Origin: Schizochytrium sp. TIO01
Taxonomy: Eukaryota; Sar; Bigyra; Thraustochytrida; Thraustochytriidae
Length of the DNA: 64,000 bases
NCBI GenBank assembly: GCA_004764695.1
Contig: SMSO01000037.1
Location: 2,974,337 to 3,038,336, forward strand
Reading direction: 5' to 3'
Part shown: piece after piece, positions 1 to 64,000 of the stretch
Layout: each line of letters opens with the position of its first letter
Numbering within the stretch: position 1 is the stretch's first letter
Notes under the pieces: generated by a model
What the model was told of the DNA's origin: nothing
Database searches by the model: none
Seen by the model: the letters and a program-made list of their open reading frames with translations, nothing else
Made by a program: the position numbers and the translations under genes

Positions 1-2672
1 CAGACCAAATTGCTGAGTCAAGAAACTGATCATAGAGATGATGATATGGGTCCTTGCTATGCTTTGAACGGGAGATATTGGAGCTCTCTTTTGTTGCAGC
101 AGCTGAAGCGCCTTGGCCCGAGACAAGAACATTGGCGTGTTCTCCCGGGCTGTAATGAGCTGTCGTAGATCTACAACGGCGAGGTTGAAATGGAGTCATG
201 GCAAGCTTCAAGTCGAGAATTTTACCATCACTAGGCAGATTTGCACTTGCGAGTCGACAAACACCATACTCAGCACAGAACAGTTCGATTGTACCAGTCT
301 GGTTTAGTTGTAAAAACAAAGGACTCTCTTTATCGTCTGCACTAACCAAGAGATGACACGGAGAAGAGGTGGAGCGATAAGCTGGATGAGAGCACATTGC
401 GTTCCTTGTAACAGAAGCTGGAATAAGTTCTTCTAACATACACCACTTGGATAGTTGATGGTTTTTAGTCCATAAATCTGAGGAACGCAATGCATTAGGA
501 GGTCGTTTCGTCCTGGGGCTCGTGAAACGAGAATGTATTAGATTACCCTGCTTGGCTTCCTTTGACCCCCAAGTTTGCACATTTGCTTGGCGGCCGTGCA
601 TACAACAATCATTTCCACAAACCAGCAAGGACATCTCAGGCCTTGGGTCGTACTCATCGAAGCGCTTTGTTTTGGCATAGAAAGGTCTTGCAGCAAAATA
701 CTTGCGATGTGAGCGCAAACATCCAATATGCTTCTGTAAATCTTCTTTCCAAAATGTATCCTCTCGAAATGCTCCACAACGCAACAAAATCGTCTCCGCT
801 GAAACCAACGTGGGGCTGGTAGCCTCCTCTGTTTGTAACATGTATTGAGGCAAGGTTTCGTCAATCTGACGCGCCTCACTGGCCTGATCCATGTCCTGTG
901 CAGAGATACTTTCTTCATGAGAGTCGTCACAAGAACCTATATCAGGCATGCGAGTTTCTGAGTGTGTCAACTGAGAAGACATCCATCGGGTACGGACATA
1001 CTCCCCTATACGTGCCAGCGGGGCTAATGCTGGTGAGGCAAGGTAGTCTGCAGAGGCTAACAACGAAGCATATTCAGTTCTAGCTCGAGGAGAGTCTAAA
1101 CCCTCAATAGAAAGTGGAAGTTGAGCCCAGCTGGGGTTAGGAGGTGCATGGGACCTTTGCTGATCATTTTGTAAAGAAGAACATAGTGCCTCGATTCTTG
1201 TCCGTAAAATATTGAAGCTAAGTCCAGCGGTTCTGACTTTTGCATCAACGAAAATGTTAATAACAGGGGGTCTGATCTGTGCACACGTGTCCTCGTCCAA
1301 ACTAGCCACACCGTGCGAGACTGAATCGTCATCGTCTTTCGGTGAACACGAAACAGATCGCGTATCAAGGTCATCTTCATGCCTATTGCTATGGCTGCAA
1401 TGATCATCCATAACACGCTCAACTCTAGAGTGTAGATTTTCAAAATTATCATCATGGTTCTGACTTAGTGATGACCTGGAGCGGTTCCGTGCGGTCTTAC
1501 ATTGTTCCGATTGGGCTTCAGAATATCGAGAAGATTCTGGCATGCAAAGATCGGCAATAATTAAGTCATCTGCAAGATCACTCTCGTCGCTTTCAAGGCT
1601 CAATCGCAACATATGTTCAGGAAGACCCTCCGCACGTGCACATTTCTGTCTCAAATCCGCAATCGTGATTTGCGCCAGACATGTGATGTAAATTGGATTT
1701 CCACAGAATGGGTTCTTGATACAAACTGTGATTGAATTTTCGGGTTTGGCTTGCCTCTTCATGGCTTAGAGTCGATTGGCATTTGCTAGGCATGCCGTGT
1801 TCCTCCATAGCCAGTAACCATTTTGCCAATCTGACTTCCGGGCTATGCTCTCCTAATGCTAGGCGGAAAGTATTCAGTTGTGCAAGGGGGAGTGGAACGT
1901 AGTCTGGGAACGCTATGGTAGACATTGGGAAGGTGCCATCGACCGGGTTCCGGTGCAGTACATACCTTCGCACACCTGACGCGATCACGAGAACATCTCC
2001 ATCTGCACATGCTGCAACTTTAGAGCCTATTTCCGGAAGAGGATGAGTCCACAGGACCTTGATAGCTGTCTTTTCTACATCCTGGGTCTCTAAGTTTTGT
2101 TGCGTTCCATGGAAATCCACTATCGCGATCCATTCCTTGCACGAGATTTTTTCTGCAATTACTAAAGCTTTCCTTGCTGACCCAGGTCCCAGAGAGCACG
2201 CATCAACAATTTTTGTCAATAGGTGCTCATGCATAAATCCCTGCGCATTGTGCACGAGTTCTGAGCCGCCAATGTAAATCTGATCTAATCCTCCATTGCG
2301 CTTGAATGCGCCCAAATGCCGTTCCGCAGTTCGTTCCGCAATTCCTGAACGTCTTTCTGCACAGTAAGGTCTCTCTGCTTCCGAAACCTTTTTATAGTCT
2401 ACCTCCGCGTCCTCCATAAAATTTTTCGAGCTGCCCTCCCCCCGCGGGGATCTTTCCATCCTCTGTTCGAATTCTACGAGCGAGCTTTTCTTCTTGTCGT
2501 TGGGCTCTTTCGGAGATAGGATAGTGGGGCTCTCAGCCATGGACCCCTGCGCCGCGCTTATTTCCGAAGACAGGGGCAGAGATGCTCCTAAAGGAACTAC
2601 AGAGGAAATCGCCTCCGGGGATGACGACGAGCTCGGACTTGGCGAGGCACGCCACGAACTCTCGCGTGCCAT
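1..2672 (-). CDS. Ubiquitin-like-domain protein, 3' partial, one unresolved frame change
   Basis: An ATG at 2672 opens a Ser/Pro-rich N-terminus, followed by a globular-looking region to about 1830. That frame stops at 1617. A second minus-strand frame is open without a stop from about 1762 to the left edge, some 587 codons, so this gene leaves the window. Around 1732-1543 this second frame matches a ubiquitin-like fold: a first strand (ITVCIKNP), then TIADLRQK, then EGLPEHMLRLSL, corresponding to the ubiquitin helix and the EGIPPDQQRL turn. Further downstream it is acidic and Ser-rich, with a Cys-containing stretch near 600. The two frames must be joined by a short intron or a sequence error between about 1740 and 1845; one weak option is GTCAGA to ATGAAG (79 nt). 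The family beyond the UBL is not recognised. Tandem with the next minus-strand gene. Confidence 0.6.
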
Positions 2673-3809
2673 GCTGCAGAGCTCGGCGAGTTGCGTGTTT
2701 GAATATTTCTCTAGAGGTATATTTCTCTACTTGTTTCTTCCTTTCTTTGTAGGAAAAAATAGCGCTTTATTATAATAAAATTCATTTTATTGTTTATTTT
2801 AATTTTAAAAAATAAATTAAATATCATGATAGTAGAAAAGATCTTATGTTTTTGAACTTGGAGAAAAAAAGAGACAATAAAAAGAGCAGGAAAGGAGATC
2901 CTGTTACCTATTTGACGTGTCGCTATCTACATCAAATTTGCTAAAGTCCAGAAGTTGTTTCGATTCACCCTCTTTCCTGAACGGAATTTGAAATATCAAC
3001 GTGACCAGCTCATCCTTCTGAGTTGAGCTAGGTCTGATTTCAGGTTTGCGTAATATTAAAAAAAGAAAGTAAAAAAGCTCCGCTCAAATGTCCTAGGAAC
3101 CAAGGTGTCTTTCAAAGTCGTTTGGAAAGTTATTTCCCTCTGAGAAGGAAACAATATAGGATTTGGTGTTTATACGTAGTGAGATGTATAGAAGTTACAC
3201 CAAACACACAGCTCATTGAGCTGATGAACCAGACTACAAAGGTCTTCAACCAAAAGGTCCATGTTCAACTTGCTATTGAAATTGGTTTATTGTGTTAAGG
3301 TTTTTGTTCTCCTTGTGAATTAGACAGGAGCAGGAGTGCACGTGCCGCTATATCAAAATAGATAACGAAACATCGTATCTCACGCAAAAAAGGTGAATAC
3401 TACTTGTTTAGCCGAATAGACATAATACTGTGATGCCAAAACAAGGCGTTTCGGAGAGCTACGCTGTGTATTTTGTATTGCAATTGCGCAAGGTAGAATT
3501 AGGACAACTTATCTCAAGAGTTAGTCTTATATCGATCCTCAGCATGATCCAAATTGAGACGTTTCGTGCGGGGATGCTGTACAGCTTTAACTGCAAGGTG
3601 AATTGAATTTAAAGAATATATTGATCTACAGCTTATATGTTCTTATTTATTTGTAGATGAATCAATATTGGTCAACATATGACTTGCACGAGGGACACGA
3701 ACGGAAGGATTTATGAGCAGTATGGGGTCATGTGTGCCAAGAGACCTCTCACTCCATACTATGTCGCGAAACTGGATTAGATGGAATGAGATCATAAGTA
3801 TCACTTGGC
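2673..3809. other. Intergenic, AT-rich
   Basis: No convincing coding frame. A very AT-rich stretch lies at about 2760-2880, immediately upstream of the ATG at 2672, and probably belongs to the promoter of the minus-strand UBL gene. The rest would hold the 3' flank of the repeat-protein gene at 3810. Confidence 0.5.
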
Positions 3810-4538
3810 TTACTCGTAGGCAAGCTTGGACTTGCTGCTGGCGCGCTTGGAAGACTTGGAAGACTTGGACATCTTGCTGCTGAGGCGCTCAGTGGGCTCG
3901 GGAGTCTCCTCCTCATCAACGGCATCAAAAGCAGGCTTGGACTTGCTGCTGAGGCGCTTGGAGGACTTGGAGGACAGCTTGCTGCTGAGGCGCTCAGTCT
4001 CCTCGGGGATCTCCTCATCAACGGCATCAAAAGCAGGCTTGGACTTGCTGCTGAGGCGCTTGGAGGACTTGGAGGACAACTTGCTGCTGAGGCGCTCAGT
4101 CTCCTCAGGGATCTCATCAGCGACATCCTCAAAAGCAGGCTGGGACTTGCTGCTGAAGAGCTTGTTGGAGGCCTTGGAGGACTTGCTGCTGAGGCGCTTG
4201 CCCTCCTCGGGGATCTCATCAGCAGCATCATCGAAGGCAGGCTTGGACTTGCTGCTGAGGCGGCGGGAGACGCGGGCAACAATGGACTTCACGGAGAGGG
4301 TGCCAGACTTGTTGCGTTCGTCCTCACCAGCCTCAGCGGTGGCCTCGGCAATCTCAGCACCAAGACCAGCGGTTCCGAATCCAGCAGACTCGCTGCCCAT
4401 TCCGGCAAGCTTACGCATTCTAGATCCAAGAGTAGACTTGGAGCTGCGGCGGGCCTCCTCCTCTTCCTGGCGACGCTTCTCGACCTCGTTCACGACGGCC
4501 TCAGAGGGAGTGTAGTTGCCATCACCGAAGGTGCTCAT
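3810..4538 (-). CDS. Ser/Lys-rich 34-residue tandem-repeat protein
   Basis: A 242-residue frame starting at the ATG at 4538; the open frame upstream of it has no ATG. The first half is charged (EKRRQEEEEARR) and Gly/Ala-rich. The C-terminal part is five copies of a unit built on RLSSKSKPAFD plus an acidic DEIPEETERLSSK stretch. At DNA level the same word recurs at 3824, 3926, 4028, 4130 and 4232, an exact 102-bp period equal to 34 residues. The units are dense in Ser-Lys pairs and alternate basic and acidic blocks, suggesting a disordered, possibly phosphorylated protein; that is inference. No signal peptide or membrane segment is visible. Upstream, AAG/GTACGT near 4620 could be a 5' UTR intron donor. 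No family recognised. Confidence 0.7.
   Translation of the reverse strand: MSTFGDGNYTPSEAVVNEVEKRRQEEEEARRSSKSTLGSRMRKLAGMGSESAGFGTAGLGAEIAEATAEAGEDERNKSGTLSVKSIVARVSRRLSSKSKPAFDDAADEIPEEGKRLSSKSSKASNKLFSSKSQPAFEDVADEIPEETERLSSKLSSKSSKRLSSKSKPAFDAVDEEIPEETERLSSKLSSKSSKRLSSKSKPAFDAVDEEETPEPTERLSSKMSKSSKSSKRASSKSKLAYE
3818..4260 (-). repeat. Coding tandem repeat, 102-bp unit, five copies
   Basis: Five in-frame copies of a 102-bp unit. The anchor word (caaaagcagg or a close variant) is at 3824, 3926, 4028, 4130 and 4232. The middle copies are nearly identical and the outer ones diverge, as expected for unequal exchange inside a coding repeat. Confidence 0.85.
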
Positions 4539-5574
4539 CTTCTTAACAATGAAAGAGTTCTTGGACTTTAAAGTCGCTGCTAGTTTGGGATTTGCTTTCG
4601 CTTGGGAGTACAGCACGTACCTTGCGGCGCGTGCAAGTTCTTTCTAGCGAGTTTGCCGAGTGGCTTTGCTTGAAGGCTTGCTTGAAGGCTTGGAGGCTTG
4701 AGAGTTGCGGGTTTGCTTTTGACCGGAGTCCACCACGCCCTCGAAACCCTTGCAAGCTTGCCGCGGCGTGAGCAATGTGTATTGTGGCGTAGCTATCCAC
4801 AGCCTTTGAGGCTGTCTCCAAGTCGCGCTCCAGAGAAAGATACGTACCTCAGAAGAGCTAGCAGTACTAGGCATTACTCAGTATGTGCACTACTCCATCC
4901 CGGATTATCAAAATCCTACTAGATCTTACGTAGGTACATCCTTGTTAGCCGTTGTTATGGGCCTTACGAGTTTGACCTTTTCTCATTTGGAGGCATGTTT
5001 GATGGGGTGAGTGCCTAGCGACAATCTAGCGAATTGGCACTTCCCACTCTTGCTTCCAGCTTTAAGGCAGGCAAGTCGGTAGTAAGCCGGTTGCCTCGAC
5101 AGACAGACAGACTCCGACCTTGACACAGACAAACACAGACAAACACAGGGGATCAGTATGCATAGGCGACGTGAGCGCACACTCCCCCCTCCTGCGCACT
5201 TCTTCTTCTTCCTACGAGTCCTATCGAGGGAGCAATGGCTGAAAGAGCATATCTGTGGAGGCACGCGAGAGTCGCCAGCACATGGACAGGACCGGCACTT
5301 GCAAAAAGCAGTCAGCGAAGGCAGTTCGCGAATGCAAAGTTACTTGTCGGAAATACTCCGAGAAGAAGTCGGCAAGAGACATCGAATAAATAAATAAAAA
5401 CACACTTCTTTCTCTACATATGCAGATTTTTGCAAGCAAGCACCTCATGATGCGACCTATGAAAAGGAAAATTTATGAATGCTGCAGATGACGAGTTAAA
5501 TTCATGAACCTCCTGCATGACCTTTGAGGAATTTGAGACGGGAGAGAGCCATTGCAACTTAGGGTAAGGAGTCC

Positions 5575-5694
5575 CACGTGCGAATTTGGCACGTGCAAGA
5601 TAATACCCACGTGCAAGCCCACGTGCGAAGGGTTAGTGTGAAGGTGGCTGCTAATGAGCAGCAGCGCTGGCTGAGGATTTCGGTGTTGCACGTG
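5575..5694. promoter_or_regulatory. Cluster of five CACGTG boxes
   Basis: CACGTG occurs at 5575, 5590, 5608, 5620 and 5689. The first four share the extended form CACGTGCGAA or CACGTGCAAG and lie within 51 bp. CACGTG is the palindromic E-box/G-box core bound by bHLH and some bZIP factors. The cluster lies about 1.0 kb upstream of the repeat-protein ATG (4538) and about 1.2 kb beyond the 3' end of the frataxin-like gene, so the repeat-protein gene is the more likely target. The regulatory role is inference. Confidence 0.45.
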
Positions 5695-5745
5695 AGAGGG
5701 TATCTGCTGATGCATTCTGACTGACGTGGCTGGGCGAATAAACCT

Positions 5746-5778
5746 CTCGCTCGCTCGCTCACTCGCTCGCTCGCTCGC
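5746..5778. repeat. (CTCG)n microsatellite
   Basis: Eight tetranucleotide units of CTCG with one C/A interruption. Confidence 0.85.
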
Positions 5779-6942
5779 ACTTTCTTCCGATTATCTAGTT
5801 GCTCTGCTATGTTCGCATCACCAGCAACGGGCTCATTTGAATATGATACTGCATCAAGTGCTGCACAGATCTAACAGAAAACCACCAATTTCTGCCAGGC
5901 AACATACATAACATCAAAGCAAGTATCGGAAAGAGCAGATACTCGGACGTGCATGCTCATAGTCTAGTAAAGATTGGTTGGAGGAAAGGATTTAGGGTAG
6001 CTCCTAGGAGCTTGAAGCTACAGGCACTCGTGTGGCGGTTTCAGGAAAAGCAATTAGCACGAGGCAAATGAGATATCTCACGATGCATATCATACGAGCT
6101 CGAAAGAGGTTGTTTATTTAATTCGACGATAGTGACGTGGTCATTAGGCTTCCACTGGCGATGCATAAGTTAGAAGAAACGTCTCACTACTCTAGCTAGG
6201 CCATCAGAAAGGATCTTTTAGATTAATCAGTGTCCAAGTGCCAAATGCAAGCGTCGACAAGTTCCTGCAGGCTCTTTAGAAGGCCGACTTGAGGCAAGAC
6301 ACACGTACACACCTATGTCTAGAGCGGCCTAACTTAAATTAAAGACTTGAACCGTCCCAAGATAGTCAACCTTCCACTAGCCCCACCGAACTCTCGCGAA
6401 AAGCAAAGTCCAAGGCAAATCACACCCAGTCCTCAGATTTGACCTACTGAACATCACACTACAAGAAGGTAAGAATCAAAACAGGACAAAATTATTATTT
6501 GCTTTAAGAAGCGTTGTAGGATATTCTGACATGTGAGACAGTGTCGTTGATGAGCAGCTAGCTTTTGCGCAGTTTTTCTAGCTAGAGCATCCTTAGAAGG
6601 GACACTCATTCTACTAAAGTGAGGAGACATTTTTTTCGCAATGATAATCACCCTTTCAGCTTTCATTTGGTTAGTCAAGCAGATAAAAGTGTTGCCCTCC
6701 TCCACAGCTTGTGAGAGTGAGAATGTGTGGCTTCGGGTGAAAATTCAGGCACACCATCATGAAGTGATGCGTCTTAAATCACTCATCGACTCGTGTTGTT
6801 GAAAGTGTTTTAGCTAAGATACGTGACATAGAGCATCAATCAAGACACACTAAAGCAAGTCGAGACACTTTAAGATACGTGCAGAGGGCCCGTCATACCG
6901 AGTCGTCAAAATTTGTCGCACTCAAAGGGTGTGACTTGTAAC

Positions 6943-7686
6943 TCAAAATGAAAAGTTGGGAACACCATAAACATGGCGCATCACATCTCGCGTCAGGAGT
7001 CCGTCAAATCCGTGCCCGTCAAGTTGGTCACGCCATCGGTCACTTCGTGAGTCAAGGTAATATGTCCTTCCACCACTTTCTGGAGATGTGAAGGTGAGTA
7101 AAAACTTCTTTGGGTCAATCTCCACGGAGAATTTAATGTCAGACCCGGCAAGGTGGGCTGTGATATCCCACTCTGACTCTGCGCTCAGCACAAGGTTCTT
7201 GTTGTCAGACTGAAGATTTTCAAAACCGATGCGAATGTTTTCCAGAGCACGTGTTGCGCGGGCACGAAATTCATCGCCAGTGATAGGCTCGTGAGAAGCG
7301 GCGCGGGACTCCGCAAGGTTATCCTTGGTCAAAGACTTATCTGCCCACCCATAGCCAGGGGGGAGTTTGTCAGTTGCTGCACGCATGAACCCGCGTTGAG
7401 GTGGCACATGCATGTCAAACATGCGGGGCTGTGGACTCGACGAGGTTGCCTCTGCATCCTTCTTTTGTTTGGCTTGCTCGAAGGCAGCACGGCGTTTAGA
7501 CTCGTTGGCCAATCCTCTCCACTGGCCGATGTTTTGAGATCCCGCGGAGATCTTTGAGATCATTGGAAAAGCATTCGAGAGCATACCCTGCGACAATTGG
7601 GTACTCTCGTTCGCATTCATGAAAGGTGTCTTGGCACGAACCATTGAGGCCAGACGCCCAGCCGTCATGTTCCGTCTCATGAGCAT
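6943..7686 (-). CDS. Frataxin-like mitochondrial protein
   Basis: A 247-residue frame from the first ATG (7686). The N-terminus is Arg/Ser/Met-rich without acidic residues (MLMRRNMTAGRLASMVRAK), as in mitochondrial presequences. Residues about 138-240 resemble frataxin: an amphipathic helix (FRARATRALENIRIGFENL), several beta strands, a TSPESGGRTYYLD segment aligning with the frataxin SSP-SGP-RYD strand, then a Trp and a C-terminal helix beginning DGLLTRDV. Frataxins act in mitochondrial Fe-S cluster assembly. Unusual points: the strand before SPESGG reads DPKKFLLTF, lacking the typical NKQxW with its core Trp, and the linker between presequence and domain is long (about 110 residues). An alternative is another small matrix protein with a frataxin-like fold. 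Confidence 0.55.
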   Translation of the reverse strand: MLMRRNMTAGRLASMVRAKTPFMNANESTQLSQGMLSNAFPMISKISAGSQNIGQWRGLANESKRRAAFEQAKQKKDAEATSSSPQPRMFDMHVPPQRGFMRAATDKLPPGYGWADKSLTKDNLAESRAASHEPITGDEFRARATRALENIRIGFENLQSDNKNLVLSAESEWDITAHLAGSDIKFSVEIDPKKFLLTFTSPESGGRTYYLDSRSDRWRDQLDGHGFDGLLTRDVMRHVYGVPNFSF

Positions 7687-8610
7687 CGTTCCTGCTACCA
7701 ACGCAGCAACAAGCAAGTCTTGTTGCTGAGGCGGACAACGCGAGTCCTACGATGTATGCACGGTCCTAAATTCCCGACTTCTTGACAGTGAAGATGACCT
7801 CTGCTGTAGTGATTCACGCTTTAGCTCACTCACGCGCAGCGTTCTCGCCTCTTCTGAAAAGACAACTCTTTTCAAGAAACAATCCAAGAGAGAAAATGGA
7901 AATAGTGTATTAACAGTGAAGGGTCGCTTGCTAGGCTACCTCTACCAGTCACTACCGACCCGCTAAGCAGCACTCCAATGCAATAGGACTCACTACGTTC
8001 ACGTTATTTTTCTTTAATTGAAAAAGGAAGCTCTCCTCCGACACTATTTCCCCGCCGCGGTTTGCACAACGCAAACCTAGATTTGTTCTGTTCCAAATCG
8101 TTCTTTCCACACTGCCTTCATTCTTCTTCGCTTCTCCACTGGGAGAGTTTCCGAGTAGATTTGAGAGTGCAAGCACTGGGCATATCATCTTTCAAAATAA
8201 TGCAGTGGAAAGTGAGAGGAGGGGTGGTGTTTTTCAAATAAAAATATGTTATGTAGTAATGCAGTGAGAGTAGAGGGGGGGATGAGGAAAATGGTGGGGG
8301 AAAATTTTTAGACTCAGACAGATATACACTGGGCGTTATCTCCCCTGAGGTGTCTCAGAGGAGGTTGCTTGAGATGTTTGCTGGTGGTAAACTTGACTTT
8401 GCTCCTGTATATTCTACTTACCCTCGCGTATTCTCTTCTATAGCAAGTGGATAAAGAAGGCTCCGCTGCCATTCAATCAATCAGTAGCGTCGCTAGCGCC
8501 GTGCTTCCTAAGCCGCCTCTGCGAAGGCAGAGACGTCTCTGAGCTAGTCAATCGCCGACGCGGAGGCCCAAACTTGAGCCCATCAGCGACCGAGCAAGCG
8601 AGCGTCCGAA

Positions 8611-8689
8611 AACGAATGAATAAATAAACGAACGAACGAAGGAACGAACGAATGAATGAATGAACGAACGAATGAATGAATGTACGAAG
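8611..8689. repeat. (GAAC/GAAT)n microsatellite
   Basis: Interspersed GAAC and GAAT units over about 80 bp. The same pair of motifs recurs in the GDI 5' leader (15181-15216) and at 48261-48350. Confidence 0.85.
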
Positions 8690-9240
8690 AAACTGGACTT
8701 TTCATTTACTGATTCATTTCAAGTTATAAGTAGACAATCAGAAAGCTCTTCAGTAGCGGGAAAGCCCAATAAATAGAGAATACGGTACAGCAAATATAGA
8801 AAAAGAACTTGAAAAAGAATGGGAGGTTGTGAGGTAAACAGGAGTTGATGAGTTTTGATAATGGTATTATACATAATACGGTAGGAGTGGGGGTTCAGAG
8901 GGGTAGGGAAGAAAAGAGCGAGGAAGGGAAGAAAGTGACTAGTAATAAGGTGGGGGAACTAGGGGAACTATGTAAGAAATGTGATTAAGCAGATCGATTT
9001 GGGTATGGTTATAGTAATTTATTTATCAAGTTAGTAATAATGGATCAACAAGTGAACAAAAGGGAAGTGCTAAGTGAATGAAATGAATAAATGAGTGAAT
9101 ACAATACACTCATATATAGTAGGTAGAGCAGCAGACGATTAATTGATCAACTGCGACAAGAGCCGCCACCGCTTGCGGACTCTCGCCTCACGCCGTGTCT
9201 TGGAAAGGAAACTTGTGACCTCTCCGTTTGGATTGAAGCT

Positions 9241-9444
9241 TTACGTCTGCCTTGCAGTCTCCACTGAAGCTGTAGCAGCGTCCGTCCATTTGAGACCTTG
9301 CCACGCTTGATCATTGCTTCGAAGGCAGCTCCTTCTTTCATCTACGCAGGTATCATCGTTCGTTGGCGACGAACCTACTTTCTCGTAAATCTCAGGTACG
9401 TTGCGCATGTATCGGATTAAGCTACGTGATTTCACAAGAGACAT
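9241..9444 (-). CDS. Weak small ORF, hypothetical
   Basis: An ATG at 9444 opens a 67-residue frame beginning MSLVKSRSLIRYMRNVPEIY, with an amphipathic basic N-terminus. It is divergent from the gene at 9616 with 171 bp between the starts, room for a shared promoter. A GT/AG pair inside it (GTAGGT near 9379, TAG near 9343) could instead join it to another short frame ending at 9147. No family recognised; it may be noise. Confidence 0.2.
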   Translation of the reverse strand: MSLVKSRSLIRYMRNVPEIYEKVGSSPTNDDTCVDERRSCLRSNDQAWQGLKWTDAATASVETARQT

Positions 9445-9615
9445 ATTCTTGGACTTTGTGGTTGGTTTAGGTTTGCCTTCTCGCGTAGCTTTGCACGGAC
9501 TACCTTGAGGAGGTTGCACTCGAGGGAAAAAAATTATGACTAACTTTATATAACTTTGGATTACATTTCACGCAGTCGGAAATTTTAAAGTAGAAGACTT
9601 CATCTCGTGAACACC

Positions 9616-10032
9616 ATGCCTCGTGGACCTCGATTGACTGCGGAGGAGCGTGAGACGCGCCGCGTAGAGATGCAGCGTAAGCAGCTTGACTTGAACCACC
9701 AACTCGATCTCACTAAGGACTTTATTATGCCGAAACGTTGGGAGGAACTCAGCAAGATTGCCGTGCGCCGCATTCAGGAGAACCAGTATGGAGACGTCGA
9801 AGGCGTTGAAGAGGAGGAGGATGAAGATGGCAGCGTCAACTATGATGGTCTCAAGAAGCGCAAGAATGAGAGTGATGACGATTCTGATGACTCGGACGAC
9901 TCTGGTGACTCAGATGACTCAGATGATGATGGTGTAGAGGAAGACGCAAACGGCATGGTTAAGAAGAAGGATGGCAAAAAGAAGGACAAGAAGAAGAAGG
10001 ATAAGAAGAACAAGAAACTGCGTAAGGTTTAA
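9616..10032 (+). CDS. Small acidic/Lys-rich protein, hypothetical
   Basis: A 138-residue frame from ATG 9616 (ACCATGCCTCGT context). The in-frame GTG at 9607 is not a plausible eukaryotic start. Residues about 1-60 form a charged helical region (LTAEERETRRVEMQRKQLDL) followed by MPKRWEELSKIAVRRIQE. Then comes an acidic block of Glu, Asp and Ser (DDDSDDSDDSGDSDDSDDD), and the protein ends in a strongly basic tail of Lys-Asp-Lys repeats (KKDKKKKDKKNKKLRKV). Acidic-then-basic tails are common in nucleolar or ribosome-biogenesis proteins, but the family is not recognised. The Asp/Ser block could be a casein kinase 2 target; that is inference. Confidence 0.65.
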   Translation: MPRGPRLTAEERETRRVEMQRKQLDLNHQLDLTKDFIMPKRWEELSKIAVRRIQENQYGDVEGVEEEEDEDGSVNYDGLKKRKNESDDDSDDSDDSGDSDDSDDDGVEEDANGMVKKKDGKKKDKKKKDKKNKKLRKV

Positions 10033-13000
10033 AGAAGAATCTCGTGCCACCATCTTTCCCCTGTTGTCTACTAAAACACAATCTACATCTAACCTTTTTC
10101 TTTAATCCTGGATTCAGCACTAAGCTATACTCACTCGTCAAATCAATGACCTGGTGCTGCCAAGCTATAATTAAGAAGCAATGGTATTTTATGAGCATTT
10201 CTTTGTGTTCCAACTTTTAAGAAAGTATTGATATTTCCCCTCCTTGCAATTTAGAATACTTTTTCCACTTAAGACTAGGTGCTCTAGATGCTCCCATCTG
10301 GACGTTCTAGTATGAAATAATAATCTTGGTACTTGTGTGATATGATAGCTATATATTTCAAAATAGTCAATTAAAAGTGCAAGTAGTTGGTTAAAAGCAG
10401 ATCACATTTGCAAGCGTCCACCACCACCATACAGTCTTACAGTCATGCATTCCTTGGTAATAATGATTAGTGACACAAAGTAGTTTTTCATCAATGTTGT
10501 TTTGGATGATGTTTTTCTCCATCTCGCAGGTGAATCAACCTTCGGAGTGAATATGCAAATCAACATATTCAGGGAGCGAACATGTATCGCAAAAGAGTTA
10601 AGTTCTAACTGCAAAGTCTAGCTTTAAGTAACTTACTCAGAATCGAGGGATTTACCCATACCTAAGCCGTGGACGATACTAGAAAGAAAGTCAGATGAGA
10701 TCCAACTTTGCCTCTGTCCGATTGTATGGTAGAACAAAGCAATGCAAAATTACAAACCGTAAAAAAAAAATCTGCCACAACATAGGTTCCTCTTCATAGA
10801 TAATTACTCGACAAGAAATTACAGACTCCAAGATTCTGTTTGAGATTATCTGTTGTAACCAAGTTGAGTAAGAAGATAATATTGCATGATAGCGGAATGT
10901 CATACAGATCTCTCATTTTTTAATTTTTAATTTTTAAAATGTATGTCATTACAAACAGGTAAAACTCTAATCTTTTAGATGTGTTTACTTGTAAATTTGG
11001 AACAAAACAAAGCATACGGGGTTGAACATGGAGACAACTCATTATTTGAGCAGCCAAGTTTAGAACACAATTTCACAGCCTTGTTACACTTGAGCTCTTT
11101 CGTTACTCCATTTGATTCTCTTTGCCTCTTGAGTCTAGACATTCACCCTGATGATTCCAGAACAATGCTTTGGCTCTCGCATCATGGTGCAGTGTTGGAC
11201 ATATTATTTATTTTCTTTTGACAAAATGCAAGGACCAATGATAGTGTGCTCGCGGCAAACACATTGGCGTGACCTTGAATCATCATTTCTTAATCCTGAA
11301 AGCATTCTTGTTGCTTTTGTATGTCTTGTATTATTTTTTTTAATATAAAAAAAATTAGTTAAAAGAAGAAGAAAATGAAGTAGAAAAGATGCTCTCAAAT
11401 ACAATTACATTTTTCCATAGTCGGAGGTCGGAAAGTTCTGTATTAAACGCACCCCACAGTGACGATTGGGGATTTTTCTTTAAATATGAATAGGTAAGAT
11501 AGCCTTTGAGACTGCATTCGATTTAACATGTGAAACCGAAGCGCGGGACTTAGAGTCCGCTCAGTTTCTATGCGCCTCAATTCATCCCCAATTACGTGGA
11601 CAACATCCTGTCTGCAATCACGAAACTCTCCAAACAGCTTTCTGTGTGGTGGCCTCCAGCCAAACATCGCAAATCATCTTCTTGCTAGGACGAAGACACC
11701 ACACTCAACCTCAGTTGTGACGCTGTGGTTGAGCTCTTAACGGACTTTGTCTCAGGTCAGCGTTTCGCCAGGCGCGACTCCAATTTTGGTATTCGCAACT
11801 TTGTGAAATCGAGCCTCATATGAAAATCCCTAATAGTGGCATAGGACTCTGCCAAGCGAAGACAGGTGCTCTGCCTGAACATGAGTGCTGCTTTTTCTGC
11901 TTTTGAGCTCAACATGAGCTGGCCCTTGCTTGACCTGAGACGAAATCGGCCTTACAGAGCTCCCTGGGCGCGCTTGGCTTTGCACATGGAGCTCGATGCA
12001 GCCCTGCTTATTCTGTGGGATCTGGGTTGGTCCCAGGTCTCTTCTTAGCCTCCCCTCGCGTGTCGGGTATTGACTATCGATGCAGATCGCTCATGTGGCG
12101 ATTCGAGTGAATAAGCAGCACTTTTGAGACAGAGTCCCGCACTACTTTGAGGCAGCTTGCTTCCGCAGACCAGCTGCAGCCAAGCTGTTGACCCTCGTGG
12201 TGGTGCGGGTTCGATGTGAGAGCAGGCCAGTCCCTCGCTGCTGGCTCGAGTCTACCCTCCTGAGAATCCCAACAGAAATTCAGGTTAGGCAGCGGTAGAC
12301 CAAATTCGAAGCAAGGCTTCCTGAGATGGGTGTGTGCGGGTGCGAGGTGACCACGGCCATTCAACAATAATACTAGTTTGGCATGAAGGCTATGTTTTCT
12401 CTTGTCCTGCGCGAGCTCTTTCATTGAGGTGGTGACGCTAGTGGGAGCGAGAAGACGCAACGAGCGCGGAGAAGTACCGGCTGAGCGCAAGCTTCACTTT
12501 GAAGACACCCGCAAAGGGGAGGTGTCGTCCTCCCGTACTGATCAATTTGGCTCCATCTTATTTTGCACGAAAGGCAACACATCAAAAGCTTACGAGGCGG
12601 ATTCCTTTTTTTATAACATTTTGAAATATAAAAGAACTATAGTACGTAGTTGGCATGTGAGAAGGAATACAACGCTTAGAGATGCCTTGAGTCAGTTTCT
12701 TAACATAAATACATACATCAATACATATGGATAATACTAATGTAGAACCAAAATAAAAGCAACTCGAATAGAAAGCGAAAGCTCGCGGAATACAAGACAC
12801 AGCTTCCTGAATTGAGGATGGAAGGAAGTAACAACGAGGGCTCTAAATGGAGGGAGAGGCAATGGATTGTCGGCCAAGGGTAAAAAACATTTAAAGATGT
12901 TCACATCTTTGCATTTAAAAAAAGAAAAAGAAGAAGCAAGAGATGCCCGGGCAGACGGGCGAGGTATAGGTAGATAGATTTGCATAGCTATAAAAAGGTA

Positions 13001-13140
13001 GTCGTGCTTGGTAGTGTATGTGCACACGGCGAAGAAGGAGCACCGGAAATTAATCGAGAGCAAAATGAAGTGAGATCAAATCAACAGCTTGACTTTGCGG
13101 CATCGAGAACACCGCGAAGGCTAGAAAGGTTTTCTACGAT
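10033..13140. other. Intergenic, no supported gene
   Basis: AT-rich sequence with only short unconvincing frames. The longest (about 138 codons, minus strand, 12074-12490) lacks a recognisable pattern. The part near 13100 is the 3' flank of the Rab GDI gene. Confidence 0.4.
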
Positions 13141-15147
13141 CTACTGTTGGGATTCGACCAGCTTCTCATCAAGATTGAGCTCCTTGCCAAAGATTGCGCG
13201 GTAGATGCGCTCGATATCCTCCGCGGCGGACATGAAATGGGAGGTAGCATCAAGGCTTGAGACAATAAAGCACTTTGTTTTGGTACCATCGTCGACCGGA
13301 GCAAAAGTGTCTGAAACGGAGTCAAAACGCTCAGCAATGTCTCCCATGAGCTCAAATGCCTGCCGGAGCTCGGCAACGGGCTCGTTGGTCTCAACAGTAG
13401 TTGAAGCAATCGCCACATTAATTCCACGCGGGCATACATGGAGCGAGGCTCCCAACTCTGACAGGTACACATCCTGCTTCTTGCCCATAAGGTGCTTGGC
13501 AGGAAGAATAATCTGGCACGAGTCTCCAACAGTGCTCTTGATGGGTTTCTTGAGCAGACATACACTGCGCACCACAGAGCCGGTTTTGCGGGACATGTGC
13601 GCCGGGAAGTAAGATGCGTCACCAATGATGATTTTAGCCTTGGCAGCCATGTCTCCTACGCGTACTCCAATGGCCTGGCCAGAGCTCTGATCCATGATGA
13701 TCTCGTCGACGTCGTGACGCAACATTACGGTGCCACCATAGATTGCGGAGAGACGGCTGAAGCCCTCAGGGAGAGACGACAGTCCGTAGTTCGGGTAAAG
13801 GTACGGGCTGTCCTGTCCATATCGTCCAACGGACTTTCCGTACAGCTGGCATGCAAGCACGGTGGGCTCAGCAGGCTTGTCCAAATACGAGTCGTCGGTC
13901 TGCAGGGCCATGGCGTGTCCGAGAAAGTTCTGCGTGGTCTCGTCGAGGCCAAACTTGGCGTACAGCTCGCGCATGGTCATGTTGAGGAGGTCGTACTTCT
14001 GGGTCGACGTGTCGAACACAGGCTTCATGAAGGTGATCTTGAGTGGCCGCGGTGCCGAGCCGATGGCCTTCTTTACGTCCTCGTCAGTCTTGCCAAGCAT
14101 GGTCTGTCCATTGATCGAGTACAGCACATCACCCACTTCAACGCGCTTAGAGGCCTGCACGGGTCCCGGATTTCCGGAAGCGTCTGCCTGGAAGCTCTCA
14201 ACCGTAACAACAGTCTGGATGGGTCCGCCTTGCTCAGGCGGCACACCCTTCTTAACAGGGCGCGTCTTAACAACAATGCCGACGGAGCCTTCGCCGACCT
14301 CAACGTCTGTGGTCTCCGGGAAGACGGGTACGCCATATTTCTTCTCCATGGCACCCACAAGTGTCTCGCGCTTGGAATCAAAGCGAGTAATGAGAGCATC
14401 AACCTCATCCACCTTGCTGGCGTTGTGGGTCTGGAAGTAAGCCACAAGCGCGTTGCGGAATTCTTCTTTACTCAAGGTGTCTGCCGTACGCCGGGGGCAT
14501 TTATAGGTGCGCACGTAGTCTGCAAACTTGCGCAACGCGTTCTTTTGAAACAGGGATACCAACGAGGATGTGAGTGCCTCCGTCGGTGTGACCGGGAGCT
14601 TGTAGATCTTGCCAGAGTTGAAAACATAGGAGCCAGCGATGCCATTGAAGTCCATGTAGCGAGTGACGTCGGTCTGGATAAGCATCTTGACGAGCTTACC
14701 GTTGGCCATGAGCAACTTGGGCACCATGTCAACACAATAGTCCCTGCTGCGACCAAAGCGTTGCTCAGCGGACTCCTGGCTGAAGGTCTTGCTGTGCTTC
14801 TCGTAGAGCTCCTTGAGGTTCAAACTCGCGCAGTGTCCACCGTAGTAGGCGTTTCGGTCAATCTGCAGAACACGCATTCCACGAACGGACAAAAGACCTG
14901 CCAGAATGCACTCCTTCAGGCCCGTGGAGAGCACGATCGCGTCGTAGTCACCGTCCGCGAGCGGCTTGTACGAGGTGCCGTTGAGCACAACATTCGGAAG
15001 AGCACCGTCTTCAGTATGAGGATCAGCGGACTCGGATCCAGTGTGCGTCGAGGGTGCATCCGGGGCAGCCGCAGGGGCTTGCTGCTGGTCCACGCTCAGG
15101 TTCGACATGGCGTTGGCGACGTCGGCTTGCTGCTGCTCGCCCTCCAT
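13141..15147 (-). CDS. GDI1: Rab GDP dissociation inhibitor with PDZ-like insertion
   Basis: A 668-residue frame from ATG 15147 in a near-perfect Kozak context (GCCACCATGG). The open frame upstream has only a TTG and holds a (GAAC)n leader. GDI extracts prenylated GDP-bound Rab GTPases from membranes and recycles them. Residues 1-62 are a Gln/Ala/Ser-rich extension. The GDI core starts at about 66 with DYDAIVLSTGLKECIL and RNAYYGGHCASLNL, and resumes after 380 with MTMRELYAKFGLDE, SPYLYPNYGL, RLSAIYGGT and ASTTVETNEP. Between them, about residues 282-376 form a PDZ-like module (VEVGDVLYSINGQTMLGKTDEDV, then PRPLKITFMKP). Human GDI is about 447 residues; the insertion and N-terminus account for the excess. 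No intron is needed. Confidence 0.92.
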   Translation of the reverse strand: MEGEQQQADVANAMSNLSVDQQQAPAAAPDAPSTHTGSESADPHTEDGALPNVVLNGTSYKPLADGDYDAIVLSTGLKECILAGLLSVRGMRVLQIDRNAYYGGHCASLNLKELYEKHSKTFSQESAEQRFGRSRDYCVDMVPKLLMANGKLVKMLIQTDVTRYMDFNGIAGSYVFNSGKIYKLPVTPTEALTSSLVSLFQKNALRKFADYVRTYKCPRRTADTLSKEEFRNALVAYFQTHNASKVDEVDALITRFDSKRETLVGAMEKKYGVPVFPETTDVEVGEGSVGIVVKTRPVKKGVPPEQGGPIQTVVTVESFQADASGNPGPVQASKRVEVGDVLYSINGQTMLGKTDEDVKKAIGSAPRPLKITFMKPVFDTSTQKYDLLNMTMRELYAKFGLDETTQNFLGHAMALQTDDSYLDKPAEPTVLACQLYGKSVGRYGQDSPYLYPNYGLSSLPEGFSRLSAIYGGTVMLRHDVDEIIMDQSSGQAIGVRVGDMAAKAKIIIGDASYFPAHMSRKTGSVVRSVCLLKKPIKSTVGDSCQIILPAKHLMGKKQDVYLSELGASLHVCPRGINVAIASTTVETNEPVAELRQAFELMGDIAERFDSVSDTFAPVDDGTKTKCFIVSSLDATSHFMSAAEDIERIYRAIFGKELNLDEKLVESQQ
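14010..14310 (-). other. PDZ-like domain inside the GDI gene
   Basis: This part of the GDI gene (residues about 280-380) has the PDZ pattern of a glycine-containing carboxylate-binding turn region followed by VGDVLYSINGQ, a helix (TDEDVKKAIGS) and a last strand (PLKITFMKP). It interrupts the helical domain of the GDI fold between TRFDSKRETLVG and STQKYDLLNMTMREL. The frame is continuous across both borders, so it is translated as part of GDI. Confidence 0.65.
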
Positions 15148-15180
15148 GGTGGCTTCTTGTTGTTCTTTCTGCTCAACCGG

Positions 15181-15216
15181 ATGAACGAACGAACGAACGA
15201 ACGAATGAACGAACGG
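15181..15216. repeat. (GAAC)n microsatellite in GDI 5' leader
   Basis: Tetranucleotide run about 35 bp upstream of the GDI start codon, read as GTTC on the transcribed strand, so probably in the 5' UTR. Confidence 0.8.
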
Positions 15217-15722
15217 AGTATCTACCCAGATATCCGCTCCTGGCACAGAAACTGCAGTTCGCTGCGAGATTTGAGCTCGGGTGGTATCCAAATCCTGCTG
15301 CCGCTTTGCCTGGCACCAGATCGAGGACGAAGTTTAGGATTTGATCGAAGCTTTCTCTGCTGCTTACGATTGCTTCTTCTTTTAAAGATAGAGGCGCTCA
15401 TCAAATGGTCTCTATCGGATAGCTAGTCCTAACAATTTCTCTCTCTTCTCAAGCAGAGAGATAGATAGATAGATATAGATAGATATACTCGACCAGCTTC
15501 CACGCTGTATCTGCTGCATCCGTGAACTGTGAACGGGCTGATCGAGCGAAGAATTTGCGAATCTTCTGCATCTCTGCTCTTCGACTGCGGTGAACGCTCT
15601 TTGAGGCGCTTGCTTCAATGCGGTTTCTCGCCTCTTCGATGAACCCGATAGAGATAGGCTCAGATTTGGATGATTCACTTCAATGGAGATACCGATCAGT
15701 CAATCAGTCAATCAGTCAATCC

Positions 15723-15817
15723 ATTTTACTTTTATCTTTACCTTTATTGATACTATTATTTTTACTTTTATTTTTATTGTTATTTTTATTGTTATTGTTA
15801 TTATCTTTATATCTTTT

Positions 15818-15858
<41 letters not shown>

Positions 15859-15890
15859 TATCTTAAATTTTTTATTAATCTTTCTTTAGA
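15723..15890. repeat. AT-rich TTTA/ATT low-complexity tract
   Basis: About 170 bp of pyrimidine-biased TTTA, TTTTA, TTG and finally (ATT)n units. Long frames here (runs of Leu or Ile) are artefacts of the repeat. Confidence 0.85.
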
Positions 15891-16910
15891 GCTAAAGGGA
15901 CATCAAGCAAACCATAGTCAGCAGGTAAGCAGCGTTAGGACCGGATGGGTGAAAATTGTTATATTTTGCAGAAAACAATCAAACAAAGAAAAACAAACAA
16001 AATAAGGAGAACGAACGACTCGAAGAACTTTCGCTCCCCGCGACACAGCTCCCGCGCCTTTGCTCGCCTCACGCGAAGGCAGGGCGTCCAGGCATGCTGC
16101 GGGGCGCCTCCTGGGCGTCCCCGCGGCCCCTGTGTCCTTCTCCTCGCTCCAGCGGCCCGCCCCCTCCTCCTCCGCGAGCGTCGACGTGGCCTCTTCGATG
16201 CGCAGAGAAGAGAAGAAGTCCAAGAAATCAAAGAAATCAATCAATCCTCAGAGAACGAATGACAAAGAAAGAAAGAAGAAAAGAAAGAAACGACCTCATT
16301 ACTCCACTCCTACGCCCAAATAGCCGAAACTGGCGCTCGAAAGGAATCAGAAACTCACAATACAGGAATAGATTGAACAGCAGAAGAGATCCTCATAACT
16401 CCTCTCTGGAAATGCTCCAAACTACGCATCGTAACGCAGAGGGAGATATATCAGAAACAGTTCAGGAATAGGTGGAGTTGAAGCAGACTGCAGAAGAGGT
16501 CCTCACCCTCATAACTCCTTTCTCTAAATGCAAATGCGATGCGAATGCGATGTAAATGCGGTGTCATGATGAGCGATCGATGATCTGTAGCGAATCTTAG
16601 ATACTGTGGAGAGCTTTCATAGTACAATGGTCTCGATTTGTCTTCTTTGTCTCAGCTTCGCGCAATCTTGAGGTCAAATTCACGAGGCTTTTGGCGCTCT
16701 CGCGTTTCACCAAACGAACTCGAGCGAAGGTCCAAAGTTGAAGTCGACGTCGACTCCATGATGTGATCTTTGAGATGAGCTCGCAATGAATGAATGAATG
16801 CTGTGGCGAGGATGATCAATCAGGTGGAGTGCGAAACGAAAGAGATGTCCCGGTACGAAGGACTTCATGAGACACTGCATTGGCAGAAACATACTATGTC
16901 AAGGAGCTTG

Positions 16911-17139
16911 CTATTGTAATACTGGTCGAGAGTGGAGACTCTGATCATTGGCGAACTCGAGGTTGGCGAGGGCCTCATCAACCCAGGACACGAAATCACG
17001 TGCGCTGAGGAGTTTGCCGGTGCTTGTGACAACCACTTTGATTTGCAATGTAGTGTGTGCTTCTGTTGTTGTTGTCGAATTGGTGTCACAGCGGAATGAT
17101 AAGCACACATTTATGGATAACAGATTGTGATAAGTCCAA
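16911..17139 (-). CDS. Possible terminal exon, unknown gene
   Basis: A polypyrimidine-CAG acceptor (cagctttttctcag, ending at 17140) precedes a 75-codon frame that ends in TAG at 16911. The translated end (KVVVTSTGKLLSARDF, then VSWVDEALANLEF) alternates a strand and an amphipathic helix and looks more protein-like than its neighbours. No upstream exon or donor could be fixed and no family is recognised, so this is tentative. Confidence 0.2.
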
Positions 17140-17619
17140 CTGAGAAAAAGCTGCGTAGAAGCATTAGCATCTGCTGTTCTTTAGGATCTGCAACTGTGTG
17201 CGCACGCTCCTCTTCTCGGAAGCCCTGCAAATCATGTTTGGTACAGATCCTCGCCTTGCAGTTGATGAGCGACGATTCTTGTGACTCATGCATACATGAA
17301 CAATCTGGCAATAGTTCAAGGCCTCGCATTATTCCCCGTCACTGCTCATATGATGGTAATTAGTTTGGCTCTATGTTTTCAGAACATAATACTCCGAGTG
17401 ATGCCTTGAGACCTATTGTTAAATTGCTTATTTACCCGATTATCCGATCCGCTACCGTGGTATGTTCAACAAATAGAACAAATCGTGATCTAAGCCGCTC
17501 CCAAGCCTCCTCTGGTCGTTTGGCCTTGCAGTTTGGGCTTGCGCAGTGCAGCTCGAACCCCAATCAACTCTCCTCTCGTGGACGGAGAGTCGAAGCAGTG
17601 AAGAAGGCAGGCAAGCAAG

Positions 17620-18369
17620 ATGTACTGGTTTTGGGACACCACAAATGAGCAGGCTGACATGGACACGCTCCGACGCGAGATTTTGCGGCTCGACACCGGC
17701 GTCCTCCCGGAGAGCCCTGAGGTGGAGCAGTGCAAGTGGAGCATCGAGGCGAGCCTAATGCAGCGCAAATCGGAGGAGAAGTCATCCCCTGGCCCGCCTT
17801 CCGGCAGCAACTCCGCGACAAAGGGCGCCGTCAGGCCCATCCAAACCATGACCAAGGTCGAAAACAGCACACAATACCCAGATCAAATGGTCCTCGTCTT
17901 CTCACACCCCAAACGCACGGCACCTGATACTGGGCCTGCTCGGAAGGATAGTCAGAACGGCGGAATCTTGAGGCTTCCTCCGCCGACACGCAAATGCGTC
18001 GTGGTCCAGGCCAATTCAAATATTTCCAAATTGGATTTCTATTCAGACTACCATAGTAAGAACAACATCAAGTTGGACGGATTTGAGTACGTTGTGGGGG
18101 ACTTCTCGATTCGGATTGGCGTAGCAAGTCGCGGAAATACGCAAAGTTATATTGTTATTCGTGCCATGTTCATTCCGTGTGAGTTGGATCCGGAGGCACC
18201 CATCTACCGCCAGGTAGAGGAGGCACTAGGCCTTGGCACGCGATTCCCGTGTACATCACTACCAATCAAGCTTGATCAATACGCTGATGTTCTTCCAAAA
18301 CAATTTGGACCTATGCATGAGGCAGTTGAGGTTGTGGAGGTACTCGTGAAAATGTTGCGGAGCCGTTAA
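17620..18369 (+). CDS. MED20: Mediator subunit 20-like protein
   Basis: A 249-residue uninterrupted frame from ATG 17620. It resembles the MED20/Srb2 head-module subunit: an N-terminal helix after MYWFWDTTNEQ, a strand CKWSIEASL, a disordered Ser/Pro linker (about 50-80), MVLVFSHPKR, then LDGFEYVVGDFSIRIGVASRG aligning with the MED20 segment that reads YCDFLVKVGTV in animals. It ends with an FGPMHEAVEVVEVLVKML helix matching the C-terminal helix. MED20 pairs with MED18 in the Mediator head and links activators to RNA polymerase II. Sequence identity is low, as is usual for this subunit outside animals and fungi, so the call rests on the order of strands and the DFSIRIGV block. Confidence 0.55.
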   Translation: MYWFWDTTNEQADMDTLRREILRLDTGVLPESPEVEQCKWSIEASLMQRKSEEKSSPGPPSGSNSATKGAVRPIQTMTKVENSTQYPDQMVLVFSHPKRTAPDTGPARKDSQNGGILRLPPPTRKCVVVQANSNISKLDFYSDYHSKNNIKLDGFEYVVGDFSIRIGVASRGNTQSYIVIRAMFIPCELDPEAPIYRQVEEALGLGTRFPCTSLPIKLDQYADVLPKQFGPMHEAVEVVEVLVKMLRSR

Positions 18370-19553
18370 AGTACTGTACATTCGTTAGTGCACGCACGTA
18401 TGCATTCATGATATGCCTTGTGAGGACGATTAGTTATTGCGTGCCTTTGATCCTAACAGCTCTTTGCCAAGTAATATTGGAGGCATCTTGTGGAGTATCC
18501 GTGGGTTTTGCTCTTTCCAACCTGTTCTCTGAAAAAAACTAAACAAATCAATCTAAGCAGTACATAAAGAAAGAGAGACTGATACTTATTATAAGAATAG
18601 CAAACTAGCTTGATTGCGTAGGCACACTTTCACACCGATATTAAGTCATTCATCGAGGAGTGAAATAGAAGTGGGGACGCAGATCCTTCAACGTTGGTAC
18701 CATTTGTAACCTTCTTAGTCGTGCAATTCTTCCTGTTCAATCTGAATTATATTCAATTTTACCATGATCTTCTTATGTATTTTCTTGGATTTGCACTTCT
18801 TAGTCAAGTCCACATGGCTCTGGATTCCAAGATGCGAAGGCAGGGATATGAAGTTAGTAATTCAATGCTCGGATTTCTCCCTAGCATGTTCTTCACGTGC
18901 GAGGATCAGATCATTTTAGGAGAAAAACATATGATCTCATTCCTGGAATTCAATTTGCCTCATAAACTACAAAGAGTTGGTTTACCACTTTCTAGTTTCA
19001 TGCTAGATCCTTCAGGTTTGTCTACTTGGAACATAGTTTTAGAGGGTACAGTGAACTTTAATTCACTGCTGGCGTTGCAGGTATCAGAAAAGCTACCTTT
19101 TCGGATAAAGATACCTATCATATTCCGACAAATGTGAAATGCTCTTTAAATTAAATATGTACTTGGTGAATAGTTCTGAAAGCTTTCTTGTACCACGCGC
19201 GCCGAAGTTTTTAGAATCGTATTTGTTGAGAATCGCAACGCCATAGGAAGTATCGCCGATGGTTTCTTTGCCTAAAGAACATCTGTCAATACATGTGTAA
19301 ATGCTTTATCACGTAATATATTTAGTTAAATCAAACAGGTTTCGCAAATAAAGGCATTCTTGAGTCTAAACAAAAGCAAGGTACAAGAACACAACGGGGA
19401 CGCAGAGGAGCTGGGGAGTGCCAGACATACTCGCGAGATTCATAGAGTCGAGAAAAAACGCATCTAGCTGATAACAAGAGTTGGGCTCGCATCAGTGTGC
19501 TGTTTCTAACATAAAGCTAGCATTGGGAAACCATCACACATCGCACGAGCGAT
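18370..19553. other. Intergenic, one weak open frame
   Basis: A plus-strand frame open from about 18694 to 19137 uses AT-rich codons unlike the genes here and begins with TTG; its first ATG is at about 18775. The translation is hydrophobic at the start and matches nothing recognised. The rest is the 3' flanks of two convergent genes. Confidence 0.3.
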
Positions 19554-21052
19554 TTACGCAGATGATGGTGTGATAAGATCCATGATCGTGGAGTACATAA
19601 CAATCATGATACCACCACCAGGGCCAAGACGCAGCAGGCGGGGGCCGAGTCCTCGCCATGCGCCCTTAACACCCTCTTCTTGGAGGATAAGACCAAGACT
19701 TTGGAAGGAGTTTCTGTACTTGGGTACTTGGCCAGGCTTTGTAATCTGGTTTTGCATACGACTCTTGATCACATCACTGTGTCGATTTAAGACAAGATTT
19801 GTATATGCCAGCCCCGGGTCAATTAAACAATCAAATCATGTTAGTTTGCCTGGTCTCTAAGGTTTTCATCTTCCCAATTAGACGCTTGGAAAGGCCCACT
19901 GGCTTTTCCTATTCATGTCTACATCAAACTTACAAAGGTGTGTTAAGCAGTGTACCAACTGAAGCACCAACAACACCGGCGAGGAATTTGTTGAAGAGCT
20001 TCTTCGACTTGGGGGCATCCTCAGGCACAGCAAAGTTGTTGCCCACTAGACCAACGGTACCAAAGTAGGCACCATTCCAGAGAAAGTTACGGATAGCCTG
20101 GGCCTCAAAACCCTTGTAAAGCTTCATGGGGCCTTCCTCGCGTACAATAGCCAAAAAGCATTCCCAAGTACTGTTGAAACGACCAAGGTTATCCTTTGAC
20201 TGCATTGCAACCTTCACAGTCTCAACAGGGCAGTTAACAATGGCCTCACTGGTACCAGCGAGGGCTCCAGAGGCAGCGGCAGCAAAGTTGGTCAGCTTAC
20301 CCTCAGGGTTTCGCTTAATAAACTCATCCTTGAAGGCATCGTTAGCCGCAAATTTCCATGCACGCTTCGGGGCCTCGCCCACTGAGTAAAAGCAATACAA
20401 TCAAAATACATACCCGCCAAAGTAATTTGCAAATGTGTAAAAGCACAAGGAGGAACACGCATCAATTCCACGTTAGGATGCTTTGATTTTTATTTTGTTT
20501 CACAATGCTCGCTACGATTTGTAACAAGCAGCCATGCAGTAGGGGTTTAATCCTAAGTCCGCCAGAAGCTAGACTTCTGTAACACCCTTCATTACACAAG
20601 GAGGAGAGATTAACTTACAGACAGGAGGCACAATGCCACGGTAAAAACCCTTGATGCCTTGGTCAGCGAAAATTCCACGAGCCACAGTCACCATTGATGC
20701 CGAGGTGGTGGAAAGCTGTGCTCTGGTCTTCAGAACATCAGTGGGGTACATGCACAGAATCTCCGTGACACCTACGCACATAAACATTGTGGTGCGAATT
20801 CATCCCCATCGCCATCATATCAACAAGAGCACTCGCATCGACACCAATACAGTTAGTTCCCATGATTCATACCAGCGCTTGCCCATTTTAATGCCATCCT
20901 TTTCGAGCACATAGGATGATGACTCAAACATGGGACCAAGTGGAATTCTGAAAGCTCCAAAGACGCCAATTCCGCCACTATCACGCACCTGCACCTCCTC
21001 CCGCGATGGCGTTCTTGGCCAGGTTCTCCCAGAATGAGTCGCTCGCCGACAT
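19554..21052 (-). CDS. Mitochondrial 2-oxodicarboxylate-type carrier (SLC25), four exons
   Basis: Four exons join exactly: 21052-20989, 20771-20619, 20381-19934 and 19776-19554, giving 888 nt and 295 residues with stop. Donors are GTGCGT, GTAAGT and GTAAGT; acceptors end in TAG, CAG and CAG; phases match (1, 1, 2). The product has three mitochondrial-carrier repeats with signatures PTDVLKTR, PVETVKVA and PFDVIKSR, each followed by a G-x-x-x-x-Y/W-R/K-G motif (GFYRG, KLYKG, GAWRG). VTEILCMYP and GEAPKRAWKFAAND are typical of the oxodicarboxylate carrier subfamily (yeast ODC1/2, human SLC25A21), which exchanges 2-oxoadipate and 2-oxoglutarate across the inner membrane. It could still be another carrier of the same clade. 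It is the only gene here whose introns are fully resolved. Confidence 0.9.
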
Positions 21053-24000
21053 CTTGCTAAGCTTCTTCGTAGCGTCGATCGCCTTGCTCGTTGTCGCGTG
21101 CTAGCGATGCCTCGGAATTCAGGTTCTGCTGTGGAGACAACAGATTTCAATGAGATCTTTTCTCGCTTTCTGTTTCTTTCCTCTTTCCTTTCTTTTTACT
21201 TTCTTTCTATTTTCAATTTCAAGTTGAGAGAAGTGATCTCCTAAAAAGGAGACAGAATGAAATAGCCCGAACATCTTTTCCTCTTTTTATTAAGAGGAGG
21301 GTTTTCGGTTTCAACGAACGTCTCAAGTTGTCCTTTGAAGCAACGTCGTGTCAGAATCAGGGAGAGTGAATTATGAAATACAACAAAGACCGCTCTTATT
21401 CGTGCAAAACTGTGATAAAAAGAATCGACGGCAGGAATCGTTTGTGATCTCAGATAATGAGAACAATATTTATTCTTCATTTCATTTTACCTTTGATGAT
21501 GTTATAATAATAAGAGAAGAACTTTGTTTTCAAAGCTTCAAGTTATAAATTGAGAAAAATGGAAAAAGCTGAAAAGCCAAAGCTCAGACATCGATGGGAG
21601 CGCACAAAACGCCAATCAAATGCAGTAAAAAATCGGCGACACTGATTTCAGTCCGCCCAAACGTTTACCCAAGGCCCAGAGGGATGATATCCGCCTCTGA
21701 TATCGAGGCAGCCCTGAACTTTTCAGGAGGAGGGAGTAATGCAGCTGTGCATTACTCGTGCGTAGGTGCTTCTTAGCAGCGCCTCTTTGGGGGTTCTGCT
21801 TTTCCCTCCTTTTCGTTCTTTCATGCGCAGAATCTTTAACTGACTGAGTAAACATTGTAAGTAAACCTTTCACTTCTCCATAGTGTTACCATTAGCTGGC
21901 TGGCTAGCTCCCAACTAGGCGATTGAAAGGAAGAGATCTTCATCCCGATCTTTGAAGTTGTGATCATGATCATGGCGATGCAAAAAGAGACAGACTCCGC
22001 CTTTTCGTAGATTGGCAACGCTTCAAGCTTGCTTCCATACGATTAAATATTCCGGAGTCATCGCCGTCATTGTCGTCGTTATCGCGGCCACACACAAACA
22101 CGCGACAGCTTCTGCACACATACCGTCAACGTCTGCGAAGGGGTCTAAAGAGAGAGGACGCAGTCCTTCTGTCATCTTGGCACAGAGATGACTCTTGCTG
22201 GTCGCTTGAATAGGTGGGTAGATAGAGATAGGACCTACTACTACAAGGTAGGCTAGTTTTCCAATCAAAAGTTGAGTGTTGGCTTGATTGATGAATTAGT
22301 TGTTTCATCCTTGCTTGAGGAATTAGTTATTTGACCATTGCTTGATGAATTGTTTGACATTGATCATTGATCATTGATCATTGATTGATCCATTGATCAT
22401 TGATTGATCCATTGATCATTGATCGATAGGCTGATCGTTGGTTGATCGCCTGTTTGCTTGTTTGTTTATTTGTACGTTTCTGGAGAGGTCAGGCTCTTCT
22501 TGCAGAATTGCAACGACTTCCCAAACAAGCTTCGCAATTCAATTCAATTCGTCGTCGATTGTTCGATGAGAAGCGAAAACATCGCACACTGCCTCCAGAA
22601 GCTACAATTCTATAAGAATTGAGGCGCAGATCCCGGAACGCCGCTCGCGCTTCCGCTCTGTTCTATTGTGATAAAAGTAAAGTCGAGGTGCGAGGAATGA
22701 TGAGAAGATGGCGATGATGGCGATGTCAGGAGCTAATGCGAATGAATCGCTCACTTATGCCATCGTCATGAACAGAGCAACAGCAGCGAAGACCTCGATG
22801 CAGACTCAAAGGCCTTCACAGTGGGTTTGGTGCCATTTATTTGCGCGTAGAGGAGGGGCCGGAGATGTTCTTCTTCGGTAGGTCTCCGCAGCTCGCGAGC
22901 TTCAAGTTTGGCGCCTTTGAGACATTTGGATGCCGTTGAGTGTGCCCAAAGGTTCGCACCTTTCATCACAAGTTTGGGCAGAAAGCCAAAACAATCAGAG
23001 GTACCTAATCCTATCACTGGGTATCTATCTATCTATCTATCTATTTATCCATCTCAACTACTACCAAGGAGCTACGGCGGTCCTACGTTTCAGAATCAAG
23101 TTTGCAAGTATCCAACTACAAGAGCTCTGGCGATCGATCTCCTTCTCGATCGTGCAGTGTTCGCATCTTCTCCGAATGCGAGGCCGTTCGAGCCCAGAGG
23201 CTTCGAGCAGCTCGATTACTTCGTGGGCAGAGGGGCTTCGCAGATTACGCATCATATGCGAGTGACGCAGCTCTACACGCATTTCGACGGACTCTCCACA
23301 GAACTTGAACGTCGGGTCCAAGCTTCGCCCCGAAAGGCGCAATGAAGGATTGCCCACTGTAAAAATCTCGCGCCATCATGATGGCATCATCATTTTCCCG
23401 CCATTCAAGGTGTCGCTCATTTATCCCATTGCATTGTAATTGTTTTATTATTTTCCGTCTCTCTGTTTACAAAAAAACAAAAACCAAAAACAAACTTCGA
23501 AGCCATCTACGATGGGTTCGTTGTCTGCTTCTTTGAGGAATACATTCGGTATTTTCCCCATTCGCCAAGAGTGGTCAAGCCATCGGTCGAGAGCTGGTCA
23601 GTGCCGGGGACGGCTTTGGCGCCGCGTCGAATTCTGGCTCCGCAGACTGCAATGAAAACCACTCAGTTCTCGAGGAGGTATTGTATTTATTTCACACCGC
23701 ATTGCTCCACCACCGATAGAGGATTGGCATACGCGGATATACAGCGAGATCGTCATTACAATGGTCACTCGCTGCCCATGACGATACTATGACCATCCTT
23801 GCGCATCCGATGTTGTATGCAGAGTGGATGTATCGTGAACGGTCAGAAATGTGACTCCTTGGGTTCTCTGAGGAGCAGGAGGAGGAAGTATCTGGGTCGA
23901 ATTTCCATGGCAGCGGAACTGAAGGTGCACCAACTTTGAAAGAAAACAGAAGGGGAAAAAGCTGAAGGGCGGAGAAGGAACTGGAAAGAGCACCACCCTT

Positions 24001-26406
24001 CCTTCTCTTCTAGGAGCTTCTTCGACATGTATGTATGCGATTCATGGAGCAATTTGCCTTTGGGCGGAAAGCGAATGCCAAGGTTTTAATCAAAACAATA
24101 AGAATCAATTTAAGAAAATAAAGATGACCTAAAGTCTCCCTGAGGTTCTTATAGAACTCTGCAGTGACGTCACGTCACGCTTTCATGAATACTTTGTGGG
24201 TCATCAAAAGTTGACTACGCAACATCGATAATCTAGCTTGGACTGATTCAAACAGTGCGTGCCGATGTTCTAATTAGTTCGACTAGACGGGTCAATCTTT
24301 TCAAGAAACCACGGCCCAGAACACCCATGATAATGTTCGAAAGTAAATATTGTGCTTTGTGTTCAAGAAATGGGTGCAATTTGCACCCGTATTGAAGCCC
24401 GAGCCACTCGATAGCAGTAATTGTGACAGCTGCCGGGAGTCTAGTCGAAGCATAAGAATCTCAGAACATCTTTAGGGACTGATCTTCCAACAAAGATGTC
24501 GTGGCATGGAAAGTCTGACTCTGAAACTTGTAAAACACAACTTTACGGACGCGAGCGAATCTAATCTAACACCTATAGCAAGGCGAAACAGTCACGTATT
24601 ACTGTCCTGACTTTTTGCTTAACGCTCATTACAGACAATAATTCTTGACTGAGTGTGAAGGGTCAAATGATAATCTAACCAACAAGGCTTAGTGCTTGTG
24701 CAGCTCGAGTTATAAAGTTCTATGAACGTATGAAGACACAAAAGCAAGCAAATTATAGAATCAAATCCTAAGGCACACCTTAGACCAAAACATTGTATGC
24801 GCCTAGGTATCGTATGTAGAGTAGAAATTATTCAAAAATGCTTAGAAGACTACATCACCCAGTCTGCAAGGCACGTATACGTGGATGGACTCTTCTTTCC
24901 AATAAATCACTTTAGTTCGATGTTGCTGCAATAAACCTGGAGACGTATGGAGGTATCGCATATTCTTTTTATTCTACTAAGGAAATGTGCTGTACTCTCG
25001 GAAGGCCGAGAATTCTTAATTTTACCAAGCGAGTTGCTTTCTTCGCAAGAGGCAAGCCTACGAGAGAGATTGACCAAGGCTGTAATGTCTCGCATTTGAC
25101 CATTTGCTTCTCTAAAATTAAGTATAGCCTTTCGCGAGAGGGTCGTGCATTTTCTTAACATACTTTCCTTCCCCTATGTAAAAACACTAATCTGTACACA
25201 TTTCTCAAGTTCGTGAAGTACCTTGCGAGGGGTGCTCCATTAAACTTGACAAAAGCGATCGCACAGGCTAGCTCTAGAAAACACAACGAGCTTGCTATGA
25301 GGAGATTTAAGGATTTGCGAGTCCTATTTACTTCAATTTTAAAGAAAACATTCAATCAACAACCGTGCGCCTTTGTTGCATGGTACTTCATTCTTTTGCA
25401 AACAGCGACACCTTCATTACAATAATCAACAGAATGAAATTCTTGGGGCCCAACAGTTTCATTGTTGTCTAAATCCGCGGTCTCTATCTCTTTGTGTCAT
25501 GATCTACAGTTTTTGTCGGGGAGTGCGCCATGTCAGTGGCGAAAAGTTATTTTTCAGGCAGGCGCCATAGGTACCTAGAGTACACCACTCACTAAGTACT
25601 CCAAACCTCGAGCGACCTTTGTAAGGGTCATATGACCTCTGTAAAGGCTGCGTCCCTTGAACGGGGCGGTAACTATCCTATGCGTGATAATCTTGTCATA
25701 GCTATTTGTTGCACTTGTTCGTGAAGGAATAAGTGAATTATAGGGTTTTAACTTCATTTAAAGTTCTGTTTTGTTCTATTTATGGCGCACGATCTCTCTT
25801 TCAGTCTCTTTCAAGTCCTTTTGCCTTTCGCTTCGGCTGCCAAACCCGAGCAGAGTTCACTAAGCTCCTGAGCCGCGTTCTGCGCTCCAGGCCAGCTTGG
25901 AGGGTGCGGCAAAGCATCTGGTTTGCGGGAGCTCGACTTGGTTGGCCGTCGCAAAGCCCGGACTTAGTTTGAGGGAAGGAGAAACACGTTGGAGAAGGTC
26001 ACTCCAGCTAAGCGGACTTTTGCACGAAGGGCATCCGCCACTTTGCTTTGCTTTCTTGCCTTTGTTCTTTGCAATCTAAAGCACTTTTAGGCGATCTGAG
26101 TAGACGAGAATCAGCGAGAGGAGATACTCTGGGAAGCAGTGCATATTATCTACGTGGGCGCTCGTGAAGATCCATAACATTCTTATAAATATATTTGCGT
26201 ACTAAAAGTAGCGAAGTCCGCCGACCGCTGCCAGTTCAGGACCACCGACGTCGTGGGGATCTTGGAGGACCTGTGAAGAATACGTGCAATTCGGTATTCT
26301 CCAGGTGCTTTGCCAAGAGATAAATCAACAAATTGCAGTGTTTGAATTTTCGTGATCTTTAGAATCTTCAAATATAGTTTCGTTGTAATAGTTTGCTACA
26401 AAGAGA
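21053..26406. other. Long intergenic stretch, no supported gene
   Basis: Contains a (TTGATCA)n-type repeat at 22358-22438, a (CTAT)n run near 23025-23045 and only short frames. A minus-strand frame at 24907-25161 and another at 25155-25355, which ends at a perfect GTATGT donor, might be exons of an unknown gene. No protein family is visible in either and they are not annotated as genes. Confidence 0.4.
22358..22438. repeat. Tandem TTGATCA-type repeat
   Basis: Repeats of a seven-base unit containing the palindrome TGATCA, partly organised as a longer unit attgatcattgattgatcc. Confidence 0.75.
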
Positions 26407-27012
26407 ATGTTGGAATTCGACTATGAGGAAGATGCAGACCGCGTTACAGAAAATAACAGCTTGTCAACGCTGCTTGACATGACACCTTCAGGCTTGTTTC
26501 CAGGCGGCACTAAAATCTTCCCGTCAAAGTTTCACATTCAAGCACGCACATGGAAGCTCCTTGCTGTAGCGGCGGTGTACAACCTTATTTCTCTTCTCGT
26601 CGTTATCTTCGCTAGCAATGGTTCCAGCACGAGTAGCAAAACTGCGACGGCTTTTCTTATTCTTATGGTCATCATTGATGGAATTCTGGTGTTTGTAGTG
26701 TGGCGCTGGAACACAGTGGACTTTCGTATGTACGAAGAGATGGTAGACAGGGGACTTTGGTTAGAAGGTGTCTTTGTGTTTTCAACAGGCGATGTTGTCG
26801 TGCGATTCAATGATGTATTCCGCAAAGTAGAGATGGAATTTGATAGTGGCACTGTCTCCGAGGCCATTGCACGAGATAACATTCTAATCATTGTGTACAC
26901 TGACTTGAGTGGGCGCAAGCAGGAGTACAAGGTAGAGTGCGACAGGTTGATGCACACTGCATCGGAAATTGCCCAGTGCATTAATGCCAGAGATGGCCAA
27001 CACTATGTGTGA
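26407..27012 (+). CDS. Two-pass membrane protein, hypothetical
   Basis: A 201-residue frame from ATG 26407. The N-terminal 45 residues are acidic and polar. Two hydrophobic segments follow at about 50-70 (LLAVAAVYNLISLLVVIFA) and 80-99 (ATAFLILMVIIDGILVFVVW), separated by a short Ser/Thr loop, so both ends probably face the same side. The C-terminal 100 residues alternate strands and end in a helix, with segments GVFVFSTGDVVVRFND and NILIIVYTDLSGRKQEYKVE that suggest a small beta-rich cytosolic domain. No signal peptide and no catalytic motif. The family is not recognised. Codon use matches the other genes here and the frame is uninterrupted, which supports it being real. Confidence 0.75.
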   Translation: MLEFDYEEDADRVTENNSLSTLLDMTPSGLFPGGTKIFPSKFHIQARTWKLLAVAAVYNLISLLVVIFASNGSSTSSKTATAFLILMVIIDGILVFVVWRWNTVDFRMYEEMVDRGLWLEGVFVFSTGDVVVRFNDVFRKVEMEFDSGTVSEAIARDNILIIVYTDLSGRKQEYKVECDRLMHTASEIAQCINARDGQHYV

Positions 27013-28414
27013 ACTAGACCCCATTTTCCCATAAGGACCGATTCCTTCTCAATTTTTCTCCTCTCTTCTCTTAATTCTATAATAATACATTTTGCAATAC
27101 ATAAGCATAGCTCCTGGAGCAGTTTGACCAACACAGTTCATAAGGGAATCTGCATGACATCATATAAAAACAAGTTCGCATATCGTGAACTTGACTACTT
27201 GTTTAGTAATTTTCTTAGCAGATGATTCTTTAATTCATCCACTCTTCAATGAAGAAAATTGAATCAGTAATCAATAGGTAAATCAAATAGTTCGAAATGG
27301 CCACGATACAGACAAGTCGAGGCAGAAGGGGGGTAGCGTGAAATTTCTATTGAACCAAAGGAAGAACGCATTATGGGTTAAATAACTTTAGTAGTGAGAT
27401 ATTTCATCCCTGTATCTTTATACAGTGATGCAGTTCACCTCGTGTTTCTTATACCTTTTTCATACTGAATGAGTGAAAATACGTGATGTTTGGAACAATA
27501 GAAATGGGCAATGCACAAAATTGTTAAAAAAATAATTGTAAGATGAACACCCATTCTATAGGATGTCGATCTTGTTTCGAATTGTGTTCGTGTTGCTCCA
27601 GGATGAGATCACTTGTGATACAGCCGGTAGGATGAGGACGATTCAAAGGTGCGAAGAAAGAGATACCTAAAAAGAAGTACAAGCTTCTTCTCCGTAACTC
27701 ACATTGACTCAGTCCAAACCGGATTGTCGGGTCCACACTTTTCATTCATTCATGCGAGAGTATTATTATTGTGCAAAAGAGGGGAAAAGGAATAAGCACC
27801 GTCACATTTGTAAAATGAGGCAGTGTGAGAAAGACAGAGACAGAGAGAGCGAGTGAAAACATCTCTCGTTGTTGTTTGTACTATGTACTATCGAGAGGAG
27901 CCTCCTTTGACACAAAGATTGCGACAAAAGTCGGCCTGAGAAAGATAGCTAAGAGAGCCCAAGTAGATGAAAGTCAGGTAGTGATTGAAGAAAGAAAAAA
28001 GCCATTGGATGACACAATAGACAGACTAGGGGCAACAAAAAACAACAAAAGCTATTGTCTCTGGGGCGAGTGTGGAGGCAGAGGAGAAGAGAAGGAGGTT
28101 TGTGTGCGAGCGAAGCCCTCCCCTTGGTCAAAGAAGGCAGCGCGTGTAGTGAGTTTTTCTCATTTGACATAGTACAAGGTCCCCCCCAGCTTATGGCTAG
28201 CAACTGCAGAGAAATGAGCATGTCATGCAGCGTCTGGGCTGAAAGAGACAGCAAGAGACCGTGTACTCGTAGTAGAGATTTTCAGAGGATAAAAGATTTT
28301 CACAGCATGCATGACGTAGAATGAGTAATCAGATATGCTCAACTATAGCAGCGGGAAAGCGAATAGAGTAATGATGGTCGATTGCACTGCAGAGTAATAC
28401 TTTCGATTGTATAT
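27013..28414. other. Intergenic between convergent genes
   Basis: 3' flanks of the two-pass membrane protein and of LETM1. No gene seen; the purine-rich stretch at 27820-28110 gives spurious charged frames. Confidence 0.5.
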
Positions 28415-31366
28415 TTACTCGTGCTCGGCGCCAGAGCGCCTGCGCTCGTGCTTGAGGTTCTCAAGGAACTCCTCAAGCTCCTTGATGCTAATGACACCAT
28501 CCCTGTCCTTGTCAATGCGGGAAATGAGCTCGCTGAGCTTCTCTTCAGAAAAGCTGCTGTCGTGGTTCTTGCGGAGAACGTCGCCAAGTGCCTTGCGGAT
28601 TTCCCAGCTGCTAATTTTTCCGTCACGGTCAAGATCAAGAACAGAGAGCTTGTCTCCGATGCGCTCGCCAGTCTCTTCGACATCGACCTCAAGTCGCTCA
28701 AGCATGCTGCGGAGCTTGTTCTTCAGGAGGGAACGCGCCCGCTTCTCAGGCTTGGCGCTCTCACCAGCGACTCCAACACCGGATTCATTCTCCACAATAC
28801 GACCCGTGTAGACTGCCTTAGCAGCCTCCATTTCCTCCTGCTTCTCAAGAATCTCCTCCAAGGTGTTGCGCTCCTCTTCCACGGGGGAGTCCGCAGCAAG
28901 GACCTTGATGGACTCCAGAGTACTCTCGAACACCTTGCGTGCCTCTTCCTCCATGACGGCATCTGTGGCGTCCTTGCGAATGCTGTTCTCATCGTCAGAG
29001 GTTGCAGAAGGTGCGGCTTCACCGGCAGCAGGTGCAGCCTTCTTATCCTGGGTGCTGGCGGCAGCAGCGGACACGGCAGCCTTGTCAGCCCGGCGAGAGA
29101 GCTCGGCTGCCTTGAGGGTCGCTGCCTTGCTGTCCTCGACGCCATCCTCCACATGAATAGGCTTGGCAAGACGGTCTTCATCCGGAGCGAGTTCTCCGGA
29201 TCCCACAGCCTTGGATGCAGCGTCCTGCTTGCGGAGCGCCTCAAGAGCAGAGGCGGCAGCTTCTTCCGGTGTTGCGATTTCGTCACGGGTAGCTGCGTTG
29301 GCGGCCGCGTTAGCGACGCTCTCAAGCTTGGCGTGATCGAGTTCTGCCTGAAGCTCTTCCTCAGCCTTCTTGCGGAGTTGTTCAATAAAGGCCTGTTTGC
29401 GGGACTTCTCCTTAATTTCCATTTCGATGAGATCGTTCTGGGCCTGGATGGCCTCAAGCTTGAGGCGCGAGATTGTCGCACGGTCCGCTGCGAGCTCCTT
29501 GTTCTCAGCACCCGCCACGAGAGCCTCCTGGAGCACATCCGAGTCCATCTGACTGATAGCCTCTGAGATGGCAAGCTCGATCTGCGACTCGTTGGTCTGC
29601 TCAAGCGTGAAGGCGCGGGAAAGGATGAGCAATGAGAGCGGTACGTTCTTGTTCACACTAAGTTCGATCCAACGCTTAAGCTGCATACGAAGCTGGTGCA
29701 TGGTGAGTCCCGTGGCACGCATTCCGCGATCCTCACAAGCAGCCTTAAGCTCGAGGAGGTTAAGAGAGTCAACACCTTCGAAGAAGATGGTGGCATCATC
29801 GTCGCGGAGGGAGTTAATCTTGGAGCGAAGCTGGAAACGAAGGAAGTTATCACCACCATAGGGCGGGAGACCCATGTAGCGGCAGAGGGAGACCAGCTGG
29901 GAGCGGGACATATTGTCGGTGGTAAGTTCGTCAGAGAAGAGCTTAGCCACCTTGAGAACGGTGGCTTCGTCAATGTCGCGGCCCATGCGCACACGCTCCA
30001 TAAAGTGTTGCACATCGTCGACGGAAATGGGGGAGCTACCTTCCTTATCCTTGACGCGGTCCTTGACCTTGTCCTCCATCTCAGCAACCATCTCCTGAAG
30101 GAAGCCAGCGATCTGCAGACGAAGCTTAAGCTGGCGCTTCATGTTCTCCTCACGCTTGAAAGAGTCCTGGAAGGTCGAGGGGAGCATGTTGGGGAAGATC
30201 TTGAGTGCCACAGGGAGGAGGAACTCCATGAAGGGGACAAGCACAAAGAAGAGAAAAGGTCCTACACGCGCAAGATCCGCAGTCGTCCGCACGAGCTGTC
30301 GGCGTTCTCTGCGTGTCAGCTGGTGTCCATTCAGCCTCTTGGTGAGGAGATTCCAGGAGGTCTTGACCTCCACTCCCAGAAGCTTGAATCCCATCCACGT
30401 GTGGTGCGCCATGTCCTTGGCTGCCTGCCATCCGTCGGCTCCCCACTTTTTGACAATCATTGGGTTCTTGATAAAAGTCAGGGTGATTTCGCCAGTCTTG
30501 CGCATGACCTTCTTCGTCGTATCTAGGGCTGACTGCAGCTTCGACTTCTCCTCACCTTCGTCGCTGCTAGACTTTCCACCATCCGTTGGTGTCGGCCTCA
30601 CGCGCTGGCCCTTGGCCGCCGCTTTCTTGGCCTCCATTGCTGCAGATCCCGGTTCTGCGCCGGTCTTGCTGCCCAACTTTGACGTTTTGGCGGCTTGTGC
30701 GTCAACCTTGCCAAGATCGTTCTTAAAGCCTTCTTTGGTTTGGTCACGAAGAGTGCGCGAGCTCATGCTCGGCTGCAGGCCGATGGACTTAACCAGGGAT
30801 TCCTGAACAGAGTCCTTGCGGCGCTGGGCCTGCTCCACGTCCAGACGGGCCTCCTTGAGTGCTTCCAGAGCGCTCGCAAGGTCTTCTGTCGCGGCGGATG
30901 GGGATGAGCTCGAAGCTGAGGATGGGGAGGTTGAGGAACGACGGTCAGATCCCTCGCGGGCATCACTAAGAAGAACAGAGGACACACGCAAACCACGGGA
31001 AGCCTCGAGACGCCATGCAGGAGCCGGGATGGCAGATATGCGACTCCATGGCAGCGACGTAGAAGCAAAGGCGGCTGCTGAGGAGGTGCGTGAGGAAGCA
31101 AGAGAAGAGGTGGAGAAGTATCTCGGTGCAGTGCGGAGACCTGCAGCGGCAGACGCTGCTGTGGACGCCGAGCGAGCGAGGGGAGTTGCTCCTGCTGCTG
31201 CTGTAGCTGCTACTGATGAACATGAAGATGCCAAGATTGACGCCGAGGTGGGAGATCCCACGGAAGGTCGACTGGCGGCGGCATGTGCTGCTGAAAGCAG
31301 ACCATGGCTAGGCGCCGCACGCCTACTGCTGGGGCCCAAGCTGGGCGCGAGAGCCGCCGCGCGCAT
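28415..31366 (-). CDS. LETM1: LETM1-type mitochondrial inner-membrane cation/proton exchanger
   Basis: A 983-residue frame from ATG 31366. The N-terminal 130 residues are Ala/Ser/Arg-rich with almost no acidic residues, as in a mitochondrial presequence. A helical linker follows (about 160-295). The LETM1 core spans about 295-570: NPMIVKKWGADGWQAAKDMA, RLNGHQLTRRERRQLVRT, one membrane helix at about 368-388 (VGPFLFFVLVPFMEFLLPV), then LPSTFQDSFKREENMKRQLK and CRYMGLPPYGGDNFLRFQLR. A long Ala/Glu-rich coiled region follows (about 590-890). Two C-terminal EF-hands have complete calcium loops (DLDRDGKISSWE at 911-922 and DKDRDGVISIKE). LETM1 proteins maintain mitochondrial K+/Ca2+ and volume homeostasis. 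Animal LETM1 is shorter (about 740 residues); the extra length is in the presequence and coil. Confidence 0.92.
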   Translation of the reverse strand: MRAAALAPSLGPSSRRAAPSHGLLSAAHAAASRPSVGSPTSASILASSCSSVAATAAAGATPLARSASTAASAAAGLRTAPRYFSTSSLASSRTSSAAAFASTSLPWSRISAIPAPAWRLEASRGLRVSSVLLSDAREGSDRRSSTSPSSASSSSPSAATEDLASALEALKEARLDVEQAQRRKDSVQESLVKSIGLQPSMSSRTLRDQTKEGFKNDLGKVDAQAAKTSKLGSKTGAEPGSAAMEAKKAAAKGQRVRPTPTDGGKSSSDEGEEKSKLQSALDTTKKVMRKTGEITLTFIKNPMIVKKWGADGWQAAKDMAHHTWMGFKLLGVEVKTSWNLLTKRLNGHQLTRRERRQLVRTTADLARVGPFLFFVLVPFMEFLLPVALKIFPNMLPSTFQDSFKREENMKRQLKLRLQIAGFLQEMVAEMEDKVKDRVKDKEGSSPISVDDVQHFMERVRMGRDIDEATVLKVAKLFSDELTTDNMSRSQLVSLCRYMGLPPYGGDNFLRFQLRSKINSLRDDDATIFFEGVDSLNLLELKAACEDRGMRATGLTMHQLRMQLKRWIELSVNKNVPLSLLILSRAFTLEQTNESQIELAISEAISQMDSDVLQEALVAGAENKELAADRATISRLKLEAIQAQNDLIEMEIKEKSRKQAFIEQLRKKAEEELQAELDHAKLESVANAAANAATRDEIATPEEAAASALEALRKQDAASKAVGSGELAPDEDRLAKPIHVEDGVEDSKAATLKAAELSRRADKAAVSAAAASTQDKKAAPAAGEAAPSATSDDENSIRKDATDAVMEEEARKVFESTLESIKVLAADSPVEEERNTLEEILEKQEEMEAAKAVYTGRIVENESGVGVAGESAKPEKRARSLLKNKLRSMLERLEVDVEETGERIGDKLSVLDLDRDGKISSWEIRKALGDVLRKNHDSSFSEEKLSELISRIDKDRDGVISIKELEEFLENLKHERRRSGAEHE

Positions 31367-31552
31367 GCTCTTGCTCGCTCGGGTGGATTCTCGTTTGTCT
31401 GAGGATGATGCTGTTCGACTCAGTCAGTGTTGGAGCGAATGAATGTAAATAAATAGTAATTACTAGTCTACATATTGTTGAATTGAAAAGAAGACAACTT
31501 TGAAAAGAAAAGAGAAAAAGGTATTTATTTATTTAATCAATCACTTTTGTTG

Positions 31553-31587
31553 TCTTCTTCTTCTTCTTCTTCTTCTTCTTCTTCTTT
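31553..31587. repeat. (TTC)n microsatellite
   Basis: Uninterrupted TTC/CTT triplets upstream of the LETM1 start. Confidence 0.85.
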
Positions 31588-31987
31588 TGTCAGAGAAAAA
31601 CAAAGAAAAACTACTTTACTTTATTTCTCATCATCACACACAGATTGATGGATAGATAGATATCCATCATTCAGGAATAATGTACATGGATAGGTGACAA
31701 AAGTATGTCTTTCTTTCGCGCGTCTTGGTTGAGAGAGTGAGAACAGCAGCACTTACTATGCATGCATGGCCTCTTTCCTTCAAAGTTCTCTTCGGAGAGG
31801 AGGCTTAGATTGGCGAATGGATCATTGATTGTACAAATGATCCTTGAACTTTGTATTTGTTGATTGTATACAATGCCTTCTTTTTAGAAAAGAACAGAAA
31901 AGAAAGAAGTCCTGCGGCTACTTACTTATACATGTATTCGTTGTGTGTTTTTCAAAGTTGTTCCTACTATTTCCAAGACAGGTGAAT

Positions 31988-31993
<6 letters not shown>

Positions 31994-32026
<33 letters not shown>
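31994..32026. repeat. (GA)n microsatellite
   Basis: Dinucleotide GA run. Confidence 0.85.
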
Positions 32027-32029
<3 letters not shown>

Positions 32030-32210
32030 TTATTTATGAAATACTAAAGTTTACTCAGGAAAGGAACAAAGAGGAGAAAGAAGTTCCAAGGATATAGTAT
32101 CGAACCTTTTTTAAAGCTTCGTCAAAATAATGAATGTTGTTCTTACAAGACATCATTTTGGTCAAGAGAACACTGGATATGTTATCTTAGCATAACATTG
32201 CAGCTTCAAA

Positions 32211-32245
32211 GGAAGGAAGGAAGGAAGGAATGAAAGAAAGAAAGA
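32211..32245. repeat. (GGAA)n/(GAAA)n microsatellite
   Basis: GGAA units grading into GAAA units. Confidence 0.8.
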
Positions 32246-32335
32246 ACAGTTGAAAATATTCTATCGCGAGTGTTCTTATTAGCTTGCTTAGCTTTTGCGA
32301 ATAAACACGAAACATAAATCAGCTCTGCACGAGTC

Positions 32336-32389
32336 CATCATCACCATCACCATCACCATCACCATCACCATCACCATCACCATCATCAT
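32336..32389. repeat. (CATCAC)n microsatellite
   Basis: Hexanucleotide CATCAC repeated about seven times, flanked by CAT triplets. Confidence 0.85.
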
Positions 32390-34080
32390 TGATACCCTAA
32401 TGATACGTCCTTCGAGGTCCTTTTCGCGCCACAGTTCGATTGGCAATCCAACTATTGCGCTCGATCTGGTCTGATTTGATGCGGTGCCTCTCACATTCGT
32501 TCATTTCTCAAGGTCGCTTTGAGATCGCAGACCCCGACATTTTCATGAGAAAGAGAAGCCATCGCGATTGCAGAGAAAGCTGTGTCTTCTGCTGCAGGTA
32601 GAGCAGCTGAATTTGAGCTTGGAGCTCAGTTCTTGGATCAGGTGGCGGCCTCACGCCTCCGCAGAGCCTGCTCGGGTTCGATGAAAGCAATAGGCGCAGG
32701 AAAATAAATCCTTGCGTCTCCAGCGCCTTTGATTGCGCTAACCTCTTTTTCTCTCTTTCTTCATTTCTTCACAGTAAATGAATGAATGACGCGAGAAAAA
32801 CAACCATAAAACACTGTATTGATTGAGAGAAAGAAAGAAAGTGAATGAATGAATTGTTTTCTTCTGTCCTCTCTGTCTATCACAGTGTTCTTAGTCTCCG
32901 CTCGAACTGTTCTGCAGAACGGAGTTCATTCATTCCAGAAGTAATGCGATGCGGTCAAACAAAACACTCAAGTTAGTTTTGCTTTCTTCTTCTTCGAGGC
33001 CTTTTCGTTGCTGCCATTGTTCGTGTTATTGGCGTGAACGAACACCCAAAGAGTGAGAGAGTGACTTACGATCTATGGTGATCAGGCTGTTTCCGCCTTT
33101 GGGTCATCAGAAGAAGAGTCTGTCTGCCAGTCAGTGAGAGGGTTTATAAATAAATAAATGAAAATTAATCTATTGTTCTATTGCATATTTTATAGCATGA
33201 ATGTTCTTCACAGGGAAACGCCAGAACAAACAAACAAACAGGGAAAAGAACAGCGGAGTGGAACGCCAGGTGGAACAGTAGAGGGAAACTTCAACCTGAT
33301 CATGATTCTCATTTCTTCTTTTGCATTTGTTGATGGTCGCCCTAAGGGCAAGTTTGCTGAAGGCTTAAGGACAGCCCTCGAGACTTCGTCGATGCTGGTT
33401 CTATACGCTTTGTCTGCAGCCGCGTCCACCTCCTCAGAGGAGTATCACAGATTTCCATCGACAGCTTTTCTGGCATTACATCTGCGCCTTAGTGATTGGT
33501 GTATTTTTCATTTTTCTCCATTTACTTTCATAGAACTTTTTTTTTTTTTTTTTTTAACTAGTAAAAATCCTATTTTAAAAAGTACTACTTAAAAATCAAT
33601 AAAAATCATGCCATTGAAAATTAATTTAAATGAAGCAATAGAAAAAGAACGCTAAGAATCCAGGACAGGATGTACTTTAGGTATAGCTAGTCTAGTCTTT
33701 GAGTCTTTGTTTGAGAACGAATTGCTCAGCTTTGCAAGTTTCGTGTTTTGGGTTGATTTGTCTCTCCAAAGTTTTGAAGAAGACAAGAAAGCAAAGCTCG
33801 CAGTAGGTATTTCTTGCGCCTTTCTGGTTCTTGGAGCCGCCTTCTTTGCAGAAGCCAAGCGCCGACGAATGAGAACGATCGAAAGAAGGAAGCGTAGCAC
33901 TCCTAGCTGCCTGATTATCCAACGACTAGGCAGCTAGCTAACTCTAGAGAATGAAAGAAACAACTTGAAAGAAACAAAGAAAGAATGTTATATTTTCACT
34001 AAAAGTAAGTCTATTACGGCATTCTTCATCCTTCAAAAGTTTACCAAATAAGACCAAATGAACAAGTAATAAAATACTGG

Positions 34081-34136
34081 ATTGCATTGCATTATATTGC
34101 ATTGCATTTCATTCCATTGCATTCCATTCCATTTCA
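34081..34136. repeat. Pentanucleotide ATTGC/ATTCC repeat
   Basis: Tandem five-base units alternating ATTGC and ATTCC with a few substitutions. Confidence 0.8.
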
Positions 34137-35412
34137 TGGCACCTCATTGCGTTGGGTTCCGTTCCAATGCACTTTGGCTCCTTCATTGTTAATTACGTCT
34201 GCCAAGATCTCTTTGCCTCTCCAGAAGAGTTCTCTGTCGTCGTTTTGAGGTCCTCCTGTCTGAGCAGCGAGGAACTGGAACCCTCCATTTGGATAGATAG
34301 TTTGACGCCAAGGGCGAACTTCAAGAACAATGTAAATTCTTCTCTGCCGCAGAAGCGCTGTTTCTTGCTCTGAACAGAATACTACAAATTGTGCACCGAG
34401 ATAATATCCTCCGCGGGGGCCCCGAGGGTGCGCTGCCCAGGATTCCATGCAAGCGCACAAAGTCGGCCTCCCTCCTATTGCTACCAAGGCATAACGATGC
34501 TGTGGGTGTTTCTGTTATAGTTTAGTAACAAAGAACACCACCAGGTGAAACAAAAACCTGTACCCTCTAAGAGGCACGAAAACGAAGAACCGATCTAGAA
34601 GAAAGGACATTCATCGTCCACAGAAGATGAACTGTAATTCATGAAGGTCAGAACGTGCCTGCTCTGCGTTCTCCGTCAATAGCCCCGTTTTGTAATCACT
34701 GTGACATGAGCCAAATTGCTCTGCGCCAATAACCTATTTTTAGAGCGAATTTCTTTGAAAAGGAATTTCTTTGAAAAGTAAAAAGAAACTCCCTATTAAA
34801 AAACGAAGGGATTAAAAGAAAGAAGCCGTGAAAAGATGCGGAGGGGGCGTTCCATTCGGCTTTGGTGTTCCGTTCGAAGGGGAGAAAGAACATTTAGACA
34901 ATAAAGCGACGGTCAGGAAGCACAGAAACAACAGGAGACAGCTGCGACTCCTTCAAGAAGTTCGTTCAATAAGTAAGCGCCCAATTCATGAGCAAGGCAC
35001 CCCTTCAAACAAGAGGCCGATGGGATGACCTCTGCGCCGCCGGTGCTTTCCTCTTCTGCCTTTTGCAAAGGCTTCCACGGCACCATCATCTTTTCACGGC
35101 GGCGTGTTAGTTTTGCGTTCTATGTTTCCCTTCTTCCGGCGGTTTTATAAGCAGACGTTTACTTGTAGTTACATATCTAGTCTTTGGAGCTCCTCATGTC
35201 CCATATCATTTGCCTTTACATGAAGGTGCCAGTCGGGGGGCAAGCAGGGGATATTTGCTTCTTTGCAAAAAATACGGGTTTAAATAGGGCTCTGCGACCC
35301 GGGAAGGAAAGAACAGAACGCAAACTTTTTCGTAATCTTCATTCACAATTATAGAATGACAGAATAACAATACCTTCAAAGTTCTCACTGGTTTCCAGGC
35401 TTTGGTAAAGAG

Positions 35413-35525
<113 letters not shown>

Positions 35526-35891
35526 CCAACAAATATGTAATATGTAAATAATAAAAAATAGGAAAAAAAAGAAAAGAAATAATAATAATAGAAAAGTAAA
35601 TAAATACATAAATACATAAAAAAGCTCCGAGGCATCGTGACGCATTCGCGCGGACTGGCCAGGCCTCTGAGGTCTTCGAGGCAATGGCTTGCTTGTCCTG
35701 AGCGCAGAGGGAGACGCAGGACCAGCGCCGGAGGCTCTCTGAGGCTGCTGTTTGTCTCTTGGTTTCTTGGTTTGTTATCCACGGTCTTTCGCGCAAAATC
35801 GCCTGCGAAGCCTTCATTGCTCCAAGCTTTTCGCAGCCTCGATTGCACGCACATACATTATCAGCGCCTCTTTTCTCGCGCTGTTCTTTTC

Positions 35892-35965
35892 ACTAACTAA
35901 CTAACTAACTAACTAATTAATTAATTCTTTCTCTCTTTCTCTCTTTCTCTCTTTCTCTCTTTCAT
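35892..35965. repeat. (CTAA)n followed by (TTTCTCTC)n
   Basis: CTAA/TTAA units to about 35926, then octanucleotide TTTCTCTC units, then a short CATT run. Confidence 0.85.
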
Positions 35966-36038
35966 TCATTCAGTTTTTTTCTTTTTTCTTCTTCTTTTTT
36001 CAACGAGAGGCCTTCTTTTATTGAACTCGTTACTCTGT

Positions 36039-36151
36039 GTTTGTTTGTTTGTTTGTTTGTTTGTTTGTTTGTTTGTTTGTTTGTTTGTTTGTTTGTTTGT
36101 TTGTTTGTTTGTTTGTTTGTTTGTTTGTTTGTTTGTTTGTTTGTTTGTTTG
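36039..36151. repeat. (GTTT)28 microsatellite
   Basis: About 28 perfect GTTT units. It yields spurious open frames on both strands. Confidence 0.95.
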
Positions 36152-36489
36152 ATCTGTGGAAAGTGAAGATGGCAATCATCGCCAAGTTGTTATCAGAGAG
36201 AAGCAAATACAAGCAAGAGCAACACTCGAGCCTGAATCATTTCATCGCATTGAGTCTCAAGGGATGAGGGCAAAGCGTACCATGTCGCGGTAAAACTGTT
36301 CGCTATTCTGCGAGAAGCCGATACCTTGTGGATGACTTCCCTGCTCTTTACATCTATCTACCTGCAATGTGGTTGATGCATAGGCAGGCATAGGCGTCTC
36401 CTAAGGAATCCAGAAGGTAGGCGGTGGCTGTAGCAGTAGGTAGTGCAAGCCTAGAGTGCTTTGTTTGTGTGCGATTTGTTGATTAATTG

Positions 36490-36492
<3 letters not shown>

Positions 36493-36545
<53 letters not shown>
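36493..36545. repeat. (GATT)13 microsatellite
   Basis: Thirteen perfect GATT units. Confidence 0.9.
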
Positions 36546-36548
<3 letters not shown>

Positions 36549-39500
36549 TACTACTGTGATGTTTGAAGGATAAAGCAAAAGGAAGGTGGACTTGATGAAG
36601 AGTTTTATAGGCATTAGCAGGATTCAAAGAAGAGCGAAGAACACCAGCTTGTTGGACCTTCCTCCTCTGTTTCCTGTTTCTTCCGGTTTCCTTTCATTCC
36701 GAATCACATGTCCTATTTTGTTTGTTTGTTTGTTTTCTTTGTTTGTTTGTTTATTTTCTTTCCAGGCATGAAAGACGTACTTTCGCGGAAGATAAGAACG
36801 CCTGGCAGAGAACGCCGCTCGAAGGCTTTGCTCCGGTTCAGGCGCAACGAATTGAGGCAGGCTACTGCTGCGCTAGCTTGGTTGGTTTGCCGGTGCCAGG
36901 GCAATAAAAACAGAGGACAGGCAGTAGAGAGGAGGCGAAAGGAAGTCGGTAGCAGTTGATAAATTGGCCTTTCCTGCGAACTTTGAGGAACAGTGTCTCT
37001 CGCTGTCCATTTGGGCCTGTTGACACACATTCATATAAGACCCGTCTATGGCTTACTCCTAGGAGCTCGTCACAGCGCACATCTGCAATAGGATTTAGGA
37101 TGGAGATCAAGGTGTAAGAATCTGCATGTGCTGCATGTGTTGCTGCTGCATGTGTTGGTGTTGCTTTGAGGGGGTGTAAAAGGCCACACCATTTTTGTGG
37201 CTAGTTTACACACATCGCAATGTTTTTCACGATAAAAGCAAGTTGTTTGATGTTGAGAAGACCATGAAATTGAAATGACTCACAATTATACAAAGTTGAA
37301 GCGAAGCATTGCTGAGAGTCGCAACACGCCAGATCCGTTCTTCCACCGTGCATGTGCTGCTCAATATTTTTTACTATAATAACCTTGGCAAATGTAGAGC
37401 ACATCCTGGTCAGTCTTGCTTTACACGTTTTATTTTCTCTCGCTCAAATTTGATTGATGGCAATCCTTAAAGAGCTCACATTGATGATATCCATGGCAAG
37501 TGTGAATCGCACTTCCTTACACATGAAGGATTTGGTTCAGGTGCACCAGCAGAAAAGGAGGCGTCTATACGAGATTGATCGCACTGCTCTGCAAAGCAGG
37601 ATGTTATGTTTTCACATTAATGTACACATCACACATAGACAGGCACTGGTTTATCAAGTCGCAAAAGACTTGGAATCGGCATCGTAGAGATCACTAGAAA
37701 TACATGCTAGATGGAGAGCGAATAGTTTTCAGGTTTCCATCATAACCGCGTATGCGATCTTTGGGACGTCGTGAGATAAGGAAAATCATGGCTCATGTGC
37801 TCCACTGCATGCCTCCTTCCTTCTACACACTTAACTTCTTGTGTTCAAGCCAGACATTTGTTGCTCGCATGGACCACGAGTTGAGTTCGAAGAAGACCTC
37901 TTCATGGTCCATCCATCGCGAAGACAGAAGTCAACCATTCGGCCACGCCACGCTGGCCTGAACGAAGCGAGACTGGCCTTTCTGGGCGTTTCATCAAAGA
38001 TGTACATTAGGAGACCCGTCTTTGGGGAAGAGGCGCACACTGTCTTACTGCATCTGCTTACTTGAAGGAACTCCGGGAGGCCACATCTCTTCGATCCTGG
38101 GAGGTCTTTGCAAGGCCGTGCTCATGGCCGACTCGCCAGCCTGTGCAGGAGCTCATAATCATCGCCATGATCATGCCAAACTAAACTCGCTGGCTGGCTG
38201 GCTGGCTGGCTGCACTCTCTGGCGATGGAGTGCTCTCGGCCGTGCTAACCGTCCTCCGCTGCGACGGCTGCGCCCATGGATAACAGGCCAAGCAAGGCTC
38301 GCTGGCCTCTTGGGAATCATGGCAGCCTGCTCCGCATTCTCCTGGGTTACGGAGGGTTCCAATCCTCTTCAACGGGTATCTGAGATTCGTTCATTCATCC
38401 ACCCTGGTTGAATATGAGTGCAATTAATCACCCTGAAAGCCCGGTCCCTCCTCTGTCAGCTCGGAGCGGCTCGAGGCCGTTGATAAGCCTTTGCAGCACT
38501 TGAGAGCGGGGGTTTATGCATGTCCTGGACCAAGACGGTGGCTTATTTATTCTCCTTGGCAGCACAAGACCTCCCTGTCCATCAGCAGTCGTCCTTCACT
38601 CCTCTTGGAGATGGCCGACCGAACGAAACGAATCACCAACTAACTTGTGGACCAAAGCCAAACAAACTTGCGCCGGAGCGACAGTGGACTCGACGCCAGG
38701 ATGAGTTTAGAATGCTATGACCACGCATCGGGTGTTTTGTAGACCAGCGGCAATCTGAACGTATCTTCGTGAATGCCTGCGTTATTATTGGCGCAGAGGT
38801 CAATTGGAGTACCGCTGAGTTGGGTTGAGCAAGCAAGTTCTTTGGGACCCTTCGGTTCTTTCTCTCTCTATTCTAGACCATTTTTTATTTTATTTTTAAT
38901 ATGATTTTATTTCAAAATAAAAAACGTAATAAAAAATCTTGTTATGATTTCTATTTTTAAAGAACACTTTATAGTTGTTCCTCCACCTTCTTCAAAATAA
39001 AGGCGTTCTAAAATCGGAAAGAGAGAAAACATTTTATAACAAATAAATTAAATATATATGTGTACATAGAATATATTCAAGAAACAAACTGCTTTGAAAG
39101 TAAACATGTTAAAAGCCTATAGCAAAAGTGCCTTTTGAGTTATTTATCACAGCAGAAAACAAAAACAAAAGCAACAGAGATCGATGATTCGTTCGCACAC
39201 GAAGAGCGCCAGAAAGGTTTGCAAACTAAAGTAAAATAGATTCAATTTTATTTATTTATAATTTTAATTCCATTAGACCCTCTCTTATTTTTTTTTTTAT
39301 TTTTTTTTTAAATGCCTTTTAAATTAAAGACAAAGCTTACCAAAAATCAAATTAAAAGGAAAATCAATATAGCATAAATTTGTTCTTTCTGGCGTTCTTA
39401 TTCGTTTCCAGGCGGCTTCGTTCGAGTTTGTTGCCTTAGGCGGTCTCGAAGCCGTTCATGGCCGTGGCCGACCGTGGGATGCTCTCCAATCAGCACAGGC

Positions 39501-40105
39501 CCCGGCAGCCCAGACACTCTGAGGCTCCGCGGTCGGCTCGACGAGTTGAACGCCGCTCCCGCCACCGTCGGAGCGAGCGTTAGGTGCCCTGGCAGGAATT
39601 CATTCATTCATTCATTCATTCATCCAATAATCAATCTATCGCGCAATCGACGGACCAAATTGCAATTCGTAGTGCAGGAAACGAAGAGATCGGCCACAGA
39701 AGACCAACTTTGCCAAGAACCCGTAGAACGAAGGAGGCCACTCCTCACTCCGCAGAACCTCACGCATGTCAGATCATGTCAATGTCAAATCGCGCCACCT
39801 CGCATGAAGGAATTTGAGCCCAAATGCGAACCCAAATGCGAATGAACTCTGCCTGCGAATAACATATGCGGCAAGACCTGATCAATTCAAGGAAGGACGT
39901 CAGTCAGTCGAAGCCGCAGGTCCCTGTGCTGGGTTCTCTCGCTTCTTCACGAGAACTCAAGTTTCGATTTAGCACGCCATGTCTGTGGCAAGCGCTAACT
40001 AATGCCGCTCCTCGAGTGCTGCTGAGCCGCAGTTTTAGTATTTAGTATCCCTCGACCGACTCCACTCGTTGCAGGTTAGTCAGCCAGTCGGCTTCATTCC
40101 TTGGA

Positions 40106-40192
40106 CAAGCTCAAGCGCAAGCTCAAGCGCAAGCTCAAGCTCAAGCTCAAGCTCAAGCTCAAGATCGAAGTCAAGATCATGCTCAAGCTCAA
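40106..40192. repeat. (CTCAAG)n hexanucleotide repeat
   Basis: Units CTCAAG with CGCAAG and ATCAAG variants; a separate GCTCA pentamer run follows at 40257-40282. Confidence 0.85.
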
Positions 40193-40952
40193 GATCGCTG
40201 CCCAGTGCAGGAGAAATCCACGATGGACGTAGTGAATGCGCGCGAATTGATATTCGAGCTCAGCTCAGCTCAGCTCAGCTCAGGTCTCCGTTCGCGGGGG
40301 TGCAGGCAAACTTGTTAGGTACCACCGGCGCCGACTCTACAGCGAACCCTCTTTCGAGATGAGGGATTTGTTTGCTTCTCTGAGTGTGTGCTGCTTGAGC
40401 TCTCTCTTGTGCGACCTCACGCAGAGCACGGCGAAGTGAAGCAGAGAGAAGGAAAGATAAGGTGTCTCGTCGTGGTCAGCACTGCAGCGAAGGAATCACA
40501 GCCCGCCAAGATTTGCCGCCTTCGCTGGAATGCTGACCTTCTCGCGCGAAAGTGCACTTTGCATATTGGGTGGTCACCTTTGAATAGCACTTGCACGCGT
40601 GCATTATTTCCTGGTTTGCGGGTTGCGGCCAATAAATGAATGAATAAAGGAATAAATGAATCAACGATTGACACAGAGGTTTGAAATACGATGTGAAGTC
40701 CTGTATATGATCTACGACGCAGGTAAAGTTTGCAAGCCCGCTTGACTATGCAGGCAGCAAATGGCGGAGTGCTTGCAGAGTTCTCAGGACTCACGCTGAC
40801 AAAGGGCAGAAAGCACCTCCCTAGGTGGGCACTTGCCTCGAGCGCTACTACGCAGGAAAACATTGGCTGCCAACAAAAGACTTGTCTGAAAGAGAACTGC
40901 AAACCGTGTGCGCTGTATTCTCTGGAGCCTGAAGGCCTTGAAGCCTGAGGTT

Positions 40953-41474
40953 ATGACTGATTTACTCAACGGTGTTCGTCCCTCCCAGGAGCCGCGATTC
41001 TCGGGTGGCCAGAGCACAAGTACGTACGCACGTCAGCGCAACGGCACAATGCCCTCGCAGGCCAGTAGCACTCGTACGAAGGAGTCAGAGGCCACTATGA
41101 AGAAACCAAGAATCCCCGTCAGCCAATCTTTCAGAGCAGTTGAGATCACCCGAACTTTTGTGGTGGCGAACACACCATGCTCGTGGGAAGAAATGGTGAC
41201 GAGAATCCTCACCTCCTTGGATTTTGTTCGTTTTGCGCGGCTTTTGGTGTATAAGTTTTTATATCAATGTGTTTTCGGAGGCTGGACAAGAGGAATCTCC
41301 CAGCAGTGGTATTTTATTTACTCTTTTCCGGCCTTTCAGGCCCACCTCATGAAACAGAGGTCGGGGGCTGGAGACTGTAGAGAGGCGAGCTCAGTGGCAA
41401 GTGATCTTCTTCGCTCGCTTGCTCAATGTTTGACGCAGGCAAGTGCAATGATATTCTTTTTAGAAGAAAACTAA
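40953..41474 (+). CDS. Weak ORF, hypothetical
   Basis: An ATG at 40953 opens a frame of 173 residues. The first half is Ser/Thr/Arg-rich and polar; the second half includes a hydrophobic stretch (FARLLVYKFLYQCVF). No known family. The frame is longer than its neighbours in this gene-poor block, but composition and context give little support and it may be chance. Confidence 0.2.
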   Translation: MTDLLNGVRPSQEPRFSGGQSTSTYARQRNGTMPSQASSTRTKESEATMKKPRIPVSQSFRAVEITRTFVVANTPCSWEEMVTRILTSLDFVRFARLLVYKFLYQCVFGGWTRGISQQWYFIYSFPAFQAHLMKQRSGAGDCREASSVASDLLRSLAQCLTQASAMIFFLEEN

Positions 41475-42864
41475 ACAGGAAAAACTCGCACTTCCGCACG
41501 TGCTTTTCTCGGTTAGTAGGTAAGCAGAAGAAGAAATGTTCGAAAAAGATGAGTTCCCACAGAACATTTCTTCTGTTTAAATCACAGGACTAAACATCTG
41601 AACACAAATTCAACTACTTTATTTAAAATTGCCATCCTTCAAGTTTCTATGTAATATGTTGCGACACCGTCTCATTGAATTGCAAAATCGACTGTATAGA
41701 ATTAACCGGCCACTTTACAGAACCAGCAAGTCAGTGTGATAATTTTCATGTCTAAAAAAGCTTCACTCGTACCTCTTTTAGTTTAAGAGGGAGCTGTTTC
41801 TAAAATATCAGCCTAAATGGCTGCTGCGAGTGAGGCAGTTTAGATGAAACTCAATTAAATGAAAAACAAAAAAAAACAGAACCAGCGAGAGATAAAAGAA
41901 ATATGCGCTTTTCTCATTGATAAGGGATACACAGTTCAAAATAGTATGGTGCATTTTGAGAACTTCTCGTAAGCTCTAACTGGTTTTATTATTTCCTACT
42001 CTCATCATTCCTCTCGTATAAAATCTTGTGTAGACATGAAATGTTACATATTAAATCTGGCAAAAGCAAAAGCTTCGCCAAGATCAAACTAGATAAGCAA
42101 GCAGTCATAGCATTCTGCCAGATCAATGAAGTCTTGGTAAAGTCGTAAGCATGTAGCGACATCGTGTCATGCTTCCACTGCATTTAAGGCAATGAGTTCG
42201 CTTGTTCATTGATCAATTGATGTAGAATAAGCAACAAAATGTGTTGTTTCTGTCATCCAAGGTTGCGAGAAGTTAGATATTCCAGAGGCAAGAGACAATT
42301 CCCTTCCTCAAGAAATGCATGCCATGCGAGGAGGATACAGGGCAATATCAAGCAACAGATCAAATGACTACTACGAACAAAGCGAACGAAGAAAGAAAAT
42401 ATAAAGAGTGGTTTTTGAAGTAAAGCCAACACAGGACGTAATCAATGCAGAGCAAAGAGCACACGAAGAGAATCTCCCAGGTCTATAGATATTTGATATG
42501 GTAGGAAAGCAGATCACCAAGAGAGCATAACACTGCCTCGAGGGAGGAATATGAAGAGGATCGATGAATCCTCCATCATGATGGCAGGTGGCAGGTGAAC
42601 AGCAAGGCCATAGACGCGGGTGGACGACTACGTGCACAATTGAAAAGATCAAGTGCTAGACGTTTAGGTGGTTTGGGGTATATATGGGGGGGACTCGGAA
42701 AAAGGAGGGCGGGGATGTTGTCTGTCATAGCAAGCGTCATAACCCACAAAGACTGGGCATTAGTTGATGCATGCGTAAAGTGCTTACAAATTTGTGTGTG
42801 TGAAGTAAGCAAAAGTCTATCTAGCGTGTGTGTGTGTGTTTTTGTTGTTGTTGCGAAGTTAGAC

Positions 42865-44115
42865 TTAGTATGAGGACTCGTCGCTGAAGAGAGCAGAGAC
42901 GGACTTCTTCTCGTGGATGCGTTTAATGGCACCGGCAATGAGCTTGCCAACAGAGAGGGTGCGGATCTTCTCATTCTTGGCAGACTCCTCACTGAGCGGG
43001 ATGGTGTTGGTAATGCACACCTCCTCGAGTGCCGAGGCGGCAATGCGAGACGATGCGGGACCGGAAAAGATACCGTGGGAAGCGAAAGCGTAGACGCGCT
43101 TGGCTCCGTGGGCAGAGAGTTCGTTGGCGGCCTTGCAGAGGGTACCGGCAGTGTCGATCATGTCATCAACAATAATCACATCGGCATCCTGAACGGAACC
43201 AACCAAGTCCATGCGCTCAATTTCACCAGGCTTGTGGCGCTGCTTGATGATCATGGCAAGGCCGGCCTCAATTCCGTACTGCTTGGCGAGGCCCTCACGG
43301 AACTTCTTGGCACGGTATACACCACCGGCATCCGGTGAGACGATCACAGGGTTCTCAAGGCCAAGAGTTCCGAAGTGCTTGACACCAACGGTACCACCGT
43401 CAAGGTTATCGACGGGCACGCGGGGTCCGAAGAAGCCCTGGATCTGGCCACAGTGAAGGTCGACGGCGACGACGCGGTCAACACCCATGGCCTCAAGGAG
43501 GCGTGCGACATCAGCGGCAGAGATGGGCACACGGGCAGTCATCTTACGATCCTGGCGAGCGTAGCCGTAGTAAGGGATGACGGCAGTAATGCGGCGGGCG
43601 GAAGCTCTCCTCATGGTGGAGATCATGAGCATGAGCTCCATGAGGTTCTCGTTCACAGGGGTGCAGGTGGGCTGGATAATGTAGACGTCCTTGCCACGGA
43701 CGTTCTCGTGGACCATGACGTTGACCTCACCATCCTCGAACTTGGAGACAGTGACCTTGCCCATCTCAACACCAAGCTGGTTTGCAACTTCGTTGGCAAG
43801 TTCCTTGTTAGCGTTACCGCAAAAGAGCTTGAGGGTGTTGGTGGCCTTCTCGACCTGCTGGGGGGCCTTGGCCACCTCAGGGACCTCCTCCTTCTTCACC
43901 TCGCGCTGCTCCTCCATCAAAGCGAAGCCAGTGGCGGCAAACATGCCGGCGACGGCGACTCCGGAGGCAGCGGCAAAGCGTGAGCTACGGTAGAAGGGTC
44001 TCGAAGCGCCTTCGGTGGCCTGGCTAGCAGAGGCCGAAAAGACGCGGGAGGGGACGCGGAGAGACACACGAGCAGCCACGAAGGCGCTGCGGGCGAGGGT
44101 CTTAGAGGCGAGCAT
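42865..44115 (-). CDS. PRPS: Ribose-phosphate pyrophosphokinase with mitochondrial presequence
   Basis: A 416-residue frame from ATG 44115. It makes PRPP from ribose 5-phosphate and ATP for nucleotide, His and Trp synthesis. Residues 1-45 are Arg/Ser/Ala-rich without acidic residues (presequence-like). A hydrophobic segment at about 47-66 (FAAASGVAVAGMFAATGFAL) precedes a charged linker. The catalytic domain begins at about 94 (LKLFCGNANKELA) and is complete: SKFEDGEVNVMVHENVRGKD, the ATP-site YYGYARQDRK (182-191), DLHCGQIQGFF (219-229), SPDAGG (260-265), the PRPP loop VIIVDDMIDTAGTL (313-326) and HGIFSGPA. The last residues (SVSALFS) match the usual C-terminus. Cytosolic PRPS is about 318 residues, so about 95 residues are extra. 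It may be tethered to the inner membrane. Confidence 0.93.
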   Translation of the reverse strand: MLASKTLARSAFVAARVSLRVPSRVFSASASQATEGASRPFYRSSRFAAASGVAVAGMFAATGFALMEEQREVKKEEVPEVAKAPQQVEKATNTLKLFCGNANKELANEVANQLGVEMGKVTVSKFEDGEVNVMVHENVRGKDVYIIQPTCTPVNENLMELMLMISTMRRASARRITAVIPYYGYARQDRKMTARVPISAADVARLLEAMGVDRVVAVDLHCGQIQGFFGPRVPVDNLDGGTVGVKHFGTLGLENPVIVSPDAGGVYRAKKFREGLAKQYGIEAGLAMIIKQRHKPGEIERMDLVGSVQDADVIIVDDMIDTAGTLCKAANELSAHGAKRVYAFASHGIFSGPASSRIAASALEEVCITNTIPLSEESAKNEKIRTLSVGKLIAGAIKRIHEKKSVSALFSDESSY

Positions 44116-45081
44116 CGTGCTGATGTATTTTGACTATTGACGTTTATGAAGTATGAGCTTGTGTAGAAGCAACGGGTAGAGAAAGGTATGAAACGACGGA
44201 GCTGTCTGTCTTGCTTCGAGGTAGCAACAGAGAAGGTCGGTCTTTGAGGCTGTTGAGTAGCTACACGAGTGGTGGCGGTGCCAGATGAACTACGAGAGTG
44301 AACTCGAGTTGCTGCTTGTGGGGCGGCGGGGGAAGGAGGGAGGGAAGGGAGTAGAAGGGGACGCGAGCTGCTGAGTCGCAGTCGCTGCCTAACTACTGCC
44401 TGCTGCCTGCCGACGCCTGAGCGAGCTAGCTAGCGCTTTGCTGCCTGCCTGCTCCAGCCAGCTCCGCGCCTGCCATACATATCCCCTTTCTTTCATTTCC
44501 TCTTTTTAAATGCCTAAGTAGCATCTACTTCCTAGCAGTACCATAACAATAAATAGTAGCAAACCTTCCTTAGTTTTCATTTCGTTTTCTCTTCTCATTT
44601 CTTTCCCCCAAACAAACAAAATCATTCTATTTTAAAATAAAATCAGTATATACTGTTTGTTTGTTTGTTTGTTTGTTTGTTAGATTGAAAAATAAATGGA
44701 ACTACATGAAAGAAAACCATTTTTTAACTAGCCAGCCCTAATGGAGCTTAGCTATCTAATTTTCATATTTTTTTTAAGAAATAAAATTAATTGCTACCGT
44801 AGGTATACATATCTATGGTGTTCCTACCAATAAAACCCGTCGAAAAGACACAGTCTCCAGACCAGAAGGTCCTCCAGAATGGTGTAGAGACCTCGAGGCT
44901 GCGTACGGAGGTCTGCGAAGGCCTCCTCCAGTGCCATGCATAACTAAGTGCGCCACTGGAGAAGAGGGGCCTCCACTATGCCCGTGAAACTGACTGTGCG
45001 GCCGAGAAGTCTTCATCGCTGTATTCCTCGCGGTTCCTGATCATCTCACGATTAATCAATAGAGGGAGGAAGGTCTGAGAA

Positions 45082-45084
45082 GGA

Positions 45085-45140
<56 letters not shown>
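45082..45140. repeat. (GAAA)n microsatellite
   Basis: About 14 GAAA units without interruption. Confidence 0.9.
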
Positions 45141-45141
<1 letters not shown>

Positions 45142-48100
45142 TAATCTCCTGCTTAACCCCTCTTTCCTAGCTAAAATGGCTTTAACTAGCCAAAACGCCT
45201 ATGCGTTGCAACCCGTGTCCGGTACGCCGGCACCACGCGGGGGAGTTCTCCGCCTTTGTAGATGAACAAATGAGTGAAGCAACAAAAAGAAACTGTTACT
45301 TTAATTAAATAAAAAAAGAGTACTGCGAAAACAAGATTCACGAGTTTATTTCCTCATTCATATTATAATATACATGTAATTGTAAATGATTGCCCTTCCT
45401 TCCTCACCTTTGTAGCAGGCCGGTCGGTGGTTAGTGATCAGAACCAGTGGCTCTTCGAGGCTGTCGCGAGAGAGAGCCAAACCTTGTTTCTGCTGTAAAT
45501 AAGCTCTCCTCCGTTTAGTTCTAAAGCCTGCAATCATCGCTTCATTCTTGGTGTACAGCAACAACGCCCTCATCAACCTCCAATGTGCCTTCTTTGTAGA
45601 GATTACAGGGAGGAGACCCTTGCGTTGCTGTCCTGCTGCGAATGAGGGCCTCGCGGTTAGTTCGTTCCCTTGGGTTGCTCACCGGTGGGAACAAGGGGGT
45701 CTAAGTGTACCATGAAACCAAACATTCATTGCACGAGATAGATTGCAAGATCTTGAGCAATGCTCCGCCCTTGGAGACATGCTCCGCCCTTGGCGAGGCC
45801 GTCGCTTGCAGATTCGGTGCCGCTTGTGCCCAGAGCAGCCACGGAGGAGGGAGGGAACTCTCAAGATCTGCCATCATGCGGAGGCCTCCACCCCGGATAT
45901 CTATCCTCAATCTCAAGGGCGGCAGAGCGAGGTGGTCGATGAGTGTATCAGTTCTGGTCAGTTTCCCATCCATATTTCATTCATTCATGCATGCTTCTTC
46001 TTCATTTTAATCAGGACAATGCAATGGTCGATGAGGCGTACAGAAAATGCCATAATTTGGGTCTAACCAGGTGTGGATAGATCCAGGTCGGCGAGATTGC
46101 AAGGTATTTGACAACTAACTGTCTTCGAAAGGTCCCCTTCTCGACCAGCCTGTGAAAAATGCAACTATGAAATAACTAACACCAAGTCTACCTCGAAGAG
46201 GCCCGAAGCAGCGCCTCTAAACCATCTTTCGACGCATATCTCTGCAATGAGAACGTACATCAGCGTCTATAATCTCACTTTCTCTTCTCCTTTGTATGAC
46301 ACCATGAGTCATGAAAACTCACCCTGAGATGACTGCCTCTACAGTCTACACCACCATCGCAAGCTCCATAAAGGCCATGAGTAAGTAAGTAAGTACGTAA
46401 GTACATCAAGCTTTCATGATCGTCATCATCATCCACTGCTACCATTCCTCAACGTGCAGCAACATAAATGTAGCAAATGGGTGTTCCTCCTCTGCGTAGG
46501 TATGTATGTCCTCCAAGTGCTGTTGCAGCTCTCGCTTTGTAGCCTAAGTAAATACCAAACAGGCGCATAAATATACCCTTGATACGATGTCTCTGTACTT
46601 GTGCGTCTATCTCCAAATTGTGAACTTTTGGTTAGTTGTCAAATAAGCTCAGGTTGGTTATGGAAAGTCTCACGCGTGTAATTGGCATCGATCAGAATGG
46701 CAAAGGCCATAGAAATCGCCCAGCGACCCAAAGCGATTGCCGCAGCACCACCCACCCACCCGCCCAAAGAAAGAAAGCCAAGGCTCCAATCCTTCCTTCC
46801 TGCTGCTATCGCCGTCGCTGGCCCAAGTGTATTTTATTTGTTCAGTCGCTGGACCTCGACCAGAATTGTGGCGCTTACCAGTGATGGATGAATCGAGGCA
46901 ACGAATGAATGAGCTTTCTTCGCATGGATCAACGATGATCACTCATTCATTGATCGCCAAATTTTTATTGAATGAATGAATGAGTGAATGAATGAATGGC
47001 AATAATGGGTAGTCTGTATAGCATTGGCGTAGCACTAAGCCAAGCCAAGCTAGTAGAGAAAGACATAAAAGATTCTTTCAAGGCGTGCGCGGGGTCTTGT
47101 GGCATCGCACGTACCTTCTCTCTGGCCTTTATGACCTGCTACAATTGCGAGTCTTTGTCAACTAAACCTATACTGTTTACCTTTTAAAGACCTTTCGCCC
47201 TTTGTACTTTTGTGTAAAACGTTTCTTAATCTTTTATCTTTTATCTTTTATCTTTTATTTTTTTTAATAAACATAAACTGTAAAATGAGGTGAATAGAAA
47301 GGCATTTAGTGTTTTCATTGCGACTATTTGCTGTGCATGCACAACGTTGAAGCGTAAATAAGGACCGCGAGCGATGTAGTATGTACGTACCTCTGAGTGA
47401 TATGTATCTGAAGCGGAGCAGAGCGATATTTGGAAAGGCGTGGAGGCCTTTTCGAACGCAGGCTTTTATTTATTTATTTGTTTATTTCTCAGCCTCGAGG
47501 ATTTCTTTCGCTTTTCGCATCTACACGGCATCTACGATTCGCGCACCCTATGAACTGAGATTGATTCATTTATTCATTTCATTCGTGATGCCAATTCGCC
47601 TTTTTAAAGTCCCTTCTAAGTTTACTTTTCTTCGATCAAACTAAACTCTCAAGTTTTTGAAGAATCGAAGGATACATATGTGTATGTACGCACCTTTATT
47701 GCAATTTATTATATTCTTGTCATAATTAATTAATTGAAAAGCTACAATTAAAATAAATTTTCAACGCGTTGAAAAGGCAATAAACAGCGCGGAAATGTGT
47801 GTTTCTGACTGTATAAATAAATAAATCATCGTCATCGATACGAGTAAAGTTGCCGCAGAAACTCTCAACCGCGAGTACTCAGCCCAAATCAGGAAAGCTC
47901 TCGGCGAGGGAGGGAGGGAGGTCGTGGAGGAGCCGAGATATACAGCCCTCCCCAGCTCAGAGGCAGGGGCTTCGGGCTTCCGGTGGAGTTTTATTTGCGA
48001 GCTGTCCCTGGCATCCAGCTTGGGCACTGGTCCTCTTCGTGGCCGCCATTAATGAGGCAAGAGGGCAAAGAATTTCGTAGTCAACCACAATAAAATATTT

Positions 48101-48260
48101 ATGTATTCGCAGTAAATGAAAAAAAGTTATTTATGCGTCAGTAAAGTGTTGAATGAATGAATGAATTAATTAATTAATTAAAAAGCGACTGCTACCTGAA
48201 TCGCTAGCAGTTAGATAGAAAGAAAAAAGAACTCGGAAAGACGGGAATGAACGAATTGGG

Positions 48261-48350
48261 AATGAATGAATGAATGAATAAATAAAATGAATGAAAATGA
48301 ATGAATGAATGAATGAATGAATGAATGAATGAATGAATGAATGAATGAAT
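48261..48350. repeat. (GAAT)n microsatellite
   Basis: GAAT units with a short AAAT interruption; the last 50 bp are perfect. Confidence 0.9.
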
Positions 48351-48494
48351 ACATGGACAGATCGCGCCTGAGGACCACGCGGTGGCGGTGGCGGAGCTCG
48401 GCATCGGAAACCGCATTACAGCCCCGGGGCCAAGCTACTCTCCAGCATCTAGAGGTTGTTGGAGCTGGTCCGAGAACCACCTAAGTTCGAGGCA

Positions 48495-48567
48495 ACCAAC
48501 AACAACAACAACAACAACAAAGCGGAAAAAGAGGCAACAAATATAAACAAACAAACAAACAAACAAA
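48495..48567. repeat. (AAC)n and (AAAC)n microsatellites
   Basis: An AAC triplet run and an AAAC tetranucleotide run about 25 bp apart. Confidence 0.8.
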
Positions 48568-51500
48568 TCAATGCGCTTTTCTTATGCCGGTTCCGGTCCC
48601 AAAGGTGCCCAAACCTGGCGCGCGCGGGCCACGAAACGAGCAGCTGCCGCGACCCGTACAGCTGCGGATCCCGGCAGCCTACTCCAGCCCCGAGTTGGGC
48701 GCGAGCGGGAGAACGTGAAGCAGGGCCGCGAGGCAACGAGGGCGCAGAATGCCTGCGATCTCTGGCCCACTTGCCAACTTTGATTTGTTTAGAGAGAGAG
48801 AGAGCACTTGCAGAGTTCTGCGGTTCTGCCACTCTTATCGTTTAAGGTAGTTGAGGTGCTATGGGAATGTAAGGCAATTCGTGGCGATTGGCACAGACAT
48901 GAACGAAGAATTCCAGCCACCAAAGCTTGCGCAGGGAAGTGGAGATTGACGACATCTTTCATTGCACGTATGGCACCTGCTGTGGCACGGAAGTATACAA
49001 GTCGTGCAGAGAGAGCGGCAATAGATATACTCTTGATCACAGTGCGGTATCGTGTGTCGTTTATTAAGTAAGGTGCGAGTAAAAACATCACTTAGACCAG
49101 ACTTGTCCTGTTTCTTCGTCACCACGGTGCCGCCACGGCCGTGTTTGGACCTGCGAGTCGACTTTGAACTCGCTGGCAAAACCTTGGATTTCTTGCTGAT
49201 GATGCGTAACAGTTCTATCCGAAGATAGTTTACTGCAAATACGCAGAGCCATCAAGAGTCTCGACAGAAGGCCGTGTCATGAGTCCCCGTCACACGAACG
49301 GTTGGTTGCATGCATTTGTGGATTCACCGCGCCCGTTGCTCAGCTGAGATACAATAGCCCCGGCGCTTGACCTTGACCAGCCAGCACAAGGCAAATCAAT
49401 TGTACATACACATAGGATCAAAACTCGTTGAAGCACAAGAATGGAGGAATGAATTGTGTTGTACTACAGAAAAAAGGCACCTGCAGAACAGATGGAATTG
49501 GCGTTGAGCCAACGCCATGACCAGAAATAGATGCAGACGTTGGCTCTGATAAACGAGGTCGCAGTCTTGGTTGGGAACTTGAGAAAACGTGGCCAGCACC
49601 GTAAAGGCAAGAGTGGATGGGATTACAGAAAAGGTGGAACCATCACCAATCACAAAACTATTCCCCAAAGGCACAAGAGCATTTTAGAGCTAGCTCTACA
49701 GGCACGTACGATCACCCATGTTTATCAGCCCAAAGAATTAAAAGCAACCGCTGATTTGATCTGACGAGAATGTCTATTTCATTGCTCGGTGCCCTGGGCC
49801 AGTCATTCAAGTTTGATTGGTTAGTGGGACTATAGCAGGTAGACCAGGCATCGATTGCCCGCACTCGTTGCTTCTGAGGCGTTCGAGATTCCAATGACTC
49901 TGGGTCTCGCTAGAGTTGCACGCAAGAGAGGAGCTCGTGAAAGGCGTTGGGGGCTGCTTGTTAGCTGGACAGGTTTGAGCAGAACAGCCCACGCTCAGGC
50001 AGGGAGTGGCCTCATTTGGATTGTTTTTGTTTGTTTGTTTCAGGTTGTCCGGAAAAGTAAAAAATGAATGAAATAAAAACAAAAACATTCTTACCTTTTT
50101 TATTGTTCATCATTAATTATAAAAGAAGAGCAGCATGAATGGCTAGTCTCAAAAGGAGCGAGAAAGTGGGACTTCAGTCAGACTCTAGAGCCCATTGTTT
50201 GTCGGGAGAGGGCAGGACAGCACAGCACATGAACATTGCGCCCGCGAGTTGTGCTTTGATCGCAAGTAAGCACGGAGCTAGCTCACAATTGTGCCAGCTA
50301 CTACTACTGGAGGCAGAGGCCGTATCAGTAAGGTAGTATTTATTACCAATAGGAAAGACAATTCTGGCTCACGAAGAATTCACATCTCTAGAGTACGAGC
50401 GCGGTCAGCCTCAAGATGCCAACCAGAAACAATTCGGATATGCGAACTCTTAGCGGCTAGAAGAGGTGCTTCGGCGACTACATTTTAGGTGTTCTCCACC
50501 GTGCGTTTTTGGAGGACGCTGAGGCAAGAGCTGCAACGCATAACAAACAGCTGCGAGGCAAAGATCATTACTGCGGTCTTTCTTGAAGAAAATTCGTCCC
50601 AGTTGACCAGCCAGATGACCGACAATTCGCGACGAGACTGACCCAAGGTACCACCAACGTCAACTTTGAAGGAACTCCAGGGCGGCTGGAAAGCGCTTTG
50701 CGGTGGTAATCTCGCCAAAACGTTCTACCTAGAGTGTCTTTAAATGTCCATGGTGTCAGACGGATGCAAATAGGAAAAAGACACGCCACTCCACTTAAGT
50801 TCTGAACAAGCACCAATAGCGATAGCGTTCGACCTCGGAGCTTCTCACTATTGTGCTGCTGCAAGTGCTGCTCGGTACTAGTTGTGCTGGTGTTGCTCAG
50901 AGGAGTTGTTCGCTCAACTGGTGAGGTATGAGCGCATGAGTAGGAGATTACAACAGTTAATTATTCTGCCTGCTGGAAATCAACAAGTCAAGCGCACATG
51001 ACAGGGAGGCAATTAAAAGTAATTCTACTGGTGAGAGGTACCTGTGTGGGAGTGTTGCGTAGTAGCAGATACTACAAAGAGCGAGATTTCTTGGTGTGCG
51101 CTCATTGTTTATTCTCCAGGCAATGGGATTGCAATGAAAACTTCATGCGTTGCAAGAGACAAAGTGAAATAATTTAATCTATTATAATACAACAAGGTTT
51201 GCAGCTCTTTCCTTCTGCACGGGACCTGAGAAGGAAGTCCGGCACTGCTTGGATTTATTTTACCTAGCTTTATATTTATATTCCGTGAGTGAGTTTGTTT
51301 CCTCATTACTCAGGGAGCCCACTTGCGTATGTACTGGGACTTCTACTCCATCCTCGATGTCTATGCAAGCCGAGCCCTCTCGTCCAAGTTTGCAATCTGC
51401 ACGCGACATCAAATTTGCGGGTGGAGATCGCCAACCTCTCAAAGCAACCTGCGTTACCATACCACGCGTTTCCATCGAATGGGTTACAGGCAAGCAAGCT

Positions 51501-52024
51501 TCACATCAGTCAGTCAGCTATATAGGCCTGCTACCTATACAGATCATCATCTCTCTGGCATTGTCGATGTGTTACGCCCTTACTCCTACCGATAGCAGTA
51601 CGACGCCCAGTTCAAAGTGGAGAGAACGGAGCTTCATTGGTACTGTGTCTACCAGCCTTTAGCTAGCCAGCCAGCTAGCTAACTATAGCTTAGCTGGCAA
51701 GCACGATCGTGGAGCTTCGCCTTCTTCGCGCCGCTGGTCGCGATTGCACGCTCGATTCGGGGAGCGCTCCCTCCTCGGCAGCCTCGCTGCCTTTCGCCCA
51801 AGCCGCCTTCGAACGAATTGGCCAATCGCCAGCTGTACTAGCCAGTGCCAGGTATTGATTGTGCTTCCTGATATGAGGCACCAAACTGCCAAGCGAGAAG
51901 ACACGAGCGAGCTCTTTGCTTCCATGCCTGCCTGCCTGCCTGCTCGCCCGCCTCCTTCCTTGAACAACCTCCGCCATGTCCAACGTGGAGCCCGACGCGT
52001 GCGTGTGTAACCGCCGCTGCCTGG

Positions 52025-52060
52025 CCTCGCGGCTCGCGGCTCGCGGCTCGCGGCTCGCGG
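52025..52060. repeat. GC-rich CTCGCGG heptanucleotide repeat
   Basis: About five tandem CTCGCGG units, unusually GC-rich compared with the other repeats here. Confidence 0.8.
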
Positions 52061-52699
52061 CAGAGGTTGTTGGCATTCTGCCGCGCTCTCGAGGGCCTCG
52101 AGTCGAGCGGAGCCAACGGAGACTAAGTTGAGAGAGCGAAGAGACAGACAGAAAGAAAGATACACGAACAACAAAGATAGAAAGAAACACCCAAAGAACG
52201 AAACAAACAAAGAACGCTAAAAGAACGAAACAAAAAAGAACGAAACAAACAAACAAAGCAGAGAGAAGAAAGAAGAGTGGTGACCAAGGCAGCGCCATGT
52301 TCCTGCGGAGATGTCAACTCCGAGGATAGGGTTTGGATCCGAATGAGTGAATGAATGAATCAATGAAAGAATGAAAGAATGAAAGAATGCGTCAATGAGC
52401 ACGGATAAACGGGCGAGGCGTGTGAGACGAAGGGCTGGAGGACCCCGTTGGAGGAGAGCGCCGTGCCTGGCTGGCTGGGCACGGCCAGGTGGGGTGTGGA
52501 GGCGGCGCCTGACTCCGCATCATCGATCGTGCACGGACGTTTGTTTGGTCTTTTCAGGCGGATGGAAAGCTGAAGATAGCCAGGCAGCCGCTATGCGTGC
52601 GCCTACGGTTTACTCTAGCAGTGGAGGGTTTGGCCGTCTGCATGAAAGGAGAGAACTGAAGGCACAAGAGAAGAAGAAGAAGATACGAACGAACACAAA

Positions 52700-52758
52700 C
52701 AATCAATCGATCAATCGATCAATCGATCAATCGATCAAACAATCAATCAATCAATCAA
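52700..52758. repeat. AATCGATC / AATC repeat
   Basis: Four octamer units AATCGATC, each with an ATCGAT palindrome, grading into plain AATC units. Confidence 0.85.
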
Positions 52759-52874
52759 AGACCTGCCTCAATATGGCAGTGCCGCGGCGCGGAGCCATTG
52801 CAGAGGCGGCCTGAGAACCCATCGTCCGTGGATGGACTCGAACTTGAGAGCACTCGCTGAGTTTGTGTCTTTCT

Positions 52875-52930
52875 GTCTGTATCTATTTATTGATGTATGT
52901 GTCTATTTATCTGTCTATTTATGTGTCTAT

Positions 52931-52961
<31 letters not shown>

Positions 52962-52966
52962 TTTCT
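52875..52966. repeat. TCTA/TTTA tetranucleotide tract
   Basis: TCTATTTA-type units becoming perfect TTTA units at the end. Confidence 0.85.
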
Positions 52967-53795
52967 TTGTCCATGCATCGACCAATCTTCGGCCTTCCTT
53001 TCAATTAATGGAAAGAAAGTGGTAGGAACTGCTAGGGCCTAGCTAGGTACATCGATGTAATTTGAATTTTTATTTATTTGTTTTCAATTAAAGTAATGGT
53101 ATTGTATAGCATTGTGGATAGCGTGATAGGTAGCAATCGGTTTGAAAAGTTTTTAATGACTGAAGAAGAAGATGTCATTCATTCATTCATTCCTTCATTC
53201 AAAATTGGTCGTCGCTCTGTCTTCTCTTTTCCGTAGCGAGGAATAGGGAACTGCTAGCACCAGCAGTTCGAAAGAGTACAACCGCCGTGTTGATAGCAGG
53301 ATATATGAAGCAAAGAACGAAACAGGAACGCTGCAAGAACGTTTGAACTGAGGATGGATGAGAGGGCGCCACAGGCGTCTCAACAACCTTTGCGCTTGGG
53401 TGGAGGATACATTGTTGTACTACACTGCCACTACCACAGTTAGACCCCTTCTCTCTAAAAAGAAATCACTTGTTGCGTTTATCGATTATTTATGCGGCGC
53501 TATGCGTTCCGTTCTGAAATGGATAAGAACTTAAATATGGGAGGTTTTCCGCAGACTATCACACTGACGCTAGTTTGGTGGCAGTGGTAGGAAGAGGGGT
53601 TTCAATGGCCTGAAGCTTTTGGGATTAACTTCACGATACAAGCTGTGGGGAAGGAAATGTAAACGCTGCTGTGAGGATGATTTCCCAGTGGAAATGAGAG
53701 GCAAATGTTCGAAAGTTAATGGAGTTTAAATTCGTCCAAGGTGACAGTGTATTTGTGAGGGAGAGTGCGCCAGTGGAGGGCTTTAAACAATTTGA

Positions 53796-53883
53796 AAGAA
53801 AGAAAGAAAGAACATGAAAAGAAAGAGAGAAAGAGAAAGAGAAAGAGAGGAAGACAGACAGACAGACTGACAGACAGACAGTC
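53796..53883. repeat. Purine-rich GAAA/GACA tract
   Basis: GAAA units, then GAGAAA units, then GACA (cagacagacaga) units, about 470 bp upstream of the importin start. Confidence 0.8.
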
Positions 53884-54356
53884 AAACAGCAAACCGCCGT
53901 CGCTCCCGACTTCGCTCCGAGGCCGCTGCTCTTGTGTGTGGCGCGGTCAACCTAGCTCTCTCGGTACCTTCGGTGATTCCCTCGGGCCTCCCCATATACC
54001 CTTTCTCCTTGCCCTGCTCCGTTGACGCTCAGAGGTTGCATCAGGGATCCGGTCGGATCTCGATCAGCGCTCTCTCTCTCGTTATCCACTTCTTTCTCCG
54101 CTCCAGTCAGGTTTCGACCTGCTATCGCCGGACGTGCGAGGCCTCCTGACTGGACGTCTCTCCGTGCCGGTAACCTACAAGCAAACAAACCCTCTGGGTG
54201 CGTGGCTTTGCCCTGCTCTGGCGGTTTTTCAGTCGAGAAAAGAGGTGTCTCTTTCTCGTTACTCTTGTTGTTCTTTGCTCCCCGCATATCATCAACAAGT
54301 AGCCAAGTAATCCCATAGGTGGTTGAACCCAAAGAAGCAAACCAAGAGCAAGAACC

Positions 54357-57098
54357 ATGGACAACCTCACGGAGATTCTGCTTGCGACGCAGAACAACGA
54401 TGCCAACGCACGTGTGCCGGCCGAAAAGGCCCTCGCGGAGTTTGAGCAGAACAGCTTCCCGCAATATCTCGTGGCATTGGCCCGTGAGATGGGCGATGAA
54501 AACAAGCCAGAGAACGCCCGTACTCTCGCTGCTCTCCAGGCCAAGCGTATCCTCACAGGTAACGATGACTTCAGCATTCGCAGGAAGCACGACCAATGGG
54601 CTGAGACTGTCCAGCCCGAGGCCAAGAACATGATCAAGCAGACCATCCTCCAAGTCCTCGCATCCCAAAACCAGAATGTTGCCCGCCAGGCCGCACAGGT
54701 CATGGAGGCTATTGCCAAGTTTGACCTCTCTAACGATGAGTGGAACGAGCTCCCCTCTCAGCTTGTTCAGGTATTTGACCAGGTCCACAGCCGTAACGCA
54801 GACCACATCATTGGACCTCTTCTTGGTTTGGGATACTTTGCCTCCACCGCTGTGGAAACTGGATATGGTCTTGACGAGAACGCCATTAACCAACTTCTTA
54901 GCAAGATCTCCGTTGGTATGAGTGCTGACCGCCCCCGCGATGTTCAGGTCGCTGCCACTGATGCTCTTGCAGACACTCTCGACTTTGCTCGTCACAACAT
55001 GGAGAACCAGCAGGAGCGCAACGTTATTATGGAGATGATCTTGCGTATGACGCAGTCTCCCCACGCCGAGGTCCGCGAACACGCCTTTCAGTGCCTCACC
55101 ACCGCTCTTGAGCTCTATTACCACCTTCTCAAGGACTACATGCAAGCCATTTATGACATTACCACTAAGGCCATCCAGAATGTTGATGAGGAGCGTGTTG
55201 CTATGCAGGCATTGAACTTTTGGTCCGAAATGGCCTTTGAGGAGGCCGAGCGCCGTCTCGGAGACCAGAACAGCGAGGACCCATCTAGCGTTTACCTTGG
55301 CTTTGTCGATACTGTTAAGGAACCTCTTTGCAAGCTCGTCTTGGAGTTCGCCTTGCTGCAGCAAGATGAGGAGCCCGATGAAGATGAGTCCTCAGACAAC
55401 ACCCTCTATGGTGCTGCCGAGCACTGCTTTGTCAACTTGAGCTCTTGCTTAGGCCAGGCTATTATCCCCTACACCATTAACTTCACTTCTCAAAATGTCG
55501 TGTCCCCGGACTGGCGCCGCCGTCAGGCTGCCATCTTTGCCTTTGGTGCCATCCTTCGCGATGCCTCTAGCCATGAGATGAGCTCTCCCATCAACGAGAT
55601 TATGCCTGTTCTTGTGCAGCGCATGCTCGTTAATACCCCTCAGGAGCTCCAGGGCTCCAACGCCCAGCCTGAGCCAGTCGCCACTGTTCGTGAGACCGCA
55701 GCCTGGGCCATCTCTGTTATCTGCTCTGCGCACATCGCCTGCGTCAACAACAGCAACATCAAGTTGATGCTTTCCAGTACCTACGAGGCACTTCGCGATC
55801 GCCCTCGTGTGGCTCACATGGCCGCCGCCGCTATTTATGCCTTTGCTAATGCTTTTGCCGGCCAGGCCGACCAGCAGACCAACCAGCTCAGTGGTGAACT
55901 CATGCAGACCTTTGGAAGTGCCCTCTGGGACGCCGCTCGCCGTGAGGATAGCGACCAGTGGCAACTCATGGAGGATGCCTATGAGGCTCTCATTCGCCTC
56001 ATTGAGGTAAGTGCTGTTGACATGCGCCAGTACGTGGGCTCGGTTCTTCTTCACACCAGTCTTGTCCGCCTCAGCGAGATCCGCTCTGGAGAGGTCCAAG
56101 ACCAAACTGGTTTTCAGGAAGTTGAGCTCTGTGGTGTCGTCAGCGTGTGCATTATCAAGCTTGAGGAGTACCTCCTACAGATCCCGGTTAACAATGGCGC
56201 CCCATCTGACAACCCTCAGATGGCTGTACCTGATCAGATCATGCAAACCATGATTGAGATTCTTAACCGCCCCAACTCCAACGCTCATCCCGATGCTCTT
56301 CATGCGATTGGTGAAGTGACCCGCGTTGTCGGATCCAACTTTAGGCGCTACATGCAGAGCGTTGTTCCCCTGGTGTTGCGAGGACTCAACGCCCGCGAGA
56401 ACTCTCAAGTTTGTATCGCTGCTGTCCGTCTCTGTGCAGATGTCTGCAATGCGCTGAAGGAACAGCCTGAGTTGGTCCAGCTCACTCCGGAGCTCATGAA
56501 GCTCATCTACGCCAACCTTGGATCTGATGACCTCCAGTCTGAAGTGAAGCCCCCGCATTTGACAATTCTTGGAGATATTGCCGATGCGATTGGTGCTGAT
56601 AACTTTAAGCCATACTTCAGCCAGGCTATGCAAACTGCTCTATCCGCTGCTAATGTCGGTCTTGAAATTACCGAAGCTGAGTATGCCGATGACCTCAACA
56701 GCCTTCGTGAGGCTGCCCTCGAGGCCATGGAGCTTATGCTCCTCGACGTTGATAACATGTCCATCCAACCGTTCCTTGAGCAGATCTTCTTCCTTGCTCG
56801 CTCTATCTCTCAGGAGATCGTGGATCCTCGCAACTATTACGAGAACAAGGACCCGTCCATCATCCCCCCCGATCTTGGAAGTCTCACTAACCTGCCCTAC
56901 AAGGTGGCTGATGCTGTTGTGAAGAGTATCCTCAACATTCTTGGTGATGTGACTAAGCAGGTTGGCGATCCCTTCCGCAAGCCTCTGCGCGAGAGTATGC
57001 AGCAACTTACACCCCTCGTTCAGTATGCTAAGCAGTCCTCGAACAGTGATTTAGTTGATGCTGCGGATTACGCTCTCAGCCAGATTGGCAGCAACTAA
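54357..57098 (+). CDS. KPNB1: Importin subunit beta-1 (karyopherin beta)
   Basis: A 913-residue uninterrupted frame from ATG 54357 (GAACCATGG context). It is an all-helical HEAT-repeat protein with the importin beta layout. The N-terminal Ran-binding region starts MDNLTEILLATQNND and includes ALQAKRILTG. HEAT repeats follow throughout, with an acidic loop at about 337-348 (DEEPDEDESSDN), just before the repeat reading NVVSPDWRRRQAAIFAFGAIL. This acidic loop contacts the importin alpha IBB domain in known importins. The C-terminal repeats end at QIGSN. Importin beta carries cargo, directly or through importin alpha, across the nuclear pore and is released by RanGTP. Human importin beta is 876 residues and yeast Kap95 861, so the gene is full length. 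It converges on the fusion gene downstream. Confidence 0.93.
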   Translation: MDNLTEILLATQNNDANARVPAEKALAEFEQNSFPQYLVALAREMGDENKPENARTLAALQAKRILTGNDDFSIRRKHDQWAETVQPEAKNMIKQTILQVLASQNQNVARQAAQVMEAIAKFDLSNDEWNELPSQLVQVFDQVHSRNADHIIGPLLGLGYFASTAVETGYGLDENAINQLLSKISVGMSADRPRDVQVAATDALADTLDFARHNMENQQERNVIMEMILRMTQSPHAEVREHAFQCLTTALELYYHLLKDYMQAIYDITTKAIQNVDEERVAMQALNFWSEMAFEEAERRLGDQNSEDPSSVYLGFVDTVKEPLCKLVLEFALLQQDEEPDEDESSDNTLYGAAEHCFVNLSSCLGQAIIPYTINFTSQNVVSPDWRRRQAAIFAFGAILRDASSHEMSSPINEIMPVLVQRMLVNTPQELQGSNAQPEPVATVRETAAWAISVICSAHIACVNNSNIKLMLSSTYEALRDRPRVAHMAAAAIYAFANAFAGQADQQTNQLSGELMQTFGSALWDAARREDSDQWQLMEDAYEALIRLIEVSAVDMRQYVGSVLLHTSLVRLSEIRSGEVQDQTGFQEVELCGVVSVCIIKLEEYLLQIPVNNGAPSDNPQMAVPDQIMQTMIEILNRPNSNAHPDALHAIGEVTRVVGSNFRRYMQSVVPLVLRGLNARENSQVCIAAVRLCADVCNALKEQPELVQLTPELMKLIYANLGSDDLQSEVKPPHLTILGDIADAIGADNFKPYFSQAMQTALSAANVGLEITEAEYADDLNSLREAALEAMELMLLDVDNMSIQPFLEQIFFLARSISQEIVDPRNYYENKDPSIIPPDLGSLTNLPYKVADAVVKSILNILGDVTKQVGDPFRKPLRESMQQLTPLVQYAKQSSNSDLVDAADYALSQIGSN

Positions 57099-58490
57099 AT
57101 GCCCCTAATTTGATCTACACCGCTTTTACAACACACACACAAAAACTGTTCACAAGCAACCTACGTGTTTGCTGACAGAATTATTTGCGAAGGTATAGCA
57201 AAAGAAAGGCTGCGTAGATCAAATGCAGGGTATTTGGTCGCTAAGGAATATACAATTTATGGCACTACAGTGTTTTTCTTCTGTTCTGCGATTTGCAAAC
57301 AGCCAGTGGAACACCCCATACTACAATCTACCCTCAATCAAATACAACACACAACACACACTTTCTGTAGCTTTTAGTTTATTAGCTATTCAGCGAGCAG
57401 ATCGTACATAACACATCACACACACAAACACACACCCACGAGTCAGATGGCTGTTGCTAAATTGATTCCATTTAAAATGTTTTTTTGTAAAAAGAAAAAA
57501 CATGGAACCTTTTCACATGCCAATAGTCTTGCTCGTACGCTTGGTGCCCATTTGGTTGCCCTGGCCATTGTGCAAGGAGAAAGTAACAAATGACAACCAA
57601 GATTTTTTCATCACACACAACACACAATACTATTGAAACCTGCAAACTCATTTAAGTTTCTTGTTTACCTTACGCTTTGAATAGCAAGGGAGCCAGACAT
57701 TTCTATATTTTCGTCCAATGGCGCTTGTTGTCCCTTCATATCTTCTTTCTCTACCTACCCTGAAGCTGTTGCTGGTCAATATATGATTCAGAATTCATCT
57801 CCTTCATCAATATTTTAATTGACCAACTTTTTCGTCGGCAAAGGTAGTAATCGAGATTTATCAGATAAAGATGATGAAGTGAGGTATGTTACCTTTTCGG
57901 ACAGTGCTGTTAGTGATCTCTGACTCCCTTTCTATCTCATTTTTAATTACCCCTCGGTAAACAATGAAGCTTGGACGAGAATGCTGGAGATCTTGGAAAT
58001 ACGTAATCTCGGATACTAACCCCACATCTTTTCTCATGGTTTCTAGTTGAAGGTCACGACTGTGCTCTAGTATGTAAAATTACTGGAACATTGTTAATAG
58101 CACTTGAACTAGCGAGCTATGGTTTGGTTAGTCTCGCACCGTAGATTTTCGTAGATCCCGTCGTTCAATACAACAACATCCACAACACACACACAACACA
58201 CAATTTTAATTTTTTACAACACCAACAACACACATCACATTATTTAGCATCGCACCACCTTGGCGTGTCTCTGAACCCTAATATCCACCTCCCCCTCGTC
58301 CCCTCACCTCACCGCATTTGAATGAACTTCTTTTTGCACATTCCTGGAAGCTCTAAGCACGATAGCAAGAGGTCATCGATGAAAACTTGTCATGCCATCA
58401 TGCGCACACAGATTGATTGAGTATTTTACTCATATCACAAGATACTTATGGAAAATGGTTGAATTCTTGACTATTCAAATGTCTAGCTAA
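57099..58490. other. Intergenic between convergent genes
   Basis: 3' flanks of importin beta and of the fusion gene. CA-rich sequence (cacaacacacac) recurs at 57130, 57350-57440, 57610 and 58170-58240. No gene seen. Confidence 0.5.
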
Positions 58491-61400
58491 TTAGCCTATC
58501 CTTTCTATCACAAAGGAGCCAAAGGCACGCAGCATCATCTTCGGGAAAGAGTCTGGAATGACACTATCTAACCTGGCCCATGCTTGCTCTACCTCATTCT
58601 CAGCCTGCTGCACGCATTCATCAATTGCACCGAGCTCCTCCAGCTGCTGAATGATTGCATCCACCACAGCTTGGTCTTGTGGCTTCGAACGGATTGTATC
58701 CCAAAGACTGCGACGATCCTCTTGGCTTGATAGCCGAGCCATGGCTTTGGCTACTGGAAATGTTACCTTGCCATCCACAATATCTTCCCCTAGTCTCTTT
58801 AGAGAAGTACCGAGCTTGAGCTTGTCGGTTTCCTTGGCGAAGAGTCCTCGTAAGTTGAGCACATCATCCATAATTTGAAACGCGATTCCAATACTTTCAA
58901 AGTAACGGCCCATCGCTTCAATCTGTTCCTCGCTACCTTTGCCCACAAGAGCCCCCATACGAGCTAATGTACCTGCGGGGACTGCTGTTTTCAGCATGTG
59001 AATACCAAGGATGCGTTCTTGAAGCAAGCTTGCATCACCTGACTCAACAACCTCATCCATCATGTAATCCAGACCGTTAATGTCCAGCGCTTGGCCGGCA
59101 TGTCCTCCGCGCAGAGCAGCAAAATACAAAGCATAGCATCTGTTCAACTCTTCAGGAGTAAGCCCCGGAGCACGAATCATTTGCTCACATTGGAAGTACG
59201 CTGCAGTACCTGCGTTGATACACAATGCATCACCATATACGCGGTGAGCAGCAGGCCCGCCACGTCGAGTTTCTGAGTGATCTTGTATATCATCCACAAT
59301 AAGCGATCCGACGTGCAAAAACTCAGGCATAGCGACCCAGTCAACAAAATCACGCGAGTCGCCACCTACACAGTCCACGCAAGCCAGAGCACCATAGGAG
59401 CGCCATGATTTGCCACCCCTGTCTGCAATAAGACGAACAGGGGCAATTAACGTCTGGCCAAGCACGTCCAAGGGAACTCCAGACATGTAATGTGGTGTGT
59501 CTTTGGTTGCAATTAGTTCAAGTGCCTCTTCATATGTTGGGTGCAAAGGGTACATGCTCTGCACACTTGCTCGAACTTTCTTGCCCACATTCTTGAAGAA
59601 TGTCTTGATGTTTTGATCTTCTCCAAATCCATTTCTTTCTACATAGGCGAGACCCTTCACAGGTGTCCCATACTTTGTGCCATAAACCTTGCAACGACCT
59701 TCCCAAAATGCAGGCTTTGCAATCAATGTCATCAATTCTTGATCTGGAAAGCTAGCTTCCACGCATAGGTCCAAACCTACCCCTGGAACCTGCAAATGAT
59801 ATTTAAGCGGGTAGGAGACAAATGTTCGTACGGAGGTCCACGTTGCCTCCCGAGATGAGTCTGCTGTGAAGGAAACTCCGTGAGAGCCGTCAAACTGTGT
59901 TCGATTTCCCTCAGCATCAATCACAATAGCTTTGACCTCCATTATCTCATTCTTGAGCGGGTTGACTAAAAGTGCAGCAGAGATCTCCGTGTTATCGTCT
60001 AGTTGTGCTGCAACCCAGTTCCATGCATATCTTCCTGTATGGTGTTCACCTAGACGATCCGCGTGACCTTTACCCTCTACTTCAGGTTCTGAAGAGGTAT
60101 CCGACCTCGCGGTTTGTGCATCGTGATCGTGCTCGTCGTCATGACTGTTTGACTTGCTATTGATACGTTCCTCCTCTGGGACGCCGCCGAATTCGTGGTC
60201 ATACCATCCTGAGCCATGGACGACGGTGAGTTGCTCTGCTTCTGCCTTCTCCATTGCCGCACCACGTTTGACTGGGATTGGGACATGCATTGAGCCAGTG
60301 ACCTTGCAACGAGTGATACAGTAATAAAACATGTCATCTCCTTCACGGCCTTTCACTACGCCATGGTCGCCGTGTCGGATAGGTGCTTTTTGCGGCACAA
60401 ATTTAAGGTCCAGGTTGCACGGGAGCTTGTAATGGGAAGCGCGAAGATGATAAAGTCCATCAGATGTTTTGTGAAGAGAGCCGCCTTCGTAGTCAAGGCG
60501 AAGCTCCTCTCCATCGGTTTTGACAACCGCATCACGAGAAAGGAGACGATCTGGTAAAGGAACATTGCCCTTTTCCAAGATCTCCCGAAAAGCTCGCTGG
60601 AGGATAAGGTCTTGCGTCCCATGCCCCTCGTCAAGAGCTTTGAGGATACTCCGAGGAGCGTCCTGTTCTAGGATAACATCTGCATAGTATTTATTCTTTT
60701 CCACATCACTTACTGCCCAGGTGAGCGCATGGCTAAAGTGCCTCTTTCCGGAATGTTTGTCGTAGTATTTAAAGAACCGAAAGAAACACACAAAGACACT
60801 CAGTTTGCGGTTTGCTCCTGTAGGGTCTGCTGCACAGTCAAGATGAGCATGATAATACCACCACTCTGTCTGACTGCGAGGGTGTGGAAGATCGTGAATA
60901 GCTAAGTCGATCGGACCCATGCGCCCAGGCCAATCTACACGTAAAGGCGGCTCTAAGAGTGCCTCTATAGCTTCTTGCGTTTGAGGTCCCCGAAGGAGCA
61001 GAACGCGCTGCAGATAGGCCTCAACCCTGGCTACATCATTTGCACCCAAAGATGAACGAAATCCCCAGAGCAGTTTGGACAGTGCAATAATCGAAACCAG
61101 TTGCATCAGGGCAGCCAAAGCAGCAAATTCCACACGAAGTCCCATTTCTTCCAGCCCTGTTGCAGCAACCGCAACATCCACGGCAACACAAGCAACCACA
61201 AATGCTGTCAAAACAAAGTAGTTGAACGTGTACTCGCTGTCAGAGTAAATATTCGAACCTGAAGAGTCTCTGCGACCTGGAAATGCGAGCACCTGATCGA
61301 GATCCTGCGGATTGCGCTTGGATTCTACACGTTGCAAACTATGCAGCTGTCGATGGAACGCGGTCAAATCCGCCTCGCTGCGCACAACCTTGACCGGATT

Positions 61401-61565
61401 TCCATCACGGTCACCTTCGATCAAAAACCCAAGGACTTTGGACCCATCGCGAGAGGTTACAGTTTCCGTGCCTTTAACGCGCACGAGATATTGCCCTCTG
61501 CCACGACTACTTTTTTCGCAATGCTGGCCTGAATCTTTGTGTGGCGCTTTACCACGCGCCGCCAT
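58491..61565 (-). CDS. PX-like / CrtC(AttH)-like lipocalin / trans-prenyl diphosphate synthase fusion
   Basis: A 1024-residue frame from ATG 61565; an in-frame TAG lies upstream, so this is the first ATG. Residues about 24-98 look like a PX phosphoinositide-binding domain (QYLVRVKG, SEADLTAFHRQLHSL). Two membrane helices follow at about 115-136 and 147-166. Residues about 212-650 form a CrtC/AttH-type double-lipocalin domain with its hallmarks TEWWYYHAHL (233-242), GSGWYDHEFG (451-460) and PAFWEGRCKVYG-GTPVKGLAYVERNG. Residues about 690-1020 are a trans-isoprenyl diphosphate synthase: GGKSWRS, the first Asp-rich motif in LIVDDIQDHSETRRGGP (DDIQD at 758-762), a GQALD motif, KTAV, and the second Asp-rich motif FQIMDDVLNL (900-901). 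CrtC hydrates carotenoid double bonds; relatives are hydratases or cyclases. The chain could make and then modify one isoprenoid. Product unknown; a long-chain or C20 synthase activity is possible. Confidence 0.85.
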   Translation of the reverse strand: MAARGKAPHKDSGQHCEKSSRGRGQYLVRVKGTETVTSRDGSKVLGFLIEGDRDGNPVKVVRSEADLTAFHRQLHSLQRVESKRNPQDLDQVLAFPGRRDSSGSNIYSDSEYTFNYFVLTAFVVACVAVDVAVAATGLEEMGLRVEFAALAALMQLVSIIALSKLLWGFRSSLGANDVARVEAYLQRVLLLRGPQTQEAIEALLEPPLRVDWPGRMGPIDLAIHDLPHPRSQTEWWYYHAHLDCAADPTGANRKLSVFVCFFRFFKYYDKHSGKRHFSHALTWAVSDVEKNKYYADVILEQDAPRSILKALDEGHGTQDLILQRAFREILEKGNVPLPDRLLSRDAVVKTDGEELRLDYEGGSLHKTSDGLYHLRASHYKLPCNLDLKFVPQKAPIRHGDHGVVKGREGDDMFYYCITRCKVTGSMHVPIPVKRGAAMEKAEAEQLTVVHGSGWYDHEFGGVPEEERINSKSNSHDDEHDHDAQTARSDTSSEPEVEGKGHADRLGEHHTGRYAWNWVAAQLDDNTEISAALLVNPLKNEIMEVKAIVIDAEGNRTQFDGSHGVSFTADSSREATWTSVRTFVSYPLKYHLQVPGVGLDLCVEASFPDQELMTLIAKPAFWEGRCKVYGTKYGTPVKGLAYVERNGFGEDQNIKTFFKNVGKKVRASVQSMYPLHPTYEEALELIATKDTPHYMSGVPLDVLGQTLIAPVRLIADRGGKSWRSYGALACVDCVGGDSRDFVDWVAMPEFLHVGSLIVDDIQDHSETRRGGPAAHRVYGDALCINAGTAAYFQCEQMIRAPGLTPEELNRCYALYFAALRGGHAGQALDINGLDYMMDEVVESGDASLLQERILGIHMLKTAVPAGTLARMGALVGKGSEEQIEAMGRYFESIGIAFQIMDDVLNLRGLFAKETDKLKLGTSLKRLGEDIVDGKVTFPVAKAMARLSSQEDRRSLWDTIRSKPQDQAVVDAIIQQLEELGAIDECVQQAENEVEQAWARLDSVIPDSFPKMMLRAFGSFVIERIG

Positions 61566-63639
61566 CGCCCTTGACAACCAGCTGGCGGGTGCTTGCTACT
61601 GCACCTCAGCCCTAGTTGGTTGAGTTCAAGCTTTGTGGTACACGTGAATCAAGATTATGCGACTTGACCGATCCTCGCCAGATCGATCGTTGATTCACGA
61701 TATGATAATCCTGATAATCTTGAGTAGTTTTTAGTTACACTTATGATGATGTCTGTTTATGGAAATAACAGTTTTTAAAAGTCTGTTTGCTTTATTTTGT
61801 TTAGAGGCTTTCTCTTTCTCTTTTTCTATTTGGTTGACCGCAAATTCGAGTTCTTCTATTAATCTTTCAGTACGGTCTCTGCAGAAGGTACCCACTGCCG
61901 CTTGCTATGTTTGTTGCTGATACCCTTCTCAACTTGACTTTTATTCTACTATACCCCGAGGCATTCATAAGCTTGTTATTGTTCGTTCCCACTTGCCTGG
62001 TACTAACCACTATTTTCTGAAAAAATAAAATAAAGAATTCTGTAAAAACAAGCCAAAAAAGGAAAAAATTCCGACAGTTGATTTGAGTCTAAAGCTGTTG
62101 AAGATGCGCTTTCGTATATTTATGACAAGTTGAAACCTGCGCGGCGTTCCAAAGGGTGCAGCACTTGAGTGACCAGGAATCATTCGTTTACGCGCATTTA
62201 ATGTATAGCGACTAGAAAGCTTGAAGATGCGATAACCGGTCCTATATCTTCCTTGTATCCTGTTAAACTCTGCTCTTATGAGATTTATTGGAATGTTATT
62301 TTATATGACGCAGGATTGCGACGGCGACGGCATCTGCGAAGGCGTGCAGAAGAGGCGGTATCTGCGAAAACATGCAGGAAAACGCACCATTGCATCCGAA
62401 GCACAGAACGCCAGCCTACCATGTTGATACATGCACATTTCTTGAAAATATATGCTGTAGGCCTCTTCGCGACGCCCCATCATCTTCTTTTATTTTTGAT
62501 TGTCCTCTTTTAATGCTGATTTGTTTTGGTCTTTTTTGTCCTTTTTTGTCATTCGTACCCAAATCTGAAACGCGCTTGTCCGGACGAATTCACAATAGCG
62601 CAAGATCTATGACTATCACAGTGAAGAACCCTTCGTACCTCAAAGTTCTCCAAAACATTCTCAGACTACTTGCTGGCTGAAAAGGCGATGCAGCCAAGAG
62701 ACCACGTGAAGTTAAGCTGCGTCGAAAACCTGAGGGCGCTGTTCTGAAGATGGAGCTCGCTCGAATGATGATGGTGTTGGTTGATGATGCAGTAGGAATC
62801 GTGCCGAATTAGAGTTTGAGGCGGTACTGGCCGTGCTGCTGACGACGACGCTGATCAAGATGACGAGGATTAGGGTGATGATGATAGTTTTCATGGTACG
62901 AACGAACAATCGTGCGCGTGCCTGCACGGGCTCAGGACCAAAACAATCTTCGAGGAGACAACTTAAGCAATAGAAGTCGGTTCTGCACAAGATTATTCTT
63001 CAGCTCAAGGAAATCTTCAACATGGGCCAAGTCCACTGGTTCTCTGACCAGGTTGTTGAAGGAGCTCTTGTTTGTTTGTTTATTTGTTTGTTTGTCCACC
63101 TTCAAGGCGTCTTTATTCCAGTGGTAGCTCTCATTCTTACCTAACAGCTCTAACTAAGCTGCACAATACCTGTAGGCATTATTGGTCGCAAGGTCTTGAC
63201 TCCGTTCGCCAACTTTGGCATTGTCCTAAAATAGTCTCGCCATGCACCAAGGTTCAGTCATTCGCACAAGAAGAAATGTTGTTGAGGTCCGTTTATTGTA
63301 TTATGCCACTTTCCAGGTCTCTGCAAAACCACAACTTCAGGCAACCGTGATATTCGTACAGTTGCACTAGCACGGCGCGAGTAGCCAGCGCTCGCTCGCA
63401 TCATCAGCTAACCTGCAGCAATGCAGTGCTAGTCATTCCGGTGCTTAGGAAAAGGTTGTACATTCTTCGAGGCGACAGAAAGGAGGGGACTCAGGAAACT
63501 AGGGGAAAACATGAAGTATCTATGTACCTATTAGATAGTACGTACCATACATAGATACATCAATGTGAAACAGCGAAGACTGTCGGACGCAGCTTCGCTG
63601 AGACTTGAACTGGTGCAAATCCACATTAGGAAAGGAAAC
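61566..63639. other. Intergenic between divergent genes
   Basis: Shared upstream region of the fusion gene (minus) and the hydrolase (plus). It is AT-rich at 61730-62080. Apart from the small signal-peptide frame listed next, no gene is seen; a TTTG run lies at about 63070-63095. Confidence 0.45.
62712..62894 (-). CDS. Possible small secreted peptide
   Basis: An ATG at 62894 (ACCATGAAAA context) opens a 60-residue frame. The N-terminus MKTIIITLILVILISVVVSS is a textbook signal sequence, with a charged start, a 17-residue hydrophobic core and small residues for cleavage (about residue 20). The remaining 40 residues are polar (Ser/Asn, then HHQPTPSSFERAPSSEQRP). The signal-like part arises from ATC/GTC-rich DNA, so a chance origin is possible. 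No family recognised. It lies between two divergent genes. Confidence 0.35.
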   Translation of the reverse strand: MKTIIITLILVILISVVVSSTASTASNSNSARFLLHHQPTPSSFERAPSSEQRPQVFDAA

Positions 63640-64000
63640 ATGGCTGAAGAGGAAGCCCCGTCGTGGTTCACAGAGGCTGTGGACCCTGACGATCGTGAAG
63701 AAGGCCGTGTGTGGACAGATGATGGTGTTGAGATCCAGTTCTTGCACTGGCGACCTCTCAAGACACACAAAGAAGATGGTATCAGGGCGGGAAATCTTCA
63801 ACCTTTGATCTTTGTGCATGGAAATGGAGCTAATGCCTTCTGGTACTGCCCTACAGCGCCATTCTTTAGAGAAACTTTCGATGTTTTTGCTATCAGCTCG
63901 AGTGGATGCGGAGATAGCGGTTTTCGAGATTCCTACAACATAGGCCACTTCACAGATGAGATTATGGCAGTGTGCCGGTCCCTAAAGCTGTTCGATAGAC
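63640..64000 (+). CDS. Alpha/beta hydrolase, 3' partial
   Basis: An ATG at 63640 (AACATGGCTG) opens a frame that continues past the right edge; 120 codons are visible. After a polar start there is LQPLIFVHGNGANAFWY, with the HGNG oxyanion region of alpha/beta hydrolases, then FDVFAISSSGCGDSG, corresponding to the D-x-x-G-x-G-x-S segment, and a helix with HFTDEIMAVCRSLKL. The nucleophile elbow (G-x-S-x-G), acid and histidine lie outside the window. Such enzymes include esterases, epoxide hydrolases and thioesterases; the substrate cannot be told. It is divergent from the fusion gene with about 2.1 kb between. Confidence 0.8.
   Translation, partial: MAEEEAPSWFTEAVDPDDREEGRVWTDDGVEIQFLHWRPLKTHKEDGIRAGNLQPLIFVHGNGANAFWYCPTAPFFRETFDVFAISSSGCGDSGFRDSYNIGHFTDEIMAVCRSLKLFDR

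Follow-up and report, generated by a model that had tools for sequence, protein, structure and literature searches.

A single gene encodes the fusion

The window, a 64-kb stretch of the Schizochytrium sp. TIO01 genome (64,000 nt), carries on its minus strand a gene (58491..61565) that consists of one unbroken frame of 1024 codons plus a stop and has collinear full-length homologues. The open reading frame spans 58491-61577, or 58491-61595 from stop to stop, and its first in-frame ATG lies at 61565, which confirms the uninterrupted 1024-residue frame of the original prediction. On the 1024-aa protein, three Pfam domains scored above their curated cut-offs: CrtC (PF07143, residues 233-460, 5.9e-14), Lipocalin_9 (PF17186, residues 512-646, 3e-17) and polyprenyl_synt (PF00348, residues 706-974, 4.7e-43). 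From the N-terminus, the protein is composed of a divergent PX-like region with a membrane hairpin, the CrtC/AttH lipocalin domains (233-646) and finally the trans-prenyl synthase, which is complete (706-974). The AlphaFold2 model of the whole chain has a pLDDT of 87.8 and a pTM of 0.85.

All three Pfam domains were found in 117 of the 120 homologues listed, and the remaining three lack PF07143 only. The fusion of CrtC/AttH with a prenyl synthase had been proposed from sequence motifs, all of which were located, and it is borne out by these domain calls; both lipocalin matches fall within residues 212-650, where a CrtC/AttH profile had been expected. Of the domain order put forward for Pfam, only PX was not called. 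The original prediction had itself raised the possibility of two separate genes that a lost stop codon or a gene-model error had joined. We regard this as extremely improbable, since the raw sequence is one open frame, the domains are identical in nearly all listed homologues, and two large clades are common to the trees of both domains. The relatives P0004 (source mmetsp) and P0042 (a GECG01 record, source eukprot), which presumably come from transcriptome collections, are each a single ORF.

The scan of 10 ORFs elsewhere in the window found no terpenoid genes; six of these ORFs matched nothing in Pfam. ABC family matches were likewise absent from these 10 ORFs and from the adjoining importin-beta gene, a scan that short or spliced genes could escape. 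No viral copies of the fusion were confirmed, and a PHROGs search returned none.

A PX-like region with a membrane hairpin

The PX-like region begins with residues 28-93 (61287..61484, minus strand), predicted to form three strands and a helix, and ends with helices at residues 168-205 (60951..61064, minus strand), which were delimited by profile comparison and the AlphaFold2 model. Between them lies a hairpin, residues 110-167 (61065..61238, minus strand), at what we take to be the site of the membrane loop in PX domains. Both predicted membrane helices were recovered, as hydropathy segments at residues 113-141 and 142-163 and as model helices at 110-135 and 144-167, the latter within a low-confidence stretch (block pLDDT ~50-76).

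The PX-like character suggested earlier was corroborated by hhalign against relatives bearing a Pfam PX domain, with an E value of 2.2e-9 including the junction; over 65 columns without it the value was 5.6e-6, where the best of 30 control slices gave 0.1. The modeled strand-strand-strand-helix order is also in line with PX. Pfam detected no PX in the window protein at E 1, nor in any of eight relatives lacking the domain at E 10, a setting at which HMMER filters still discard weak matches; it did detect PX in the relative P0013. No PX-titled entries appeared among the Foldseek/VIA matches listed, which we do not count against a PX origin. The profile comparison, rather than Pfam, supports probable common descent with the PX domains of the relatives. 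In the profile alignment, the P0013 motif WRRYSEF is matched by VRSEADL of the window protein, and the R(R/K)YxxF sequence is absent from its PX-like region. We take R(R/K)YxxF to be the PX phosphoinositide motif. The PX-like part is decayed, with the motif gone and a hairpin inside it.

The tandem-lipocalin half

The CrtC N-terminal lipocalin domain (residues 233-460; 60186..60869, minus strand) has the fold of 2ICH (AttH) and 7A0Q (kievitone hydratase) in the structure comparison of the predicted model, and ends in the motif WYDHEFG (residues 454-460; 60186..60206, minus strand), which holds the presumed proton donor Asp456, present in 135/140 aligned sequences. It is followed by an insert (residues 461-512; 60030..60185, minus strand) with a disordered middle (pLDDT <50 at 479-503) that is short or absent in the aligned bacterial relatives. 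The Lipocalin_9 C-terminal domain (residues 512-646; 59628..60032, minus strand) contains the motif WNW (residues 515-517; 60015..60023, minus strand). D456, W515 and W517 were paired with RgCrtC D268, W283 and W285 (PMC12402844) through the D-x14-W-x-W spacing of 2ICH and through conservation, not through an alignment to RgCrtC. Overall, Asp456, Trp454 and the WxW pair are conserved in 134 to 138 of 140 sequences.

By sequence, the closest solved relative of this half is AttH (2ICH, 3.2e-60), with kievitone hydratase second (1.8e-19). Alanine mutants of four RgCrtC residues, H239, W241 and Y266 among them, are dead. Counting back from the Asp, through loops that vary in length, would place these three at Y414, C416 and W454; by sequence alignment, kievitone hydratase, an active hydratase, has Glu, Gly and Trp at the equivalent positions. 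Weak matches to the Svf1 lipocalin, below cut-off, were seen in two of the eight relatives without a Pfam PX (0.005, 0.089) and in the one PX-bearing relative scanned (0.021).

The prenyl synthase half and a cyclase reading

The trans-prenyl diphosphate synthase domain (residues 706-974; 58644..59450, minus strand) is all-helical and complete for GGKxxR, DDxxD, RR, GQxxD, Lys and the second DDxx(D/N). The three Asp of the first Asp-rich motif, DDIQD (residues 758-762; 59280..59294, minus strand), and the two of the second, DDVLN (residues 900-904; 58854..58868, minus strand), occur in 140/140 sequences. In type-III GGPP synthases, elongation stops at C20 through small residues at -5 and -4 and a Tyr/Phe/His floor (PMC9729869). 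The window protein agrees with this pattern: it has G753 and S754 at -5 and -4, and alignment places Y790-F791 (59193..59198, minus strand; 137/140 and 139/140) and H822 (59100..59102, minus strand; 140/140) at yeast GGPPS Y107, F108 and H139. The predicted product is GGPP (C20).

A 103-residue piece of the synthase best matched copalyl diphosphate synthase chains (5.8e-10), with GGPP synthases close behind (3.4e-9); two chains in the former list, 6V0K and 7S0M, are titled by Foldseek as the PvCPS prenyltransferase domain. This narrow preference would suit a reading, in our judgment unlikely, in which the lipocalin half acts as a cyclase triggered by its Asp. Protonation of the terminal double bond in GGPP would let the isoprenoid cyclise, and the whole protein would be a bifunctional terpene synthase analogous to fungal PvCPS, with a partner of unrelated fold. 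The P450 genes that neighbor the fusion at three loci would fit a terpene scaffold. Against it, we know of no CrtC-family cyclase of isoprenoids. At E 1, Pfam lists no terpene cyclase domain of class I or II next to the synthase. CghA, a lipocalin-like protein that we assume to be a member of the CrtC-type family, reportedly assists a Diels-Alder reaction. The CrtC Asp has been likened by the authors of PMC4717167 to that of squalene-hopene cyclase, but the characterised CrtC-family members described in PMC6013536 hydrate or rearrange epoxides. The Diels-Alderase of PMC9095873 proved unrelated.

Distribution of relatives

The search for the same fusion in other genomes was productive. Relatives are present in 44/377 Myxococcota genomes, and both halves in 5/395 Bacteroidia genomes; further relatives come from cyanobacteria, and one protein is named Halocatena, archaeal by name. 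A myxobacterial relative of 749 aa would be soluble. The CrtC-domain and synthase-domain trees recover the same protist clade and the same clade of four-domain proteins. A third protein search yielded 173 proteins. Many are fragments of the fusion, and some are unfused lipocalin relatives with CrtC only, such as the 378-aa cyanobacterial P0180. The bacterial occurrence of the pair, the loss of the PX motif together with the hairpin, and the predicted C20 product go beyond the original prediction.

As CrtC is a carotenoid enzyme of purple bacteria (PMC4717167), the gene might belong to carotenoid synthesis, as a phytoene-supplying GGPP synthase fused to a carotenoid 1,2-hydratase; we consider this quite improbable. 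Although crtI is above cut-off in 31/51 fusion-bearing genomes, it occurs in 27/45 fusion-positive versus 20/40 fusion-negative Myxococcota (Fisher p 0.39; draft genomes, uncorrected for kinship and completeness), so that the comparison gave no clear link. PMC10016063 presents crtIBY as the sole carotenoid route of A. limacinum; according to PMC10141969, the GGPP synthase that was tested for a carotenoid role is 417 aa long and lacks any predicted membrane helix. Moreover, the window genome has a separate type-III-like GGPPS frame (L002), apart from the fusion gene.

Four-domain relatives and gene neighborhoods

The strongest functional clue is provided by relatives of ~1500 residues, cyanobacterial, myxobacterial and one named as archaeal, in which sulfotransferase, glycosyltransferase, CrtC and prenyl synthase form a single chain. 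These proteins suggest a lipid or terpenoid pathway that has yet to be characterised. The Asp is missing in 3/27 of them. Glycosyltransferase genes accompany the P450s at the three bacterial loci mentioned above, and the fusion has GT4-type transferases in its vicinity in L076, L077 and L087, loci chosen by eye rather than against a background rate. In BLAST grouping, the shared GT and P450 families are absent from 32 of 35 bacterial loci. Apart from the three GT/P450 loci, a short gene and mixed groups, the ORF grouping of the 35 loci gave no neighbor common across the tree. The short gene adjoins the fusion in 10/35 loci, with no Pfam or NCBIfam match in the copies scanned. Some of the larger ORF groups mix real and spurious high-GC frames.

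Other neighborhoods involve transporters. A Tolypothrix four-domain gene is flanked on both sides by ABC exporter genes, one named devC; an AttH-type gene (AttH-like, Caballeronia) neighbors ABC ATPase and FtsX-type genes; and P0151 joins CrtC to domains of these kinds. Together with AttH as the nearest solved relative, the sub-cut-off Svf1 matches and the membrane tether of the window protein, these arrangements would be consistent with a non-catalytic carrier that relieves the synthase of its hydrophobic product and hands this on to a membrane, to an exporter or to the following enzyme. We hold this to be improbable, because the conservation of Asp456, Trp454 and WxW in our view exceeds what a carrier should need, and because in the four-domain proteins the barrel separates the synthase from the glycosyltransferase, a position at which a newly made hydroxyl would be of use.

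A proposed isoprenoid enzyme

We propose, with confidence evenly divided, a bifunctional isoprenoid enzyme that is anchored in a membrane, makes GGPP and then hydrates its terminus in the lipocalin barrel. The C-terminal domain would convert IPP and allylic diphosphates to GGPP, which, or whose derived alcohol, would pass into the tandem-lipocalin domain. There Asp456 would protonate the terminal C=C, with Trp side chains steadying the cation until water quenches it to give a terminally hydroxylated C20 isoprenoid. Bacterial relatives may next glycosylate and sulfate this product. In thraustochytrids, the hairpin within the decayed PX-like domain would tie the enzyme to a membrane, and any choice of membrane or organelle would be conjectural.

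The earlier idea that the prenyl synthase supplies substrate to a CrtC-type domain agrees with the four-domain relatives and the GT/P450 neighbors. The hydration or cyclisation and the substrate channelling in that idea stay putative, the lipocalin half being nearer in sequence to AttH than to kievitone hydratase. To our knowledge, no family member has a known activity. The Asp and Trp residues do not discriminate in favor of a hydratase, because AttH keeps them. Counting against hydration are the nearness of AttH, the three apparently replaced RgCrtC residues (where kievitone hydratase differs too), the four-domain proteins without the Asp, and the loci without the GT/P450 families; furthermore, the glycosyltransferase could act on a primary prenol without hydration.

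More broadly, and with somewhat more doubt than belief, we suggest an unrecognised class of isoprenoid assembly lines in bacteria, an archaeon and protists, in which a GGPP synthase is joined to a lipocalin-fold prenyl hydratase/cyclase. One clade would have added glycosyltransferase and sulfotransferase, giving a single chain from IPP to a sulfated isoprenoid glycoside. Thraustochytrids and their relatives would have acquired the two-enzyme core once and joined it to PX, and in one branch the PX loop would have become a transmembrane hairpin. The fusion is not named in the full-text literature searched, a search that covered titles and abstract openings, often for a small share of the matches, with most subscription papers and all preprints outside it.

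If this is true, the known fusion partners of prenyl synthases would gain one with a lipocalin fold, and the gene would become a candidate for hydroxylated or glycosylated C20 isoprenoids of marine protists and myxobacteria that await description. The function of AttH-type lipocalins would also become testable, because the substrate supplier shares the chain, and a route from a peripheral phosphoinositide-binding domain to an integral membrane anchor would be suggested.

Comparison with known systems

AttH (Nitrosomonas europaea NE1406) is nearest to the lipocalin half in both sequence and fold, but has no synthase domain and, as far as we know, no assigned function. The AttH-like gene of Caballeronia lies beside ABC transporter genes, unlike the window gene among the ORFs scanned. 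PvCPS and fusicoccadiene synthase resemble the window protein in that a single chain carries a second isoprenoid enzyme followed, toward the C-terminus, by a prenyl synthase, and their synthase cores match in sequence; the partner in these fungal proteins is a terpene cyclase domain, whereas here it is a lipocalin barrel. CrtC, as in Rubrivivax gelatinosus, belongs to the same Pfam family, with Asp and WxW matched by spacing, but we know of none fused to a prenyl synthase. It may also differ in H239, W241 and Y266, which by counting appear replaced in the window protein, and carriage of the fusion brings no clear rise in the frequency of crtI. Besides lycopene, CrtC hydrates C12-C20 terpenes (PMC12402844, PMC4717167). 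Kievitone hydratase (7A0Q, 7A0T), 19% identical to the lipocalin half in structural alignment, is by contrast a stand-alone secreted fungal enzyme with an isoflavonoid substrate (PMC5805349). Finally, thraustochytrid CrtIBY, as described in PMC10016063 and PMC5924542, likewise fuses isoprenoid steps in one chain in the same protist group, but with other enzymes, which turn GGPP into beta-carotene.

The fusion gene and its genome

The gene at 61565-58491 on the minus strand of the window runs for 1024 codons without a stop, counted from its first ATG, and encodes CrtC (residues 233-460), Lipocalin_9 (residues 512-646) and polyprenyl_synt (residues 706-974) domains, all called by Pfam above cut-off, which bears out the original prediction that CrtC and a prenyl synthase share a single frame. 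This gene gives the sole CrtC and sole Lipocalin_9 match of the genome (64 Mb, 37 contigs), and six further prenyl-synthase matches lie elsewhere. One of these, L002, looks like a conventional type-III GGPPS. The long-chain-type prenyl synthase frames L003 and L004 (contigs C10 and C24) are identical in protein sequence; the pair is a recent duplication or a retained haplotype.

A convergent importin-beta gene (window 54357-57098, plus strand), uninterrupted over 913 codons, adjoins the fusion. Single-frame genes on the minus strand of the window encode a GDP dissociation inhibitor (13144-15333), a LETM1-like protein with EF hands (28418-31423) and a ribose-phosphate pyrophosphokinase (42868-44133).

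Distribution and shared history

The enzyme fusion is real, old and widespread, and no description of it was found in the full-text literature searchable here. A protein search in which 8000 candidates were scored retained 327; all three Pfam domains are present in 117 of the 120 homologues listed, so that the fusion was indeed found in related genomes, as had been proposed for checking, and 30 carry PX in addition. Of the named proteins among the matches listed, one from Hondaea fermentalgiana is closest, at 71% identity, which suggests a thraustochytrid source. A genome-contig scan with a close query gave 11 relatives, from Myxococcales (5), Polyangiaceae (1), Spirosoma (2) and Flavobacterium (3). 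Whole genomes contained matches in 44 of 377 Myxococcota, some of partial length, and in 6 of 395 Bacteroidia, the sixth covering the synthase part only; we assigned these group names as the phylum of a Myxococcales genome and the class of Spirosoma, respectively. Plasmid records yielded a Tolypothrix relative and a divergent Streptomyces canus protein, and one relative carries the source name Halocatena halophila, a haloarchaeon.

FastTree analysis of 140 core (lipocalin plus synthase) sequences, with the Streptomyces protein as an arbitrary root, resolved three clades, with four sequences outside them: a four-domain clade (27 sequences, support 1.0), a protist clade including every named protist (51, support 0.953) and a third whose labelled members are mostly Myxococcota and Bacteroidia (58, support 0.961). 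The label "protist" is based on PX and on those members that are named or come from EukProt, since most of the 51 are from unlabelled contigs. In trees of either half alone, the four-domain clade returned unchanged and the protist clade gained a single sequence, P0096. Because each half's tree recovers the same clades, the synthase and lipocalin halves have travelled together, and the fusion is, on these sequence comparisons, apparently one ancestral event.

The N-terminal region

A PX-like region had also been predicted; Pfam called no PX domain in the window protein, and it is the profile kinship to PX-bearing relatives that stands. Residues 28-205 are akin to the PX domain found elsewhere in the protist clade (hhalign E 2.2e-9; 5.6e-6 over 65 columns once the common junction was removed from the N-terminal comparison; best E of 30 control slices, 0.1). 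The PX motif has been lost, and the region contains a hydrophobic hairpin at the position where PX domains dip into the membrane. Membrane-type hydropathy segments occur in all 10 nearest-relative N-termini of at least 100 residues (the window protein among them), in 0 of 17 PX-type N-termini and in 1 of 15 others. One homologue, P0010, has such segments, yet clusters with PX-bearing proteins in the tree.

Four-domain relatives and bacterial gene neighbourhoods

Single chains of 1509 residues are encoded on the Tolypothrix cyanobacterial plasmid (L088:12682-17208) and in a Myxococcota genome (L060:6575-11101), the latter protein being near-identical to one named Polyangiaceae. In both, a sulfotransferase comes first, then a GT28/EryCIII-like glycosyltransferase, CrtC and the synthase; a relative of these chains bears the name Halocatena. 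Among 48 relatives found with the L060 protein, 16 have the sulfotransferase domain, 18 the glycosyltransferase domain and 11 both, and 17 of the 25 four-domain-clade proteins in that list have at least 700 residues before the core. The Tolypothrix gene lies between ABC exporter genes; an APS kinase gene 11 kb away, with transposon genes between, may be unrelated to the fusion.

Elsewhere in the tree, 3 of 35 loci have, close to the fusion and in its orientation, P450 genes and a gene for a GT28 or MGDG-synthase-type transferase: Spirosoma L013:5041-13793, Bacteroidia L059:3968-12283 and Myxococcota L086:7705-14573, the first two with an LMF1-family gene as well (the Spirosoma P450 scanned by Pfam was the copy in L014). 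These sets look like biosynthetic clusters common to different phyla. GT4-type glycosyltransferases lie near the fusion at three further Myxococcota loci (L076:11106-12488, L077:11112-12443 and L087:5527-6945), two of them nearly identical to each other. The four-domain chains and the glycosyltransferase loci both make sense if the fusion product bears a hydroxyl awaiting glycosylation.

At 10 of the 35 loci, all Myxococcota, a short gene adjoins or overlaps the fusion end (e.g. L064:9357-10004), on the same strand in 8; the copies scanned had no Pfam or NCBIfam match. At L090:4691-9056, genes for an ABC ATPase and an FtsX-type permease come immediately before an AttH-like gene whose annotation is carotenoid 1,2-hydratase, and the homologue P0151 has CrtC fused to FtsX/MacB-type domains.

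Predicted roles of the two halves

Twelve of 14 catalytic residues tallied in the synthase half are invariant across the 140 sequences, and Gly and Ser precede the first Asp motif. By counting along the HMMER alignment with the yeast chain, whose spans are equal (90 and 90 residues), Tyr790, Phe791 and His822 correspond to yeast GGPPS Tyr107, Phe108 and His139; the Tyr-Phe and His of the aligned GGPP synthase 9HJS match those of the window protein, which aids this assignment. Mutating the yeast trio gives a longer product (PMC9729869). The synthase half is likely to make GGPP.

A carotenoid role for the fusion is unlikely, because a different GGPP synthase of A. limacinum, when introduced into E. 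coli, allowed beta-carotene to be made (PMC10141969), crtIBY is given as the sole route to A. limacinum carotenoids (PMC10016063), and crtI is not clearly commoner in genomes with the fusion than in those without. Hydration in the tandem-lipocalin barrel is the best single reading, with about an even chance of being correct; a cyclase or a carrier role for the lipocalin half is a less likely alternative. Y266, essential in RgCrtC, is counted among the residues apparently replaced in the window protein, and kievitone hydratase is also without it; the replacement and the matching gap cancel out and do not alter the odds of hydration.
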